Shown in pieces: positions 1 to 64,000 of a stretch of 64,000 bases of DNA. The position numbers and the translations under genes were made by a program. Origin of the DNA: Microbispora hainanensis (GTDB lineage Bacteria > Actinomycetota > Actinomycetes > Streptosporangiales > Streptosporangiaceae); assembly GCF_006874475.1 (NCBI RefSeq), contig NZ_VIRM01000021.1, positions 1 through 64,000 of the forward strand. Direction: 5' to 3'. A model generated the notes under the pieces. The model had not been told where the DNA came from. It saw only the letters and a list, made by a program, of their open reading frames with translations, and ran no database searches. The number at the start of each line of letters is the position of its first letter. The stretch's first letter is position 1.

Positions 1-171
1 CACATCCCGCAGCTCGATCAGCGACATTCGCCGGCGGGGGAGGCCGTGCCCGACCTCCCTGCCGTCGACGGCGAGGCTGCTGGGCGCGCAGGCGAGCATT
101 CGGAAGGCGCGCTCGGCGATGTCCAGGGGTGACCGGTCCGGGCCGGCGGTGTCGGATGGGTTCGTGCTCAT
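1..171 (-). CDS. Unknown protein, N-terminal 57 residues only
   Basis: An open frame enters the window from the left on the minus strand. It starts with ATG at 171-169, preceded by a GGAGA ribosome-binding sequence a few bases upstream, and stays open to base 1. The visible part starts MSTNPSDTAGPDRSPLDIAE and continues with an arginine-rich RRRMSLIELRDV segment. I do not recognise the family. It is divergent from the methyltransferase gene, and the repeat cluster lies between them. It belongs to the accessory island by position. Confidence 0.55.
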   Translation of the reverse strand, partial: MSTNPSDTAGPDRSPLDIAERAFRMLACAPSSLAVDGREVGHGLPRRRMSLIELRDV

Positions 172-531
172 CGGGTTCTCCACGGCGAGAGGGATTTCGC
201 TTCGTCGAACCCGGTTGTAGGAGGGGCCTCTGGCGCGGCTCCGGCGCTAATCCCCGAGGACCTCTGGCACGCCTCTGGCGTTTGGTGGTGCGGCATTTCA
301 AGAGGCATCCGCCAGGGCGACGCCAGAGGTACGCAGGTGCTCTCACCAGGTCTGACGGCTCACGCCGGAGCGGTGCCGGAGGCCGCTGCTGCACTCGAAG
401 CGCGTATCTGAGTTCCGCCCCGGAACAGAAATGGAAGTAACGAGCACGACCTGGCTACAGGTCAACCGCCAGCCGGCCTCGGCCGGGTGGCTCCCTCTCG
501 CGAAGGCTCTCTCCATGCAGGAGGAGGCGCG
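172..531. promoter_or_regulatory. Divergent intergenic region with short-repeat cluster
   Basis: This 360-bp gap separates two divergent island genes and has no convincing gene. It contains three direct copies of CCTCTGGC (227-235, 261-269, 272-280; the first and third read CCTCTGGCG) and one inverted copy, CGCCAGAGG, at 321-329. The second and third copies are 11 bp apart, one helical turn. The layout suggests binding sites for an element-encoded regulator or replication protein; that role is inference. Confidence 0.5.
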
Positions 532-1539
532 ATGAGGGCTCCGTACTGGCGAGACGACCACTCCACCCTGTACCTCGGCGACGCGCGCGAGGTGCTCTCC
601 GAGATGCCCGACCGGTCCATGGACTGCCTGGTGACCAGCCCGCCCAGCTACGGGCTTCGCGACTACTGTCCCGAGGAGTACGGCCAGGAGTCGACGCCCG
701 ACGAGTACGTGGAGAACCTCCGCGCCACGTTCGCGGAGGCCCGGCGAGTGCTGGCCAACGACGGCACCTGCTGGCTCAACCTCGGCGACGTCTACGCCGC
801 CGACTCCGACGGCTACGCCCGTGGCGCCGACTACAACCAGCGGCAGCCGGTCGTACGGCCCCGCTCCCGTCGTGTCGTGCCGCCCAAGAACCTGCTCGGC
901 ATGCCCTGGCGGGTCGCCTTCGCCCTCCAGCGGGACGGCTGGATCCTGCGCAACGCGATCGTCTGGTCCAAACCCAACGCCATGCCGCAGTCGGTCCTGG
1001 ACCGACTCTCCACCCGCTACGAGCTGATCTTCCTGCTCGTCAAGCAGCGCTTCTACTGGTTCGATCTCGACGCCATCCGCGAGCAGTACACCGGCGACCG
1101 CTCGCTGTCTCGCCGTTCTCGGCGCGGCGAGATGAAGCGCAACGCCATCCAGACGCCCTGGCCGCCGGTCCGCAAGTACAACCTGGCGGAGTCAGCCGGC
1201 GCACAGCACGGCACGGTTATCCGCCCCACCGGCCGAGCCCATGATGCGGCCAATCCGAACGGCCGCAACCCCGGCGACGTCTGGACCATCTCGACCAGGC
1301 CCTACCGGGGCGCCCACTACGCCCCGTTCCCGATCGACATCCCGCTCCGAGCCATTGCCGCCGGCTGCCGCCCCGGCGGCACCGTCCTGGACCCGTTTGC
1401 CGGAGTGGCAACGACTTCCCTTGCCGCCCGGCAACTCGGCCGGCAGTTCATCGGCATCGAACTCAACGCGGACTACTGCGCGCTCGCCAAAGCACGCCTG
1501 CTGGCTGCCGGAGCGGAGAGAGGAGGGGAGGCGGAGTGA
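532..1539 (+). CDS. Solitary DNA methyltransferase (N4/N6, beta-type motif order)
   Basis: Adenine-N6 or cytosine-N4 DNA methyltransferase of 335 residues. The catalytic motif appears as TSPPS (residues 35-39, followed by YGLRDY), and the AdoMet-binding motif comes near the C-terminus as DPFAG (287-291), followed by FIGIELNADY. Catalytic motif first and AdoMet motif last is the beta-class order. The SPPS form departs from the usual SPPY/DPPY and leans towards an N4-cytosine enzyme, but specificity cannot be read from sequence. The ATG at 532 was chosen because GGAGGAGG lies just upstream. No restriction endonuclease is adjacent, so it is probably an orphan methyltransferase of an integrative element or phage. 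It overlaps the next gene by four bases. Confidence 0.85.
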   Translation: MRAPYWRDDHSTLYLGDAREVLSEMPDRSMDCLVTSPPSYGLRDYCPEEYGQESTPDEYVENLRATFAEARRVLANDGTCWLNLGDVYAADSDGYARGADYNQRQPVVRPRSRRVVPPKNLLGMPWRVAFALQRDGWILRNAIVWSKPNAMPQSVLDRLSTRYELIFLLVKQRFYWFDLDAIREQYTGDRSLSRRSRRGEMKRNAIQTPWPPVRKYNLAESAGAQHGTVIRPTGRAHDAANPNGRNPGDVWTISTRPYRGAHYAPFPIDIPLRAIAAGCRPGGTVLDPFAGVATTSLAARQLGRQFIGIELNADYCALAKARLLAAGAERGGEAE

Positions 1540-1745
1540 CGCCCATGACCATCGAGGAGGTACTTGCCCTCCCTGCCGTCGTCCCTCTGCTGACCGCCGC
1601 CCGCGCCCTCGGCCTCAGCCGCAACACCGCCTACCGCCTCGTCAAACGCGGCGAGTTCCCCTGCTCCGTCATCCATGCTGGGGACACCTTCCGGGTACCC
1701 ACGATAGAGCTCCTTCGCATCCTTTCTCTGCGAGTAGAGGACTGA
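1536..1745 (+). CDS. Excisionase-like small helix-turn-helix protein
   Basis: A 69-residue DNA-binding protein. The core, LLTAARALGLSRNTAYRLVK followed by RGEFPCSVIHAGDTFRVPT, is the winged helix-turn-helix of the excisionase/MerR-like family: a helix-turn-helix, then a short wing ending in a basic or hydrophobic strand. The GTG start overlaps the methyltransferase stop (GTGA) with a GGAGGGGAGG sequence just upstream; ATG at 1545 is the alternative. In actinobacterial integrative elements such a protein normally sits directly before a tyrosine integrase. Here the next gene is convergent and unrelated, so the integrase appears lost or elsewhere. Confidence 0.75.
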   Translation: MTPMTIEEVLALPAVVPLLTAARALGLSRNTAYRLVKRGEFPCSVIHAGDTFRVPTIELLRILSLRVED

Positions 1746-1768
1746 GGAATAGATAGTACGAGCCACGG

Positions 1769-1805
1769 GACCGGCGGGCTGAGGCTGAAGGGCATCCCGC
1801 CGGTC
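1769..1805. terminator. Hairpin between convergent genes
   Basis: A perfect 10-bp stem, GACCGGCGGG (1769-1778) with CCCGCCGGTC (1796-1805), sits between the convergent excisionase-like gene and the OLD-family gene. There is no T-tract. It could end transcription from both sides. Confidence 0.5.
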
Positions 1806-1855
1806 GGGGCCCATCGAAGGGACCTTCACCCAGGCCCCAGCCCTCCTGAGAGGTA

Positions 1856-3778
1856 TCAGGTGAGAAGACTATTCAGACGGGCAAAGAGCTGTGTCGCACG
1901 AGAGACCGTCACCGAGCTGATCTTCTGTAGCAGAGCTGCCTGCTCGCGCAGTAGGAGAGCTGCGGGTTTGTAGTGGTTGAATTTCCCAAGGCCGTGCTGC
2001 TGGAAGTAGCCCTCGATCTGCCTCACGATACGAGGGTCACGGGGGTTGAGATCCGCGGACGTGATGCGCGAAGAAAGTTCTTTGCTGTAGGCCTTATTGA
2101 CCAGCTCAAGATAAAAGTCAGTCTCGAAGAGGTCTTCGATATCGGCATCTCCCGTGCCAACGAACTCGCTGACTTGGATCAGGCCATTAGCTCTAAGCTG
2201 ACCATTGTCACGTAATCGCCTAATCGCGCCGACATCCTTAGTGCTAGAGTCGGCTAGGACCGCGATGTTGAGTCGATTCGCACCCAACAGACTGACAAAG
2301 GTCGACAGTTTGCCTGCTCCGCCGACAGGGATCTTTACCCAGTGCGGATCTAGCCCCGCACCGCCAGTACTCTCGACCACGTCAGTGAGCACATCGAGGT
2401 AGATGAGATCGCTCGGCCCTTCCAACAGAAGGTTGTGCTCCCCGATGAACATCGTCTGGGTCATCTCGATGCCCATAGCAGTGAGTAGCGGGAAGATAGT
2501 GTCTTCGTCGGCCTTGAAGATTTCCGCTGACACCTTCGTGCCGACCTTGTCCTGATCGATGACCGTGCGCACTCGATGCAGGTGGTCAGCCGAGACTAGG
2601 AACGGCGAGTGGGTGGTGTAGAGCACCTGATGTTTAGGAGCGAGGCGCTCATCGATTAGGCGGAGGAGGTCTTCCTGCGCGCGCCCGTGGAGAGACAGGC
2701 CTGGTTCATCGAGCAACAGAATCAGGTCCTGCTCAGCAGCCTCCTCAAGCTCGGTAAAGTATGCGAGAAATGAGAAGAACCAGACAAAGCCCCGGGACCG
2801 CTCATCGAAGGGGACTGAGGCGCGGTGTCGACGATTCAGAACGCGCACCTGCAGGATCGGTCCCTCGTTCAGGGGCGGTTGGGCGTCCTGCTCCGGCTGC
2901 AGGATCTCAAGCTGCACTTCAAGCTGATCATTCTGAGACCAGTACTCAAAGACCTCATCAGAGATGACATTGCTCGAGTTCTCCAGCTCCCGAATCAGGC
3001 GCTCATGCCTGTCCGTGGTCTGGAAGTCTCTAAGGTCGACGCTGGCCATATTGAGGAGACTGAGGAGCGCGCGGTCTCGACGTGATAGAGAATCAGCGTC
3101 GCGACGACGAATTAGGTCAGGGATAGATACCTTCCCGCACATGATATCATAGTCGTCAAAATAGACAAATCTCGGCATCCATGCACTGGCGTATTGATCG
3201 ACGATATGTAGCATGAGACTGGACCTGCGCCAGTCGCGGATTCGTTGAACGATGGCCGAAGACCCCGAGGTCGCATCCTCTAAGTTCTCTAACGCGGCCA
3301 GCAACTCAGGAATCGTCGTCGCGGCTCCCACTGCGGCAGCACCTGCCGAGGGTAAATCAAGCGGCTTGCGCAGATGTTCGACGACTACTCCCTCGTTGAT
3401 TTTTAGGTCAAAGGTTCGCGCCTCATTGCGGTAGCCGGCCGTAACCGTGAACTCTGGACTTTCAAGCACCCCTACGCCGAGATCCTCTTCGATCTTTTCG
3501 ATCTCGCCATCGTCGAAGCGGAAGGTTAGCTGGACGACAGGGATTCGCTCGTCAGCCTTCCACTGCTTGCGTTTGCTCGTTAACCGGGCCGGAAAGTCAA
3601 CGACCTCGTCGAACCTCTTGGACGACTCCACTGGATTGCAGCGATAGATAGATTGCAGGACCGCCGTCTTACCCGACTCGTTCTTGCCGACTAAACAGGT
3701 AACATCCGGCTCGATAGTAAAGCGCCCGGAATCTTCCACCGAGCGGTAATTGGTAATGTGGGCACCGATCAGCTGCAC
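1856..3778 (-). CDS. OLD-family ATPase/TOPRIM endonuclease
   Basis: A 640-residue protein with an N-terminal SMC/ABC-like ATPase and a C-terminal TOPRIM nuclease domain. Walker A is GKNESGKT (31-38). Walker B is LILLLDEPGLSL (D357, E358), followed by an H-switch in YTTHSPF. The TOPRIM motif EGPSD begins at E453, and a second acidic centre, VLADSSTKD, is at about D510. This is the architecture of phage P2 Old and of GajA. No UvrD-like GajB partner is beside it, so a stand-alone (class 1) OLD is more likely than Gabija. The GTG start at 3778 has an AAGGAGGA site. The gene is visibly less GC-rich than its neighbours, which suggests recent transfer. A defence role is inferred from the family. Confidence 0.88.
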   Translation of the reverse strand: MQLIGAHITNYRSVEDSGRFTIEPDVTCLVGKNESGKTAVLQSIYRCNPVESSKRFDEVVDFPARLTSKRKQWKADERIPVVQLTFRFDDGEIEKIEEDLGVGVLESPEFTVTAGYRNEARTFDLKINEGVVVEHLRKPLDLPSAGAAAVGAATTIPELLAALENLEDATSGSSAIVQRIRDWRRSSLMLHIVDQYASAWMPRFVYFDDYDIMCGKVSIPDLIRRRDADSLSRRDRALLSLLNMASVDLRDFQTTDRHERLIRELENSSNVISDEVFEYWSQNDQLEVQLEILQPEQDAQPPLNEGPILQVRVLNRRHRASVPFDERSRGFVWFFSFLAYFTELEEAAEQDLILLLDEPGLSLHGRAQEDLLRLIDERLAPKHQVLYTTHSPFLVSADHLHRVRTVIDQDKVGTKVSAEIFKADEDTIFPLLTAMGIEMTQTMFIGEHNLLLEGPSDLIYLDVLTDVVESTGGAGLDPHWVKIPVGGAGKLSTFVSLLGANRLNIAVLADSSTKDVGAIRRLRDNGQLRANGLIQVSEFVGTGDADIEDLFETDFYLELVNKAYSKELSSRITSADLNPRDPRIVRQIEGYFQQHGLGKFNHYKPAALLLREQAALLQKISSVTVSRATQLFARLNSLLT

Positions 3779-4039
3779 GTACTCCTCCTTGAGTTACGCG
3801 GAAGGACCGGGATACGCCCCAGTTTGGCAACGTGGAACAGCTGTCTGAAGGAGACCACGTGCCCTGATGCTAGCTGGGGCATCGTTCAAGTAGGGATGGG
3901 GAAGGCTCCAGTGTGCCTGCCGCCGCGAGCGACGCACCCCGGAGTTTTCACGTGGCCGAAAGCCTACTCCTGGCTACCGACATTTAGCCTCGCTCGTGGA
4001 GCTGCCGGTGCATCTTGGCGGTTTCGTAGGGTGTCCGGG

Positions 4040-4326
4040 TGGGTCCTTCCAGTACGGCTTCCGTACCGACTGGCAGCCCTGACCTCAGGGCCGGGGACTC
4101 CTGTCTTTTGATCGTCCGGCTGGACGGATCTACCCGGCGCATGTGCATCCCTGTTGGGAACTCGCGGTCGCCTCTCCTCGTCGCTCACCTGCGGCGTCCG
4201 GCGACGAACCGCTACTACCGAATGTCAGGGCAAACACTCGATCACTTTGCGGAACATGCGTCCACGCTCGTACAGGCGAGGCTCCCACGCGCACCGTCGT
4301 CACCATCGCCACAAAGAGGGGATGCT
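4040..4326 (+). ncRNA. Candidate bridge RNA in the IS110 left-end region
   Basis: The region between the OLD gene start and the IS110 recombinase (3779-4326) has no credible gene. IS110-family elements are known to express a structured bridge RNA from the non-coding end upstream of the recombinase. Two stem-loops are visible here: CCAGT/ACTGG enclosing TACGG-CTT-CCGTA (4049-4073), and GATCGTCC-GGCT-GGACGGATC (4110-4130). The exact RNA ends, and its target-binding and donor-binding loops, cannot be fixed by eye. The call rests on family knowledge plus visible folding. Confidence 0.35.
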
Positions 4327-5739
4327 GTGAAACTCCGACTGGGTATCGATGTCGCCTGCCGGGCGGCGCACCAGGTGGCCTGCGCGAACGAGGCCGGCGA
4401 ATTCCTCTTCTCCGGCCGCAGATTCCGCACCACGGTGAAGGATCTGGAGGAGCTGTGGGCCAGCCTGCCGCAACAGGCCGCCGAAGTCCTGGTGGTGATG
4501 GAACCCACCCGCAACGCCTGGATCCCGCTGGCCGCCTGGTTCGCCGCCAAAGGCGCGAAGATCGCGATGGTCACCCCTGAACAGTCCGCCGATCTGCGCA
4601 GGTACTACCACAAGCACACCAAGAACGACCGGCTGGACGCCCGGATCCTGGCCCGCATCCCGCTGCTGCACCCCGAAGGACTACGCCTGTCAAGCACCGG
4701 CGAACTCGGCCCGGCCGATCCCTTACGCCGAGCCACCCGCCGCCGCCGATCGCTGGTCAAACGCCGCACCGCCACCGCCCAGCGCATCGACGCTCTCCTG
4801 GAGATCTACGGCCCGCAATGGGCGGACGTGCTGGGCCAGGGAGACTACTCCAAAGCCGCGCTGACCGTGCTAGAACGCACCGGCGCCGACCCCGCCGCCC
4901 TGCGCCGCCTGGGCCACAAGCGGCTCACCGCCCTGCTCATCCGTGCCAGCCGCGGCGCCTGGCGCGAGGGCCACGCCACCGCCATCCTGGCCGCCGCCGA
5001 CACCACGATCGCCTTTTGGGCCGCCAGTGGGCTCAACTTCGCTGAACTCGCCGAGGACCTGGCCGCCGAAGCCCGCCTGGCCCTGCACCTGTCGGAGGAA
5101 ATCGCCACCCTCGACTCCCGCATCGGCGTGCTGTACTCCGAGGCCGACCCCGCCGGTCTGATCGCCTCAGGACCGGGCATGGCCACCATCTCCGCCGCCG
5201 CCGTGCTGGGCGCGCTGGGCAACCCCGACCGCTTCGACAACCTGGCCGGCGTGCGCGCCTTCACCGGCCTAACCCCCAGCCTGGACGAATCCGGCACCAG
5301 CTCCCGGCACGGGCCACCCACCAAAGCCGGCGACCCCGCCCTGCGCGAGGCACTGTTCAACGCAGCCGACCGCGCCCGCAAAACCGACCCCACCCTCGCC
5401 GCCCGCTACCACCGGCTCGTCGTCACCCAGGGCAAGCACCACAACTCCGCCGTGTGCACCCTGGCCGCCACCCTCGTCACCCGGCTGGCCGCCTGCTGGC
5501 GCACGCGCACCCCTTACCAACTGCGCGATGTCGACGGCACGCCGATCACCCCCGAGCAGGGCCGCACAATCTGCGCCGAGCACTACACCGTCACCGACGC
5601 CGACCGCGCCAAGAACCGGCCCAAACGCGTCAGCAAGCGGCTCAAGCAAGGAACGAGCCGACGCGATCAGGAGTCACCCAGCGATGCTCCGGCAGCCGGC
5701 CCGTCCACACCCAACGCTACCCAGCGAACACCCACCTGA
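4327..5739 (+). CDS. IS110-family DEDD/serine recombinase (transposase)
   Basis: A 470-residue transposase. The N-terminal RuvC-like DEDD domain begins KLRLGIDVA (first Asp near residue 8) and includes VVMEPTRNAW and KNDRLDARILA, which supply further acidic residues. The C-terminal Transposase_20 domain runs from SGPGMATISAAAVLGALG through FTGLTPSLDESGTSSRHG, where the catalytic serine is expected, to HHNSAVCTLAATLVTRL. The GTG start at 4327 has an AGAGGGGA site and gives the normal family start; the frame stays open upstream but that part is not protein-like. The C-terminal tail (from about residue 430) is rich in Ser, Pro and Arg. The gene appears intact. Confidence 0.9.
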   Translation: MKLRLGIDVACRAAHQVACANEAGEFLFSGRRFRTTVKDLEELWASLPQQAAEVLVVMEPTRNAWIPLAAWFAAKGAKIAMVTPEQSADLRRYYHKHTKNDRLDARILARIPLLHPEGLRLSSTGELGPADPLRRATRRRRSLVKRRTATAQRIDALLEIYGPQWADVLGQGDYSKAALTVLERTGADPAALRRLGHKRLTALLIRASRGAWREGHATAILAAADTTIAFWAASGLNFAELAEDLAAEARLALHLSEEIATLDSRIGVLYSEADPAGLIASGPGMATISAAAVLGALGNPDRFDNLAGVRAFTGLTPSLDESGTSSRHGPPTKAGDPALREALFNAADRARKTDPTLAARYHRLVVTQGKHHNSAVCTLAATLVTRLAACWRTRTPYQLRDVDGTPITPEQGRTICAEHYTVTDADRAKNRPKRVSKRLKQGTSRRDQESPSDAPAAGPSTPNATQRTPT

Positions 5740-5924
5740 CCGCCGAGCCGCCTCACGCTTCTGACCGCTCACCCTCCACACGACGACAGCAGGCCGCCGC
5801 GCCAATCACCCTGCCCCCACACCCAAGCTCATGATCGGCTTGACTTCCGTTAGGAACTCAAAACTCGGCGGATCACTCCATTTGCTCCTAGAGCCCGTCT
5901 GACAAATGCTCGTAGCTGATGCGG

Positions 5925-5942
5925 TTAGTACTCCAGCCGTAG
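5925..5942. repeat. IS701 left inverted repeat and target duplication
   Basis: The target duplication TTAG (5925-5928) is followed by the left inverted repeat TACTCCAGCCGTAG (5929-5942), which matches the right end perfectly in inverse orientation. Confidence 0.85.
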
Positions 5943-7346
5943 ATGGCGATCTTGCGCGTGGGCTGGTGGCAGAGATGGGAACGGCCACCGCGATCATCGA
6001 GTGTTGTGCTGACAATCAAAGATCGGGCGGTGGCCGCAGGCGATAGCGTAGCGGCCTCGCGGTGGCAGGCGATGTTCGATGAGCTCACCGACCGGATCGG
6101 CAACAGGTTCTCCCGGGTGGAGCCACGGCGGCGTGTCCGAGCCCTGCTGGGCGGGCTGCTGTCGGAGTTACCGCGTAAGAACTGCTGGACGCTGGCCGAA
6201 CACGCCGGAGACCGCACACCGGACGGGATGCAGCACCTGCTGTCACGGGCGGTATGGGACGCCGACGCTGTCCGCGACGACCTGCGCGGTTATGTGGTGG
6301 AGCACCTCGGGCACGATGGCGCAGTGCTGGTGGTGGACGAGACCGGCGACCTGAAGAAGGGCACCGGCACGGTCGGCGTGCAGCGCCAGTACACCGGCAC
6401 TGCCGGACGGATCGAAAACAGCCAGGTCGCGGTCTTCCTCGCCTACTCCACCCCGGCCGGGCACGCCTTCATCGACCGGGAGCTGTACCTGCCTCAGGCA
6501 TGGACCGGCGACGCCGACAGGTGCGGGCGGGCGGGAGTACCGCAGGACCGCCAGTTCGCCACCAAGGGCGAACTGGCGACGCGGATGGTCGCCCGTGCTC
6601 TGGACGCCGAGGTCGAGGCGAGGTGGGTGACCGGTGATGAGGTTTACGGCCAAAGCCCGCACCTGCGCGCGGAGCTGGAAGCCCGCAAGGTCGGGTACGT
6701 GCTCGCGGTCGCCTCCAGCCACCGGGTGACCACCGGAGCGGGAGCCTGCAGAGCCGACCAGGTGATCTTCTTGGTGGCGCAGGCGTCCTGGCAGCGGTTG
6801 TCGGCCGGCACGGGTGCCAAGGGGTATCGCTACTACGACTGGGCCCTCGTCGAGATCGACCGTGAGCGGCCAGGCCGGCACTGGTTGTTGATCCGCCGGA
6901 ACCGGCGCACCAGTGAGCTGGCCTTCTACCGCTGCTACGCCCCCGTCCCGGTCCCGCTGGCGGTCCTGGTCATGGTCGCGGGGCGTCGCTGGACCATCGA
7001 GGAGTCCTTCCAGACCGGCAAGGGCCTGACCGGCCTCGACGAGCATCAAGTCCGCCGGTGGACGTCCTGGTACCGGTGGACCACCCTGGCCATGCTCGCC
7101 CACGCCTTCCTCGCCGCGGTCACCGCCCACCAACGAGCCGACCAGCCGGCCGAACACGAACTGGCCCCAATGACGCTCGGCGAGACCCGGCGTCTGCTCG
7201 TCCGGATGCTCGTCCAGACCGCCCACAGCATGACCGACCTACTCCAATGGTCCCGCTGGCGGCGACGCCATCAAGCCCGCGCTCGGGCCAGCCATTACCG
7301 GCGGCAAGCTCTTTATGAGCCATGATCAGGAACTACGGCTGGAGTA
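5929..7346 (+). mobile_element. Complete IS701-family insertion sequence
   Basis: A 1418-bp element bounded by perfect 14-bp inverted repeats (TACTCCAGCCGTAG at 5929-5942; CTACGGCTGGAGTA at 7333-7346) and flanked on both sides by TTAG. A four-base duplication of the YTAR type is characteristic of the IS701 family. It carries one transposase gene and looks structurally complete and recent, since both repeats and the duplication are undamaged. Confidence 0.9.
5943..7325 (+). CDS. IS701-family DDE transposase
   Basis: An IS4-superfamily DDE transposase. Its catalytic blocks are VLVVDETGDLKKG (first Asp), WVTGDEVYGQ (second Asp) and RWTIEESFQTGKG (Glu). Conserved family segments WTLAEHAGDRTPDGMQ and WDADAVRDDLR are present. 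The open frame starts 1 base inside the end of the left inverted repeat. Comparison with the usual family start suggests translation may begin later, at GTG 6006 or GTG 6030, before the SRWQAMFDEL segment. There is no frameshift or stop, so the enzyme is probably functional. Confidence 0.9.
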   Translation: MAILRVGWWQRWERPPRSSSVVLTIKDRAVAAGDSVAASRWQAMFDELTDRIGNRFSRVEPRRRVRALLGGLLSELPRKNCWTLAEHAGDRTPDGMQHLLSRAVWDADAVRDDLRGYVVEHLGHDGAVLVVDETGDLKKGTGTVGVQRQYTGTAGRIENSQVAVFLAYSTPAGHAFIDRELYLPQAWTGDADRCGRAGVPQDRQFATKGELATRMVARALDAEVEARWVTGDEVYGQSPHLRAELEARKVGYVLAVASSHRVTTGAGACRADQVIFLVAQASWQRLSAGTGAKGYRYYDWALVEIDRERPGRHWLLIRRNRRTSELAFYRCYAPVPVPLAVLVMVAGRRWTIEESFQTGKGLTGLDEHQVRRWTSWYRWTTLAMLAHAFLAAVTAHQRADQPAEHELAPMTLGETRRLLVRMLVQTAHSMTDLLQWSRWRRRHQARARASHYRRQALYEP

Positions 7347-7350
7347 TTAG
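7333..7350. repeat. IS701 right inverted repeat and target duplication
   Basis: The right inverted repeat CTACGGCTGGAGTA (7333-7346) is followed by the second copy of the TTAG target duplication (7347-7350). Confidence 0.85.
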
Positions 7351-7360
7351 ATGATCGTTC

Positions 7361-7642
7361 GTGGTGAGACGTAGTGAGCTGACCAATAAGGCCTGGCAGC
7401 GGATTGAGCCGTTACTGCCCGCCACGGACGGCAAGGGCCGTCCGTGGCGCGATCACCGGCAGGTCATCGACGGCACCTTGTGGCGGCTGCGAACCGGCGC
7501 GCCGTGGCGTGACATCCCCGAGCGGTACGGCCCCTGGCAGACCTGTTACGAGCGGTGCAAGCGCTGGGACCAGGACGGCACCTGGGCCCGGTTGCTGGCC
7601 TCTCTGACATGGGGATTTGAACCTCACCTGCCCTTCATGTAG
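7361..7642 (+). pseudogene. IS5-family transposase, N-terminal fragment
   Basis: The first 80 or so residues match the N-terminal (DUF4096-type) domain of IS5-family transposases: AWQRIEPLLPATDGKGRPWR, the TLWRLRTGAPWRDIPERYGP block and CYERCKRWDQDGTW. Similarity stops after WARLLASL near 7605. The frame then runs into unrelated sequence ending GFEPHLPFM and a stop. The DDE catalytic half, usually made by frameshifting into a second frame, is absent. The deletion point probably marks where the conflict operon region was joined. Confidence 0.8.
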
Positions 7643-7729
7643 AGCCACGTAGGCCCAGACCGCCAGGTATCACAGAGTGATCTGCGAATTACCAGCCGCC
7701 AGGAGGGAAGCAAACCCCATAATCGCACT

Positions 7730-8929
7730 ATGAGCGCTGATTTAAGTGCAGAACGGGTACGTGAGCGCGTCGCGCGGTCCTCACGCTCGTGCTCCGTGCT
7801 CCGGCAGGAGATCGGCGCCTGGCTGGACGATCACGAGAGCGACCCGCAGTTCGCCCGGTTCACCGCGCATTTCACGATCCTGCGCCGCGTGCTGACCAGA
7901 ATGCTGCATGCTCTCGACGCGGAATTAGACACCGCCAAGACCATGCTGGCTCCTGAGGCGTACGAGCGGTGCCGAAAGCTCGACCGCAGCCTACTGACCG
8001 TCCGGCGGATCTTCACTTGGTATGCCGACAAGTACGACCAGCGCCGTCTCGACCGGCTCGGTCGTCTGCTGCGCGCTGCGGACGAGGTAGTTCGCAGTTG
8101 CTGGACCGAGCCGTTCGCCGCGCTGGGTAGGGCCGCTCCCGTGGGTCCGCTGCCGTACGTGGACATCCGCTTCGATGGGATGTCCACCCCTCGTGTCTCT
8201 GTGCCGGAGGACCTGAGGGCACCGGCCGACGGGCCAGCCGCGAAGTACATCCGGCAACTGCCGGTCCCGACGATAGCCCTGCCTGACTGCGCTGTCGAAG
8301 AAGCCTGGTGGCTGGTCATCGTCGCGCATGAGACGGGCCACCATGTACAGAAAGACCTCGGACTGGAACGGGCCACCCGGGAGGCGATCCGGCGGATCGC
8401 GGACGAGGACGACACGCGCTGGACGGGCTGGGGCCTGGAGTTGTTCGCGGACGCTTACTCCGTGCTCATGGTCGGGTCCTCGGCGCGCTGGGCAGTGGAG
8501 GAATTGCAGTACGGCATGACCAGACCGTCGGCGCGGTACCCGCCGTGGGACGTACGAGTGGCCCTGATCGAGGCCATGGATCGCGGCGACGGCGACCCAA
8601 TGGCGGACGCGCTCCTATCGATCCCGGTGCAGGGCAGGCCGTTGCGGGAGGTTACCGGCGAGCGGTTGAGCGCGCAGCAGATAGCCGCGTGGGCGACGGC
8701 TCTCACCAAGCCAGACCCAGCGGTATCCCGGCTGAGCAGACGGGAGACAGCCCGGCTCATTGTCAGCGCCTCCGTGGTCGCGGCGAGGCACGGAGATCAG
8801 GCAATAGTTCAGGAGAACTTGGTGCGGATCCTTCCAGAATGCGGGCCTCCCGGGGTCCTCGGTCCCTCCTTGCCACCCCCCGAAGTGGACGAGCTGGCCG
8901 AACGGTTGGCCCGGGAGTTGGTTGGATGA
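7730..8929 (+). CDS. Zinc metallopeptidase of a conflict-system operon
   Basis: A 399-residue protein with a gluzincin-type zinc site. HETGHH (200-205) supplies two His ligands and the catalytic Glu, and GLELFADAY (E237, D241) supplies the third ligand in the ExxAD form. No signal peptide or membrane segment is visible, so it should act in the cytoplasm. The N-terminal 150 residues are predicted to be helical, with many charged residues. It is the first gene of a four-gene operon and overlaps the CHAT gene by ATGA. A good AGGAGGGA lies about 22 bases upstream of the ATG, further than usual, and CATAAT sits at 7718-7723, so a leaderless transcript is possible. It may be a proteolytic effector released or activated by the NTPase; that is inference. 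Confidence 0.75.
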   Translation: MSADLSAERVRERVARSSRSCSVLRQEIGAWLDDHESDPQFARFTAHFTILRRVLTRMLHALDAELDTAKTMLAPEAYERCRKLDRSLLTVRRIFTWYADKYDQRRLDRLGRLLRAADEVVRSCWTEPFAALGRAAPVGPLPYVDIRFDGMSTPRVSVPEDLRAPADGPAAKYIRQLPVPTIALPDCAVEEAWWLVIVAHETGHHVQKDLGLERATREAIRRIADEDDTRWTGWGLELFADAYSVLMVGSSARWAVEELQYGMTRPSARYPPWDVRVALIEAMDRGDGDPMADALLSIPVQGRPLREVTGERLSAQQIAAWATALTKPDPAVSRLSRRETARLIVSASVVAARHGDQAIVQENLVRILPECGPPGVLGPSLPPPEVDELAERLARELVG

Positions 8930-10893
8930 TCCGCGTGACCGTGGAGGTCACCGAAACGACGGTGACAGTGAAGCACGGGGACCAACAACTGGTGCCTCCG
9001 TACCAACTGCGGCTAGACGACAAGCCGACGGAGGTTCTCGCCCGACTGCTGTCGGATGCGCCTTGCCCGGGAGACATGGTTGCATACGGCAGGTGGCTTT
9101 ACCGTGCCCTGCTGGCCGAGTCTTGGCCGACGATCCGTGAGCTCGGTCCGGAGATCGAACTGGCGCTGGCCTTCGACCGCTTCTTCTTGCACGGCGAGGT
9201 GTGGGAAGCCATGTGCGGTGATGACGGCAAGCCCCTCTCTGCCGACGCCTGCCGGCTGGTCGCCTACACCCGGCTGATTACCTCGCAAACGGCGGCGCCC
9301 GTCACCGTCAGGCATCCGCCACGCCTTCTGTTCGCCATCGGCGCGTCCCTCACTGACGCCGTGATCCGACCCGGCGCAATGTTCGTAGGGCTGCTGAAGG
9401 GATTTGCCCATGAGGGCTCCTGTGTTACCCGTGTCCTGCAAGGAGCGCGCCTCGACGACCTAGAACGTGTGTGCTCCGACTTCAAGCCCGACCTTGTGCA
9501 CTTGGTGGCCCACGGCGACGTGGACGTGGAGGGGAACCCGGTCGTCAGGCTCAAAGACAGGGCGTATGGCGCCACCCACCTTGGCAAGGCATTCGGCTCG
9601 GTGCCAAAACTGCTCGTGTTGAGCTCCTGCCGTAGCGGGCAGCCCGGCAGCTATTTGCCGCTGGCCGCGGAATTGGTCACAGACGGCATTCCGATCGTCG
9701 TGGCGATGTCTGGCGATGTCAGCGAGAAGGCGTGCCGCCTGTTTGTGCGCCGGTTCACCGAGGCCGTTCACTTAGGGCTTCCGATCAGCCGGGCCGCCGC
9801 CGAAGGACGGCACGCCGCGCTCCTGCACAGCGAGTGCGAGGAGGGGCTGGACTGGGCCTTTCCGACGATCTTCATGGCGCCTTCCGTCGAGCCTGGCTTC
9901 CGCCTGGTCGATCCGGAGCCAGGGCAGCGGATCAACGAACTCACCCGCTTCCTGGAGCTACACAAACCGCCGGTGTTCATCGGGCGCGGCGACATCCTCC
10001 GCGTCACGGATCACCTATTCAGCCCCGTCCCGGCAGAGCGGCTGGGCATGGTGGTGTCCTGGACCTCGGGCTCCATCAAGGGTGAGGGCGGCACACGGCT
10101 ACTGCGCGAGATCGGCTTGCGTCTCCTGCGAGCCGGGCACCTGCCGCTCATGCTCGGGCCGTACAAGTCGGGAGGTTTCTGGAGCAGGCCTCCGGACGAC
10201 CTGAGACAGCTCATCTACCAGATCTTCCGTCAGGCCTACCGCGTTGCCGACTTCCTTGATCTACCACTGACGGGGCTGCACCTGCTGCGCGATCCGCTGG
10301 AAGAGGGGCTGGCCGAGTTCAGGGATGGCACGCAGCCGCTGGACACAGATGTGGCCCGGAGGCGGCTCGCCAAGGACCTGGAACGATTCACTCATGTACT
10401 GTCCGGGGCGGGTGACCCGTTCGGACCCAGTACGCGGGTTGCGGTCCTTGCCGAGAACATCCACGAGTGGCGAGTACTGCGCGACCTACTTGCGATGGTG
10501 GAGACCACCGGGCTCGGCACGAGAACGTGCCCCGTGCCAGTGGTCGCCACCGGATCACTGAACGACGCAAACGGGCGAATGCTGAAAAGCTTCCTCGAAA
10601 CGCACAGAGGGCCGGGGTACGCGTTTCCCGAGCTCACCCGGCTGTCCAGTGCGGAAGCGGCCCTGGAGTTCCAGTGGGTGCTGTTGCATCCCTGGAAGGA
10701 GGACCATCGCATGGTGTACGTCGCGAAGAGGGGCGTGAAGCTGGAGGACTGGGCCTTCGAGGCCCTCCAGGGCAGGCCCACAGAGGTAGACGGGGGCCTC
10801 TACGGGATCGCAAAGTTACACAAGAACTACGGCCGACTCACAGAGGACGACGACGCGGCCGCCTGGGACGCCTACGTGAGCAGGCGTCAATGA
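8926..10893 (+). CDS. CHAT (caspase-like) protease with degenerate STAND-like domain
   Basis: A 655-residue protein. The middle part is a CHAT peptidase domain of the caspase clan: the catalytic His is in LVHLVAHGDVDV (H196) and the Cys in LLVLSSCRSGQPGS (C235), with a following AAELVTDGIPIVVAMSGDVS segment typical of CHAT. After FIGRGDILRV (about 351) comes an NTPase-like region in which the P-loop position reads SGSIKGEGGTR and lacks the Walker A GK[ST], and the Walker B position reads VAVLAENIHEW. This half therefore looks catalytically dead and may act as a docking module. The gene starts inside the metallopeptidase stop (ATGA) and ends overlapping the next gene the same way. Its probable role is a protease activated by the partner STAND protein; targets are unknown. 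Confidence 0.85.
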   Translation: MIRVTVEVTETTVTVKHGDQQLVPPYQLRLDDKPTEVLARLLSDAPCPGDMVAYGRWLYRALLAESWPTIRELGPEIELALAFDRFFLHGEVWEAMCGDDGKPLSADACRLVAYTRLITSQTAAPVTVRHPPRLLFAIGASLTDAVIRPGAMFVGLLKGFAHEGSCVTRVLQGARLDDLERVCSDFKPDLVHLVAHGDVDVEGNPVVRLKDRAYGATHLGKAFGSVPKLLVLSSCRSGQPGSYLPLAAELVTDGIPIVVAMSGDVSEKACRLFVRRFTEAVHLGLPISRAAAEGRHAALLHSECEEGLDWAFPTIFMAPSVEPGFRLVDPEPGQRINELTRFLELHKPPVFIGRGDILRVTDHLFSPVPAERLGMVVSWTSGSIKGEGGTRLLREIGLRLLRAGHLPLMLGPYKSGGFWSRPPDDLRQLIYQIFRQAYRVADFLDLPLTGLHLLRDPLEEGLAEFRDGTQPLDTDVARRRLAKDLERFTHVLSGAGDPFGPSTRVAVLAENIHEWRVLRDLLAMVETTGLGTRTCPVPVVATGSLNDANGRMLKSFLETHRGPGYAFPELTRLSSAEAALEFQWVLLHPWKEDHRMVYVAKRGVKLEDWAFEALQGRPTEVDGGLYGIAKLHKNYGRLTEDDDAAAWDAYVSRRQ

Positions 10894-13800
10894 GCGCGCT
10901 CCGGCTTCCAGGCGACTCCCCCGACGGACGGTTCGACCGGTTCGACCGCGACCTGCTGGCGGTGCTCGCGCTGCTTCCCGAGTGGACCAGGGACCTCGCG
11001 AGGCGGGTGCTCCCCTCGCTGCCACTACTCGCCACCGCTTCCCATGACGGCACAGTACGCGTCTGGGGTGCTGCCACCGGCGCCGAACTGCGCCGCCTCA
11101 ACGAGCGGGCGTACGCGGTGCGGAGCGTTGAGGCGATTCCGTCGGATGATGGCATCCTGTTGGCCTCGGCTGGCGACAACCGCATGGTCCGGATCTGGAA
11201 CGCCGCCACGGGGGAGGAACTGCGCCGTCTCGACGGCCGCACCCGCGCGGTGTGGCGGCTTTGCTCCTTTCCGTTGGACGACCGGACGCTGCTGGCCACC
11301 GCTTCCTTCAACGAGTCCGTGCGGCTCTGGGACCCCACCACGGGGGAGGAACTACGTCGGCTGAAGGGCGACACTCGGACGGTTCGGGGGCTTTGCTCCT
11401 TTCCGCTGGACGGCCGGACGCTGCTGGCCACCGCTTCCGCCGACGCGACCGTACGGCTCTGGGACCCCGCCACCGGCGAAGAACTCCACCGACTCGGCAG
11501 CCACATCGGTCCAGTGTGGCAGGTGGGCTCCTTTTCATTGGGCGGCCGGACGCTGCTGGCCACCGCGGGGGACGACGGCCACGTTCGCATATGGAATCCT
11601 GTGAGCGGGGAGCAGCTGTCCCACCACAGCAGTCACCGCGGTCCGGCCCGCGATGTGTGCGCCGTGCCCCTCGGACCCCGAACTCTGCTGGCATCCGGAG
11701 GCGACGACGGCCGGATCCTGATCTGGGACCCCGACACTGGCATCGTCGTTCAAGAGAAGCGGCACACTCACGGCGGTGTGTACGGGGTCTGCGTGCTCCC
11801 CCTCGGCGGCCGGACCCTGGTCGCGTGGTCCTCCAGTAATGGCACTGTCGGAGTCGTGGATCCCCTCACCGGCGAGGAAGTGCAACGCATGGAGTCCCAC
11901 GGCGGTACGGCCTGGGCGGTGTGCGCGTTCCCTCGCCCTGGGACCGCTCCCCTGGGCGAACTCGAGGACGCCGGCGTCATCGAGCAGCAGCAGGCCCTCG
12001 GCACGTTCTGGGTTCGGGACAGGGTGCGCGCTGAGCTGGCCGAACACCTTCGCGGCTTCCCCGTCGATCCCGAGATCATCGCCCCCTTTGTCACCAACCC
12101 GCTCTGGCTATCGGTCACACGGACGCACCGTCACGACCAATCGGGGATGAGCTTGGTAAAGGCGGTTGACGAACGGGCGTCCGAGGGGGACTTCGCTGCC
12201 ACGGCGCAGCTGATCGCATGCGCCGAGGCCGTGGGCACGGTGGCGGCGGGATCCCTGGCCGGTGCGGCCCGGCGGGCCCGGTGGCGCGTCGACCTCTTTT
12301 ACCGGCAGCAGGACGACGCCCACCACCTCCAGCACTATGTGAGACGGCCGCTGATCGAAAAGGAGATCGCGGCCCTGTTCAACGACGACGTCCATTGGAC
12401 GCTGCATCTGCTCGGAATGGGCGGGGTCGGCAAAACCATGGTGATCCGCTACCTCGCCTCCGGTCGCTTCGCCGCCGATCGCGGTCTTCTCGCGCCGCTC
12501 GTCGCCAGGGTCGACTTCGACCACCTCGATCCCCGTTACCCGGAGGACCGGCCTGCGGAGTTGCTGCTCGCCCTGGGGCAGGAGTTGCTGCCGTACCTCG
12601 CCACACGCGACGACGAGGCCCTTTACCGGGAATTCGTCGACGCGGCCGACCGCCTACACGAGGAGTGCGCGCGGGAACGTAGCGACGCCGCACTGGTCGA
12701 GGAGCTGCTCGCCCAGACCGTCGAAGCCTTCGCCGCCGCGCTGCGGAACCCGAAGCGCCCGATCCTGCTCGTGCTGGACACTTGTGAGGAGCTGGCCAAA
12801 CTTTACCTGCCTGGAGCCAGCGCCCCGGCGTTGAGGCGCACCTTCCAGATCCTGTCCTCTCTGCACGCGGCGGCTCCCGCCCTGCGGGTCGTTCTGGCCG
12901 GGCGGAGGTGGCTGGTGGAGCCGCCGACCCCGAATCTCGCCACCGGGGGTCCCCTGCTCGAAGCCCGGCCTTTCGTGCGGGTGGTTGAGGTAGGCGGCTT
13001 CACACCGGCGGAGGCCGAGGACTACCTGAAGGTGCGCCGCGTGCCCGCCCGATGGGCCGAAGTGCTGCTCGCCCGTTCCAGGCAAGGAAACCGGCACAAC
13101 CCTTTCGATCTGGCTGCCTACGCTTCATGGGTGCTGACCGACCCGTCCCTCGAGCCGTCCGCGCTCGAACGGCTGGGGCGCGACCCGTACGTCGAGCAGC
13201 GCATCATCGGCCGATTGCCGTCGACCGGCCTCAAGGCCGTGCTTGGAGTGGCAGCGGAGCTCGGCAGGTTTGACCGGGAACTCGGCGAGCTGACAATGGG
13301 CGGCCCCGCATTTGACCAGCTCGCGGCACAGGAGTGGGTACGCGTGGTGTCCTGGACACCTGAGGGGCGCCCACGTGTCGTCGAGATCGACGAGAACCTG
13401 CTTCCACGACTGCACGTTGCAATGGCCGGCCGGTACCCGGTGGACCGAGAGAAGATCGGCCGCACTGCCGCCACCCTGCTGGTGCAGGCGAATCTTATCG
13501 ATCTTCCGGTGGAGACGGTGGAGATCGCCGTACGGCTCCTGCCTGTCGAGGAGGCGGCCGACCTGTGGGCGGTGCTTGAGAGCCGGATCGTGGCGGAGGG
13601 GGCGTGGGGCTGGGCCTCCCAGGTGGCGCCCCGCGCTCTAGCGGCGGAGGCACTGCGCGCCCACGAGGAAGACGCGACCATCCGCGCCGCCATTCTCGCC
13701 ACCCAGGCGGCGGCGCACCTGCACCTCGGGCAGCGCACGGATCTGTTGCGTCTGTGGCAGGCAGTAGGCAACAGCGCAACCCGGCACCCGTCGCCGGAGC

Positions 13801-15962
13801 AGCGGCTGGTGCTGGCGGCACGGGCGGCGCTGGGCAGGATAACGGCCGGTTCCACCGAAGAGTCGCCGGACCAAGTGCTGGACCGGTTCGGCGACGCGGC
13901 CCCGCCGGACGCGATCCTCGCGGCCGACGAGGCATGGCTGCTGGCCCGCGACGAGGTGGGACGCCGCCCGCCCGGAGACCCCGTCCAGAACTCACTGCAG
14001 GTCATCCGATACATACTCGCCGGCAAGTACCAGGCCGCGGCCGAGTACGATCTGGCACCGGAGGGCTCCGCCACGTACAGCCGCGGTTGCCGTGACTGGC
14101 TGCCACCGCGGGACCTCGACGCGAACGTGTGGACGGTCCGGCTCTTCGCCGCCTGGATGGCGGGAAAGGTATGGACCGATGAGGAGGCGATCCACGAGAA
14201 GATCTCCGGGGTCCTGCCGAGGCTCGGCGACATCGACGCCGAGCGGATGGCATCGGTCGGCCTGCGGCTGCTGCTCGCCCAGGGCATGGTGGACGTGCGG
14301 CTGCTCACCATCGTGGAGCAATCGGAGCGGTACGTCCCCGGGCGGTGGCCGATCCGGTGGATACACCATAGGATTCGGCCTCTCATCGTCCAGCTCGCCG
14401 AGTGCTGGGACGTTCTCGGCCAACCTGAACGGGCCGCCGATCTGCTCCGCGACCGCATTGAGGCGGCGGTCCAGACGGCGGACGACCCGGACACTGTCGA
14501 CGAGTGCCAGCTCATGCTGCTTCGGCTCTGCCGCAGGAACCGGACGACCGAGCTGTTCCCGTCCATCCGCCGGGTCGCGCTGTCGGGATCGCCTCGCGTA
14601 CGTGCCGAGGCCTGGTTGGTCCTCACCCTCGTGGAGGGAGCACGCCCTGCGAAGGTGCAGGATGCAGGTAGCTTCCATGGCTTCTATCAGTGCGCTGACC
14701 CGAACGAGAGTCTCCCTCACCATGCGTTACCCGAGGCAGAGCCGGGCATCGCGCCGGCGGAGTCCGCGGCGGACATCAGCGAGATGCTGGGGCGGCCGCC
14801 CCGTTTCAAGGGATTCGTGTGTGATCCGGAGTTGATGCTCCGGTTAGGCCGCCCGATGTCCTTCGCCGACGGCGAGCGTGGCAGGGCGTTCCTGTACGTA
14901 GGCGAGTCTTTGGCGATGCGGGATCCGCACCAGGGGAGCCTGCTGCTGAGGCAGGCCGCCCGGCTGTTGCGCGCGGGCCAGTGCGCACCATATGCCGAGC
15001 AGGCCGGAATCCTCTCCTCGCTGGCGGTGATCCGTGCCGGAGGGCAAGCGTACGTCGATTCACACGGCCCGCTGAGGCCCCCATGGCAGGACAGGCGCAG
15101 GGCGATCGAGGAGTATCCGTTCCCGACGGTCCAGTCGTCGTCGCCGGAGCTTCACTTGCGGGGAGCGCTGCCGATACGCACCGGCACCGCCACCCTTGCG
15201 ACGTCGTGGGCGCACGAGCCGATCGTCGTCGTTCCACCGGGCCGCGAACTGGATGAGGCAAGGCTCCGTGAGGCCATCCGAGGCGAACCGCGGGCACGGC
15301 TCGTGGCGGTGCAGGTTTCCCATGATCAGGATCTTGCCCCCTGGGAACAGTGGGCGGGCCTCGCGGCCCAGGACCGGCGCAGGCTGGTCGCCTTCCGCTG
15401 GCAACCAGGAGGGCCCTGGCCACATGGGAGCTTCGAGGGGATCCACTATTACGGGCCCGAGCAGTTGGCACGTACCGAACGAGGACTGGACGGACGTCTC
15501 CTGCCGGATTCCTGCTGCGTGGGCACGCCCGTGAGGACGGCCGCCGGCTGGCACATCCGCATCGCCGACCGCGACGGCGGTTCCTCCTCCAGTCGGCAGA
15601 ACCTGCTGCGACCGGCGCCTGCCGACCGTACGGGCGTCTTCTTCCTGATGGCCGATCCGGTCGACGGCCCGCCTCGGCCGTTGGGCAAGCTGCGTACGGG
15701 GTTCGTTGCCTTGGCTCGGGAGATCGTCGACGTAAATGACGCCACCGCCATCCTGATCGTCCCACCACTGCCGGACGAGACGGCCGCACAAGTGGTGCAA
15801 ATAATGCTCACCTTGCGCGCGCCGATTGTCCCTCTGCAGATCATCAACCTGACACGCGAGGTCAAACGCCTGATAGCCCAGCATGAGCACGACGACGGCG
15901 AGGACCTGCCGAGCCGCGATGTGATCCTTTACCTACGCCTTCCGGAGGAGACCTCGTTATGA
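10890..15962 (+). CDS. Giant WD40-STAND NTPase sensor protein
   Basis: A 1690-residue protein that is probably the sensor/switch of the operon. Residues about 47-360 form seven WD40 repeats (pattern LLATAS-x-D-x-TVRLWDPATGEELRRL), enough for one complete propeller. A linker is followed by a STAND-type NTPase with Walker A GMGGVGKT (509-516) and Walker B ILLVLDTCEE (625-634). Next come a winged-helix-like stretch and several hundred residues of TPR-like helices. The C-terminal 250 residues (WAHEPIVVVPPGRELDEARL onward, ending RDVILYLRLPEET) are a globular domain I do not recognise. The start overlaps the CHAT gene stop (ATGA); the same frame is open upstream but is shadowed by the CHAT gene. 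WD40 placed before the NTPase is the reverse of the common order. Confidence 0.85.
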   Translation: MSALRLPGDSPDGRFDRFDRDLLAVLALLPEWTRDLARRVLPSLPLLATASHDGTVRVWGAATGAELRRLNERAYAVRSVEAIPSDDGILLASAGDNRMVRIWNAATGEELRRLDGRTRAVWRLCSFPLDDRTLLATASFNESVRLWDPTTGEELRRLKGDTRTVRGLCSFPLDGRTLLATASADATVRLWDPATGEELHRLGSHIGPVWQVGSFSLGGRTLLATAGDDGHVRIWNPVSGEQLSHHSSHRGPARDVCAVPLGPRTLLASGGDDGRILIWDPDTGIVVQEKRHTHGGVYGVCVLPLGGRTLVAWSSSNGTVGVVDPLTGEEVQRMESHGGTAWAVCAFPRPGTAPLGELEDAGVIEQQQALGTFWVRDRVRAELAEHLRGFPVDPEIIAPFVTNPLWLSVTRTHRHDQSGMSLVKAVDERASEGDFAATAQLIACAEAVGTVAAGSLAGAARRARWRVDLFYRQQDDAHHLQHYVRRPLIEKEIAALFNDDVHWTLHLLGMGGVGKTMVIRYLASGRFAADRGLLAPLVARVDFDHLDPRYPEDRPAELLLALGQELLPYLATRDDEALYREFVDAADRLHEECARERSDAALVEELLAQTVEAFAAALRNPKRPILLVLDTCEELAKLYLPGASAPALRRTFQILSSLHAAAPALRVVLAGRRWLVEPPTPNLATGGPLLEARPFVRVVEVGGFTPAEAEDYLKVRRVPARWAEVLLARSRQGNRHNPFDLAAYASWVLTDPSLEPSALERLGRDPYVEQRIIGRLPSTGLKAVLGVAAELGRFDRELGELTMGGPAFDQLAAQEWVRVVSWTPEGRPRVVEIDENLLPRLHVAMAGRYPVDREKIGRTAATLLVQANLIDLPVETVEIAVRLLPVEEAADLWAVLESRIVAEGAWGWASQVAPRALAAEALRAHEEDATIRAAILATQAAAHLHLGQRTDLLRLWQAVGNSATRHPSPEQRLVLAARAALGRITAGSTEESPDQVLDRFGDAAPPDAILAADEAWLLARDEVGRRPPGDPVQNSLQVIRYILAGKYQAAAEYDLAPEGSATYSRGCRDWLPPRDLDANVWTVRLFAAWMAGKVWTDEEAIHEKISGVLPRLGDIDAERMASVGLRLLLAQGMVDVRLLTIVEQSERYVPGRWPIRWIHHRIRPLIVQLAECWDVLGQPERAADLLRDRIEAAVQTADDPDTVDECQLMLLRLCRRNRTTELFPSIRRVALSGSPRVRAEAWLVLTLVEGARPAKVQDAGSFHGFYQCADPNESLPHHALPEAEPGIAPAESAADISEMLGRPPRFKGFVCDPELMLRLGRPMSFADGERGRAFLYVGESLAMRDPHQGSLLLRQAARLLRAGQCAPYAEQAGILSSLAVIRAGGQAYVDSHGPLRPPWQDRRRAIEEYPFPTVQSSSPELHLRGALPIRTGTATLATSWAHEPIVVVPPGRELDEARLREAIRGEPRARLVAVQVSHDQDLAPWEQWAGLAAQDRRRLVAFRWQPGGPWPHGSFEGIHYYGPEQLARTERGLDGRLLPDSCCVGTPVRTAAGWHIRIADRDGGSSSSRQNLLRPAPADRTGVFFLMADPVDGPPRPLGKLRTGFVALAREIVDVNDATAILIVPPLPDETAAQVVQIMLTLRAPIVPLQIINLTREVKRLIAQHEHDDGEDLPSRDVILYLRLPEETSL

Positions 15963-16972
15963 CCAAAAGCCGGATATGGAACCGGGTGCGCCGGTGGTTC
16001 GACGACGACGCCGAGCACGTCACGGTCCGGTTCCTGGAAGGCCCCGAAAGCGAACCGCTGCCGCCGCGCGACGGATATCTGCGACTCTGGCTGGTCGAGG
16101 GTTTCCTGGCCAAACGGGTCGAGTGGACCGAGAAGTTCTTCCCTGCGCTCCAGGGTGGAATGTCCCTGAAGCTGCGGGGATCCGAGAGCACGCCCTTCTC
16201 TGCCTTCAGCAGGCCTCCTGGATCATGGCAGGCGCCGGGCGCGCAACTGGATTTCCCAGTGACACCGCTGCTTCCATACAACGGAGGCGTGGTCGAGATC
16301 GAGGCCGCGCTCTACAAGGCAGCCGTCGACGGCCCGCTCGCGACAGCGATGGACGTGGTCAGCGGTTTCGCCACCCTGATGGGACCTCCGTTGTCCACGG
16401 CCGCAGCGATCGCGGACAAGATTTCCGATGGGTTCGACAACCTTCTCGGCTCGACCGGAGACCGGCCAGAACTGGTCGTCCACTACGCGATGACCTCTCA
16501 CGGCGGGGGCGGGAACGTGCTACGCCCCGGGCACCTTGCTGTAGTGAAGCCGAAGGTGAGCGGCGAGCTGGAGGTCAGGGACGGCCAGCTGCATCACGAC
16601 GGCGCCCAGCTCACCGGAGTGGACTTCCTGCTCCTGCGCGTAGAGTGCCGCCGGGAGCGGGATGACTGGTGTCTTCCGGAGCTGGATGCGTTGATCAGAG
16701 CCGCGGGAGCCGCGTACCTGGAGGGCGACGAGGAGAGGTTCCAGGCACGGGCCAAGGAGGCAGTCATCCGCGCCTACGACTCGGCGGATCTCACGCCTCG
16801 GGACCAGCTCCGGGTCGCCAAACTGGTTCGACAGGAAATCGACGCGATCCGGGAGCTAGGAGCCGCACCGGGCTCGGAGCGTACGATCGAGTCGATCGCA
16901 GCCGAACGTCTCATCGATCCGGACGACCCCCGGCTCGACGAGGTCACCCTCGATGACCTCCTCGATTTCTGA
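15959..16972 (+). CDS. Unknown fourth component of the conflict-system operon
   Basis: A 337-residue protein of no family I recognise. It starts with ATG inside the stop of the giant gene (ATGA), so it is translationally coupled. The N-terminus is basic (SRIWNRVRRWF). Residues 110-163 form a glycine/alanine-rich, moderately hydrophobic stretch (AMDVVSGFATLMGPPLSTAA) that could be an amphipathic or membrane-inserting helix pair. The C-terminal third is charged and helical and ends in an acidic tail (DEVTLDDLLDF). No catalytic motif is visible. A membrane-acting effector or a protease substrate would fit its place in the operon; both are guesses. Confidence 0.7.
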   Translation: MTKSRIWNRVRRWFDDDAEHVTVRFLEGPESEPLPPRDGYLRLWLVEGFLAKRVEWTEKFFPALQGGMSLKLRGSESTPFSAFSRPPGSWQAPGAQLDFPVTPLLPYNGGVVEIEAALYKAAVDGPLATAMDVVSGFATLMGPPLSTAAAIADKISDGFDNLLGSTGDRPELVVHYAMTSHGGGGNVLRPGHLAVVKPKVSGELEVRDGQLHHDGAQLTGVDFLLLRVECRRERDDWCLPELDALIRAAGAAYLEGDEERFQARAKEAVIRAYDSADLTPRDQLRVAKLVRQEIDAIRELGAAPGSERTIESIAAERLIDPDDPRLDEVTLDDLLDF

Positions 16973-17356
16973 GTGCGGTACGGCAATCGACCCGGAGACA
17001 TGGTCACCTGAGACCGTCTAACGGTAACTGGGCCACATGCAATAGGTGCGACGCAAGGTCTGGCAGGGGTGCAAAGGGGGCCGGCCCTGTAGGAGCTGAC
17101 CTAGCTCATGGGCGGCGCCGACCTCCGCGTGCTCCCCTGGCGCGCTCGCCGGCCCGCTTGGCGGCTGAGGAAGACGGTGGGGCGTCGAGGTCCGCCGTAC
17201 AGGATCGCCTCGATGAACGCGGTCAGGCCGCAATCGGCGCCACCTACGATCTGGGCTCTTCCCTGACCCGTAATTCAGTTGCCCGCCAAACTCACTTGAA
17301 CGCATCGGTGCCCGCTAGTGACGGACAGCGCGACGGTCAGATGACGGTCAAACGAT
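16973..17356. other. Island right end, no credible gene
   Basis: 384 bp between the operon and the tRNA terminator. Several frames are open for 60 to 95 codons on both strands, but none has a ribosome-binding site together with protein-like composition. One minus-strand frame around 17130-17270 reads somewhat like a gene remnant. No tRNA 3'-end duplicate was found here. Confidence 0.5.
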
Positions 17357-17393
17357 CAAAAGGCCAGGTCCCGGATCTTGGGAACTGGCCTTT
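17357..17393 (-). terminator. Terminator of tRNA-Ile
   Basis: Read on the minus strand, AAAGGCCAG pairs with CTGGCCTTT (arms at 17385-17393 and 17359-17367) and the second arm runs into a TTTT tract. It lies 15 bases beyond the tRNA CCA end. Confidence 0.75.
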
Positions 17394-17407
17394 GAGCTGG
17401 TATTTCG

Positions 17408-17484
17408 TGGTGGGGCTACCAGGACTTGAACCTGGGACCTCTTCCTTATCAGGGAAGCGCTCTAACCGACTGAGCTATAGCCCC
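17408..17484 (-). tRNA. ileT: tRNA-Ile(GAT)
   Basis: On the minus strand the acceptor stem GGGGCTA pairs with TAGCCCC. The D-loop (AGCTCAGTCGGTTAGAGC), the anticodon loop CTGATAA with anticodon GAT, and the TTCAAGTCC T-loop are all present, and CCA is encoded. A tRNA-Ile downstream of gyrA and the DUF3566 gene is conserved in actinobacteria, where tRNA-Ala normally follows; here the accessory island begins instead. Its 3' end faces the island, as expected for an integration site. Confidence 0.95.
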
Positions 17485-17638
17485 GCACCGCGCAACGAAG
17501 GTTACCGCATCCCGTATCCGGTGGCGAATCCGTCGTTCCGAACGAGGAAAAGCTTACCGTGTCCGGGTCCGTGGTCGTGCCATCGAGGCGCAACCGTACG
17601 GCGGGCCGCTCGTGTGGGCGGCCTGCCGTATCGGCGGG

Positions 17639-18505
17639 TCATTCGGCTTCGCTGAAGGTGACCTCGACACCGCCCACGAGGTCCGCGGAGATGTTGTAGA
17701 TCACGGCACCGAGGGTGGACAGCGCGGTGATGAGCACGACGTTCAGCGCGCCCAGCAGAGCCGCGTATCCGAGGATGCGGACGGGCTCGAACCAGCTCGC
17801 GATGTCGATCGTGCCGGCCCCGGCGCCACCGGCGCCGCTGGTGAGCTGGTTGACGGTGTCGGTGATCGAGGAGAAGACGCCGAGCGCCGACAGCACGCCG
17901 TACAGCACGGCGACGGCCACGAACAGCACGACGAAGCACACCAGCGATACGACGAAGCTGAACTTCATCGCCGACCACGGCTCGATCCTGCGCAGGACCA
18001 GGTGGGCCTTGCGCGGCGGGCGTACGCCGAGCTTCTTGTCCTTGTTCTTGGCGGGCTCGGGCCGGTCTCCGCCGGCCGGCCCGAAGCTCAGGCCGCGTAC
18101 GGAGCCGCCGTCCACGGAGGGACGAACGTTGTCCACAGGCGGACGGCCATTGTCCACAGAGGGTGTGGACGTACCGAGGCCTGCGGGCCGGGGGTACTGC
18201 GCGGTCGCCCCGCCACCGTCGCCCCTGCCGCCGTCCGGCCGGCCGTTCTCGGACCGGCCGTTCTCGGACGCGCCGTCCGAGCCCGGCTGCCGCTTCCACG
18301 GCTGGTCGGCGCCCGAGGTCCGGATGCGCATGGTGTCGTCGGCCTTCGCCTTGTCGGCGGCGGTCACGTCATCTCCTTCGGAAGCCACCTTGGCGACGCT
18401 ACCGCCATCGTGCGCCCGTGCGGTAACGCCGTTCGAAGACGACGTCGGGCGGGCGCCCGTGGGTTTCTTGGCGCCGGGTGTCCGCGGTCCGCCGGTGTCA
18501 CTCAT
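17639..18505 (-). CDS. DUF3566 membrane protein downstream of gyrA
   Basis: A 288-residue protein. The first 160 residues are a disordered Gly/Ser/Pro/Asp-rich cytoplasmic region containing a repeated PSVDNGRPPVDN-like pattern. Then come the basic RPPRKAHLVLRRIEPWSAMK segment and two membrane helices (about 181-206 and 245-273), typical of DUF3566 (Rv0007-like) proteins. Its molecular function is unknown; the conserved position after gyrA is the main clue. The repeated VDN codons coincide with DnaA-box-like DNA. Confidence 0.85.
   Translation of the reverse strand: MSDTGGPRTPGAKKPTGARPTSSSNGVTARAHDGGSVAKVASEGDDVTAADKAKADDTMRIRTSGADQPWKRQPGSDGASENGRSENGRPDGGRGDGGGATAQYPRPAGLGTSTPSVDNGRPPVDNVRPSVDGGSVRGLSFGPAGGDRPEPAKNKDKKLGVRPPRKAHLVLRRIEPWSAMKFSFVVSLVCFVVLFVAVAVLYGVLSALGVFSSITDTVNQLTSGAGGAGAGTIDIASWFEPVRILGYAALLGALNVVLITALSTLGAVIYNISADLVGGVEVTFSEAE
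18129..18170. promoter_or_regulatory. DnaA-box cluster inside the DUF3566 gene
   Basis: Two perfect TTGTCCACA boxes (18129-18137, 18150-18158) exactly 21 bp apart are followed by an inverted TGTGGAC (18164-18170). The 21-bp spacing places the boxes on the same DNA face. This could be a DnaA-binding site outside oriC; binding is inferred from sequence only. Confidence 0.5.
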
Positions 18506-18581
18506 GCCACGCCCTCATCTGACGGCTCGGGTGCGCATCCGCGAATCGCGCTGTGGTCAGCGATTCGCCCGCTACGCTCGC

Positions 18582-21083
<2,502 letters not shown>

Positions 21084-21112
21084 GAAAAGTCCTTCTGGTC
21101 GGCCACGCTTGC

Positions 21113-23573
<2,461 letters not shown>

Positions 23574-24107
23574 TCAGCCGTACGTGTCGCCCGGCCCGCG
23601 ACTTCCGCGTACGCGCAGGCCGCCCTCCGGGCGGTGGCCCACGCCGGGGCCGTGCACCTTGACCCGGGTCACGGTGCCGTCGCCGAGCTCCTCGTTAAGC
23701 CGCTTGACCAGCGTGGACGCGAGGAGCCTGACCTGGGTCGCCCAGGCGGTCGAGTCGGCGGCGACCACCACCTCACCGTCCTCGAAGCTCTCCGGCCTGG
23801 TGTGGGCGGCCAGGTCGGGGCCGACGATCTCCGTCCAGCGGCCGAACACCCCGCCCACCGCGACCGGCTGTTCCCATCCCCGGGCGGCGAGCAGGTCGCG
23901 GATCGCCCGGCCGAACGGCAGCGGGTCGCCGGAGTCACGCCGCGCGCCGCCCGACCCGGAACGGCGGCGCGGCTCGCTGCGGGGGAGCTGGCCCCGCTTC
24001 AGCGCGTCGGCCTTCGCCTGGGCCAGTTTCTCCCGCGCCAGCGAGGCGCCCCGCGCGGCCGAGCCCTGCGGGGACTGTCCACCGCCTGTGGATATCTCAT
24101 CGGACAC
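23574..24107 (-). CDS. DUF721/DciA-family protein
   Basis: A 177-residue protein between recF and gyrB, its standard actinobacterial position. The N-terminal third is basic and disordered; the DciA domain spans about 63-155 ([52 protein letters not shown]). DciA is the ancestral loader or regulator of the replicative helicase DnaB in bacteria that lack DnaC. The ATG at 24107 overlaps the recF stop by 11 bp, so it is translationally coupled. Confidence 0.88.
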
Positions 24108-25284
24108 GGGTCACGCTCCCTTCCATCACGTCGAACCGGGCGCCGGCCAGCTCGGGCGGCACGTCGTCCGGCACCGCCGCCGTGATGAGCACCTGCTCGG
24201 CCGGGGCGACGATCTCGGTGAGCCGCCTGCGCCGCTGACCGTCCAGCTCCGCGAAGACGTCGTCCAGGATCAGCACGGGGTCGCCGCCGTCGGCCCGCAG
24301 CAGGTCGTAGGCGGCGAGGCGCAACGCGAGGGCGAACGACCACGACTCGCCGTGGCTCGCGTAACCCCGGGCCGGCAGCTCGCCCAGCCGCAGCAGCAGG
24401 TCGTCGCGGTGCGGGCCGACGAGGGTCACGCCGCGTTCGAGCTCCGCCTGACGGGCCTCCGCGAGGCCCGCCCGCAGGTGCTCGGCCAGTAGTTCCCGGT
24501 TTGTCCCCAGGGTGGGGATATCTGTGGATAACCCCGACGGCCGGTATTCGAGATCGGCGAGTCCGGACGACGGGGCGAGAGTGGCGTACGCCTTCGCCGC
24601 GAGCGGACGCAGCGTGTCCACCAGGTGCAGCCGCGCCGCCAGCAGCTCCGCGCCGTGGCGCACCAAGTGGGAGTCCCAGACCTCGAGCGTGCTCAGGACG
24701 TCTCCCGCGCCGGCGGCGGCGAAGGCCGCGTCGTCCTCCTGCCTGCGGCCGCCGCGCCGCCGTCCGGCCCGCGTCGCCGCGGCCGTACGCAGGAGCGCGT
24801 TGCGCTGCTTGAGCACCCGCTCGTAGTCGGCGCGCACGCCCGCGAACCTGGGGACGCGAGCGACGAGCAGGTCGTCCATGAACCGGCGGCGCTCGGACGG
24901 GTCGCCCTTGACCAGCGCGAGGTCCTCCGGGGCGAACAGCACGGTCCGCAGCAGTCCGAGGGCGTCGCGCGGCCGGGGGACGGGGGAGCGGTTCACCCTG
25001 GCGCGATTGGCCCGGCCCGGGTTGATCTCGATCTCGACCAGCGCCCGGCGGTCGTCCCTGACCACCGCCGCGCGCACGATCGCCCGCTGCGCGCCGTGCC
25101 GTACGAGCGGCGCGTCGGTGGCCACGCGGTGGCTGGAATGGGTCGCGACGTAGCCGAGCGCCTCGACCAGGTTGGTCTTGCCCTGCCCGTTCGGCCCGAC
25201 GAACGCCGTGGCCCCCGGTTCCAGCACGAGTTCGACCTCCGGATATGACCGGAAGTCGGTGAGGGACAGGCTCGCCACGTGCAC
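24097..25284 (-). CDS. recF: DNA replication and repair protein RecF
   Basis: A 395-residue SMC-like ATPase that helps load RecA at gaps. It begins [20 protein letters not shown]. Walker A is GPNGQGKT, the signature-like region is [18 protein letters not shown], and Walker B is [14 protein letters not shown]. An Arg/Gly-rich insert ([17 protein letters not shown]) lies in the middle of the protein and is probably lineage-specific. It is co-transcribed with dciA. Confidence 0.95.
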
Positions 25285-25384
25285 CCCGCCAGGCTAGTGC
25301 CGGTGCCCGGCCTTCGCGTCCCGGCCGCGTTGTCCTGTGGAGAAACGGCGCGCTGTGGAGAGACGGGCCGGTGCGGGATGGTTC

Positions 25385-25534
25385 GTCCACAACCTGTGGA
25401 CGATCGGTGCCCGCGGAGCCGTCCGCCGGCGATCAGGCTCGGCGGGAGGCCCGTTCGCCCTACATATCGCCCTACGTGCGGACGAGTCCGGCGGCGTCAC
25501 CCGGGCGAGGCCCCGGCGTCCACAGCGTGTGGAC
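25385..25534. promoter_or_regulatory. Paired DnaA-box-like palindromes between gnd and recF
   Basis: The 277-bp gap upstream of recF contains two copies of the same arrangement, GTCCACA-N3-TGTGGAC, at 25385-25401 and 25518-25534. Each is a pair of inverted DnaA-box cores separated by three bases. Single TGTGGAG-like cores also occur nearby at about 25335-25360. They may recruit DnaA or another regulator of recF; this is inferred from sequence. Confidence 0.45.
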
Positions 25535-25561
25535 GACGCCGAGGCGCGTCAGCCCTCTGCC

Positions 25562-26506
25562 TCAGCCCTCTGCCTCGACCGGCGGGGTGACGTCGGCGCC
25601 GGGGGCGTCGGCGCCCTTGCCGGTCTGGCCCTCGGCGGAGGCGACCGCGTGCCCGCCGAACTGGTTGCGCAGCGCCGCGACCATCTTCATCGCCGGGGAG
25701 TCGGCCTGGCGCGAGGCGAAACGCGCGTACAGCGCGGCCGTGATGGCCGGCAGGGGCACCGCGTGGTCCACGGCCGCCTGGACCGTCCACCGGCCCTCGC
25801 CGGAGTCCTCCGCGTAGCCCTTCAGCTCGGAGAGGTCGGGGTCCTCCTCCAGCGCCCGCACCAGCAGGTCGAGCAGCCACGAGCGGATCACCGTGCCGCT
25901 CCGCCAGCTCTTGAACGTCTCGGGGACGTTGGTGACGACGTCGCTGGCCTCCAGCAGCTCCCAGCCCTCGGCGAAGGCCTGCATCATGCCGTACTCGATG
26001 CCGTTGTGGACCATCTTCGCGAAGTGGCCCGCGCCCACGCCGCCCGCGTGGACGAAGCCGTCCTCGCCCTCCGGCTTGAGCGTCTCGAAGATCGGCATGA
26101 GCCGGCGGACGTGCTCCTCCTCGCCGCCGGTCATCAGGGCGTAGCCGTACTCCAGGCCCCAGACGCCGCCGCTGACGCCCACGTCGACGAAACCGATGCC
26201 GCGGGTGCCGAGGTCCTTCGCGTGCCGCTGGTCGTCCAGATAGTGCGAGTTGCCGCCGTCGATGACGATGTCGCCGGCCGACAGCAGCTCGCGCAGCTGC
26301 TCGACCGTGCTCCGCGTTGGCGCCCCCGCGGGGACCATGACCCAGACCGCGCGCGGCGCCTGAAGCCTCTCGACGAGCTCCTTCAGGCTGCTCACGTCGC
26401 TGATGGAGGGATCGCGGTCATAGCCGACGACGTCGTGGCCGCCACGCCGCAGCCGCTCGGCCATGTTCCCGCCCATCTTGCCGAGCCCGATCATGCCGAT
26501 CTGCAT
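25562..26506 (-). CDS. gnd: 6-phosphogluconate dehydrogenase (decarboxylating)
   Basis: A pentose-phosphate-pathway enzyme that turns 6-phosphogluconate into ribulose 5-phosphate with NAD(P)H and CO2. About 314 residues, the short actinobacterial form. The Rossmann motif is GMIGLGKMGGNMAERL, the substrate motif is VDVGVSGGVWGLE, and the catalytic lysine and surrounding residues are in AGHFAKMVHNGIEYGMMQA. The ATG at 26506 was chosen because GAGGGG lies eight bases upstream; a GTG three codons earlier touches that site. A gnd gene between dnaN and recF is usual in Streptomyces-like genomes. Confidence 0.93.
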   Translation of the reverse strand: MQIGMIGLGKMGGNMAERLRRGGHDVVGYDRDPSISDVSSLKELVERLQAPRAVWVMVPAGAPTRSTVEQLRELLSAGDIVIDGGNSHYLDDQRHAKDLGTRGIGFVDVGVSGGVWGLEYGYALMTGGEEEHVRRLMPIFETLKPEGEDGFVHAGGVGAGHFAKMVHNGIEYGMMQAFAEGWELLEASDVVTNVPETFKSWRSGTVIRSWLLDLLVRALEEDPDLSELKGYAEDSGEGRWTVQAAVDHAVPLPAITAALYARFASRQADSPAMKMVAALRNQFGGHAVASAEGQTGKGADAPGADVTPPVEAEG

Positions 26507-26611
26507 CTGAGCCACCCCTCAAACGTCTGCGTCGTCCACGGAGGCACGCGTACCCATGCACAGGGGGTCCATGCCCGCAGGAGATCGTACGCCCGGGGTG
26601 TCCGGGCCGCG

Positions 26612-27751
26612 TCAGCTGGACAGGCGGATGGGCATGATGAGGTAGCGGTAGTCCTCGCTCCCCCCGTCGTCCACAGGCTTGCCCCCGGTGAGGATGGCGG
26701 GCTTGGTCGGCGTGGTGAACTGCAGTCGCGCGACGTCGGAGTCGATCGCCCCCAGGCCCTCCAGCAGGAACTGGTGGTTGAACGCGATGTTGATCTCGTC
26801 GCCGTCGAAATCGACCGGCAGCGCCTCCACGGCCTGCGCCTCGTCGCCGCTGCCGGCCTCCAGGACGACCTCTCCGCCGCGGAAGGCCAGCCGTACGGGG
26901 GTGTTGCGCTCGGCGACGAGCGCGACGCGCTTGACGGCCTCCACGAACGAGGCTGTGGACAGATCCGCGCGGGCGGAGAACTCGGTGGGCAGCAGCGAGC
27001 GATATTTGGGGAACTCGGGGTCGAGCAGCCGGGTCGTCGTCCGCCGTCCGGAGCTGGAGAACCCGATCATGCCCTCGCCGGTGCCGCCGGCCGAGCTCAG
27101 CGCGATCTCGACCTCCGCGCCGGTGCCGCCCAGCGCCTTGGCCGTGTCCGCCAGCGTACGGCCGGGGATCATCGCCACGGCCTGGAAGTCCGGCTGCTCG
27201 GGCTGCCACTTCAGCTCGCGTACGGCGAGGCGGTAACGGTCGGTGGCGGCGAGGGTCACGGTGTCGCCCTCGATCTCCATGCGCACGCCGGTGAGCATCG
27301 GGAGGGTGTCGTCCTTGCCCGCGGCGACGGCCACCTGGCCGACGGCGGAGGCGAACACGTCGCTGCCGACCCGTCCGGCGGCGGGCGGCATGGCCGGCAG
27401 GGAGGGATAGTCCTCCACAGGCATGGTGAGAAGTGTGAACCGGGCGCTGCCACAGGTGACGACGGCCTTGGCGCCGTCCACGACCAGTTCGACCGGCTGT
27501 GCGGGGAGCGCGCGGGTGATCTCGGCGAGGAGCTTGCCGGAGACGAGCACCACGCCCGGCTCCCCGGTCTGCACTTCGAGGGTCACCTCGGCGGAGACCT
27601 CGTAGTCGAAGCCGGAGAGCTTCAGCCGCTGGTCGTCGGTCACTTCCAGCCGCATGCCGGCGAGCACCGGCACCGAGGGACGGGCCGGAAGGCTCCGTGC
27701 CGTCCACGCCACGGCCTCGGCGAGCACGTCGCGATCGATCCGGAACATCAC
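26612..27751 (-). CDS. dnaN: DNA polymerase III beta subunit (sliding clamp)
   Basis: A 379-residue processivity clamp with three repeated clamp folds (FRIDRDVLAEAVAWTARSLP; PAAGRVGSDVFASAVGQVAVA; REL/STASFVEAVKRVALVAERNTP) and the conserved C-terminus YRYLIMPIRL. The GTG at 27751 is nine bases after AGGAGG; the adjacent ATG at 27748 is equally possible. It lies directly downstream of oriC. Confidence 0.96.
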   Translation of the reverse strand: MMFRIDRDVLAEAVAWTARSLPARPSVPVLAGMRLEVTDDQRLKLSGFDYEVSAEVTLEVQTGEPGVVLVSGKLLAEITRALPAQPVELVVDGAKAVVTCGSARFTLLTMPVEDYPSLPAMPPAAGRVGSDVFASAVGQVAVAAGKDDTLPMLTGVRMEIEGDTVTLAATDRYRLAVRELKWQPEQPDFQAVAMIPGRTLADTAKALGGTGAEVEIALSSAGGTGEGMIGFSSSGRRTTTRLLDPEFPKYRSLLPTEFSARADLSTASFVEAVKRVALVAERNTPVRLAFRGGEVVLEAGSGDEAQAVEALPVDFDGDEINIAFNHQFLLEGLGAIDSDVARLQFTTPTKPAILTGGKPVDDGGSEDYRYLIMPIRLSS

Positions 27752-28275
27752 GTGGATCAGCCTCCTGGGTGTCGCTGCTTCGTCAAGTCTTCACTCTCCC
27801 GCACCTGTGCGCCTCCAGAACCCCTTCTATGGTTCTTGAGTTCTTAGGGAGAGAGATACAAGTCGTCTCATTAGGCAGTGTGGATATGTGGATGTCGAGC
27901 ATTTTCGCAGCTCAGCGGAGCTGATTCATCCACTGCCGGTGTGGGGGAAACGTGGACGGACCCCCTGTGGACTGTGGGTGGCCGCGCTGTCCCCACACCT
28001 GTTCCCCAGACGGAGGCCCCTCTGTCCACGAGTAATCCACGAGGTTTCCACCGGTTGTCCACGGGGTAAAAGGGACGCCTGAGTTGTGTGTGACGGGTAC
28101 GCACAGGGCGTCCCCAGCTCGTCCACGGGTATTCCCCAAACCATCCCCAGGTTCTCCCCAAAGTTGTCCCCAAGTGGGGACGGCGTGTTGGAGGGCCGGA
28201 GAGGGTAGGGGTAACGCGACGGAGCCGCCGTCGAGGGCGGCGTTTTTGATCCACAGAGTTATCCACAGCTGTGTA
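27752..28275. other. oriC: Chromosomal replication origin oriC
   Basis: 524 bp between dnaA and dnaN with no gene. DnaA-box-like sequences occur on both strands: TTATCCACA (28259-28267, perfect), TTGTCCACG (28055-28063), CTGTCCACG (28022-28030), TCGTCCACG (28119-28127), TTGTCCCCA (28164-28172), TGATCCACA (28247-28255), and inverted TGTGGATAT (27879-27887), TGTGGATGT (27887-27895) and TGTGGACTG (27966-27974), with weaker copies between. The least GC-rich stretch, near 27780-27910, is a plausible unwinding element. GC-rich box variants are usual for high-GC actinobacteria. Confidence 0.92.
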
Positions 28276-29928
28276 CTAAGCGTTGCGTGCCCGCTGCTTG
28301 ATCCGTGTCGTCAGCTCGTTGACCTGGTTGTACATCGAGCGCCGCTCCGCCATGAGCGACCGGATCTTACGCTCCGCGTGCATCACGGTCGTGTGGTCGC
28401 GCCCGCCGAACTGCTGGCCGATCTTGGGCAGGGACAGGTCGGTCAGCTCGCGGGCCAGATACATGGCGATCTGCCGGGCGGTGACCAGGGCACGCGAGCG
28501 TGAGCTTCCACACAGGTCGTCGAGGGACACACCGAAGTATTCGGCGGTTGTGGACATGATGAGGGAGATGGTGATCTCCGGGCTCGCGTCCTCACTGATG
28601 AGGTCCTTGAGGACGATCTCGGCGAGCTGTATGTCCACAGACTGCCGGTTGAGGCTGGCGAACGCGGTGACCCGGATGAGCGCGCCCTCGAGCTCGCGGA
28701 TGTTGGTCGCGATGCGGCTGGCGATGTACTCCAGCACGTCGGGCGGCGCGGCCAGGCCCTCCTGGATCGCCTTCTTGCGCAGGATCGCGATGCGCGTCTC
28801 CAGCTCGGGCGGCTGGACGTCGGTGATCAGCCCCCACTCGAACCGGTTGCGCAGCCGGTCCTCCAGCGTCACGAGCTGCTTCGGCGCCCGGTCGCTGGAG
28901 ATGACGATCTGCTTGCTGGCGTTGTGGAGGGTGTTGAAGGTGTGGAAGAACTCCTCCTGCGTCTGCTCCTTGCCCTCCAGGAACTGGATGTCGTCGACAA
29001 GGAGGATGTCCACAGCCCGGAAACGGGAGCGGAACCCGTCGGCCTTGTGGTCGCGGATGGAGTTGATGAAGTCGTTGGTGAACTCCTCGGAGCTCACATA
29101 GCGCACCCGGGCGCCGTCGTACAGGCTCTGCGCGTAGTGACCGATCGCGTGCAGCAGGTGGGTCTTCCCCAGCCCCGAGTCGCCGTAGATGAACAGCGGG
29201 TTGTACGCCTTGGCGGGGGCCTCGGCGACCGCGACGGCGGCGGCATGCGCGAAACGGTTGCTGGCGCCGATGACGAACGTCTCGAAGGTGTACTTGGCGT
29301 TCAGCCGGGCCGGCTCACCGGAGGTGCGGCCGCTGCGGGCGTCCCAGCGGTTCTGCCCGGGGCCGCCGGACGCGGAACCGGCCACCGGGCCCGGCATCGG
29401 CTCGGGCTTGGGCGCGGCGGGCGGCTCGGGGGAGTAGCCGCCTGGCCGCTGCGCGTGGTCCGTCGGGGACATGTGCTGCGGAGGCTGTGGATACTGCTGG
29501 CCCTGTGGATAATGCGGCCCGTGCGGCTCGGCCTCGCGGCGGATCGGGCCGTCCTCCGCTAAGGGAAAGCGGGGAGCCTGCGGACGGGGCTGTGGATAAT
29601 CTGTGGACGGCGTCTGTGGACGATGATCTGCCGGCGACGCCGCGGCGGGGTCCGAGGCGGCGGGCAGACCGGCGCCGGGATCCACCATCACGGCGATCCG
29701 CACAGGCCGGCCGAGTTCCTGCGACAACGCGTGCACGATCAGCGGGCGCAGCCGTACCTCGATGACCTCCTTGGCGAAGTCGTTGGGGGCCGCCAGGAGA
29801 ATCGTGTCGTTGATGAGGCCGGAGGGCTGCGTCATCTGGAGGAACGCGCGCTGCTGCCCCGAGACGCCCTCGTCGAGCAGGGTCCTGAGCGCCCGAGCCC
29901 ATACAGCGTTGAGATCGACGCCTTCCAT
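28276..29928 (-). CDS. dnaA: Chromosomal replication initiator DnaA
   Basis: A 550-residue initiator ATPase. Domain I starts [17 protein letters not shown]. Domain II (about 95-215) is a long Pro/Gln/Gly-rich linker. The AAA+ domain has Walker A GDSGLGKT (249-256) and Walker [14 protein letters not shown]. Domain IV has the DnaA-box-binding signature [16 protein letters not shown]. The ATG at 29928 follows GAGGAGGGG; the frame stays open further upstream without a comparable site. The linker-coding DNA contains several DnaA boxes. Confidence 0.97.
29486..29623. promoter_or_regulatory. DnaA boxes within the dnaA coding region
   Basis: Five inverted boxes lie inside the domain II coding region: TGTGGATAC (29486-29494), TGTGGATAA (29504-29512 and 29591-29599, both perfect complements of TTATCCACA), TGTGGACGG (29602-29610) and TGTGGACGA (29615-29623). 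They encode repeated YPQ/PQ residues of the linker. Possible roles are autoregulation or DnaA titration. Confidence 0.5.
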
Positions 29929-30363
29929 GGCTCGGCCCCTCCTCTCGTTACGCGGCCCCGCTCGCCCGCCGCGATCCGTGTCGTTTCTCAGTCCTGTGCG
30001 CCTCGCCGCACCGGTCCTCGTCCGGCTGCCATCCACATATGATCCACATGATGTGCACAGCCCGTGCATCCTCCCCGGGCATATTCACGCTGATGGGGGG
30101 AAGGGCCGGACGGCCGACGGTAGCGGTGTGCGCAACCTGCGTTCAAGGCGTTGTCCACAGCCTAACGGCCCATGGTCGCTCGCCGTACTCGCTTGCCGTC
30201 ACGTGTGCCGGTTTGACCTGACGTACGGTGGGCCCGTAACGTGTCCCGGTCGGCTAATCACGCGACGGCTTTTTCGCATGCCCGCGCATCTGACGAGCCG
30301 TGACCTTGGAATGTACCGCGCCCGCGGAACGCCGCGGACGTACCCGAAGCATGGAGCCCACCC
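29929..30363. promoter_or_regulatory. dnaA/rpmH divergent promoter region
   Basis: 435 bp between the divergent dnaA and rpmH genes, without a credible gene. It contains a perfect DnaA box, TTGTCCACA, at 30151-30159 and weaker ATCCACA cores near 30030-30050, consistent with DnaA autoregulation of dnaA transcription. I could not assign promoter elements with confidence. Confidence 0.6.
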
Positions 30364-30501
30364 GTGAGCAAGCGTACTTACCAGCCGAACAACCGTCGCC
30401 GCGCGAAGACCCACGGCTTCCGGCTGCGCATGCGCACCCGGGCCGGCCGCGCCATCCTGGCCGCGCGCCGCCGCAAGGGCCGCGCCGAGCTGACGGTCTG
30501 A
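30364..30501 (+). CDS. rpmH: 50S ribosomal protein L34
   Basis: A 45-residue, very basic ribosomal protein. From the GTG at 30364 it reads [19 protein letters not shown], then [20 protein letters not shown], the L34 signature along nearly its whole length, and ends ELTV. It is the first gene of the rpmH-rnpA-yidD-yidC-jag unit and diverges from dnaA, as in most bacteria. Confidence 0.97.
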
Positions 30502-30562
30502 CGATCAGACGCCGCCCGCCCGTGCCGAGCGGAGCGGGCGGCCATACGTCGAGGAAGGCCCG

Positions 30563-30937
30563 GTGCTGCCGTCCGCGTCCCGCATGCGGCGGGGTGATGA
30601 GTTCGCCGACGCGATTCGCCGTGGGCGGCGCGCCGGGTGTCCGACCCTGGTCGCACACCTGAACCTGCGTGACGCCGACGAGCCACCGCTGGTCGGCTTC
30701 GTCGTGAGCAAGGCAGTCGGTGGCGCCGTGGTGCGGAACCAGGTCAGGCGCAGGTTGAGACACCTTGTGCGGAGCCGCCTGCCACTGCTGCCGAGAGGTA
30801 GCCTTCTGGTGGTACGCGCCAATCCACCGGCCGCGTCCGCGCGCAGCGAGCACCTGGCCGCCGAACTCGACGTCGCGCTGAGTCGTTTACTCCGGCGGCG
30901 CGGGTCCGATTCCCGGACCCCGACGGATGGACGGTAA
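30563..30937 (+). CDS. rnpA: Ribonuclease P protein component
   Basis: A 124-residue protein subunit of RNase P, which trims tRNA 5' ends. It begins [20 protein letters not shown], and the RNA-binding RNR signature appears as [17 protein letters not shown]. The C-terminal 15 residues are a polar tail. The GTG at 30563 follows GAGGAAGG. Its stop overlaps the yidD start (TAATG). Confidence 0.95.
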
Positions 30938-31251
30938 TGACAGCGCAGCAACCGACCCCGGCCCTGATGGCCGGGGAGGCCGACCGGCCCGCGACCGGGC
31001 CGGTCGCCCGCGTGCTGCTCGCGATCATCCGGTTCTACCGTGCCTTCATCAGCCCGATGCTGGGGCCGAGGTGCCGGTTCGAACCGTCCTGTAGCGCCTA
31101 CGGCCTGGAAGCCGTCGCCGTTCATGGAGCGGCGCGCGGGGTATGGCTGACCGTCAGGCGTATCGGACGGTGTCACCCGTTCCATCCTGGAGGTTTCGAC
31201 CCGGTGCCCCCACGCCGAGTCCGGTCTCACGACGAAACGCAAGGGAGCTAG
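30937..31251 (+). CDS. yidD: Membrane protein insertion efficiency factor YidD
   Basis: A 104-residue protein that assists YidC-dependent membrane insertion. The conserved core is [20 protein letters not shown], followed by [18 protein letters not shown] and the [16 protein letters not shown] ending. The first 25 residues are a variable extension. It overlaps rnpA by one base and ends 4 bp before yidC. Confidence 0.93.
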
Positions 31252-31255
31252 CTCG

Positions 31256-32206
31256 GTGGAGCTGCCATTCCTGAATTGGCTGTATACGGCGGTGGCCTGG
31301 GTGATCACCCAGATCCACGCCGGCTACAGCACTTTCATCCCCTCCAGCAGCGGTCTCAACTGGGCGCTGACCATCATCACGCTGACCGTGCTGATGCGTC
31401 TGCTGATCTTCCCGCTCTTCATGAAGCAGATGCGCTCGTCGCGCAAGATGCAGGAGCTGGCGCCCAAGGTCCAGGAGCTGCGCAAGAAGTACAAGAACGA
31501 CAAGCAGCGCATGAACCAGGAGGTCATGCGGCTGTACCAGGAGGCGGGCGCCAACCCGCTCGGGGGCTGCCTCCCGATCGTCGCGCAGTTCCCGATCTTC
31601 ATCTCGATGTTCACCGTGCTGCGGGCCATCGCCGAGGACCGGGCCGTTTTCGGCATGACCAAGGAGCTGGTGAACAGCGCGCGTTCCGCGCACATCCTCG
31701 GCGCGCCGCTGGCGGCGAAGTTCTTCGACAGCGCCGAGGTCATCCGGAGTCTCGGTGCCGATCCGGTGACGACGAAGATCGTCCTCGCCTGCTTCGTGGC
31801 CGTCAGCTCGTGCACCACGTTCCTCACCGTCCGGCAGAGCGTGAAGCGCTCGATGGCGCAGATGCCGGACAACCCCATGGCGCAGCAGCAGAAGATCCTG
31901 ATGTACATCTCGCCGCTGTTCGCCATCTTCAGCCTGAACTTCCAGCTCGGTCTGATCCTTTACTGGGTGACCACCAACCTGTGGACACTCGGCCAGCAGC
32001 ACTGGTTCTACAGCCGTCACCCGATGCCGGTCGTGGACGAGAAGGGCAACATCACCACTCCCGAGCCGACGAACGGCATCTTCACCAAGCTGGTGGGGAA
32101 GCCCAAAGCGCCGGCGCAGCCTGAGCCGGAACCCGCCCCCAAGATCGTCCGTCAGCAGCCGACGCGCCAGCCCCGCAGCAAGCGCACCGGCAGCAAGAAG
32201 TCGTAG
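31256..32206 (+). CDS. yidC: Membrane protein insertase YidC
   Basis: A 316-residue Oxa1/YidC insertase that places membrane proteins into the bilayer, alone or with SecYEG. Five hydrophobic segments are visible, starting with PFLNWLYTAVAWVITQI. The conserved cytoplasmic hairpin (MQELAPKVQELRKKYKNDK) and NPLGGCLPIVAQFPIFISMF are present. The positively charged groove residue is in TVLMRLLIFPLF. The C-terminal tail after LVGKPKAPAQPEPEP is basic and Pro-rich. GTG start, four bases after yidD. Confidence 0.95.
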   Translation: MELPFLNWLYTAVAWVITQIHAGYSTFIPSSSGLNWALTIITLTVLMRLLIFPLFMKQMRSSRKMQELAPKVQELRKKYKNDKQRMNQEVMRLYQEAGANPLGGCLPIVAQFPIFISMFTVLRAIAEDRAVFGMTKELVNSARSAHILGAPLAAKFFDSAEVIRSLGADPVTTKIVLACFVAVSSCTTFLTVRQSVKRSMAQMPDNPMAQQQKILMYISPLFAIFSLNFQLGLILYWVTTNLWTLGQQHWFYSRHPMPVVDEKGNITTPEPTNGIFTKLVGKPKAPAQPEPEPAPKIVRQQPTRQPRSKRTGSKKS

Positions 32207-32224
32207 GAGAAGGAGAGTCCGGAC

Positions 32225-32719
32225 GTGACCGAAGCTGAGGAGACCCTCAAGCCTGCTCCCGACATCGAAGCCCTTGAACAGGAGGGCGAGATCGCGGCGG
32301 ACTATCTGGAGGGCCTGCTCGACATCGCCGACCTGGACGGCGACATCGACATGGACGTCGAGGGAGACCGTGCCGTGGTCTCGATCGTCGGCGTCAAGGG
32401 CGAGGAGCTCGTGGGACCCGGCGGCGAGGTGCTGGAGGCGCTGCAGGAGCTGACGCGCCTGGCCGTGCACCGCCAGACGGGCGAGCGTTCCCGGCTCATG
32501 CTCGACGTGGGTGGCTATCGGGAGCGGCGCCGCGCCGAGCTCACCAAGGTGGGCGCCGCGGCCGCCGACGACGTCAAGCGCACCGGCGAGCCGAAGGCGC
32601 TCAAGCCGATGACGCCGTTCGAGCGCAAGATCGTTCACGACGCGGTCGCCGCGGCCGGCCTGCGCAGCGAGTCCGAGGGCGAGGAGCCCCGCCGCTTCGT
32701 GGTGGTCCTGCCCGCCTGA
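32225..32719 (+). CDS. jag: Jag/KhpB-like RNA-binding protein (KH-R3H)
   Basis: A 164-residue single-stranded nucleic-acid-binding protein. An acidic N-terminus is followed by a KH domain (GEELVGPGGEVLEALQELTR) and an R3H domain (GYRERRRAELTKVGAAAADD, then MTPFERKIVHDAVA). It is the standard partner of yidC near oriC and ends the rpmH operon. Confidence 0.92.
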   Translation: MTEAEETLKPAPDIEALEQEGEIAADYLEGLLDIADLDGDIDMDVEGDRAVVSIVGVKGEELVGPGGEVLEALQELTRLAVHRQTGERSRLMLDVGGYRERRRAELTKVGAAAADDVKRTGEPKALKPMTPFERKIVHDAVAAAGLRSESEGEEPRRFVVVLPA

Positions 32720-32753
32720 TCGCCTTCACAGTTCCGACAGTTTCGACGCGGGG

Positions 32754-32792
32754 AAGCCGCCGGTCCCGACATCCGGGACCGGCGGCTTTTCC
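32754..32792 (+). terminator. Rho-independent terminator after jag
   Basis: A perfect 13-bp stem, GCCGCCGGTCCCG with CGGGACCGGCGGC, a four-base loop, and a TTTT tract at the end. It closes the rpmH-jag transcription unit. Confidence 0.92.
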
Positions 32793-32902
32793 GTCCTGTA
32801 CGTCCCTTCCTCGCCCTCCCGCTCTGGCCGGGTCCGCACCGTCGGCCGTCGCCGAGAGGGAAGGACGGTTACCCTTGGCCAAGAGCGTTCCTGGATGAGT
32901 GA

Positions 32903-33586
32903 GTGATGACGGAGAGCAACGAGCTGCCCGAGGCGCCCCCGGTGGCCCGGGAGATTTTCACCGGCGAGGCGTTGGAGCGGGCTCGGCTGTTCGCCGAGTT
33001 GCTCGCCGGGCCGGGCGTGGTGCGGGGACTGCTGGGGCCGCGCGAGGTGCCCCGCATCTGGGACCGGCACCTGTTGAACTGTGCGGTCGTGGAGGAGGCG
33101 GTCCCGCCGGACTCGACTCTGATCGACATCGGCTCGGGCGCCGGCCTCCCCGGCCTCGTGCTCGCGATCGTCCGGCCCGACGTGACGGTGACGCTGCTGG
33201 AGCCGCTGCTGCGCCGCACCGTGTTCCTGTCGGAGTGCGTCGAGGCGCTCAAGCTCGACAACGTGGAGGTGCTGCGCGGGCGGGCCGAGGAACTCGCCGG
33301 CAAGCGCGTTTTCGACGTGGCGACGGCGCGGGCGGTCGCGCCGCTCGACCGTCTGCTGTCGTGGTCGATGCCGCTGCTGCACGAGGGCGGGGAGTTGCTC
33401 GCGATGAAGGGGGAGAGGGCCCAGGAAGAGCTGGACGCCGCCCGCCCTCGATTGGATTCGTTCGGCGTGAGGCACGTCGAGTTGGTCACAGTGGGGCGCG
33501 GTAGGGTCGAGCCGCCCGCGACCCTCGTTCGCGTCGTCGCCGGACGGTCTCCGCGAACGGACACGCGGAGGCGACGAAAGAGGTGA
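32903..33586 (+). CDS. rsmG: 16S rRNA (guanine-N7) methyltransferase RsmG
   Basis: A 227-residue AdoMet-dependent enzyme that methylates G527 of 16S rRNA. The AdoMet-binding motif is LIDIGSGAGLPGLVLAI. It also has IWDRHLLNCAVV and FDVATARAVAPLDRLLSWSMPLL. The start is GTG 32903 or the next codon, ATG 32906. The C-terminus is Arg/Lys-rich. Location upstream of parA is standard. Loss of RsmG gives low-level streptomycin resistance in other bacteria. Confidence 0.94.
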   Translation: MMTESNELPEAPPVAREIFTGEALERARLFAELLAGPGVVRGLLGPREVPRIWDRHLLNCAVVEEAVPPDSTLIDIGSGAGLPGLVLAIVRPDVTVTLLEPLLRRTVFLSECVEALKLDNVEVLRGRAEELAGKRVFDVATARAVAPLDRLLSWSMPLLHEGGELLAMKGERAQEELDAARPRLDSFGVRHVELVTVGRGRVEPPATLVRVVAGRSPRTDTRRRRKR

Positions 33587-33740
33587 GCCGGTGGCGGACG
33601 CCGGATCAGGCGGTGTGACAGCGGGCCTGGGTTGGCCGGAGACTCGGCTCCCCCTACGCTGGGAGATCGCGACAGCAGGCCGGTCCTCCGGGGTGGGCTG
33701 GCCTCGTCCCCCTGTCTCGCCGGTCGAAAGGACGACGACC

Positions 33741-34682
33741 GTGTCCCAGACCCCCCTTAACCCTGGCGATTCGCCGCTGGTACGAGAGGCACTGAGTTCT
33801 GTGGTTTCACGTGAAACAGCCGCCACGCCCCCGCAGGCGGCTGCGCCTTCCGTCGGTTACTCGACGCGCGACGAGGGGTCCTGGCCCCGGCCTTCCCGGT
33901 GTCGCGTGATGACGGTGGCCAACCAGAAGGGCGGCGTGGGCAAGACCACCACGGCCGTCAACCTCGCGGCAGCGCTGTCCATGCACGATCAGCGCGTTCT
34001 CGTGGTCGACCTCGACCCGCAGGGCAACGCGTCCACGGCGTTGGCGACAGAACACCGGTCGGGGATGCCGTCGGTGTACCAGGTGCTCGTGGACGACATG
34101 CAGCTGTCGCAGATCGTGAAGCCGGTCCCCGACATGCCCAACCTCTACTGTGCTCCGGCGACCCTCGACCTTGCGGGCGCGGAGATCGAGCTGGTTCCGA
34201 TGGTCGGCCGGGAGACCCGTCTGCGGCGGGCGCTCGCCTCGTTCGACTCGATGGAGTTCGACTACATCCTCATCGACTGCCCGCCGTCGCTGGGCCTGCT
34301 GACCGTGAACGCCATGGCGGCGGCGCAGGAGGTGCTGATCCCCATCCAGTGCGAGTACTACGCCCTGGAGGGGCTCACGCAGCTTCTGCAGAACGTGGAA
34401 CTGGTGCGCGCGCACCTCAACCAGACGCTGTCGGTCTCGACTATCCTGCTCACGATGTACGACGGGCGCACCCGCCTCGCTTCCCAGGTGGCCGAGGAGG
34501 TGCGCTCCCACTTCGGAGACACCGTGCTCGACGCCGTCATCCCCAGGAGCGTCCGCGTCTCCGAAGCGCCCAGCTACGGCCAGTCGGTCATGACGTACGA
34601 CCCGGGTTCGAGCGGGGCACTGGCCTACATGGGCGCCGCTCGCGAGATCGCCTACCGCGCCGCGGCCCTCACCGGGGCCTGA
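33741..34682 (+). CDS. parA: Chromosome-partitioning ATPase ParA (Soj)
   Basis: A 313-residue deviant-Walker ATPase that segregates origins with ParB. Key motifs are NQKGGVGKTTTAVNLA, LVVDLDPQGNAS and FDYILIDCPPSLGLLT. The GTG at 33741 (SQTPLNPGDSPLVREALSS) was preferred because GAAAGGA is nearby; the frame stays open back to GTG 33591, just after rsmG, which would add 50 poorly conserved residues. A perfect parS palindrome lies within the first 26 codons. Confidence 0.94.
   Translation: MSQTPLNPGDSPLVREALSSVVSRETAATPPQAAAPSVGYSTRDEGSWPRPSRCRVMTVANQKGGVGKTTTAVNLAAALSMHDQRVLVVDLDPQGNASTALATEHRSGMPSVYQVLVDDMQLSQIVKPVPDMPNLYCAPATLDLAGAEIELVPMVGRETRLRRALASFDSMEFDYILIDCPPSLGLLTVNAMAAAQEVLIPIQCEYYALEGLTQLLQNVELVRAHLNQTLSVSTILLTMYDGRTRLASQVAEEVRSHFGDTVLDAVIPRSVRVSEAPSYGQSVMTYDPGSSGALAYMGAAREIAYRAAALTGA
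33804..33817. promoter_or_regulatory. parS: parS centromere site 1
   Basis: A perfect palindrome GTTTCACGTGAAAC, the conserved bacterial parS core bound by ParB. It is inside the 5' coding part of parA. Confidence 0.95.
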
Positions 34683-35136
34683 CGGCGTGGCGTAGGCGGC
34701 ACCGTCCGGACGGCGGGAGAGATCGCGTGCGGACGAGCACGTGCCGGCAAGGCGTTCCTGGCCCCGGCGCAGCCGATGCGCCGGGGCAGCACCGGGGCGG
34801 GGGCGATTCCGGGGTCGTGGAAGTTCAGAAAGGCCCCCACTTCTGAGCCGTGACGACCCTGGGCGGCCGCAGCTGCCGCACGTGCCGGCTGTGACAGGCA
34901 AGATTTCGGCATCTGATGGCCTCCGGACGTTCATGGATCCGAGCGTCATGGGCTTCGAGACGCTCACACCGGCACACGTGCCGACGTATGGGGCGGGCTG
35001 TCCACAGCTGGACGCGCGTCGACTCATGGCGGGGCTTCGCAGCGGTACTCTCTCCTGGTGTGTGCGTGCCGGTGCCCAGTGACTCCGAGTCGCTGGGCAT
35101 TGGCTTCTGTGCGGGTGCGGGCGTGAAGGAGCAGCG
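34683..35136. other. parA-parB intergenic region
   Basis: 454 bp with no credible gene. A strong hairpin with a perfect 10-bp stem (GCCCCGGCGC at 34761-34770 with GCGCCGGGGC at 34778-34787, 7-base loop, no T-tract) may terminate or attenuate the parA transcript. The GAGTCGCTGGGCATTGGC area just before parB probably holds the parB promoter; I cannot assign its elements. Confidence 0.55.
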
Positions 35137-36123
35137 GTGAGCCAGCAGCGTCGGGGACTGGGCAAGGGTCTTGGGGCACTGATCCCCACGGGACCGATCG
35201 TCGATCCGGCGTCCACGGCGAGCGCTCCCCCTCTCGGCCTGCAGTCGACCGCGCCGGGCACGCCGGCGACGGGCCTGCGTCCGGTGGAGGGCGCCTACTT
35301 CCAGGAGATCGAGGTCGACTCCATCTCCCCGAACCCACGGCAGCCGCGGGAGGTGTTCGACGAGGACCGGCTCGGCGAGCTCGCGGCGTCCATCAAGGAG
35401 GTCGGCCTGCTGCAGCCGGTCGTCGTCCGCGCCGTGGAGGACGGCCGTTTCGAGCTCATCATGGGGGAGCGGCGGTGGCGCGCCTCGCAGCTCGCCGGGC
35501 TTGACCGCATCCCCGCGATCGTCCGGAGCACGCAGGACGACGAAATGCTCCGTGAGGCGCTGATCGAGAACCTCCAGCGGGAGCAGTTGAACGCCCTGGA
35601 GGAGGCGGCGGCCTATCAGCAGCTGCTGGACGACTTCGGAGCCACGCACGAGGTGCTGGCCAAGAAGGTCGGACGGTCGCGCTCGCACATCAGCAACACC
35701 CTGCGATTGCTGAACCTTCCTCCCGAGGTGCAGCGCCGGGTGGCAGCAGGGGTTATCAGTGCCGGGCATGCGCGGGCGCTTCTGGCGCTGAACGACCCCG
35801 CCGCCCAGGAGCGGCTGGCGATCCGGATTGTGGCCGAGGGCCTGTCGGTCCGGACCGTCGAGGAGATCGTGGCTCTGGGCGAGGCGACCGCCGGGCCGGC
35901 GCCGCGCAAGCCCCGGGCGAAGAAGCCGACCGCCCCCGCGCTACGCGATCTGGCGGATCGCCTCTCGGACCACTTCGAGACGAAGGTGAAGGTCGATCTC
36001 GGCAGCCGGAAGGGTCGCATCGTGGTCGAGTTCTCCACGATCGACGACCTGGAGCGCATCATCGACACGATGGCGCCGGATGCCGCCCACGCGATGCGCA
36101 GCAGGGGCATCACGGCGGAGTGA
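35137..36123 (+). CDS. parB: Chromosome-partitioning protein ParB (Spo0J)
   Basis: A 328-residue CTPase clamp that loads at parS. It starts SQQRRGLGKGLGALIPTGP. The CTP-binding region includes ISPNPRQPREVFDEDRLGEL and GERRWRASQLAG, with ENLQREQLNALEEA following. The helix-turn-helix is KKVGRSRSHISNTLRLLNLP. The C-terminal dimerisation domain ends AMRSRGITAE. The GTG start has AAGGAGCAGCG directly upstream. Confidence 0.96.
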   Translation: MSQQRRGLGKGLGALIPTGPIVDPASTASAPPLGLQSTAPGTPATGLRPVEGAYFQEIEVDSISPNPRQPREVFDEDRLGELAASIKEVGLLQPVVVRAVEDGRFELIMGERRWRASQLAGLDRIPAIVRSTQDDEMLREALIENLQREQLNALEEAAAYQQLLDDFGATHEVLAKKVGRSRSHISNTLRLLNLPPEVQRRVAAGVISAGHARALLALNDPAAQERLAIRIVAEGLSVRTVEEIVALGEATAGPAPRKPRAKKPTAPALRDLADRLSDHFETKVKVDLGSRKGRIVVEFSTIDDLERIIDTMAPDAAHAMRSRGITAE

Positions 36124-36149
36124 CCGCAGAGCCTGCGGCAGGAAAACCG

Positions 36150-36202
36150 CGCCCCCGTGGTCGGGGGCGGCGAGGGCGGCATCCGGGTGGCTGCCGCCCT
36201 CG
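36150..36202 (+). terminator. Double hairpin after parB
   Basis: Two adjacent stems: CGCCCCC/GGGGGCG (36150-36156, 36163-36169) and a perfect 11-bp stem CGAGGGCGGCA/TGCCGCCCTCG (36171-36181, 36192-36202). No T-tract. They probably end the parB transcript. Confidence 0.6.
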
Positions 36203-36244
36203 CGGCGTCCCGGCCCGGGCGCAGTACAGGCGCCCCTGCCGCAG

Positions 36245-36258
36245 GTTTCACGTGAAAC
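36245..36258. promoter_or_regulatory. parS: parS centromere site 2
   Basis: A perfect GTTTCACGTGAAAC palindrome, 122 bp after the parB stop. Confidence 0.95.
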
Positions 36259-37688
36259 ATCGCGCCCAGTGCCCCGCAAGTTGAGCCTGGGGTCGTGTGT
36301 CGCCCCCTCCGTTGCGAGCAGGCTCGCAGCCCGTTCGCTCACCGGCGTCCCTGCGAGCCCTCGTCGCCTTTACCAATGCCTGACCACGCCCCGTTGCGGT
36401 CCTCCCGGCTGCCCGACCGGGTGTCCCCGGCGCTCACATGGGTTGGTTGGCCACAGGAGGCCGACCGCTTGGCTGCGCCGTGGTTTCCGGCGGCCAGCCA
36501 CGCCTTGATCGGAGCCGTCTAATGCGGTGTCCAGGAGCCTCGGCCGGGTCGGTCACTGCGCCGGAAGGAGCCCTCCGGTGCCCGCGGAGCCCACTCCGCT
36601 CCCTCTGCTCGCGAACGGGCGCACTTGCAGACGTCCATTCGAGCCGCCCCGGCGGCGTCGACGGGGTAGATCGGCACCCGATGCCTGGGAGCAGAGGCGA
36701 TCGCCTCCTGAAGCGAGGTCTCCACCAGGTGCTCATGGACCAGACCGCCACGGCGCTCGGCCCCCTCTCACGACCACGACTGGGGCCGCTCGGTGTGGTC
36801 CCCCCCGGATCGCCCCCGACGCGGACCCGACGCGGACCCGACGATGACCGTGATCGCCTCGGATCCCCGGCGGCCTGGGAGGGCTCCTCCGCCGGCGACT
36901 CCTACACCACCGAGGCCGACGTTATGTTCGGGGTGCCCCCAGCGCAAGAGGCAGACATGCCTCCCGGCTGGCGGCGGCAGGACGGAGTGCCGCCGGGGTG
37001 CCGGGTCGCGATGGGGGAGGGTGCGTGGGGCGCCCCTGGAGACGCTGTCTTCCGTGTCATGCTCCGATGCGTCGATGGGGAAGCCGGACCAGGCGGCTGA
37101 TAGGCGCGTCAGCCTCGTCGGGCCATCCCCTGGCGTTCGTGCCTCAACCACCGTCCGGACGAGGGAGCGGAGCGGAAGGGAGTGAGGACCGCAGCGAAGG
37201 CCCAGGCCCGGGCCCCGCGGAAATTCGGAGCTTGCGAGGGATTTTCGTGGGTGGAGCGGAGCGGACTTCGGGAGGACCGGAGGTTCCTTCCGGCGCAGTG
37301 ACCGGAACCCGGCCAAGCATCACACTGACTCCCTCGGCTACGCGCCCCCACGCAACCGATCCCGCGACCATTCTCACGACCGTTCTCACGACCCCAAGCC
37401 AGGCCAACCCGTCCCTAGAGTTCCCGCGCATGGGCCGCGCGAGCGTGTGGCCGGTGGGCTCCGCGCGGTTCTTAGCCGGGGGGCTGGGTGAGCCTTGTGG
37501 TCGCGGGGTTGTCCGCGTAGGGCGGCGCGGCTGGGGTCTGTGAGGGTTTTTTGGTCGGGGCAAGCTAGTGTGCTTCGTGGTCGTGAGGTCGGTCACGGGG
37601 TCGGTCTGGCTTGGGCGCGCGCCGCGGCTGTCCTCACCCACCCCAATGCACACCAACTCCCCCTCTAGGACTGGCCTGGAGGAGGAGT

Positions 37689-37702
37689 GTTTCACGTGAA
37701 AC
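37689..37702. promoter_or_regulatory. parS: parS centromere site 3
   Basis: A perfect GTTTCACGTGAAAC palindrome, 10 bp beyond the ddl stop codon. Confidence 0.95.
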
Positions 37703-37711
37703 GGAGGCGAG

Positions 37712-38665
37712 TCAGCCGCGGGCGGCGGCGAGCTCCAGGAGTCCCTTGCACAACGTGCCGAGATCGCGGCCCGCAGCCTCCGCGGCCATGGGCAGCAGGG
37801 AGGTCTCCGTCATGCCGGGTGCCACGTTCACTTCGAGGAAGTACGGCTTGCCGTCGGCGTCGACGATGAGGTCGGTGCGGGAGATGTCGCGCAGGCCGAG
37901 CGCGGTGTGGGCGGCGACCGCCATGCCGGCACACGCCTCGGTGGCCTCGCGGGAGAGCCGAGCCGGCGCGAAGAACTCGGTCTGCCCGGCCGTGTATCGG
38001 GCGGCGTAGTCGTAGACGCCTCGGTCGGGCACGATCTCCACCGGCGGAAGCGCGACCGGCCCGTCGCCGAGATCCACCACGGAGACCGCGACCTCCACAC
38101 CCTGGACGTACCGCTCGATGAGTGCGGTGTCGCCGTAGGCGAAGCACCCGACCATCGCGGCGGGCAACTCTTCCGCCGTGCGCACCATGGAGGCGCCCAG
38201 CGCGGACCCGCCGCGCGAGGGCTTGACGAAGAGCGGCAGGCCGAGCCGGTCGATGATGCGGGCGAGCACGGCCGTGGCGCCGAGATCGTGGAACGTCTCC
38301 TTGGGCAGCGCGACCGAGTCGGGCGTGTTCAGCCCCCAGGAGCGGACGACCGCCTTCGCCGTGGGCTTGTCGAACGCGACCCGGCAGGCGTCCGGCGTGG
38401 CACCGACGTAGGGCACGTCGAGCAGTTCCAGCACCGAGCGGATAGCGCCGTCCTCGCCGGCGCCGCCGTGCAGGGTGACGAAGACCGCGTCCGGGGGGTC
38501 CGCCAGCACGCCGGGCACGAGGGTGGCGTCGGCGTCGCGGGTCTCCACGTCCACGCCGGCGGCCCGCAGCACCTCCGCGACGCGGCGTCCCGAGCGGATG
38601 GAGACCTCACGCTCGTAGGAGAGCCCTCCCGCCAGGATGAGCACGTGGCCCAGATCGCTCATCAC
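37712..38665 (-). CDS. ddl: D-alanine--D-alanine ligase
   Basis: A 317-residue ATP-grasp enzyme that makes D-Ala-D-Ala for peptidoglycan. It shows VLILAGGLSYEREVSIRSG at the N-terminus, TLHGGAGEDGAIRSVLELL, KPSRGGSALGASMV (ATP-grasp loop) and ISRTDLIVDADGKPYFLEVN (metal ligands) with NVAPGMTETSL at the end. This short ligase next to parAB is common in Streptosporangiales-like genomes, and a second longer Ddl may exist elsewhere. Start at 38665 or the next codon (MSDLGH). Confidence 0.92.
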   Translation of the reverse strand: MMSDLGHVLILAGGLSYEREVSIRSGRRVAEVLRAAGVDVETRDADATLVPGVLADPPDAVFVTLHGGAGEDGAIRSVLELLDVPYVGATPDACRVAFDKPTAKAVVRSWGLNTPDSVALPKETFHDLGATAVLARIIDRLGLPLFVKPSRGGSALGASMVRTAEELPAAMVGCFAYGDTALIERYVQGVEVAVSVVDLGDGPVALPPVEIVPDRGVYDYAARYTAGQTEFFAPARLSREATEACAGMAVAAHTALGLRDISRTDLIVDADGKPYFLEVNVAPGMTETSLLPMAAEAAGRDLGTLCKGLLELAAARG

Positions 38666-38975
38666 GCCTCACCGCCCATGCGCTCCACCACGGCGCCGAT
38701 CGCGGTCCAGCGGTGATTCGTCTCGCCTGGCCCGAGTCGCGTCCCCCTCCACGGACGCGCGGGGGGCGATCCTTGGGTCATCGTTCGCTCGCTCACGAAG
38801 AGGGCCTTTCTCGCCTCGACAAGTCAGTACGGCCAGCCTGAACAGGCTAGTGCCCCGCCCGCGCCGCCGCGTCGTCGCGTCAGGTCTCAGACGAGGTCGT
38901 ACTTGTGCCAGAGCCGCCCATGAGCGGTGCCATGGGCGGCTCCTCCGTCACGTTGGGGCAGCGGCCGTACCGTGT
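38666..38975. terminator. Gap between aminotransferase and ddl, with hairpin
   Basis: 310 bp without a gene, holding the ddl upstream region and the aminotransferase downstream region. A perfect 11-bp stem, AGCCGCCCATG (38912-38922) with CATGGGCGGCT (38931-38941), lies 35 bases after the aminotransferase stop and probably terminates it. No T-tract. Confidence 0.6.
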
Positions 38976-40301
38976 TCAGGCGAGATCCGGGCCGGGAGTG
39001 TCGACGCCAGAGTGCCCCGGTGTGGAGCCCGTGCCGAACGTGTCCCGCAGCCGTAGCTCCTGCTCGATCACGCCGGCCAGGCGGCGCACGCCCTCCTTGA
39101 TGCGCTCGGGCTCCGGATAGCAGAACGACAGGCGCATGTTCCGCGAGCCGCCGCCGTCGGAGTAGAAGCCGGTGCCGGGCACGAACGCGACCCGCTCGGC
39201 GACCGCGCGAGGGAGGATCGCCTTGGAGTTGAGCCCCTCGGGGAGGGTCATCCAGACGAAGAACCCGCCGGCGGGGCGGGTCCACGTGCAACCGGGCGGC
39301 ATGAGCACGTCGAGCGCGCCGAGGAGCGCGTCGCGCCGCTCACGGTAAAGCTCGCGGAACGACTTGATCTGCTCCCGCCACGGCTGGGTGGCGAGATACT
39401 GCCCGACGGCGAGCTGGGTGAAGGACGAGTGCGACAGCACCGCCGACTCCATGGCCAGGACCAGTTTGTCGCGTACGGCGTGCGGGGCGAGGGCCCAGCC
39501 AACGCGGAAGCCGGGGGCGAGGGTCTTGGAGAACGAGCCGAGGTAGACCACGCCCTCGGGGTCGTCGGCCCGCAGCGCCCGCATCGGTTCCCCGTCGAAC
39601 CCGAGCAGGCCGTAAGGGTTGTCCTCCACCACGAGGACGCCGGCGCGGCGGCAGATCTCCAGCACCTGGCGGCGGCGCACCTCGTTGAGGGTGACGCCGG
39701 CCGGGTTCTGGAAGTTGGGGATCGTGTAGAGGAACTTGATCCGGTTGCCGGCCGCCTGGAGCGCGTAGATGGTCTGCGCGAGGGCCTCGGGGATGAGGCC
39801 CTGGTCGTCCATCGCGATGTGCACGACCTTGGCCTGGTAGGCGCTGAACGTCCCGAGCGCGCCAACGTACGAGGGTCCCTCGGCGAGCACGACGTCGCCG
39901 GGGTCGATGAAGATCCGGGTGATCAGGTCGAGCGCCTGCTGTGAGCCCACCGTGACGACCACGTCGTCGGCGTTCGCCTCGATGCCCTCCATGCGCATGA
40001 CCTCGCAGATCTGCTCGCGCAGGGCGGGGTCGCCCTGCCCGGAGCCGTACTGCAGAGCCACGGAGCCGCGCGAGGCGACCAGGTCGGCGACGAGCTCGCT
40101 GACGAGATCGAGGGGGAGCGCGTTCACGTACGGCATGCCGCCGGCGAGCGAGACCACCTCGGGCCTCGACGCGACGGCGAAGAGAGCTCGGATCTCGGAG
40201 GCGACCATCCCGGCAGCGCGGGCGGCGTACCTGTCGACGTAGGCGTCAATGCGCGACCCTTGAGTCGCGTTCGTCCGACCGTGATCAAGCTCTTGTGCCA
40301 C
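38976..40301 (-). CDS. PLP-dependent aminotransferase, fold type I
   Basis: A 441-residue class I/II aminotransferase related to 2-aminoadipate/aromatic aminotransferases (the LysN/MocR-like group, without a GntR domain). Features: VVSLAGGMPYVNALPL, QYGSGQGDPALREQI, TIPNFQNPAGVTLNEVRRR, VVEDNPYGLLGFDG, and the PLP-binding lysine in GSFSKTLAPGFRVGWALAP. The substrate cannot be fixed from sequence. Its position near parAB and ddl is conserved in related actinomycetes, but its link to them is unknown. Confidence 0.88.
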   Translation of the reverse strand: MAQELDHGRTNATQGSRIDAYVDRYAARAAGMVASEIRALFAVASRPEVVSLAGGMPYVNALPLDLVSELVADLVASRGSVALQYGSGQGDPALREQICEVMRMEGIEANADDVVVTVGSQQALDLITRIFIDPGDVVLAEGPSYVGALGTFSAYQAKVVHIAMDDQGLIPEALAQTIYALQAAGNRIKFLYTIPNFQNPAGVTLNEVRRRQVLEICRRAGVLVVEDNPYGLLGFDGEPMRALRADDPEGVVYLGSFSKTLAPGFRVGWALAPHAVRDKLVLAMESAVLSHSSFTQLAVGQYLATQPWREQIKSFRELYRERRDALLGALDVLMPPGCTWTRPAGGFFVWMTLPEGLNSKAILPRAVAERVAFVPGTGFYSDGGGSRNMRLSFCYPEPERIKEGVRRLAGVIEQELRLRDTFGTGSTPGHSGVDTPGPDLA

Positions 40302-40561
40302 GGTCCACCTCCGATCACGTAGCCGAGAAATCCAGGGTACGGTAACGCGCCACTCCGATCACAACAGGGTATTGACCATCAAGGGCCCCTTTTCTTGCAT
40401 TCCCGCACCACTGGTTTCGGCCGGCCCAACCCCTTTAATGGTCGTCGGCGGCTGTTGTGGCGCGCCCGCTCCCGGCCCTTCCCCTGAGTTACGATGCGAG
40501 CTGGAGACGCCGTATTCGCGCGCTTTTCTGGCAGGACTCCTGACGGGGATTGGGGCATCAC

Positions 40562-41182
40562 GTGTCGCGTCGGCTGGTCAATGTCACGCTGGACAATCTC
40601 GATGACCTGCCGCGACGGTGCCGGCGGTGCGTGTTCTGGGAGCTTGACCCGGTCGGCGGCGAGCGCGCCGTGGAGGCGGGCGACCCGGCCCTGGAGAAGG
40701 AGGCGTGGATCTCCGCGACCCTCCTCGAATGGGGAAGCTGCGGGAAGATCGCCTACGTGGACGGGGTGGCGGCCGGGTTCGTGCTCTACGCCCCGCCGTT
40801 GTACGTCCCGCGTTCGGTGGCGTTTCCGACCTCTCCGGTCAGCTCGGACGCGGTGCTGTTGATGACCGCGCACATCGTGCAGGAGTTCACCGGCGGCGGG
40901 CTGGGCCGGATGCTCGTGCAGGGCGTCGCCAAGGACCTGACCCGCCGCGGCGTACGGGCGATCGAGGCGTTCGGCGACCTGAAGTGGGAGAAGCCGGGCG
41001 GCTGCGTGCTGCCCGCGGACTATCTGCTGTCGGTCGGGTTCAAGACCGTGCGCCCGCATCTGCGCTTCCCCCGCCTCCGGCTGGAGCTCAAGACGGCCGT
41101 GTCGTGGCGTGAGGACGTCGAGGTGGCGCTGGAGCGCCTGCTGGGGTCGATGTCCCCGGAGCGGGCCCTGCGGCCCGTCTGA
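40562..41182 (+). CDS. GNAT-family acetyltransferase
   Basis: A 206-residue acetyltransferase. After SRRLVNVTLDNLDDLPRRC it has a RCVFWELDP segment and the acetyl-CoA loop in FTGGGLGRMLVQGVAKDLTR (a Q/RxxGxG/A-like turn), then GVRAIEAFGD and PADYLLSVGFKTVRPH. The substrate is unknown. The GTG at 40562 gives the family-like start; an upstream GTG at 40550 is possible. It diverges from the aminotransferase, and the 260-bp gap should hold both promoters. Confidence 0.8.
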   Translation: MSRRLVNVTLDNLDDLPRRCRRCVFWELDPVGGERAVEAGDPALEKEAWISATLLEWGSCGKIAYVDGVAAGFVLYAPPLYVPRSVAFPTSPVSSDAVLLMTAHIVQEFTGGGLGRMLVQGVAKDLTRRGVRAIEAFGDLKWEKPGGCVLPADYLLSVGFKTVRPHLRFPRLRLELKTAVSWREDVEVALERLLGSMSPERALRPV

Positions 41183-41203
41183 GGGGCACCACAGGTCTCG
41201 CCC

Positions 41204-41329
41204 GGCCCACCCCGTCTGTCCCTGGCCCACCGGTCTAGCGCTGGCTCACCGGTCTCGTTCCGGCCCAGAAACCCCACTGGCCCAGCAACCCCACCGGCCC
41301 AGAAACCCCACCGGCAAGAAAACCCCACC
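41204..41329. repeat. Two-tier tandem-repeat array between GNAT and trxA
   Basis: Four consecutive 17-bp units, GGCCCAGAAACCCCACC with small changes, occupy 41262-41278, 41279-41295, 41296-41312 and 41313-41329. Before them are three degenerate units of 19-20 bp beginning GGCCCACC/GGCTCACC (41204-41223, 41224-41242, 41243-41261). There are no spacers, so this is not a CRISPR array. Confidence 0.85.
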
Positions 41330-41367
41330 GGCTCGGCGGTCCCGCGTACGGGACCCGGGAAACGCGA

Positions 41368-41396
41368 GAGCCCCCCGGCACGCGTGCGGGGGGCTC
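41368..41396. terminator. Bidirectional terminator between GNAT and trxA
   Basis: A perfect 10-bp stem, GAGCCCCCCG (41368-41377) with CGGGGGGCTC (41387-41396), in the gap between convergent genes. Only TTC follows, so it is a GC-rich type. Confidence 0.8.
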
Positions 41397-41424
41397 TTCG
41401 GATGATGCCGGCGGGTATCGGCCG

Positions 41425-41748
41425 TCAGATGACGCCGTCGAGCTCGCGCAGCAGCATGGCCTTCGGCTTGGCGCCGATGATCTGCTTGACGACCTCTCCG
41501 CCCTTGTAGACGTTCATCGTCGGAATCTGGAGCACACCGTAGTCACGGGGCGTGACCGGGTTCTCGTCGATGTTCAGCTTGACGATGGTCAGCTTGTCGG
41601 CGTTCTCGGCGGCGATCTCCTCGAGGATCGGCCCGACCTGACGGCACGGACCGCACCACTCGGCCCAGAAGTCGACCAGAACCGGCTTGTCGCTCTTGAG
41701 GACCTCGGCCTCGAAGCTCGCGTCCGTCACGCTCTTGATCGCGCCCAC
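41425..41748 (-). CDS. trxA: Thioredoxin
   Basis: A 107-residue thioredoxin with the active site [14 protein letters not shown] and the cis-proline loop [14 protein letters not shown]. It reduces cytoplasmic disulfides, using electrons from the adjacent thioredoxin reductase. The GTG at 41748 ([16 protein letters not shown]) follows AAGGGGAGAG; upstream codons in frame are not thioredoxin-like. It lies 78 bp after the trxB stop. Confidence 0.96.
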
Positions 41749-41826
41749 GGTATCTCTCCCCTTGCATGAGTGGTGTGGCGGTGCAGACAACCGCGGGGAC
41801 AGTCCCCGCATTCCCGACGTCGGGAC

Positions 41827-42756
41827 TCAGGCGTTCACCGTCAGCCAGCGCTCGGCGTCCAGCGCCGCCGCACATCCGGTCCCGGCGGCCGTGATGGCCT
41901 GACGATAGGTGTGGTCGACGACGTCTCCGGCCGCGAACACCCCGTCGATGTTCGTGCGCGTCGACGGCGTCTCGACCTTGATGTACCCCTGCTCGTCAAG
42001 GTCGATCTGGCCCCTGACCAGGTCGGTGCGCGGCTCGTGGCCGATCGCGATGAACAGGCCGCCGACCGGCAGTTCGGTCTCCTCGCCGGTCTTGACGTTG
42101 CGTATCCGCACACCGGAGATCCGATCCTCGCCGAGCACGTCGACGACCTCGCTGTTCCAGATGAAGCGGATCTTCTCGTTCGCGAACGCCCGGTCCTGCA
42201 TGATCTTGCTGGCGCGCAGCGAGTCGCGGCGGTGGATCACCGTCACCGACTTGCCGAACCGGGTCAGGAAGATCGCCTCCTCCATCGCCGTGTCGCCGCC
42301 GCCGACGACCGCGATCTCCTGGTCGCGGAAGAAGAACCCGTCACAGGTGGCACACCACGACACGCCCCGCCCCGACAGCCGCTTCTCGTTCTCCAGCCCG
42401 AGCTCGCGATAGCCCGACCCCATGGCCAGGATCACGGACTTGGCGTAGTAGGTGTCGGTGTGGGTCTTGACGACCTTGGGGTTCGCCGTGAGGTCCACCT
42501 CGACCACGTCGTCGGCCACCAGCTCGGCGCCGAAGCGCTCGGCCTGCTTGCGGAAGTTGTCCATGAGGTCCGGGCCCATGATGCCGTCGGGGAACCCGGG
42601 GAAGTTCTCCACATCGGTGGTGTTCATCAACGCGCCGCCGGCGGTGACCGACCCCTCGAAGACGAGAGGCTTGAGGTCCGCGCGCGCGGTGTAGACGGCC
42701 GCCGTATAACCGGCCGGACCCGACCCGATGATGATCACGTTACGAACGTCGCTCAA
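41827..42756 (-). CDS. trxB: Thioredoxin reductase
   Basis: A 309-residue FAD/NADPH enzyme. FAD motif: [19 protein letters not shown]. Redox centre: [19 protein letters not shown] motif: [16 protein letters not shown]-terminal FAD motif: [16 protein letters not shown]. The start appears to be TTG at 42756 ([10 protein letters not shown]), with AAGAAGG nine bases upstream; the frame stays open further up but without a credible start. Arranged sigM-anti-sigma-trxB-trxA, as in the mycobacterial and Streptomyces sigM regions. Confidence 0.95.
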
Positions 42757-42844
42757 CGGACCCGCCTTCTTCGCTCCCGGTGGACATGCAGTGCCCTCAA
42801 CAGATCCTAGGCCCCGGTCATTCCCGGGGGGATCCCCGATACGG

Positions 42845-42875
42845 CGAAGCCCCCCGGAGGTCGCGGGGGGCTTCG
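42845..42875 (-). terminator. Terminator after the anti-sigma gene
   Basis: A perfect 11-bp stem, CGAAGCCCCCC (42845-42855) with GGGGGGCTTCG (42865-42875), 33 bp downstream of the anti-sigma stop and before trxB. It probably separates sigM/anti-sigma from trxBA, at least partly. Confidence 0.75.
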
Positions 42876-42907
42876 TCACTGCCGATGGTACGGCTCGCGC
42901 CGCGCGG

Positions 42908-43897
42908 TCACTTCCAGGAGGCCAGGACCTCGGGCCGCAGCTTGTGGCACCGCGAGTCCACGACGACCACTCGTACGGCGTTGCTGCTCTTGTCCTCCCA
43001 GAACGCCATCACCGTGGCCTCGTTGCCGTTGTAGAGGGCCTTGTCGACGCCGATCGGTGTGCGGTCGAGCTCGGTCGAGAACCGCTTGACGCAGGTGTCG
43101 AGGTCCTCGTCGTCGTTGGTGCCCGAGCCGGGCGCCACGCCGAAGTAACCCAGCAGCGGCCCGCGCAGCTCCCGGCTGGTGTAGTTGTGGCCGCTGGCGT
43201 ACGTCGAGTAGGTCAGCGCCTGGACGTTGTCCGGGCTCTGGCCGGGCGCGCCCTGGCTCACCACCTGCCGGGACGGCGAGTCGCCGAACGAGAGCAGGCC
43301 GGTGGCGAGACCACCGCTCCCGATCACGACGGCCGCCGCCGCGGCGACCGCGGCCGGCAACGCCCACGTGCGCCGCCTGGACGCCTTGCGGCCCGCCGTA
43401 CGCGGTCCGGATCGGCGCCCGGCCGGCACGATCGTCCCGTCGTCGGCGACGACACCCAGCGGAACCACCGGCGCGGGCTCGCGCTCCGGCTCCGTGCGTG
43501 TGTCCGCGGCGATTTCCGAGGTGGTCTGCGAGGTGGTTTCCACCGAAGCGGCGACCGGAGGCTCGACCGTCTCCCACGGAACGTCGTCCCATGGGGCGTT
43601 TTCCCACGGGGCCGGCTCCTGTGGAGCGCTGTCCCAAGGGGCGTCCCGCAGGACGCGGTCCCAGTCCGGAGCCTCGGCGGCCAGCGCCCGGTCGATACGC
43701 CTGGCGACGCCCAGAGGCATCGCCGGCACCGGCATCGCCGCCAGGACCTCCCGGACCGCGGCCAGGTCGGCAAGGCTCTCCCCGCAGGGGTCGCAGACCG
43801 CGAGATGCTCGCGGACCCGCCGGGCCGTCGTGTCGTCGAGGAGACCCTCCGCCAGTTCGGCGAGAACCTCCAGGTCGTAGTGCGTGTCACCCGTCAC
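42908..43897 (-). CDS. Zinc-finger anti-sigma factor, membrane-anchored
   Basis: A 329-residue protein. The N-terminal anti-sigma domain has the HCC zinc motif [11 protein letters not shown] (HxxxCxxC). A long Trp/Pro/Glu-rich linker (repeats of [13 protein letters not shown]) follows. One membrane helix, [19 protein letters not shown] (about 180-205), leads to an extracytoplasmic domain of some 120 residues with two cysteines. It overlaps the sigma gene by 11 bp, so it is translationally coupled and should hold that sigma factor inactive until an envelope or redox signal. RsmA-like by position. Confidence 0.85.
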
Positions 43898-44528
43898 GAA
43901 GTTCTGCTCCCTTCCCGGATGAGACGCGAGTGAGGTCGGATCGGTTCCGCAGATGCGAAAGAATCGGTGCGAGTTTGGCGCGTCCCCTTGCGCAGCGGCT
44001 CTTCACGGTGCCCGGCGGGACGCCCAGCACCGCCGCCGCGTCGTCCACCGCGTACCCCATCATGTCGACCAGCACGAGAGCCGCCCTCTGGTCGGGCGGC
44101 AGCAGCTTGAGCGCCGCCGTGACCTCCAGGGAGACCTCGCGCTCGCCGGCCTGGTCGGTCGCGGGGGCCTCGCGCTCCGCGGCCTCGATGAGCTCGTCGT
44201 CGGCGACCGGCCGCACGGACTTGCGGCGCATGCGGTCGAGGCAGGCGTTGACCACGATGCGGTGGAGCCACGTCGTGACCGCCGCCTCGCCGCGGAAGCT
44301 GTCCGCCTTCCGGTAGGCCGAGACGAACGCGTCCTGGACCGCGTCGGCGGCCTCGTCGGGATCCCCGAGCGTGCGCAGGGCGACCGCCCACATCCGGTCG
44401 CGATGCCGCTTGACGATCTCGCTGAACGCGTGAGGGTCGCCGCCGAGGTGGCGGGCCAGCAGATCGGCATCGGACGTCGCGCGTCGCGCGTGCTCAGCCG
44501 TCGGGGGATTGTCTGGTGGGGAATTCAC
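43887..44528 (-). CDS. sigM: ECF RNA polymerase sigma factor, SigM type
   Basis: A 213-residue sigma factor. Region 2: FSEIVKRHRDRMWAVALRTL and DAVQDAFVSAYRKADSFRGE, with AAVTTWLHRIVVNACLDRMRR. Region 4: LLPPDQRAALVLVDMMGYAV and VPPGTVKSRCARGRAKLAP. The assignment to SigM rests on the neighbourhood (anti-sigma gene overlapping, trxBA downstream, murJ upstream). The GTG at 44528 is the likely start with only a weak AGGGA site. Confidence 0.88.
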   Translation of the reverse strand: MNSPPDNPPTAEHARRATSDADLLARHLGGDPHAFSEIVKRHRDRMWAVALRTLGDPDEAADAVQDAFVSAYRKADSFRGEAAVTTWLHRIVVNACLDRMRRKSVRPVADDELIEAAEREAPATDQAGEREVSLEVTAALKLLPPDQRAALVLVDMMGYAVDDAAAVLGVPPGTVKSRCARGRAKLAPILSHLRNRSDLTRVSSGKGAELRDG

Positions 44529-44537
44529 AAGTCCCTG

Positions 44538-46061
44538 CTATGCCGATCCTGGGGAATGCACCGTTACTTCGTAGATAGTGCCACGATACTGCCCGTTGTA
44601 GGGGGGAAGCCGAGTGAACCAGATCAAAACGTACTGACCCGTCGTGGCCTTTTCCGGGGTGAGCGTCACCGAACCCGATGCGCCCTTCTTCTCCGCCACG
44701 GTTTTGAGAGAGGACAGATCCGCCGCGTCGCCCACCTTGAGCTGCACGGTCGATCCGCCGGCGTTGCCCAGGGAGACGACCACGTCGGCGATGGGGATCG
44801 GCTTGCCCATGTCGAGGATGAGCCCGACGCCGTCCTTGAGGCGCCCCAGGTCGGTGGTGCTGTAGCTGTCGGTGTGCCAGTCGGTGGACGGCTTGCCGTC
44901 GACGGCGAGCGGGGCGAGCTCCGGCTTCTCGGCGCGGTCGGTGCCCAGGGGGTCGAACCCCGCCGCGCTCACCGGCTTGACGGTGACCGGCTTCCGCGAG
45001 GGGGAGGGGGACTGCGCGGTGCCCGACTGGGCCACGTCGCGCGGGGTGTTGCCGAGGTTCTTGCCCACGGTCCAGGCGCCCACGCCGACGGCCGCCATCA
45101 CGAGCAGGACGATGACGGTCAGCAGGACCTTGCTCGCGGCGCCGGTCTGCGGACGCGGCGGCGGTGGCGGCGGGACCATCGACATCTGATGTGCCAGATG
45201 AGACGGCACGCGGGGCGGCATGGCCGACCTGCCCAGCCCGTCCGGCGCCTCGGTGTGCAGGTTCAACGCGGGCGGCGCGGTGGTGACCGGCGCCGGCGCG
45301 GGGCGGGGCACCTCGGCGAGCGCCTCGGCGACGTCGGCCGGGGTGGCCAGCGGCGGCTGCCCGCGCCGCGGCTCCTGCAGCAGCGCGCGGCAGGTGATGG
45401 CGTCGAGGTAGCCGGGGACTCCTGCGGTGACCTGCCGTGGTGTGCAGATCTTGCCGTCGTCCAGGGGAGCGGGGGGCAGCCCGCAGTCGGAGTCGCCGGG
45501 CCAGTGGCCGGTCAGCGCCGCGTAGAGCAGGCGGCCCAGCCCTTCGGCGTCGTCCTTGGCGGGGTCCTCGCTGCTCAGGTCGAGGATCGCGGCGTCGACG
45601 GCGAGGCCGAGGAGCTTGACCGTGCCGCCGCTCGTCCAGACCAGGCGGCTGGGGGTCAGGTGCAGGTGGGTGAGCCCCGCCGCGTGCGCGTGCGCCAGGG
45701 CCTCGGCGGCCTCGGCGACCAGGGCGGCGCCCCGCTCGGGCTCGACGGGCCCGCTCTCCAGCAGGTCGAGCAGCGACTCGCCGCTGACCCACTCGCTCAC
45801 GACGTACGCCGTGCCGTCCTCGTCGGCCGCGTCGAAGACCTGGGTGAGGCGGGGGTCGGTGAGGCGGCTCGCCAGGCGGGCGGCGGTGACGACTTCCTCG
45901 ACTCGGGAAAAATCGGGTGCGAACGTGTGGACCGCGACCGGGCGGGCGAGGATCTCGTCCAGCGCCTTCCAGAGGGTCGCGCCGCCGGATTCGTGGACCC
46001 TGTCCTCCAGGCGGAACCGATCCGCCAGCTTGGTCCCCGGTTCGACCGTGGACATGCTCAT
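44538..46061 (-). CDS. Membrane-anchored pseudokinase linked to MurJ
   Basis: A 507-residue protein with a kinase-like cytoplasmic domain (about 1-255), one membrane helix (VLLTVIVLLVMAAVGVGAW, about 308-330) and an extracytoplasmic discoidin/carbohydrate-binding-like domain. The kinase fold has lost catalysis: the VAIK lysine position reads VAVHTF, the HRD loop reads THLHLTPSR and the DFG position reads LLGLAV. In mycobacteria the corresponding pseudokinase is fused to MviN/MurJ and recruits the FHA protein FhaA; here it is a separate gene after murJ. ATG at 46061; a second ATG is two codons in. Confidence 0.82.
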   Translation of the reverse strand: MSMSTVEPGTKLADRFRLEDRVHESGGATLWKALDEILARPVAVHTFAPDFSRVEEVVTAARLASRLTDPRLTQVFDAADEDGTAYVVSEWVSGESLLDLLESGPVEPERGAALVAEAAEALAHAHAAGLTHLHLTPSRLVWTSGGTVKLLGLAVDAAILDLSSEDPAKDDAEGLGRLLYAALTGHWPGDSDCGLPPAPLDDGKICTPRQVTAGVPGYLDAITCRALLQEPRRGQPPLATPADVAEALAEVPRPAPAPVTTAPPALNLHTEAPDGLGRSAMPPRVPSHLAHQMSMVPPPPPPRPQTGAASKVLLTVIVLLVMAAVGVGAWTVGKNLGNTPRDVAQSGTAQSPSPSRKPVTVKPVSAAGFDPLGTDRAEKPELAPLAVDGKPSTDWHTDSYSTTDLGRLKDGVGLILDMGKPIPIADVVVSLGNAGGSTVQLKVGDAADLSSLKTVAEKKGASGSVTLTPEKATTGQYVLIWFTRLPPYNGQYRGTIYEVTVHSPGSA

Positions 46062-46477
46062 GCGGCCGCCCCGCTCCGCGGCTCATCGGCATGCATCAGC
46101 CGATGCCGGGTGGTTCCGCCCACGCCTTCCCGCTTCCGCTCGCCGGTCCGAAACACCAGATCGCGCCCCTAAAACCTCCTGCCTGCCGTGGTCGCCGAGC
46201 GGAGCACCGCCGGGTCGGCGAGACCCCGGAGACGAGCATCCGCGGAGCCGGAACAGGCCCGTACGGCCGCCGCCGCCGGTCCTCCTCCGCCCTCGCGGTC
46301 ACCCGCCCGGCCGAATCCATCGGTAGGGCAAGTTCTGCGGGACGTTCTCTGAGTGTGTCTCAACACTCCCTGGCGCACCATGCTAGTGCCGTGCCGCTTG
46401 TGCCCGCCTTCCCGATCGAAGACGTCCGAATCGGACTTTCGCGTTACCTTCCAGTTGCCGGTCGTTCTTGAGGACTC
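46062..46477. other. Gap between murJ and the pseudokinase gene
   Basis: 416 bp. Open frames in this stretch are continuations of frames that overlap neighbouring genes and have no start site or recognisable domain. I see no strong hairpin, repeat or RNA gene. It should carry the pseudokinase promoter. Confidence 0.5.
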
Positions 46478-48076
46478 TTACCGTCCTACCCGGCTTGCGA
46501 CAAGTCCAATGATGGAGCGGACCTCGGGAACCCGCAGCCGGTGCGCGGCGAACATGTACAGCAGCAGCCCGGCGCCGCCGCCCACCACGAGCACCACGGC
46601 CGAGCTGACGGGGGTGATCGAGGTGATCTCCCTGGCCAGCCACAGGACCGCCAGCGCCAGCGCGGCGGCCGGGATCGCCGCCGCGTACATCCGGCCCAGG
46701 CCGGCGACGATCTCCCTGCCGCCGAGCCCGCCGATCTTCCGGCTCGCCAGCACCCACGCGACGCCGCAGAGCACGATGTACGTGATCAGGTAGGCGAACG
46801 CCAGACCGATGACGATGTACCGGTCGGGGAGCGTGAAGTAGGCCACGAGGCTGAGCGAGGCGTTGACGACCACGTTCACCCCGGCCATGATCGCGGGGGT
46901 GCGGGTGTCGCCGAAGCTGTAGAAGACCCGCAGCAGGAGCTGGAAGATCGAGAACGGCACGAGCGCGACGCCGAACACCTGCAGCACGTGACCGATGTAG
47001 ATCGCGTTGCCCGTCGTCATGTTGCCCCACGAGAAGATCAGCGTGGTGACCGCCGGGCCGAGCACCATCAGCAGCAGGCCCGACGGGACGATGACGGAGG
47101 AGACCAGCCGCACTCCGGAGGAGAACTCCCCGCGGGCCGTGGTGAGGTCGCCGTCGGCCACGAGCCTGCTCATCCGGGGCAGCATCGCCGTGATGACCGA
47201 CACCGCGATGATCCCGTACGGGAGCTGGAAGAGCTGGAACGCGTAGGCCCACGCGCTGTTGCCGGCGCCCGGGGCGCGGTCGCCTGCGCCGGTGGCGAGC
47301 TTGGTGGTGACCCAGAACCCGATCTGGTTGACGCCGACGAAGGCGAACGTCCACGCGGCGGCCCTGGCCGCCTCGCCGAGACCGGTGTTGCGCACCCCGA
47401 ACCGGGGGCGGAACCGGAACCCGACCCGGTGCAGCGCGACGATCAGCACCAGCGCCTGGGCGAGGATGCCCGCGGTGGTGCCGAGACCGAGCAGCGTGAG
47501 GTCGCGCTCGGTCACCTTCTCGATGTCGGACGTGCCGATGACGTAATAGGCGGCCAGCACTCCCATGACCACGATGTTGTTGAGCACCGGCGCCCACATG
47601 GGGGCGGCGAACCGGTCCCGGGTGTTCAGGATCGCCCCGGCCAGCGAGCCGATCCCGAAGAACGCGATCTGCGGGAGCAGATATCTGGCCAGCGTGGTGG
47701 CCACCGCGACCTTGTCCTCGGACCAGTTCGAGGCGGTGTAGAGCTCCATGATCGGCCGGGCCAGCAGCACGCCGATCACCGCGACGGCCGTCAGCACCAC
47801 CACGCCCAGCGTCATCAGCCGCTGCTCGAACGCCTGGCCCCCGTCGGGGTCCCGCTTCTGCGCCCGCACGATCACCGGCACGACCACGGCGCTGAGCACG
47901 CCCTGGAGCAGCAGGTCGAGCAGGATGTAGGGGATCTGGTAGGCCGCGTTGTACGCGTCGCCGAGCGCGAGGGTGCCGATGGCCGCGGCGAGCATCGCCG
48001 TACGGATGAAGCCGGTGAGCCGCGAGACCATCGTCCCGGCCGCCATGATCGCGCTGGCCCGCAGCATCCTGCTCAT
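46478..48076 (-). CDS. murJ: Lipid II flippase MurJ (MviN)
   Basis: A 532-residue MOP-superfamily membrane protein with about 14 hydrophobic segments. Conserved pieces: MAAGTMVSRLTGFIRTAMLA, DAYNAAYQIPYILLDLLLQG, and VSVITAMLPRMSRLVADGD. It moves lipid II to the outer face for peptidoglycan assembly. ATG at 48076 with GAAGGA upstream. In mycobacteria the pseudokinase is fused to this protein. Confidence 0.93.
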   Translation of the reverse strand: MSRMLRASAIMAAGTMVSRLTGFIRTAMLAAAIGTLALGDAYNAAYQIPYILLDLLLQGVLSAVVVPVIVRAQKRDPDGGQAFEQRLMTLGVVVLTAVAVIGVLLARPIMELYTASNWSEDKVAVATTLARYLLPQIAFFGIGSLAGAILNTRDRFAAPMWAPVLNNIVVMGVLAAYYVIGTSDIEKVTERDLTLLGLGTTAGILAQALVLIVALHRVGFRFRPRFGVRNTGLGEAARAAAWTFAFVGVNQIGFWVTTKLATGAGDRAPGAGNSAWAYAFQLFQLPYGIIAVSVITAMLPRMSRLVADGDLTTARGEFSSGVRLVSSVIVPSGLLLMVLGPAVTTLIFSWGNMTTGNAIYIGHVLQVFGVALVPFSIFQLLLRVFYSFGDTRTPAIMAGVNVVVNASLSLVAYFTLPDRYIVIGLAFAYLITYIVLCGVAWVLASRKIGGLGGREIVAGLGRMYAAAIPAAALALAVLWLAREITSITPVSSAVVLVVGGGAGLLLYMFAAHRLRVPEVRSIIGLVASRVGR

Positions 48077-48152
48077 GGTTGTCCTTCGGTTCGCGGCGGC
48101 CTGACTTGGGGTGGCCGCCTTCCTCCAGTGGTCCCGGGAAGGCGACCCAAGA

Positions 48153-50390
48153 CTACGGCGACTGGGTGCGTTCGGCCGGGACGGCTCCCTGCCGGTCGCC
48201 GGGCGGGCCGTCCTCGCCGCCGGAACCGTCGAACGGGAACGCCTTGCGCGACCTGCGGCGCAGGACGCGCATCACCACGGCGGCCAGCATGATGACCACG
48301 GCCGCCCCCACGATGACGAGGGCGATGCCGGTGTAGCCGGTCGCGCGCACCACGACGCGCACCGCGTTGCCGTACTTCTCGTCGCCGTCGGTCAGCAGCT
48401 GCACCGAGATGCTCGCGTCGCCGCCCTCGTCGCGCACGATCACCGGCACGTTCACGAGCTGGCTGCGTCCCGCGAGGATCGTGGTCGTGGGGGTCATGTA
48501 GACCCCTCCGGGGGCGTCGATCGCGAGCCGCGACTTGCTGGCCGAGGTGACCCGGATCTTGATCTGGATGTCCTTGTCCAGGTTGTTGGCCACGCTGACG
48601 GGGACCTGGCCGTTGCTGCCCGCGACCGCGCGCGGGGTGTCGAGCACGGACACGTCGTCGATGCGCGCGTCGATGGCCTTCTGCACCTGCCCGGCGAAGG
48701 ACAGCGCCCGCTTGCCGTCGCCCCGCCAGGAGGCCGACGACAGCCGGAGTATGGCCGTGTGGAAGACGTCCGTGTGCTCTTCGGTGACGGTGGCCACGGC
48801 GTCGGCCTTGCGCTCCAGCTTGCGTACGGTCGCGAGGTAGGAGCGGCTCAGCTCGGTCTGGCGGTCGTGCTCGGTGTACGTCAGGTCGGCGCGCGGCACC
48901 TGGACCCGGCCGGGCTTGATCGAGTCGAGCGAGGTCATGCGCAGCCAGGGGGCGCTGGATGCGGCCTGCAGGAGGCTGGAGACGAACGCCGGGTCGGGCG
49001 TCCACAGATGCGACTGCGGGGCCGCGATCACCGTGCGCGTGGCCGCCTTCGCCGTGCCGCCCTGCCCGGTCTGGCCCGTCTGCCCGGGCAGCCCGTTCTG
49101 CTGGGCCGGCTGCTCGAAGGCGATCATCGCGGTCTCGGCGAGGAACCGCTGCCGTGCGAGCATCGCGGCGCCGGGAGCCGACACGTTCCCGCCGAGGACC
49201 TCGCTGAGCGTGGGGTCGGCCAGCAGCGCGGTCAGCGGGTTGTCGGCGATCGTGTCGAGCCGGGCGGCTCCGTCGGGAGTGGCCTGCTGCGCGGGCGGGG
49301 GGACGGGCTGTCCGGTCTGCGTCGTGCCCTGGCCCTCGGGGCGCGGCGGCAGCGCGTCTCCCGACAGCAGCACGGACGTCACACCCGACATGGCCAGCTC
49401 GTCCACCGCGTCGCGGTCGATCTTGCCGCCGGGCGGCCACGCGGTGGTGCCGCGGATCTCCCGGCCGAGCAGCTCGCCGGCGAGCGCCGCCCCGCGCTGG
49501 ACGGACGCCGCGGCCTGCTTGTCGAGGCCGTGGTGGACCAGCGCGGCCATGTCCGGATCGGCGTACGGCGTGGAGATGACGGTCTTGTCGGTCAACGCGC
49601 TGCGCAGGCCGTTCAGCCACTGGCCCGCGGCCTGATCGGCGTCCTTGCGCGTGCCGCGCACGTTCCTGGGGCCGGAGGACAGGGCGCGGACGTCGTCGAG
49701 CAGGGCGGGGTCCACGAACCAGGTCACCTCGTCGCCGGTGTCCTGTGCCGTCTGGAGCAGCGACGCCAGGCGGCCCGAGGTGAGCGAGGCCGGCAAATCG
49801 TCGTCCATGAACGTCGCGTCGTCGGCGCGGTGGGGCCGGTCGACGAGCGGCAGGGCGACGGCCAGCTTGATCGTGGGGATCTGCTCGCCCTTGGGGGCGT
49901 ACGTCAGGAAGGTCCGCTCGATCCCGAGCCGCTGGCCGGTCCCCGCGTCGGTCAGCTCGATCTCGAAGGGATAGACCCCGGGCCTGGGCAGGCCCAGCTC
50001 CGCGGGAGTCACGGTGAACCGGAAGGGAAGCTTTCCCGACTGGTCGAGCGCCGTGGCCTGGATCCTGGTGCTCCAGTTGGTGGTGCCGTACCCCTGCTCC
50101 GACAGGTAGGCCGCCATCTCGGCCCGGGAGGCGAACGGCCTGCCCCGGGAGTAGCGGACGGCGACCCGGACGAACGATCCCGGCGTGCCGGAGACGGTCC
50201 CCTCGACCGTGATGGGGTCGGTGGCGACGCGCACGACCTCCGGCGTGATCTCGCTGACCTGAAGCGGATCGGCCGGTGCCGCGGTCACGACACGACCCGG
50301 AGGAGGTGCCGCGACAGCCGTACCGGCCATGCCCGCGGGGGAGGCGAGCAGGGCGGTCAGCAATGTCAGCAGCGCGGCCTTACGGATCAT
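48153..50390 (-). CDS. DUF6049 secreted/membrane-anchored protein
   Basis: A 745-residue exported protein. The signal peptide is AALLTLLTALLASPAGMAG with a likely cleavage after AVAA. A large extracytoplasmic part follows (DUF6049, Rv3909-like), with a polysaccharide-deacetylase-like or sugar-hydrolase-like alternation of segments, and then a C-terminal membrane helix (IALVIVGAAVVIMLAAVVM) with a basic tail (RVLRRRSRKAF). It stands between the pcnA region and murJ as in mycobacteria and Streptomyces, which suggests a role in cell-envelope assembly; the function is unknown. Confidence 0.85.
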   Translation of the reverse strand: MIRKAALLTLLTALLASPAGMAGTAVAAPPPGRVVTAAPADPLQVSEITPEVVRVATDPITVEGTVSGTPGSFVRVAVRYSRGRPFASRAEMAAYLSEQGYGTTNWSTRIQATALDQSGKLPFRFTVTPAELGLPRPGVYPFEIELTDAGTGQRLGIERTFLTYAPKGEQIPTIKLAVALPLVDRPHRADDATFMDDDLPASLTSGRLASLLQTAQDTGDEVTWFVDPALLDDVRALSSGPRNVRGTRKDADQAAGQWLNGLRSALTDKTVISTPYADPDMAALVHHGLDKQAAASVQRGAALAGELLGREIRGTTAWPPGGKIDRDAVDELAMSGVTSVLLSGDALPPRPEGQGTTQTGQPVPPPAQQATPDGAARLDTIADNPLTALLADPTLSEVLGGNVSAPGAAMLARQRFLAETAMIAFEQPAQQNGLPGQTGQTGQGGTAKAATRTVIAAPQSHLWTPDPAFVSSLLQAASSAPWLRMTSLDSIKPGRVQVPRADLTYTEHDRQTELSRSYLATVRKLERKADAVATVTEEHTDVFHTAILRLSSASWRGDGKRALSFAGQVQKAIDARIDDVSVLDTPRAVAGSNGQVPVSVANNLDKDIQIKIRVTSASKSRLAIDAPGGVYMTPTTTILAGRSQLVNVPVIVRDEGGDASISVQLLTDGDEKYGNAVRVVVRATGYTGIALVIVGAAVVIMLAAVVMRVLRRRSRKAFPFDGSGGEDGPPGDRQGAVPAERTQSP

Positions 50391-50436
50391 GTGCCGGCCG
50401 GCGGTGAGGTACGGCGCACGCCCAGAATGCTATGGC

Positions 50437-50973
50437 CTAAGCAGTCCGCATAGGACTCACGAGGCTCGTGGGACCCCTCTGCCGGGTGGCGCTCAGGTCG
50501 ACGGGCTTGGCCGCCACCAGGTCGAACAGGTGGATGGCACGCACGCGCAACGCGGTGCGGCGCTCGCCGGTCGCGGTGTGGACGACCTCGTCGGGATCGA
50601 TGCGCTCCAGCAGGCGCTGGTCCACCAAGACGGTCAGGTCGTCGGGCAGCAGAAGCGGGCAGACCAGGCCGTGCGCGTAGTCGGTCGCGGAGTTCACGGT
50701 GTAGGCCGACGCGACGGTTACCCTGTGAGCGCGCAGCACGGCGCGCACGTTCGCCGGCCCGGGACAGGCATTCACCGCGGTCACCACGGCCACCTCGTGT
50801 GTCCGCCCTCGCGCCGACACCTCGAACAGCGACACGCACAGGCACCTCTCGGGTGATACCCCCAGCACCTCGGGAAGCTCGTCCGAGCATGTCAACGGGC
50901 GCGGAAGACGTACGATCTCATGGTGGATCTGGTGGGCGAGGAGCCAGCGGTGAATCGCGAGAGCGTCTTTCAT
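50437..50973 (-). CDS. YbaK/ProX-type aminoacyl-tRNA deacylase-like protein
   Basis: A 178-residue protein of the YbaK/EbsC family. From ATG 50973 (AAGGAGC upstream) it reads KDALAIHRWLLAHQIHHEIV, then SDELPEVLGVSPERCLCVSL, VNACPGPANVRAVLRAHRV and TDYAHGLVCPLLLPDDLTVL, the pattern of this family, in which the lysine-like catalytic position is less clear than in YbaK itself. It probably edits mischarged tRNA in trans. It diverges from pcnA. Confidence 0.8.
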   Translation of the reverse strand: MKDALAIHRWLLAHQIHHEIVRLPRPLTCSDELPEVLGVSPERCLCVSLFEVSARGRTHEVAVVTAVNACPGPANVRAVLRAHRVTVASAYTVNSATDYAHGLVCPLLLPDDLTVLVDQRLLERIDPDEVVHTATGERRTALRVRAIHLFDLVAAKPVDLSATRQRGPTSLVSPMRTA

Positions 50974-51115
50974 CTCGTGTGCTCCTTGCGTCGTCCAGCG
51001 CCCCCGAACCGTCCGTGGCCTGGTGATCGCTAAGCGTGTCTCCCCTGGGTGACACCTGAACACCTGGGCCATCGGGGGAGAGTTTCTGTTCCGTGACCGA
51101 AGGACCTACCCAGCC

Positions 51116-52552
51116 TTGTCCGTTTCAAATCTGAGCGACAGCCAGCAGCGCGCCGTGAACGAACTGTTCCGCCGGATCGCCCCGGTCGCCGACGAGCTCG
51201 GTGAGCTGTTCTCGGCCCGGGGGCACGAGCTGGCCCTGGTCGGCGGTTCCGTGCGCGACGTCCTCCTCGGCCGCGCGAGCAAGGACCTCGACCTGACCAC
51301 GGACGCCCGCCCCGAGCGGGTGCTGGAGATCGTCAAGGACTGGGCGGACGCCGTCTGGACGATCGGGATCGACTTCGGCACCGTCGGCGTGCGCAAGGGC
51401 GGCTGGCTGCTGGAGATCACCACCTACCGCAGCGAGTCCTACGACCCCGCCTCGCGCAAACCCGAGGTGATGTACGGCGACTCGCTGGAGGGAGACCTGG
51501 CCCGGCGCGACTTCGCGGTCAACGCCATGGCCGTGCGGCTGCCGGGCCACGAGTTCGTCGACCCGTACGGCGGCCTGCCCGACCTGGCCGCCAAGATCCT
51601 GCGGACGCCGGGCAGGCCCGAGCAGTCGTTCGACGACGACCCGCTGCGGATGCTGCGGGCGGCCAGGTTCGCGGGCCAGCTCGGGTTCACCGTGGCGCCC
51701 CAGGTGGTCGAGGCGATGACCGCGATGTCCGGCCGCATCGAGATCGTCTCGGCCGAGCGCATCCGCGACGAGCTCGACAAGCTGATCCTCGGCGCGCACC
51801 CGAGGCTGGGGCTGGCGCTGCTGGTGGACACCGGGCTCGCCGCCCACGTCCTGCCCGAGCTGCCCAAGCTGCGGCTGGAGATCGACGAGCACCACCGGCA
51901 CAAGGACGTCTACGAGCACACGCTGATCGTGCTGGAGCAGGCCATCGACCTGGAGGCGTCCGGTCCCGACCGGGTGCTGCGGTGGGCGGCGCTGCTGCAC
52001 GACATCGGCAAGCCGAAGACGCGGCGCAACGAGCCCGGCGGCCGGGTGTCGTTCCACCACCACGAGGTCGTCGGCGCGCAGATGGCCAAGAAGCGGCTCA
52101 CCGAGCTCAAGTTCCCCAAGGACGTGGTGTCCGACGTGTCCAGGCTCGTGGAGCTGCACCTGCGCTTCCACGGTTACGGGACGGGGGAGTGGACCGACAG
52201 CGCCGTGCGCCGCTACGTCCGCGACGCGGGACACCTCCTCGAACGCCTCCACAAGCTGACCAGGGCGGACTGCACCACCCGCAACAAGCGCAAGGCCCAG
52301 GCCCTGTCGCGCACCTACGACCAGCTCGAGGAGCGCATCGCCCGGCTGGCCGACGAGGAGGAGCTGGCCAAGATCCGCCCCGAGCTCGACGGCAACGAGA
52401 TCCAGGAGATCCTCGGCGTGCCGCCGGGACCGGTCGTCGGCAAGGCCTACAAGCACATGCTGGAGATCCGCATGGACCAGGGCATGATCGGCAAGGAGGC
52501 CGCGCGGCAGGCCCTGCTCGACTGGGCGCGCGACAACGGGATCGTCTCGTAG
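51116..52552 (+). CDS. pcnA: CCA tRNA nucleotidyltransferase
   Basis: A 478-residue nucleotidyltransferase with an HD domain. Head: LALVGGSVRDVLLGRASKDL with the metal-binding DLDLTTDARP. Then RRDFAVNAMAVRL and DDPLRMLRAARFAGQLGF. The HD domain has RWAALLHDIGKPKTR and HHHEVVGAQMAKKRL. It adds or repairs the tRNA CCA end. TTG at 51116 is the only start in frame near the conserved N-terminus; the GAAGGA site is about 12 bases upstream. It ends directly at the bioA start. Confidence 0.93.
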   Translation: MSVSNLSDSQQRAVNELFRRIAPVADELGELFSARGHELALVGGSVRDVLLGRASKDLDLTTDARPERVLEIVKDWADAVWTIGIDFGTVGVRKGGWLLEITTYRSESYDPASRKPEVMYGDSLEGDLARRDFAVNAMAVRLPGHEFVDPYGGLPDLAAKILRTPGRPEQSFDDDPLRMLRAARFAGQLGFTVAPQVVEAMTAMSGRIEIVSAERIRDELDKLILGAHPRLGLALLVDTGLAAHVLPELPKLRLEIDEHHRHKDVYEHTLIVLEQAIDLEASGPDRVLRWAALLHDIGKPKTRRNEPGGRVSFHHHEVVGAQMAKKRLTELKFPKDVVSDVSRLVELHLRFHGYGTGEWTDSAVRRYVRDAGHLLERLHKLTRADCTTRNKRKAQALSRTYDQLEERIARLADEEELAKIRPELDGNEIQEILGVPPGPVVGKAYKHMLEIRMDQGMIGKEAARQALLDWARDNGIVS

Positions 52553-53818
52553 GTGGACGCCGCGGAGGTCCTCCGGCTCGACCGGGAGCACGTCTGGCAT
52601 CCCTACACGGGGGTGCCGTCAGGGGTGCCCGTGCACGTCGTCCGCCGGGCCGAGGGCGTGCGGATCACGCTCGGCGACGGCCGTGAGCTGATCGACGGCA
52701 TGGCCTCCTGGTGGGCGGCCGTTCACGGCTACAACCACCCGCGGCTCAACCGCGCCGCGCGCGACCAGCTCGGCGACATGGCGCACGTCATGTTCGGCGG
52801 CCTGACCCACGAGCCCGCCGTACGGCTCGCGCACCGGCTGGCCGGGATGACCGGGCTCGACCGCGTCTTCCTGGCGGACTCGGGCTCGGTGGCGGTCGAG
52901 GTCGCGATCAAGATGGCGGTGCAGTACAGCGGGCGCTCGGCTCTGATGACCGTGCGGGGCGGCTACCACGGCGACACGTTCGCCGCGATGTCGGTCTGCG
53001 ACCCGGTCGGCGGCATGCACCACCTGTTCACCGGGATGCTCCCGCGGCACGTCTTCGCGCCGATGCCGCCGCATGACTACGGCCGCCGCCCGGGTGGGAC
53101 CGCGCAGGCGGGTCCCGACGAGGTCTATCTGGCGGAGCTCACCGCGGCCGTCGAGGCCCACGCCGACCGGCTGGCCGCGATCATCGTCGAGCCTGTCGTG
53201 CAGGGCGCCGGCGGCATGCGGTTCTATCACCCGGCCTATCTGCGGCGGCTGCGCGAGCTGGCCGACGAGCACGGCATCCTGCTGATCGCCGACGAGATCG
53301 CCACCGGCTTCGGCCGCACGGGGGAGATGTTCGGCTGCGACCACGCCGGGATCAGGCCGGACATCATGTGCGTCGGCAAGGCGCTCACCGGCGGCTACAT
53401 GACGCTCGCCGCCACGCTGTGCACTTCGCGGGTGGCCGAGCGCATCGGCGTGCTGATGCACGGCCCGACCTACATGGGCAACCCGCTCGCCTGCGCCGTG
53501 GCCGGCGCCTCGCTCGACCTGCTCGCCGAACGGCCCTGGCGGGAGGAGGTCGCACACATCGAGGGGGCCCTGCTCGACGGTCTCGCCCCGGCCGTGGGCG
53601 CCCCCGGCGTACGGGACGTACGGGTGCTGGGCGCGATCGGGGTGATCGAGACCGACCAGCCCGTCGATGTCGCGAAAATTCAGGACATCGTGATGGAGCA
53701 CGGCGTGTGGCTGCGGCCCTTCGGCCGCCTGATCTACACGATGCCGCCGTACGCCTGCACGCCCGGCGACATCGCCCGCATCACCGGTGCCATGGTCGCC
53801 GCCACCGCGGCGCTGTGA
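52553..53818 (+). CDS. bioA: Adenosylmethionine-8-amino-7-oxononanoate aminotransferase
   Basis: A 421-residue class III PLP aminotransferase of biotin synthesis, converting 8-amino-7-oxononanoate to 7,8-diaminononanoate. Family markers: [77 protein letters not shown] and the PLP lysine in [16 protein letters not shown], then [15 protein letters not shown]. The GTG follows the pcnA stop without a gap, so it is co-transcribed. No bioF, bioD or bioB is beside it in this window. Confidence 0.9.
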
Positions 53819-53820
53819 GG

Positions 53821-53880
53821 CCGATCAACGGGAGACCGATCAACGGGAGACCGATCAACGGGAGGCCGATCGACGGGAGT
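53821..53880. repeat. Four 15-bp tandem repeats between bioA and the MFS gene
   Basis: Units CCGATCAACGGGAGA (53821-53835, 53836-53850), CCGATCAACGGGAGG (53851-53865) and CCGATCGACGGGAGT (53866-53880) run without spacers. They fill the gap between two convergent genes, touching the MFS stop codon. They are multiples of three bases and would encode PINGR repeats in one frame if read through. Confidence 0.9.
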
Positions 53881-55247
53881 CAGTCGACGGCGGGCACCGG
53901 CGGCCTGCGGCGTGCGGCGGAGGGCAGGGTCAGCCGATAGACCACCGCGCCGAGCAGGTAGCCGGCCCCGATCACTGCGAGCGCGAGATAGGACATGCCG
54001 TCGCGCGGCAGCAGCGCCGCCGCCAGCACCGCGCCGAGGACCGTCATGCCGTTGAACAGCATGTCGTAGACGGAGAAGGCGCGGCCGAGATAGGCGTCCT
54101 CGATGTCGCGCTGCACGACGGTGTCCGCGCAGATCTTCACGCTCTGCCCCGCGACGCCGATCACCAGCCCGGCGGCGACGAACGCCCACTCCTGGAACGT
54201 CGCGCACAGGGCGAACTCCAGCACTCCGCACGTCACGAGCATCGCCGGCACCCAGACCTCGATGCGGACCCGCTCGGTGGCCCACGGGGTGACCAGGACC
54301 GCGGCGAAACTTCCCGCGCCGACGGCGCCCAGCACGAGCGCGATGCCCTTCAGCGCGTCGTCTGGGTCGTGGGTGAAGTGGTAGCGGTAGAGCATCACCA
54401 CGGCCGCCGTCGAGATGCCGAACATCAGGCGGTGCGTCGCGATGCCGCTGAGGGCCGCCCCCGCCGAACGCCGGTGCGCGATGTGCCGCGCGCCGTCCAC
54501 CAGGCCGGCGAGCACGTGCCGTACGGCCTCGCGGGCCTGCGGGCGGTCCGGATCGTACGCGGGGCCGAGCAGAGAGCGCTCCATCGTCCGCGCGATCAGC
54601 GCGCTCAGGCCGAAGACGACGCCGGAGCAGACCAGCAGCACGGCCACGCCCCTGTCGTCCGATCCGGAGATCACGCGGAGCACGACGCCCGCGCCCGCCC
54701 CGACGAACGTCACCACCGTGCCCGAAGTGGGCGTGACCGCGTTGGCCATCATCAGGTTCTCGGACGGCACGACATGGGGCAACGCCGCGCTGAGGGCCGA
54801 CAGGAAGAAGCGGTTGACCGCGAGCACGCCGAGGGCCGCCGCGTAGAAGACGACGTCGGAGGCCCCCGCCGCGACGAGGCAGGCGGCCACCACCAGCAGG
54901 ACCCCGCGCACGACCGGCGCGATGACGAGGATCTGCCGCCTCGACCAGCGGTCGATGAACACCCCGACGAAGGGCCCGAGCACGCTGTACGGCAGGAGCA
55001 GCACGGCGAGGCCCGCCGCGATGGCGGTCGCGCTTGCCTGCCTTTCCGGGCTGAAGAACGCGTAGCCGCCGACGGCGAGTTGGAAGATCCCGTCGGAGAA
55101 CTGCGAGACGAGCCGTGTGGCGAAAAGCCGCCGGAAGTTTCGACCCCGCAGGACCACCCGCAGATCAGAGGCGTAGGACACGGGCGACAGCCTACGCGGG
55201 CGATCACGCACGGGCATCAGGCGCAACCCTGATAAAGACCCGTACAT
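53880..55247 (-). CDS. MFS transporter
   Basis: A 455-residue major-facilitator permease with about 12 hydrophobic segments. It has the NFRRLFATRLVSQFSDGIFQ entry motif and the loop motif GVFIDRWSRRQILV, typical of multidrug-type MFS exporters. Substrate unknown. Start uncertain: ATG 55247, ATG 55217 and GTG 55181 are all in frame and none has a strong site; the conserved part begins at SYASDLRVVLRG, which favours a later start. Divergent from idi. Confidence 0.85.
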   Translation of the reverse strand: MYGSLSGLRLMPVRDRPRRLSPVSYASDLRVVLRGRNFRRLFATRLVSQFSDGIFQLAVGGYAFFSPERQASATAIAAGLAVLLLPYSVLGPFVGVFIDRWSRRQILVIAPVVRGVLLVVAACLVAAGASDVVFYAAALGVLAVNRFFLSALSAALPHVVPSENLMMANAVTPTSGTVVTFVGAGAGVVLRVISGSDDRGVAVLLVCSGVVFGLSALIARTMERSLLGPAYDPDRPQAREAVRHVLAGLVDGARHIAHRRSAGAALSGIATHRLMFGISTAAVVMLYRYHFTHDPDDALKGIALVLGAVGAGSFAAVLVTPWATERVRIEVWVPAMLVTCGVLEFALCATFQEWAFVAAGLVIGVAGQSVKICADTVVQRDIEDAYLGRAFSVYDMLFNGMTVLGAVLAAALLPRDGMSYLALAVIGAGYLLGAVVYRLTLPSAARRRPPVPAVD

Positions 55248-55283
55248 CTCACCCGCGGCAAGGTGATCACGTACTCTCGCAGA

Positions 55284-55880
55284 GTGACGTCACAGGAACA
55301 TGTCGTGCTGGTCGACGGCGAGGGAAACCCGATCGGCACCGCCCCCAAATCCACCGTCCACAGCGCCGACACGCCGCTGCATCTCGCGTTCTCCAGCTAT
55401 GTCTTCGATCAACGCGGACGCGTGCTGCTGTCGCGGCGGGCGGGCTCGAAAGTGACCTGGCCCGACCAGTGGACCAACAGCTGCTGCGGGCACCCCCTGC
55501 CGGGCGAACCGCTGTCGTCGGCGGTGATCCGCCGCCTCGGGTTCGAGCTGGGCCTGACGGTCGAGTCCGTCGACCTGATCCTGCCGGGCTTCTCCTATCG
55601 CGCCGTGATGGACAACGGCACGGTGGAGAACGAGCTGTGCCCGGTCTACCGGGCCGTGGTCACCGAAGAGGCCGCGCCCAACGCCGAGGAGGTGGGCGAG
55701 GTCAGGTGGGAGCCCTGGACGCGCTTCGCCGCCGGGGTGATGAGCGGGGAGCTGGACATCTCGCCCTGGGCCAGGGAGCAGGTGCCCCAGCTCGTCGCGC
55801 TCGGGCCGGACCCGCTGGCCTGGCCGGTGGCCGACGCCGCCGCCCTGCCGCCGGCCGCGCGCCCGCTCACGAACCACTGA
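55284..55880 (+). CDS. idi: Isopentenyl-diphosphate delta-isomerase, type I
   Basis: A 198-residue Nudix-fold isomerase that interconverts IPP and DMAPP. From the GTG at 55284 it reads TSQEHVVLVDGEGNPIGTAP. The active-site cysteine is in TWPDQWTNSCCGHPLPGE, and the glutamates are in NGTVENELCPVYRA. The Nudix-type segment is degenerate, as usual for this family. Divergent from the MFS gene. Confidence 0.94.
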   Translation: MTSQEHVVLVDGEGNPIGTAPKSTVHSADTPLHLAFSSYVFDQRGRVLLSRRAGSKVTWPDQWTNSCCGHPLPGEPLSSAVIRRLGFELGLTVESVDLILPGFSYRAVMDNGTVENELCPVYRAVVTEEAAPNAEEVGEVRWEPWTRFAAGVMSGELDISPWAREQVPQLVALGPDPLAWPVADAAALPPAARPLTNH

Positions 55881-55904
55881 GGTCCACCGGGCGTGGACAT
55901 GGGA

Positions 55905-55937
55905 CCGCCCCGGTCCGATCGAGCGGAACCGGGGCGG
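55905..55937. terminator. Shared terminator between idi and ino1
   Basis: A perfect 10-bp stem, CCGCCCCGGT (55905-55914) with ACCGGGGCGG (55928-55937), between convergent genes. Confidence 0.75.
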
Positions 55938-55959
55938 GACACGCGGTGGACGACGGACG

Positions 55960-57039
55960 TCAGCGCTCGGCCTCGCCGCGGATGAACTTCTCCACGGCCT
56001 CGCGGGCGGCGTCGTCGGAGTACTGCTCCGGCGGCGACTTCATGAAGTAGGACGAGGGCGACAGCAGCGGGCCGCCGATGCCCCGGTCGAGGGCGATCTT
56101 GGCCGCGCGGACCGCGTCGATGATGATGCCGGCGGAGTTGGGCGAGTCCCAGACCTCGAGCTTGTACTCCAGGTTGAGCGGGGTGTCGCCGAACGACCTG
56201 CCCTCGAGGCGGACGTAGGCCCACTTGCGGTCGTCCAGCCACGGCACGTGGTCGGACGGGCCGATGTGGACGTCGGCCTTGGCCATCTCGTGCGGGATCT
56301 GCGACGTGACCGACTGGGTCTTGGAGATCTTCTTGGACTGGAGGCGGGTGCGCTCCAGCATGTTCATGAAGTCCATGTTGCCGCCGAAGTTGAGCTGGTA
56401 GGTGCGCAGCAGCTCGACCCCGCGGTCCTCGAACAGCTTGGCCAGGACGCGGTGCGTGATCGTCGCGCCGACCTGCGACTTGATGTCGTCGCCCACGATC
56501 GGGACGCCGGCCTCGGTGAACTTCGCGGCCCACTCGGGGTCGGAGGCGATGAAGACCGGCAGCGCGTTGACGAACGCCACCTTGGCGTCGATCGCGCACT
56601 GGGCGTAGAAGCGGTCGGCCTCCTCCGAGCCCACCGGGAGGTAGGACACCAGGACGTCGACCCGGGCGTCCTTCAGCGCCTGGACGACGTCCACCGGCTC
56701 CTCGTCGGACTCCTCGATGATCTCGCGGTAGTACGTGCCCAGGCCGTCGAAGGTCGGGCCACGCTGCACGGTGACGCCGAGCGGCGGCACGTCGCAGATC
56801 TTGATCGTGTTGTTCTCCGAGGCGACGATGGCCTCCGACAAGTCGCGGCCGACCTTCTTGGCGTCCACGTCGAAGGCCGCGACGAACTCCACGTCACCGA
56901 CGTGGTAGTCACCGAACCGCACGTGCATGAGGCCCGGCACACGGCTGCTCGGATCCGCGTCCTTGTAGTAATGGACGCCCTGCACCAGCGATGAGGCGCA
57001 GTTGCCCACACCGACGATGGCTACGCGCACCGAACCCAT
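55960..57039 (-). CDS. ino1: Myo-inositol-1-phosphate synthase
   Basis: A 359-residue NAD-dependent enzyme that converts glucose 6-phosphate to inositol 1-phosphate, for phosphatidylinositol and mycothiol. NAD motif: [19 protein letters not shown]. Core: [38 protein letters not shown] and the catalytic lysine region [23 protein letters not shown] at 57039 with AAAGGAG. It lies 13 bp after padR in the same direction, so PadR probably controls it. Confidence 0.95.
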
Positions 57040-57052
57040 AGCACTCGCTCCT

Positions 57053-57691
57053 TTACCTATCTGCCTCGGGCGTGTCCGCCCTCTGGGTCTCTTCCTGTAC
57101 GGCTTGCGCGGGATCCGGAGGGTGACCCCCCTCGCCGGGAGCCGAACGGCTCCGCCGTTCCGAGTCGATCAGCTCGTTCAACCAGCGGACCTCGCGCTCG
57201 ACCGACTCCAGCCCGTGGCGCTGGAGCTCAAGCGTGTAGGTGTCCAGCCGCTCTCTTGTGCGGGCGAGAGCCTCACGGACGCGGTCGAGGCGTTCTTCCA
57301 GGCGGCTGCGGCGGCCCTCCAGGATGCGGAGCCGCACCTCCGCCTCCGTGTGGCGGAAGAAGGCGAAGTGGATGCCGAAGCTCTCGTCCTCCCATGAGGA
57401 CGGGCCCGACTGGCTGAGCAGCTCCTGCAACCGCTCCTTGCCCTCCGCCGTGATCTTGTAGACGATCTTCGACCTACGGCCGAGAACCGTGTCCTCGGGA
57501 GGCTCCTCCTCGGCGATGAGGCCCTCGTTGAGCAGACCCCTGAGGCAGGGATACAGCGAGCCGTAGGAGAAGGCACGGAACATGCCGAGCAGCGTGTTGA
57601 GCCGTTTGCGCAGCTCATATCCGTGCAAGGGCGTCTCGTGCAGCGATCCCAGGACGGCGAGCTCCAGCACACCTCCACGAGAGCCCGTCAC
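57053..57691 (-). CDS. PadR-family transcriptional regulator
   Basis: A 212-residue repressor. The winged helix is [20 protein letters not shown] with [20 protein letters not shown]. The C-terminal part is a long coiled coil ([20 protein letters not shown]) of the PadR-s2 type and then a polar tail. The GTG at 57691 was preferred because an AGGGG lies nine bases upstream; the GTG at 57700 touches it. It precedes ino1, and a palindrome lies in its promoter, so it probably autoregulates and controls ino1. The effector is unknown. Confidence 0.88.
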
Positions 57692-57716
57692 TGGAACCAC
57701 CCCCTGTGTCCGACCG

Positions 57717-57735
57717 ATGTATCGACTCGATACAT
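57717..57735. promoter_or_regulatory. Palindromic operator upstream of padR-ino1
   Basis: A perfect inverted repeat with 9-bp arms and one central base, ATGTATCGA-C-TCGATACAT, 26 bp upstream of the chosen padR start. It has the ATGT-ACAT ends typical of PadR operators. Confidence 0.8.
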
Positions 57736-57816
57736 CCGCAGGATACGTCGGGGTGTCATAGATGGCAACGGGTCAACGGTTGGGCAAGTTTTGGCAAAGG
57801 GTCGTAATCTGGCCGT

Positions 57817-58200
57817 ATGTGGTCACAGCGGTCGGTCGTGGACTACGGCCTCGCTAAGCGGGCGGCCGTCCAGTCCGTCCGCGCCGGCCGCATGCGGGCG
57901 CGGGACGTGTGCGACGCCCACCCCTACCTGCTCCGCGCGGCCCGGTTCCACGGAGAGCCGACGAGCCGCAGCTGCCCCATATGTGAACGAAGGAACGTGA
58001 CCAACGTCACATACGTATATGGGGACGAATTAGGACGAGTAGCCGGCCAGGCAAAAGGGATGGCCGAGCTCACCGCGATGGCGCGGGAATACCGCGAATT
58101 CCGCGTCTACGTGGTGGAGGTCTGCCAAGGTTGTTCCTGGAACCACCTGGCGGTGTCGTTCGTCCTCGGAACAGCCGATCCCCCGGGCCCTTCCCTCTAG
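57817..58200 (+). CDS. DUF5318 zinc-ribbon-like protein
   Basis: A 127-residue actinobacterial protein. Two cysteine pairs, SCPICERRN and VCQGCSWNH, look like a zinc ribbon with YGDELGRVAGQAKG between them. It begins WSQRSVVDYGLAKRAAVQSV. It is conserved between ino1/padR and a class A PBP in related genomes; the function is unknown. The ATG at 57817 is the first start in frame. Confidence 0.85.
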   Translation: MWSQRSVVDYGLAKRAAVQSVRAGRMRARDVCDAHPYLLRAARFHGEPTSRSCPICERRNVTNVTYVYGDELGRVAGQAKGMAELTAMAREYREFRVYVVEVCQGCSWNHLAVSFVLGTADPPGPSL

Positions 58201-58282
58201 GGCGGACCTCCACCTCCAGGAGGCAGCCCGCCGGCCTGCCGGCCGACGTCGATAAATTCCCCGAACCATCTGACGAGGACGC

Positions 58283-61267
58283 GTGACTTACAGCAGCTAC
58301 GGACCGGAGCCGACCGGCCGTCCCGAGGACGCCTCGGGCTCCGGTGGATCATCCCGCCCTGGGCGCCGTCGTCGCTCGCCCCGGGAATCCGACGAGTACG
58401 GCGAGTACGGCGAGCCCGCCCCGCCACGGCAGCCCGGCAGGGGACCGGCCCCGCAGCCGCCCCGCGGCGCCCGGCCGGCCGGACCCGACCGCCGCCGTGA
58501 GGCGGCCGCCTTCGAGGACACGGCGGCCATGAACGCGGTGCCTCCCAGGCCGGAACCGCGGCCGGAACAGGGCCGGCCGCAGCGAACGGCTCCGGGACCG
58601 CAGGGGGCCCGGGGACCGGCGGGCGGCGGACGCCCGCCGGGGGGCCGTGACCCGCGCTACGCGGCCGGCCCCGGCGGTCCCGGCGGCCCTGCGGGCACCG
58701 GCAGGCCCGGCCGTCCCGGCGGGGACGAGCGCACCCAGGCGATGGGCATGCCGGCGGGCGGCTTCCCCCGCGACGGCCGCGACACCCGTGACGGCCGTGA
58801 CCCCCGCGACCCCCGCGACCCCCGGGGGGACGAGCAGCGCACCGAGGCGATCCAGACCGGCGGCCGCCGCCGCAGGCCCGCGGGCCGGGGTGGCCCCGGC
58901 GGCCCCGGTGGACCCGGCGGCCCGGGTGGTCCGGGTGGTCCGGGTGGTCCCGGCGGACGCGGCCCCCGGGATCCGCGTGACTTCGACGACTTCGACGAGG
59001 ACGACGAGAGGCCGCGCCGTACGGGCTGGCGGCGCTTCGTCCCGAGCTGGAAGATCCTGGTGGCGGCCTTCACCGTGCTGGCCGCCGGCACCTTCGGCAT
59101 GATCGCGGTGGCCTACGCCAACACCCCGGTTCCGGAGGCGACGCAGGCGGAAGCCATAGCGCAGGGCAGCGCCATCTACTACAACGACGGCAAGACGCTG
59201 ATCGCCAAGGTGGGCACCCCGCGCGTCATCCTGGACGACATCAACAAGGTGCCGCGGCACGTCCAGGACGCCGTGATCGCGATCGAGAACGACACCTTCC
59301 GCGACGACAGCGGCATCTCGATCCCCGGCATGATCCGGTCGGTCTACATGACGGCGACCGGGCAGCAGCTCCAGGGTGCCTCGACCATCACCCAGCAGAT
59401 GGCCCGCAACTACTACGACGGCCTCAGCCAGGAAGTGTCGATCAAGCGAAAGATCAAGGAGATCTTCGTCGCGGTCAAGCTCGACAAGGAGATGACCAAG
59501 GACCAGATCCTCCTGCAGTACCTCAACACGGTGCCCTTCGGCCGGGCGTACGGCATCGAGGCCGCCGCGCAGGCGTACTTCAAGAAGCACGTCGAACAGC
59601 TCACCGTGGAGCAGGGCGCCTACCTCGCCGCGCGCATCCAGACGCCCTCCCTGGACGCCGACTCCCCGCGCTTGCAGAGCCGGTTCAAGGACGTCGTCAA
59701 CGCCATGGCGAAGCTCGACCCGGCCAAGTACGGCAAGCTGCCGGGCACGGCCAAGTTCCCCAAGACCGTTCCGGAGCGCAACAGCAACGAGCTGGGCGGT
59801 CTGAAGGGCTACATGGTCGTCCAGGTGCTGCAGGAGCTGAAGACCCGGATGAACCTGCCGCCCGACCAGGTCAGGAGCGGCGGTTACAAGATCATCTCGA
59901 CCTTCGACAAGAAGCTCATGCAGGCCGCCAGGAAGGCGGTCCGCGGCACCACCGCCAGCCTGCCGAAGGAGATCCACGCCGGTCTGGCCGCCGTGGACCC
60001 CAAGAACGGACGGGTGCTCGCCTTCTATGGCGGTGAGGACTACGTCAAGGACAACTGGAACGAACCGTTCGACTCGAAGAAGCAGGCCGCCTCGGCGTTC
60101 AAGCCGTACGTGCTGGCCGCCTGGCTGGACGCCGGGCACAGCCTGAACAGCTTCGTGCCCGGCAACAAGACGGTGCCGGAGGAGCTCCCGGGCACCAAGC
60201 CCATCGGCAACAGCCACAACGTCGGGTCGGCGATCAACGTCACCACGGCGACCGCCGACTCGGTCAACACGGCCTTCGCGTCCATGGCGTACAAGCTGGA
60301 CGAGGAGAACGGCACGATCGGGCAGCTCAGCGCGGTGAAGCAGATCGCGGAGGAGGCCGGGCTCGACAAGACCCGGCTGGAGGACGACGTCAAGGAGCAC
60401 AAGTACGCGTTCTCCATCGGCAGCGCCCTGGTCACCCCGGTCGAGCAGGCCGCCGGCTACTCGATCTTCGCCAACGAGGGCAAGCACGTCGACTACCACG
60501 TGGTCAAGGAGGTCCGGAAGGACAAGGCGGTCGTCTTCGCCGAGCGCCGTGAGGCCAAGCAGGTGATCACGCCCGAGGCGGCGGCCGACTCCGTGGCGGC
60601 GATGGAGGAGGTCCTCAAGACGGGTACGGCGCAGGGCAAGGGCATCGGCCGCCCGGCCGCCGGCAAGACCGGCACGAACAACGACAACAAGGAAGCGTGG
60701 TTCGTCGGCTTCACCCCGCAGATCTCCACCGCGGTCGGCATGTACCGCGAGCAGTGCGTCACCAAGTCGGGCAAGATCGTCCAGCCCGTCAACGCGAACT
60801 GCCCGGACACCCCCGGAGGGAAGCCGAGCAAGAAGTACGGCCCGAACAACCCCTACTCCAAGCCCCGTGAGATATCGCTCGGCGCCGGCATCGAGGGCGC
60901 GACCTACCCGACCACCATCTGGCGGAACTTCATGATGGAGGCGCTCGCGGGCAAGCCCGTCGAGCAGTTCCCGCAGAAGGCCGGGCTGGGCAGCCCGGAG
61001 AACATCGTGCCGAGCCCGACGCCGACGCCCAGCCCGGAGCCGGACGACGCCGGGTTCCCGACCGACTTCCCGACCGACTTCCCCGACGACGGCAGCTGCT
61101 TCAACGGCGGCCCGGGGTGTGACAGCGGCGACGGCCTCGGCGACGACCGGGGCACGGGCGGTTCGGACGGCGGCCCCGGCGGCGACGACGTCCCGTTGAA
61201 CATCAACCAGCCCCCGGCCGCCCTGCCGACCGGGTCGGGAAACGGCAGGAACGGCACCGGCGCCTGA
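58283..61267 (+). CDS. ponA: Class A penicillin-binding protein (transglycosylase/transpeptidase)
   Basis: A 994-residue bifunctional peptidoglycan synthase. Residues 1-250 are a disordered cytoplasmic region rich in Arg, Gly and Pro, with a GGP repeat tract near 205-230. One membrane helix (ILVAAFTVLAAGTFGMIAV) follows. The GT51 glycosyltransferase has the catalytic E335 in IAIENDTFRDD and QGASTITQQMARNYYDG. The transpeptidase has SxxK S604 (ASAFKPYVL), SVN at 660 and KTG at 795. The C-terminal 80 residues are a Pro/Asp/Gly-rich extracytoplasmic tail. GTG start with GAGGAC. The symbol follows actinobacterial usage. Confidence 0.93.
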   Translation: MTYSSYGPEPTGRPEDASGSGGSSRPGRRRRSPRESDEYGEYGEPAPPRQPGRGPAPQPPRGARPAGPDRRREAAAFEDTAAMNAVPPRPEPRPEQGRPQRTAPGPQGARGPAGGGRPPGGRDPRYAAGPGGPGGPAGTGRPGRPGGDERTQAMGMPAGGFPRDGRDTRDGRDPRDPRDPRGDEQRTEAIQTGGRRRRPAGRGGPGGPGGPGGPGGPGGPGGPGGRGPRDPRDFDDFDEDDERPRRTGWRRFVPSWKILVAAFTVLAAGTFGMIAVAYANTPVPEATQAEAIAQGSAIYYNDGKTLIAKVGTPRVILDDINKVPRHVQDAVIAIENDTFRDDSGISIPGMIRSVYMTATGQQLQGASTITQQMARNYYDGLSQEVSIKRKIKEIFVAVKLDKEMTKDQILLQYLNTVPFGRAYGIEAAAQAYFKKHVEQLTVEQGAYLAARIQTPSLDADSPRLQSRFKDVVNAMAKLDPAKYGKLPGTAKFPKTVPERNSNELGGLKGYMVVQVLQELKTRMNLPPDQVRSGGYKIISTFDKKLMQAARKAVRGTTASLPKEIHAGLAAVDPKNGRVLAFYGGEDYVKDNWNEPFDSKKQAASAFKPYVLAAWLDAGHSLNSFVPGNKTVPEELPGTKPIGNSHNVGSAINVTTATADSVNTAFASMAYKLDEENGTIGQLSAVKQIAEEAGLDKTRLEDDVKEHKYAFSIGSALVTPVEQAAGYSIFANEGKHVDYHVVKEVRKDKAVVFAERREAKQVITPEAAADSVAAMEEVLKTGTAQGKGIGRPAAGKTGTNNDNKEAWFVGFTPQISTAVGMYREQCVTKSGKIVQPVNANCPDTPGGKPSKKYGPNNPYSKPREISLGAGIEGATYPTTIWRNFMMEALAGKPVEQFPQKAGLGSPENIVPSPTPTPSPEPDDAGFPTDFPTDFPDDGSCFNGGPGCDSGDGLGDDRGTGGSDGGPGGDDVPLNINQPPAALPTGSGNGRNGTGA

Positions 61268-61288
61268 TCCGCGATCCGGTGTCCCGAA

Positions 61289-61320
61289 GGGGCCCGCGGC
61301 GACTCCCGCCGCGGGCCCTT
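61289..61320 (+). terminator. Terminator after the class A PBP gene
   Basis: An 11-bp stem, GGCCCGCGGC-type arm (61290-61300) with GCCGCGGGCCC (61308-61318), one bulged G, followed by TT. It lies 22 bp after the stop codon. Confidence 0.75.
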
Positions 61321-61370
61321 CCGATGCGCGGAGTCGCCAAGCCGAGGCGTTGAATGGTGCAATACCGAGC

Positions 61371-62738
61371 ATGACGACCCGGATCACGAACGACTTCGCC
61401 CGGCTGCTCAGGGTCGCCGCGCGGGCGATGCCGTACCTGCCTCTCGGGCTTCTCGGGGGGCTCGGCGCCGTTCTCGCGTACCTGTGGAAATATCCCTGCC
61501 GGTTCGGCGGAGCCTGGAACGGCGGCGTCGGGCAGTTCACGAACTTTTGCTACACCGACATCTATCCGCTGTTCTGGGCCGAGAAGCTCAACGAGGGCAA
61601 GGTCCCGTACGTCGACTACCCGGTCGAATATCCGGTGGGCATCGGCGGGATCATGGAGTTCGCCCGCCGCCTCGCGGGTGGTGACGGGATCGTGTTCTAC
61701 GACGTCACCGTGATCCTGATGGGGATCGCGCTGGTCGTGGGCGTGCTGCTCACGGCCGCGCTCGCCGGGCACGCCCGCCGCTGGGACGCGCTCTGGTATG
61801 CCGTCGGCCCGGCCGTCATCCTCTGCGCGTACATCAACTGGGACCTCGCCGCCGGGGCCCTCGCGCTCGGCGGCCTGCTGGCCTGGGCCCGCGACCGGCC
61901 GTGGCTCGCGGGCGTGCTGCTGGCCCTCGCCGTGGCCACGAAGTTCTACCCGCTGATGTTCTTCGGCGCGTTGTTCCTGCTCACGGTGCGTACGGCGAAG
62001 TGGGTGCCGTTCCTCAAGACCGTCGCCGGGGCCGCTGCCGCGTGGCTGCTGGTCAATGTGCCGATCATGCTGGTCAACTTCGAGGGCTGGGAGAAGTTCT
62101 ACGCGTTCAGCAGCGAGCGCGGCGCCGATTGGGGCGGGCTGTGGTTCTTCTTCCAGAAGACCGAGTGGTTCGGCATGGAAAGGCCCGGTTTCCTGGCCTT
62201 TCTCGGCGACGCCGAGAAGCTGAACACCATGGCCATGGCCGCGCTGGCGGTGCTCCTGCTGGGCGTCGCCGTGCTGGCGCTCGCCGCGCCGCGCCGCCCG
62301 CGCCTGATGCAGCTGTGCTTTCTCGCCCTGGCCGCCTTCATGATCACCAACAAGGTCTGGTCGCCGCAGTACGTCCTGTGGCTGGTGCCGTTCGCGGTGC
62401 TGGCCAGGCCGAGGTGGGGGGCGCTGGCCGCCTGGCAGGTCGCCGAGTGCTGGTATTTCTTCTCGATCTGGCTCTACCTGATCAGCCAGTATCCCGACCA
62501 CGCCGGGGAGGGCATCGGCGACGACCCCTACTTCCTGTCGGTCTGGGCCCGGGCGCTGACCATCGTCATCCTCATGGCGCTCGTCGTCCGCGACATCCTG
62601 CGGCCCGAGCACGACGTCATCCGCCAGGGGGAGGTCGACGACCCGTCGGGCGGGGTGTTCGACCACGCCGAGGACCGTCTCGTGCTGCGCCGTTCGCTCC
62701 TCTCGCGAGGGGTGCGGCGACAGCCGGAGACGGTGTGA
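61371..62738 (+). CDS. GT87-type membrane glycosyltransferase
   Basis: A 455-residue polytopic membrane protein resembling DUF2029/GT87 polyprenol-phosphate-mannose glycosyltransferases. Markers: YVDYPVEYPVGIGGIMEFAR in the first loop, the GLLAWARDRPWLAGVLLALA membrane pair with TKFYPLMFFG, and WSPQYVLWLVPFAVLARPRW near the C-terminus. It probably adds mannose or arabinose units to cell-envelope lipoglycans. ATG at 61371 chosen; a TTG at 61350 adds seven residues. It is followed by a related gene. Confidence 0.82.
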   Translation: MTTRITNDFARLLRVAARAMPYLPLGLLGGLGAVLAYLWKYPCRFGGAWNGGVGQFTNFCYTDIYPLFWAEKLNEGKVPYVDYPVEYPVGIGGIMEFARRLAGGDGIVFYDVTVILMGIALVVGVLLTAALAGHARRWDALWYAVGPAVILCAYINWDLAAGALALGGLLAWARDRPWLAGVLLALAVATKFYPLMFFGALFLLTVRTAKWVPFLKTVAGAAAAWLLVNVPIMLVNFEGWEKFYAFSSERGADWGGLWFFFQKTEWFGMERPGFLAFLGDAEKLNTMAMAALAVLLLGVAVLALAAPRRPRLMQLCFLALAAFMITNKVWSPQYVLWLVPFAVLARPRWGALAAWQVAECWYFFSIWLYLISQYPDHAGEGIGDDPYFLSVWARALTIVILMALVVRDILRPEHDVIRQGEVDDPSGGVFDHAEDRLVLRRSLLSRGVRRQPETV

Positions 62739-62852
62739 AGCCGTGAAACTTACATCGGATTTCGCGCCCGTCGCGGCGCGGTTCCGAGCCGTCCGTGCGG
62801 AGGCATCGCGTAGCGTCGCGTGAGAGTGTCCGCGACGAACGGGGGAGACACG

Positions 62853-64000
62853 ATGCGCCGGAGGCCACCATGGCTCCTGCTGCTGGTGTGGGTCGTGACC
62901 AGGGGGATGCTCCTCCTCGTCGCGACCCAGACCATCCCGACCGGGCACGGCGAGGCGTTCAGGAACGACGTCACCCTCTATCGCCACTGGTCCGAGATCC
63001 TGGCGCAGGGGGAGTTCCCGGCGGGCGACGAGAAGTGGCAGTATCCGCCGTTCGCGGCGCTGCCGCTGCTCGCCCCCCGGCTGCTGCCGCTGGGCTACCA
63101 CGTCGCCTTCTATCTGCTGGCGGCGCTGTGCGACCTCGTGATCCTGCTCGTGCTGGTGCGGTTCTCGAACTCCCGGCGCGGCGGGAGCCGTACGGGCCCG
63201 TGGGCGTGGACTGTGGGCGCGGCCCTGCTCGGCCCGGTGCTCGTCTCCCGCTATGACCTCATGGTCACGCTCGTGGCGGTGCTCGCGCTGACGGCGTCGG
63301 CCAACCCGGTGGTGCGGGGGGCGCTCATCGGCGCCGGGCTCCTCGTGAAGGTCTGGCCGGTCGCGCTGCTCGCCGGCCTGCGGCGGTGGCGCGAACTGCT
63401 GACCGCGTCGGGGCTCACGATCGCGGTCGCTGCCGGGGGGTGCGGTGTGGCCGCCCTTAGCCTGCCGCACGCGCTGGACTTCCTCACCGCGCAGGAAAAG
63501 CGCGGGCTGCAGATCGAGTCGCTGGCCGCCACGCCGTTCGCGCTCGCCCGCGCCCTCGGCTGGTGGGACGGCTACACCACCTATCGGCACGGCGCGATGG
63601 AGGCCGTCGGCGGCGGCGTGGGCGTGGCGACGATGCTGAGCCTGGCCGCCACGCCCGTGGCGCTGGCGCTGATCGGCCTGTGGTGGCTGCGCGCGGCCCC
63701 CAGCCCCCGGTCGTACTACGACGCCGCCCTCACCACGGTGCTCTTCCTGGTCGCCACCAGCCGGGTGCTGTCGCCGCAGTATCTCGTGTGGGTGATCGGC
63801 ATCGCCGCCGTCATCCTGTCGGTGCGGCGCGACCGGCCGGGCCCGACGCAGCGGCCCGCCGCCCTGCTCGTCATGGTCGCCGCCCTGCTGACGGGCGTCA
63901 TGTATCCCTGGGTGGAGCTCGACTACAGCTGGACAGGCACCCTGCCGGGGACGCTCGTGCTGGTCCTGCGCAACCTCGTCTTCCTCTCCGCGGCCGTCAC
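62853..64000 (+). CDS. Second GT87-type membrane glycosyltransferase, C-terminus cut by window end
   Basis: Starts ATG at 62853 with GGGGGAGA upstream and stays open to the window end (at least 382 residues). It is a polytopic membrane protein with the same family signs as its neighbour: DVTLYRHWSEILAQGEFPAG, KWQYPPFAALPLL, then GAGLLVKVWPVALLAG and SRVLSPQYLVWVIGIAAVI. Two paralogous GT87 genes in tandem suggest sequential steps in one glycan, or a duplicated mannosyltransferase. The end of the gene is not visible. Confidence 0.85.
   Translation, partial: MRRRPPWLLLLVWVVTRGMLLLVATQTIPTGHGEAFRNDVTLYRHWSEILAQGEFPAGDEKWQYPPFAALPLLAPRLLPLGYHVAFYLLAALCDLVILLVLVRFSNSRRGGSRTGPWAWTVGAALLGPVLVSRYDLMVTLVAVLALTASANPVVRGALIGAGLLVKVWPVALLAGLRRWRELLTASGLTIAVAAGGCGVAALSLPHALDFLTAQEKRGLQIESLAATPFALARALGWWDGYTTYRHGAMEAVGGGVGVATMLSLAATPVALALIGLWWLRAAPSPRSYYDAALTTVLFLVATSRVLSPQYLVWVIGIAAVILSVRRDRPGPTQRPAALLVMVAALLTGVMYPWVELDYSWTGTLPGTLVLVLRNLVFLSAAV

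Follow-up and report, generated by a model that had tools for sequence, protein, structure and literature searches.

Four open reading frames, here called A to D, lie on the forward strand of the window, by which we mean the whole stretch of 64,000 nucleotides of Microbispora hainanensis DNA that was analysed. All are intact with ATG starts and encode proteins of 399, 655, 1690 and 337 amino acids, respectively: a putative zincin-like metallopeptidase (gene A, 7730..8929), a CHAT protease fused to what appears to be a degenerate STAND NTPase (gene B, 8926..10893), a large STAND NTPase (gene C, 10890..15962) and a member of a family without a Pfam model, predicted to form a C2-like beta-sandwich plus helices (gene D, 15959..16972). 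Each gene overlaps the next by an ATGA, at 8926..8929 (A/B), 10890..10893 (B/C) and 15959..15962 (C/D), all on the forward strand. Coordinates, lengths and all three junctions are as an earlier note on this DNA had given them, and the motifs it had named are all present: for A HETGHH and E237, for B the pair H196 and C235, and for C an intact P-loop, which reads GMGGVGKT.

Such junctions recur among the relatives, 33 of 41 same-strand neighbour junctions (17 loci) being ATGA or GTGA. This context is by itself weak, A or G being the first base in 395 of all 719 NTGA found across the window; the junctions carry weight because the conserved frame of the next gene opens at the overlap. The fixed coupling and stoichiometry that had been read from them does not follow, as D or A lies on the opposite strand at other loci and two loci hold B and C alone.

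Proteins of the locus

The HETGHH of A occupies residues 200-205 (8327-8344, forward strand) and E237, the candidate third ligand, is encoded at 8438-8440 on the same strand; HExGH and E237 are invariant in the alignment of A proteins (8/8). Carrying HExxH plus a third-ligand residue, A can be assigned by its motifs to the zincin metallopeptidases, and we infer that E237 is a zinc ligand. Database matches were slight: a weak Zn_peptidase match in Pfam (PF04228, E 2.5e-4, under the family cut-off), partial metallopeptidase matches only in NCBIfam, and no strong match when the PDB was searched by sequence with the A profile.

B is a CHAT protease by its fold and His-Cys dyad, as had been claimed, with a Pfam CHAT match of E 1e-17 over a domain spanning residues 1-330 (8926..9915, forward strand). 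The dyad residues H196 (9511-9513, forward) and C235 (9628-9630, forward) are invariant in 15/15 B proteins. What had been overlooked is the second half of the protein, where residues 346-637 (9961..10836, forward) adopt an Avs3-like STAND fold in the predicted structure and the Walker A lysine is missing from all 15 homologues. A profile comparison of this half with the STAND of C did not recover homology (probability <1), and after that failure it is the structural prediction which supports its STAND nature. Searched against PDB sequences, the B profile gave an epimerase (E 0.035) and a CHAT protein (E 0.044) as its best matches, neither of them strong.

C has its P-loop GMGGVGKT at residues 509-516 (12414..12437, forward strand) and a Walker B, LDTCEEL, from residue 629; the P-loop lysine is conserved in all 15 C proteins. 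With a P-loop, invariant Walker motifs and a STAND-type core, C classes on its sequence as a STAND NTPase. In Pfam it matches WD40 (1.1e-31) and AAA_16 (2e-7, narrowly under the cut-off), and across the C proteins AAA_16 is found in 14/15 and NACHT in 2/15. The core and the regions after it are conserved. The WD40 propeller, which had been taken for a core sensor part, is not: it is inserted at residues 42-350 (11013..11939, forward) and is absent from this position in 14/14 relatives. Pfam finds WD40 in 5 of the 15 C proteins, and the remaining four matches were assigned to L016-L019 (loci are given by number where they need to be told apart), near the position of residues 1036-1039 in the window's C, the inserts being read by eye. 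The propeller is thus an optional module of varying position, and the idea of a WD40 core sensor was rejected. Other variants are an N-terminal extension in the C of L016, HTH-like by eye, and a C in L023 which ends in a D domain, that is, a fusion of D to C. The C-terminal domain (residues 1475-1685, 15312..15944, forward) is conserved and, from a pattern judged by eye, is possibly a dead CHAT. Comparison of profiles for such a pseudo-CHAT was weak (hhalign probability 1.2), and one of ten segments tested had a CHAT match (E 0.16).

D had been described as of unknown family, which stands insofar as Pfam returned nothing beyond a chance-level match and the PDB sequence search with the D profile returned no strong match; a predicted fold and distant relatives were, however, found. 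The structural model suggests a C2-like beta-sandwich plus helices, resembling membrane-binding domains, and includes a conserved helical hairpin at residues 126-166 (16334..16456, forward strand) in which small and hydrophobic residues are abundant. No gasdermin was among the structure matches listed for D (best 50 rows, two lists).

Conservation and genomic setting

A sample of 297 genomes from the order contained D in 10 cases. In the class 11 of 394 had a match, one of them partial (1.1e-12) and two weak (E 1.4e-6, 2.2e-4), and across the phylum only 1 of 396, the window's own genome; none of the 14 other members of the genus that were sampled carries it. When contigs were scanned with the alignment of D proteins, 16 named loci came up, in nine genera (Dactylosporangium, Nonomuraea, Acrocarpospora, Rhizohabitans, Lentzea, Frankia, Amycolatopsis, Streptosporangium and Herbidospora). 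Taking full-length D as E below 1e-100, there are 21 distinct loci after removal of duplicates (L024, L025, L026, L032, L035 and L038 excluded; L058-L060 used instead of L052-L054). Eighteen have A, B, C and D, two are cut by a contig end with C still visible, and one, in Lentzea (L033), has D alone. Among the complete loci 11 are collinear A-B-C-D, five (the Frankia type) have D opposite A-B-C and two have A-D opposite B-C; these 18 include L058, where C is split over two frames, and L029 and L036, where A runs off the end of the sequence retrieved. Lying outside the 21 are L020 (Herbidospora, with a broken A and D remnants), the genome G263 (L021, L022 and L087), in which pieces of A, C and D are scattered over short contigs, and the distant relatives of D.

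Reverse searches gave a consistent picture. The A profile matches 18 of the 297 order genomes, and the ten matching below 1e-40 are the ten D-bearing genomes, two of which, G098 and G263, carry only remnants or fragments. The B profile at 1e-20 matches 10 of the 297; the eight below 1e-200 are the complete-set genomes, and C adjoins B in 10/10 loci. In two complete-set genomes B and C occur a second time as a pair, at L118:8950-15434 and L119:4217-10758, and the 19.5 kb retrieved around each shows neither A nor D. B is therefore always seen with C, whereas A and D, though regularly present, can be separated from them. Because D, strong A and strong B matches fall in the same genomes, the homologues are not scattered, the outcome which the earlier note had set against its own proposal.

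The set of metallopeptidase, active-looking CHAT, STAND NTPase and unrecognised protein is thus conserved, and it is undescribed as a set in the searches made, its components being of known kinds except for one family that Pfam does not model. As the note had supposed, these searches turned up no described system that matches it exactly. The PADLOC 2.0.0 models had no match to A, C or D and a weak SAVED_CHAT match to B (E 0.005), and among the matches listed no paper describing the four-gene set was found in the literature searched, coverage which takes in few subscription papers.

To the right of the operon are a tRNA-Ile gene (17408-17484, reverse strand), gyrA, gyrB and dnaA. To the left are IS110 and DDE_5 transposases, an OLD/AriA-like AAA ATPase (1856-3778, reverse strand) in lower-GC DNA (a GC fraction of 0.566 between 2001 and 4000), together with a type II-like DNA methylase (487-1539, forward strand), in agreement with the accessory setting proposed before. 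In 15 genomes of the genus the operon-side flank of the tRNA-Ile mostly shares 60-130 bases or none and then diverges, with the exception of two genome pairs that share 500-600 bases; these comparisons give the flank the look of a hot spot for accessory DNA. Elsewhere, in the other genera, the genes around the operon are ordinary ones.

Several further features were seen in these genomes. Contig C57 of the window's genome has short partial copies of the tRNA-Ile region at 10952, 22318 and 53081, as integrative-element attachment sites would have. A GAF histidine kinase gene is convergent with D in four Streptosporangiaceae loci (L014:14806-15984, L016:3462-4637, L017:15054-16328 and L027:10963-12135). 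In Lentzea (L028:14460-18191) a further CHAT gene, of 1243 aa, lies about 3.4 kb from the operon, and in Streptosporangium (L018:16605-19484) a gene for a DUF5682 plus VWA_CoxE protein lies 1.9 kb from it.

Distant relatives of D and a three-gene cousin

Relatives of D were also found on plasmids: in Sporomusa (26.8% identity, E 8e-11), in Pseudanabaena (E 3e-17 from the Sporomusa protein, E 3e-12 directly with D) and, from the Pseudanabaena protein, in Prosthecochloris (4e-31) and Rhizobium (3e-5). By raw count, a protease gene adjoins four of six distant relatives. The neighbour is a papain-like C1 peptidase gene directly upstream in Sporomusa, a caspase gene directly downstream in Pseudanabaena, inside a VMAP-C/MoxR locus, a CHAT gene directly upstream in Rhizobium, which itself overlaps the gene of a GAF protein, and, in L056 (whose genome shares its genus label with the Frankia loci), a directly upstream gene that matches a trypsin-like family weakly (E 2.9e-4). 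No recognised protease adjoins the relative in Prosthecochloris or in L055; a weak seventh match, L057, was excluded. Window D itself had no match in 50,697 phage records, one scan of viral contigs yielded no confirmed relative, and B had no match in plasmids at 1e-10.

Two of these plasmid regions may be described further. The Pseudanabaena region (L089:3649-18325) is a single run of genes for VMAP-C, MoxR, a STAND-caspase, the D relative, a caspase, an EAD10-STAND and a WD40 protein. On the plasmid of Rhizobium sp. TH2 (L122:3847-9107), GAF, CHAT and D-relative genes form one run with S8 peptidase genes near.

Weak matches to A led to five loci (L082-L086) of a different order, CHAT-STAND, giant STAND, metallopeptidase, in which D was not detected. 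Their CHAT-STAND protein keeps its P-loop in 5/5, and the catalytic histidine and cysteine are also kept. With HMMER filters on, no C relatives were found in these loci; with filters off, the STAND core of their giant protein is homologous to that of C (E 1e-17 to 1e-30), with blastp support of 4e-8 to 9e-16. The metallopeptidase of L086, the one cousin locus tested, matches the PADLOC model peptidase_U41 (6.8e-13), a name that could be traced to no system in the main text of two PADLOC papers.

Proposed mechanism and alternatives

From genomic context and analogy, a function of the set in defence or conflict, as a self-defence or a cell-death system, is plausible. The specific form that we favour, tentatively and without counting it as probable, is an NLR- or apoptosome-like conflict system of filamentous actinomycetes, with C as switch, B as a CHAT protease recruited by its dead STAND, D as executor and A as second protease. 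C would be a nucleotide-driven STAND switch, its repeats, plus the propeller in some copies, sensing the trigger. On activation C would recruit B through the dead STAND of the latter, a step that we infer from the fold, the loss of the motif and the finding of B always with C, and the resulting mixed STAND assembly would gather the CHAT domains and activate them. D would be the dedicated partner of the protease, most likely an executor freed by cleavage and acting at the membrane, upon which the infected cell would die or arrest. A could belong to this cascade as well, its role being to mature B or D or to turn one of them off.

The role of D is where another reading comes closest. D could be a membrane or scaffold adaptor which places the complex, while the CHAT itself kills through cleavage of host or phage proteins after C has assembled B, and A tunes the complex; we regard this as doubtful, although a C2-like fold suits targeting as much as killing, the D-C fusion in L023 suits a structural role and the three-gene cousin lacks a detectable D. 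Against it, D relatives accompany proteases of four types, which a substrate or executor common to them would explain more readily than an adaptor fitting four folds. A bolder extension of the executor reading would make D the founder of a new and widespread C2-like family, whose members would be membrane executors gated by a protease partner (CHAT, caspase, trypsin-like or papain-like) in four phyla, gasdermin-like in role on a different scaffold, and fired here by a two-STAND apoptosome whose protease subunit carries its own dead STAND; taken whole, this seems to us a shade more doubtful again than the adaptor.

It could instead be argued that the set has nothing to do with defence and serves regulated proteolysis of the host in development, sporulation or signalling, its sporadic presence reflecting gene loss and transfer. 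The named carrier genera, which we take to be filamentous actinomycetes, and the convergent GAF histidine kinase gene in the four Streptosporangiaceae loci would suit such a role. The patchy distribution (ten of the 297 order genomes, and absence from all 14 further genomes sampled within the genus), the position of the operon beside a variable tRNA flank and the shifting propeller positions, which suit a changing trigger, speak against it, and we consider it unlikely. Far less probable still is membership of the MoxR-vWA ternary conflict systems (VMAP, iSTAND, FtsH and beta-propeller types) or of a CATRA system. Pfam holds CATRA models; no VMAP, EAD or CATRA model was found in Pfam on A, B or D, nor among the matches listed for C (best 25 of 39 families; 25 of 40 across the 15 C proteins). 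The defining MoxR and vWA couple was seen neither in A-D and ten window ORFs nor in 20 flank ORFs of twelve relatives, save for the one VWA_CoxE gene of L018, at a distance of 1.9 kb. That gene, the D relative inside the Pseudanabaena VMAP-C/MoxR locus and the fusion of a dead STAND to a caspase-like protease, a published theme of ternary systems (PMC7159879), are the points in favour of membership.

If the favoured reading, a STAND-assembled CHAT protease acting on D, is true, NLR-like bacterial immunity would gain a layout that divides sensor and protease between two proteins, each with a STAND, one live and one dead, a pairing that would parallel the pseudo-enzyme partners in animal cell death. 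The finding of D beside different proteases across phyla would then mean that protease-activated killing in bacteria extends more widely than the gasdermins.

Comparison with known systems

The nearest precedents encountered come from three quarters: ternary systems of the iSTAND and VMAP types (Kaur et al. 2020, PMC7159879), DGR-linked STAND plus protease systems (PMC10907252) and the control of gasdermins by proteases, CHAT among them (PMC12881547, PMC10989679). The comparison with published ternary conflict systems, which the earlier note had proposed, shows for the MoxR-vWA kind likeness in the caspase-like protease fused to an inactive STAND and in the thresholding of proteases by an NTPase (PMC7159879), and in the D relative of the one VMAP-C/MoxR locus. 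The A-D set differs in being without MoxR and vWA, in adding an active STAND on a separate giant protein and in using CHAT where the ternary systems use C14 or trypsin. Because no MoxR was seen and a single vWA gene lies near one relative, we keep the set apart from them. The dead STAND of B was recognised by fold and is at most a candidate member of the iSTAND family; no VMAP model was among the matches listed. PMC7159879 describes iSTAND systems as having next to no representatives in actinobacteria.

Unlike Avs and other bacterial NLR-type STAND proteins, where the effector is fused to the sensor, the set has four genes with the protease on another polypeptide. In Craspase (Csx29, TPR-CHAT) and SAVED-CHAT the CHAT fold and dyad are shared with B, whereas A-D show no CRISPR or SAVED part and activation would come about by STAND assembly. 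In bacterial and fungal gasdermin operons a single partner protein likewise occurs with differing protease families, CHAT and other proteases controlling gasdermins according to PMC12881547 and PMC10989679; D differs as a predicted C2-like sandwich with no gasdermin among its listed matches. The apoptosome of APAF-1 and caspase-9 is alike in that an NTPase assembly activates a caspase-like protease and in the possible presence of WD40, but here the WD40 is optional, the setting is prokaryotic, and recruitment would pass through a dead STAND instead of a CARD.
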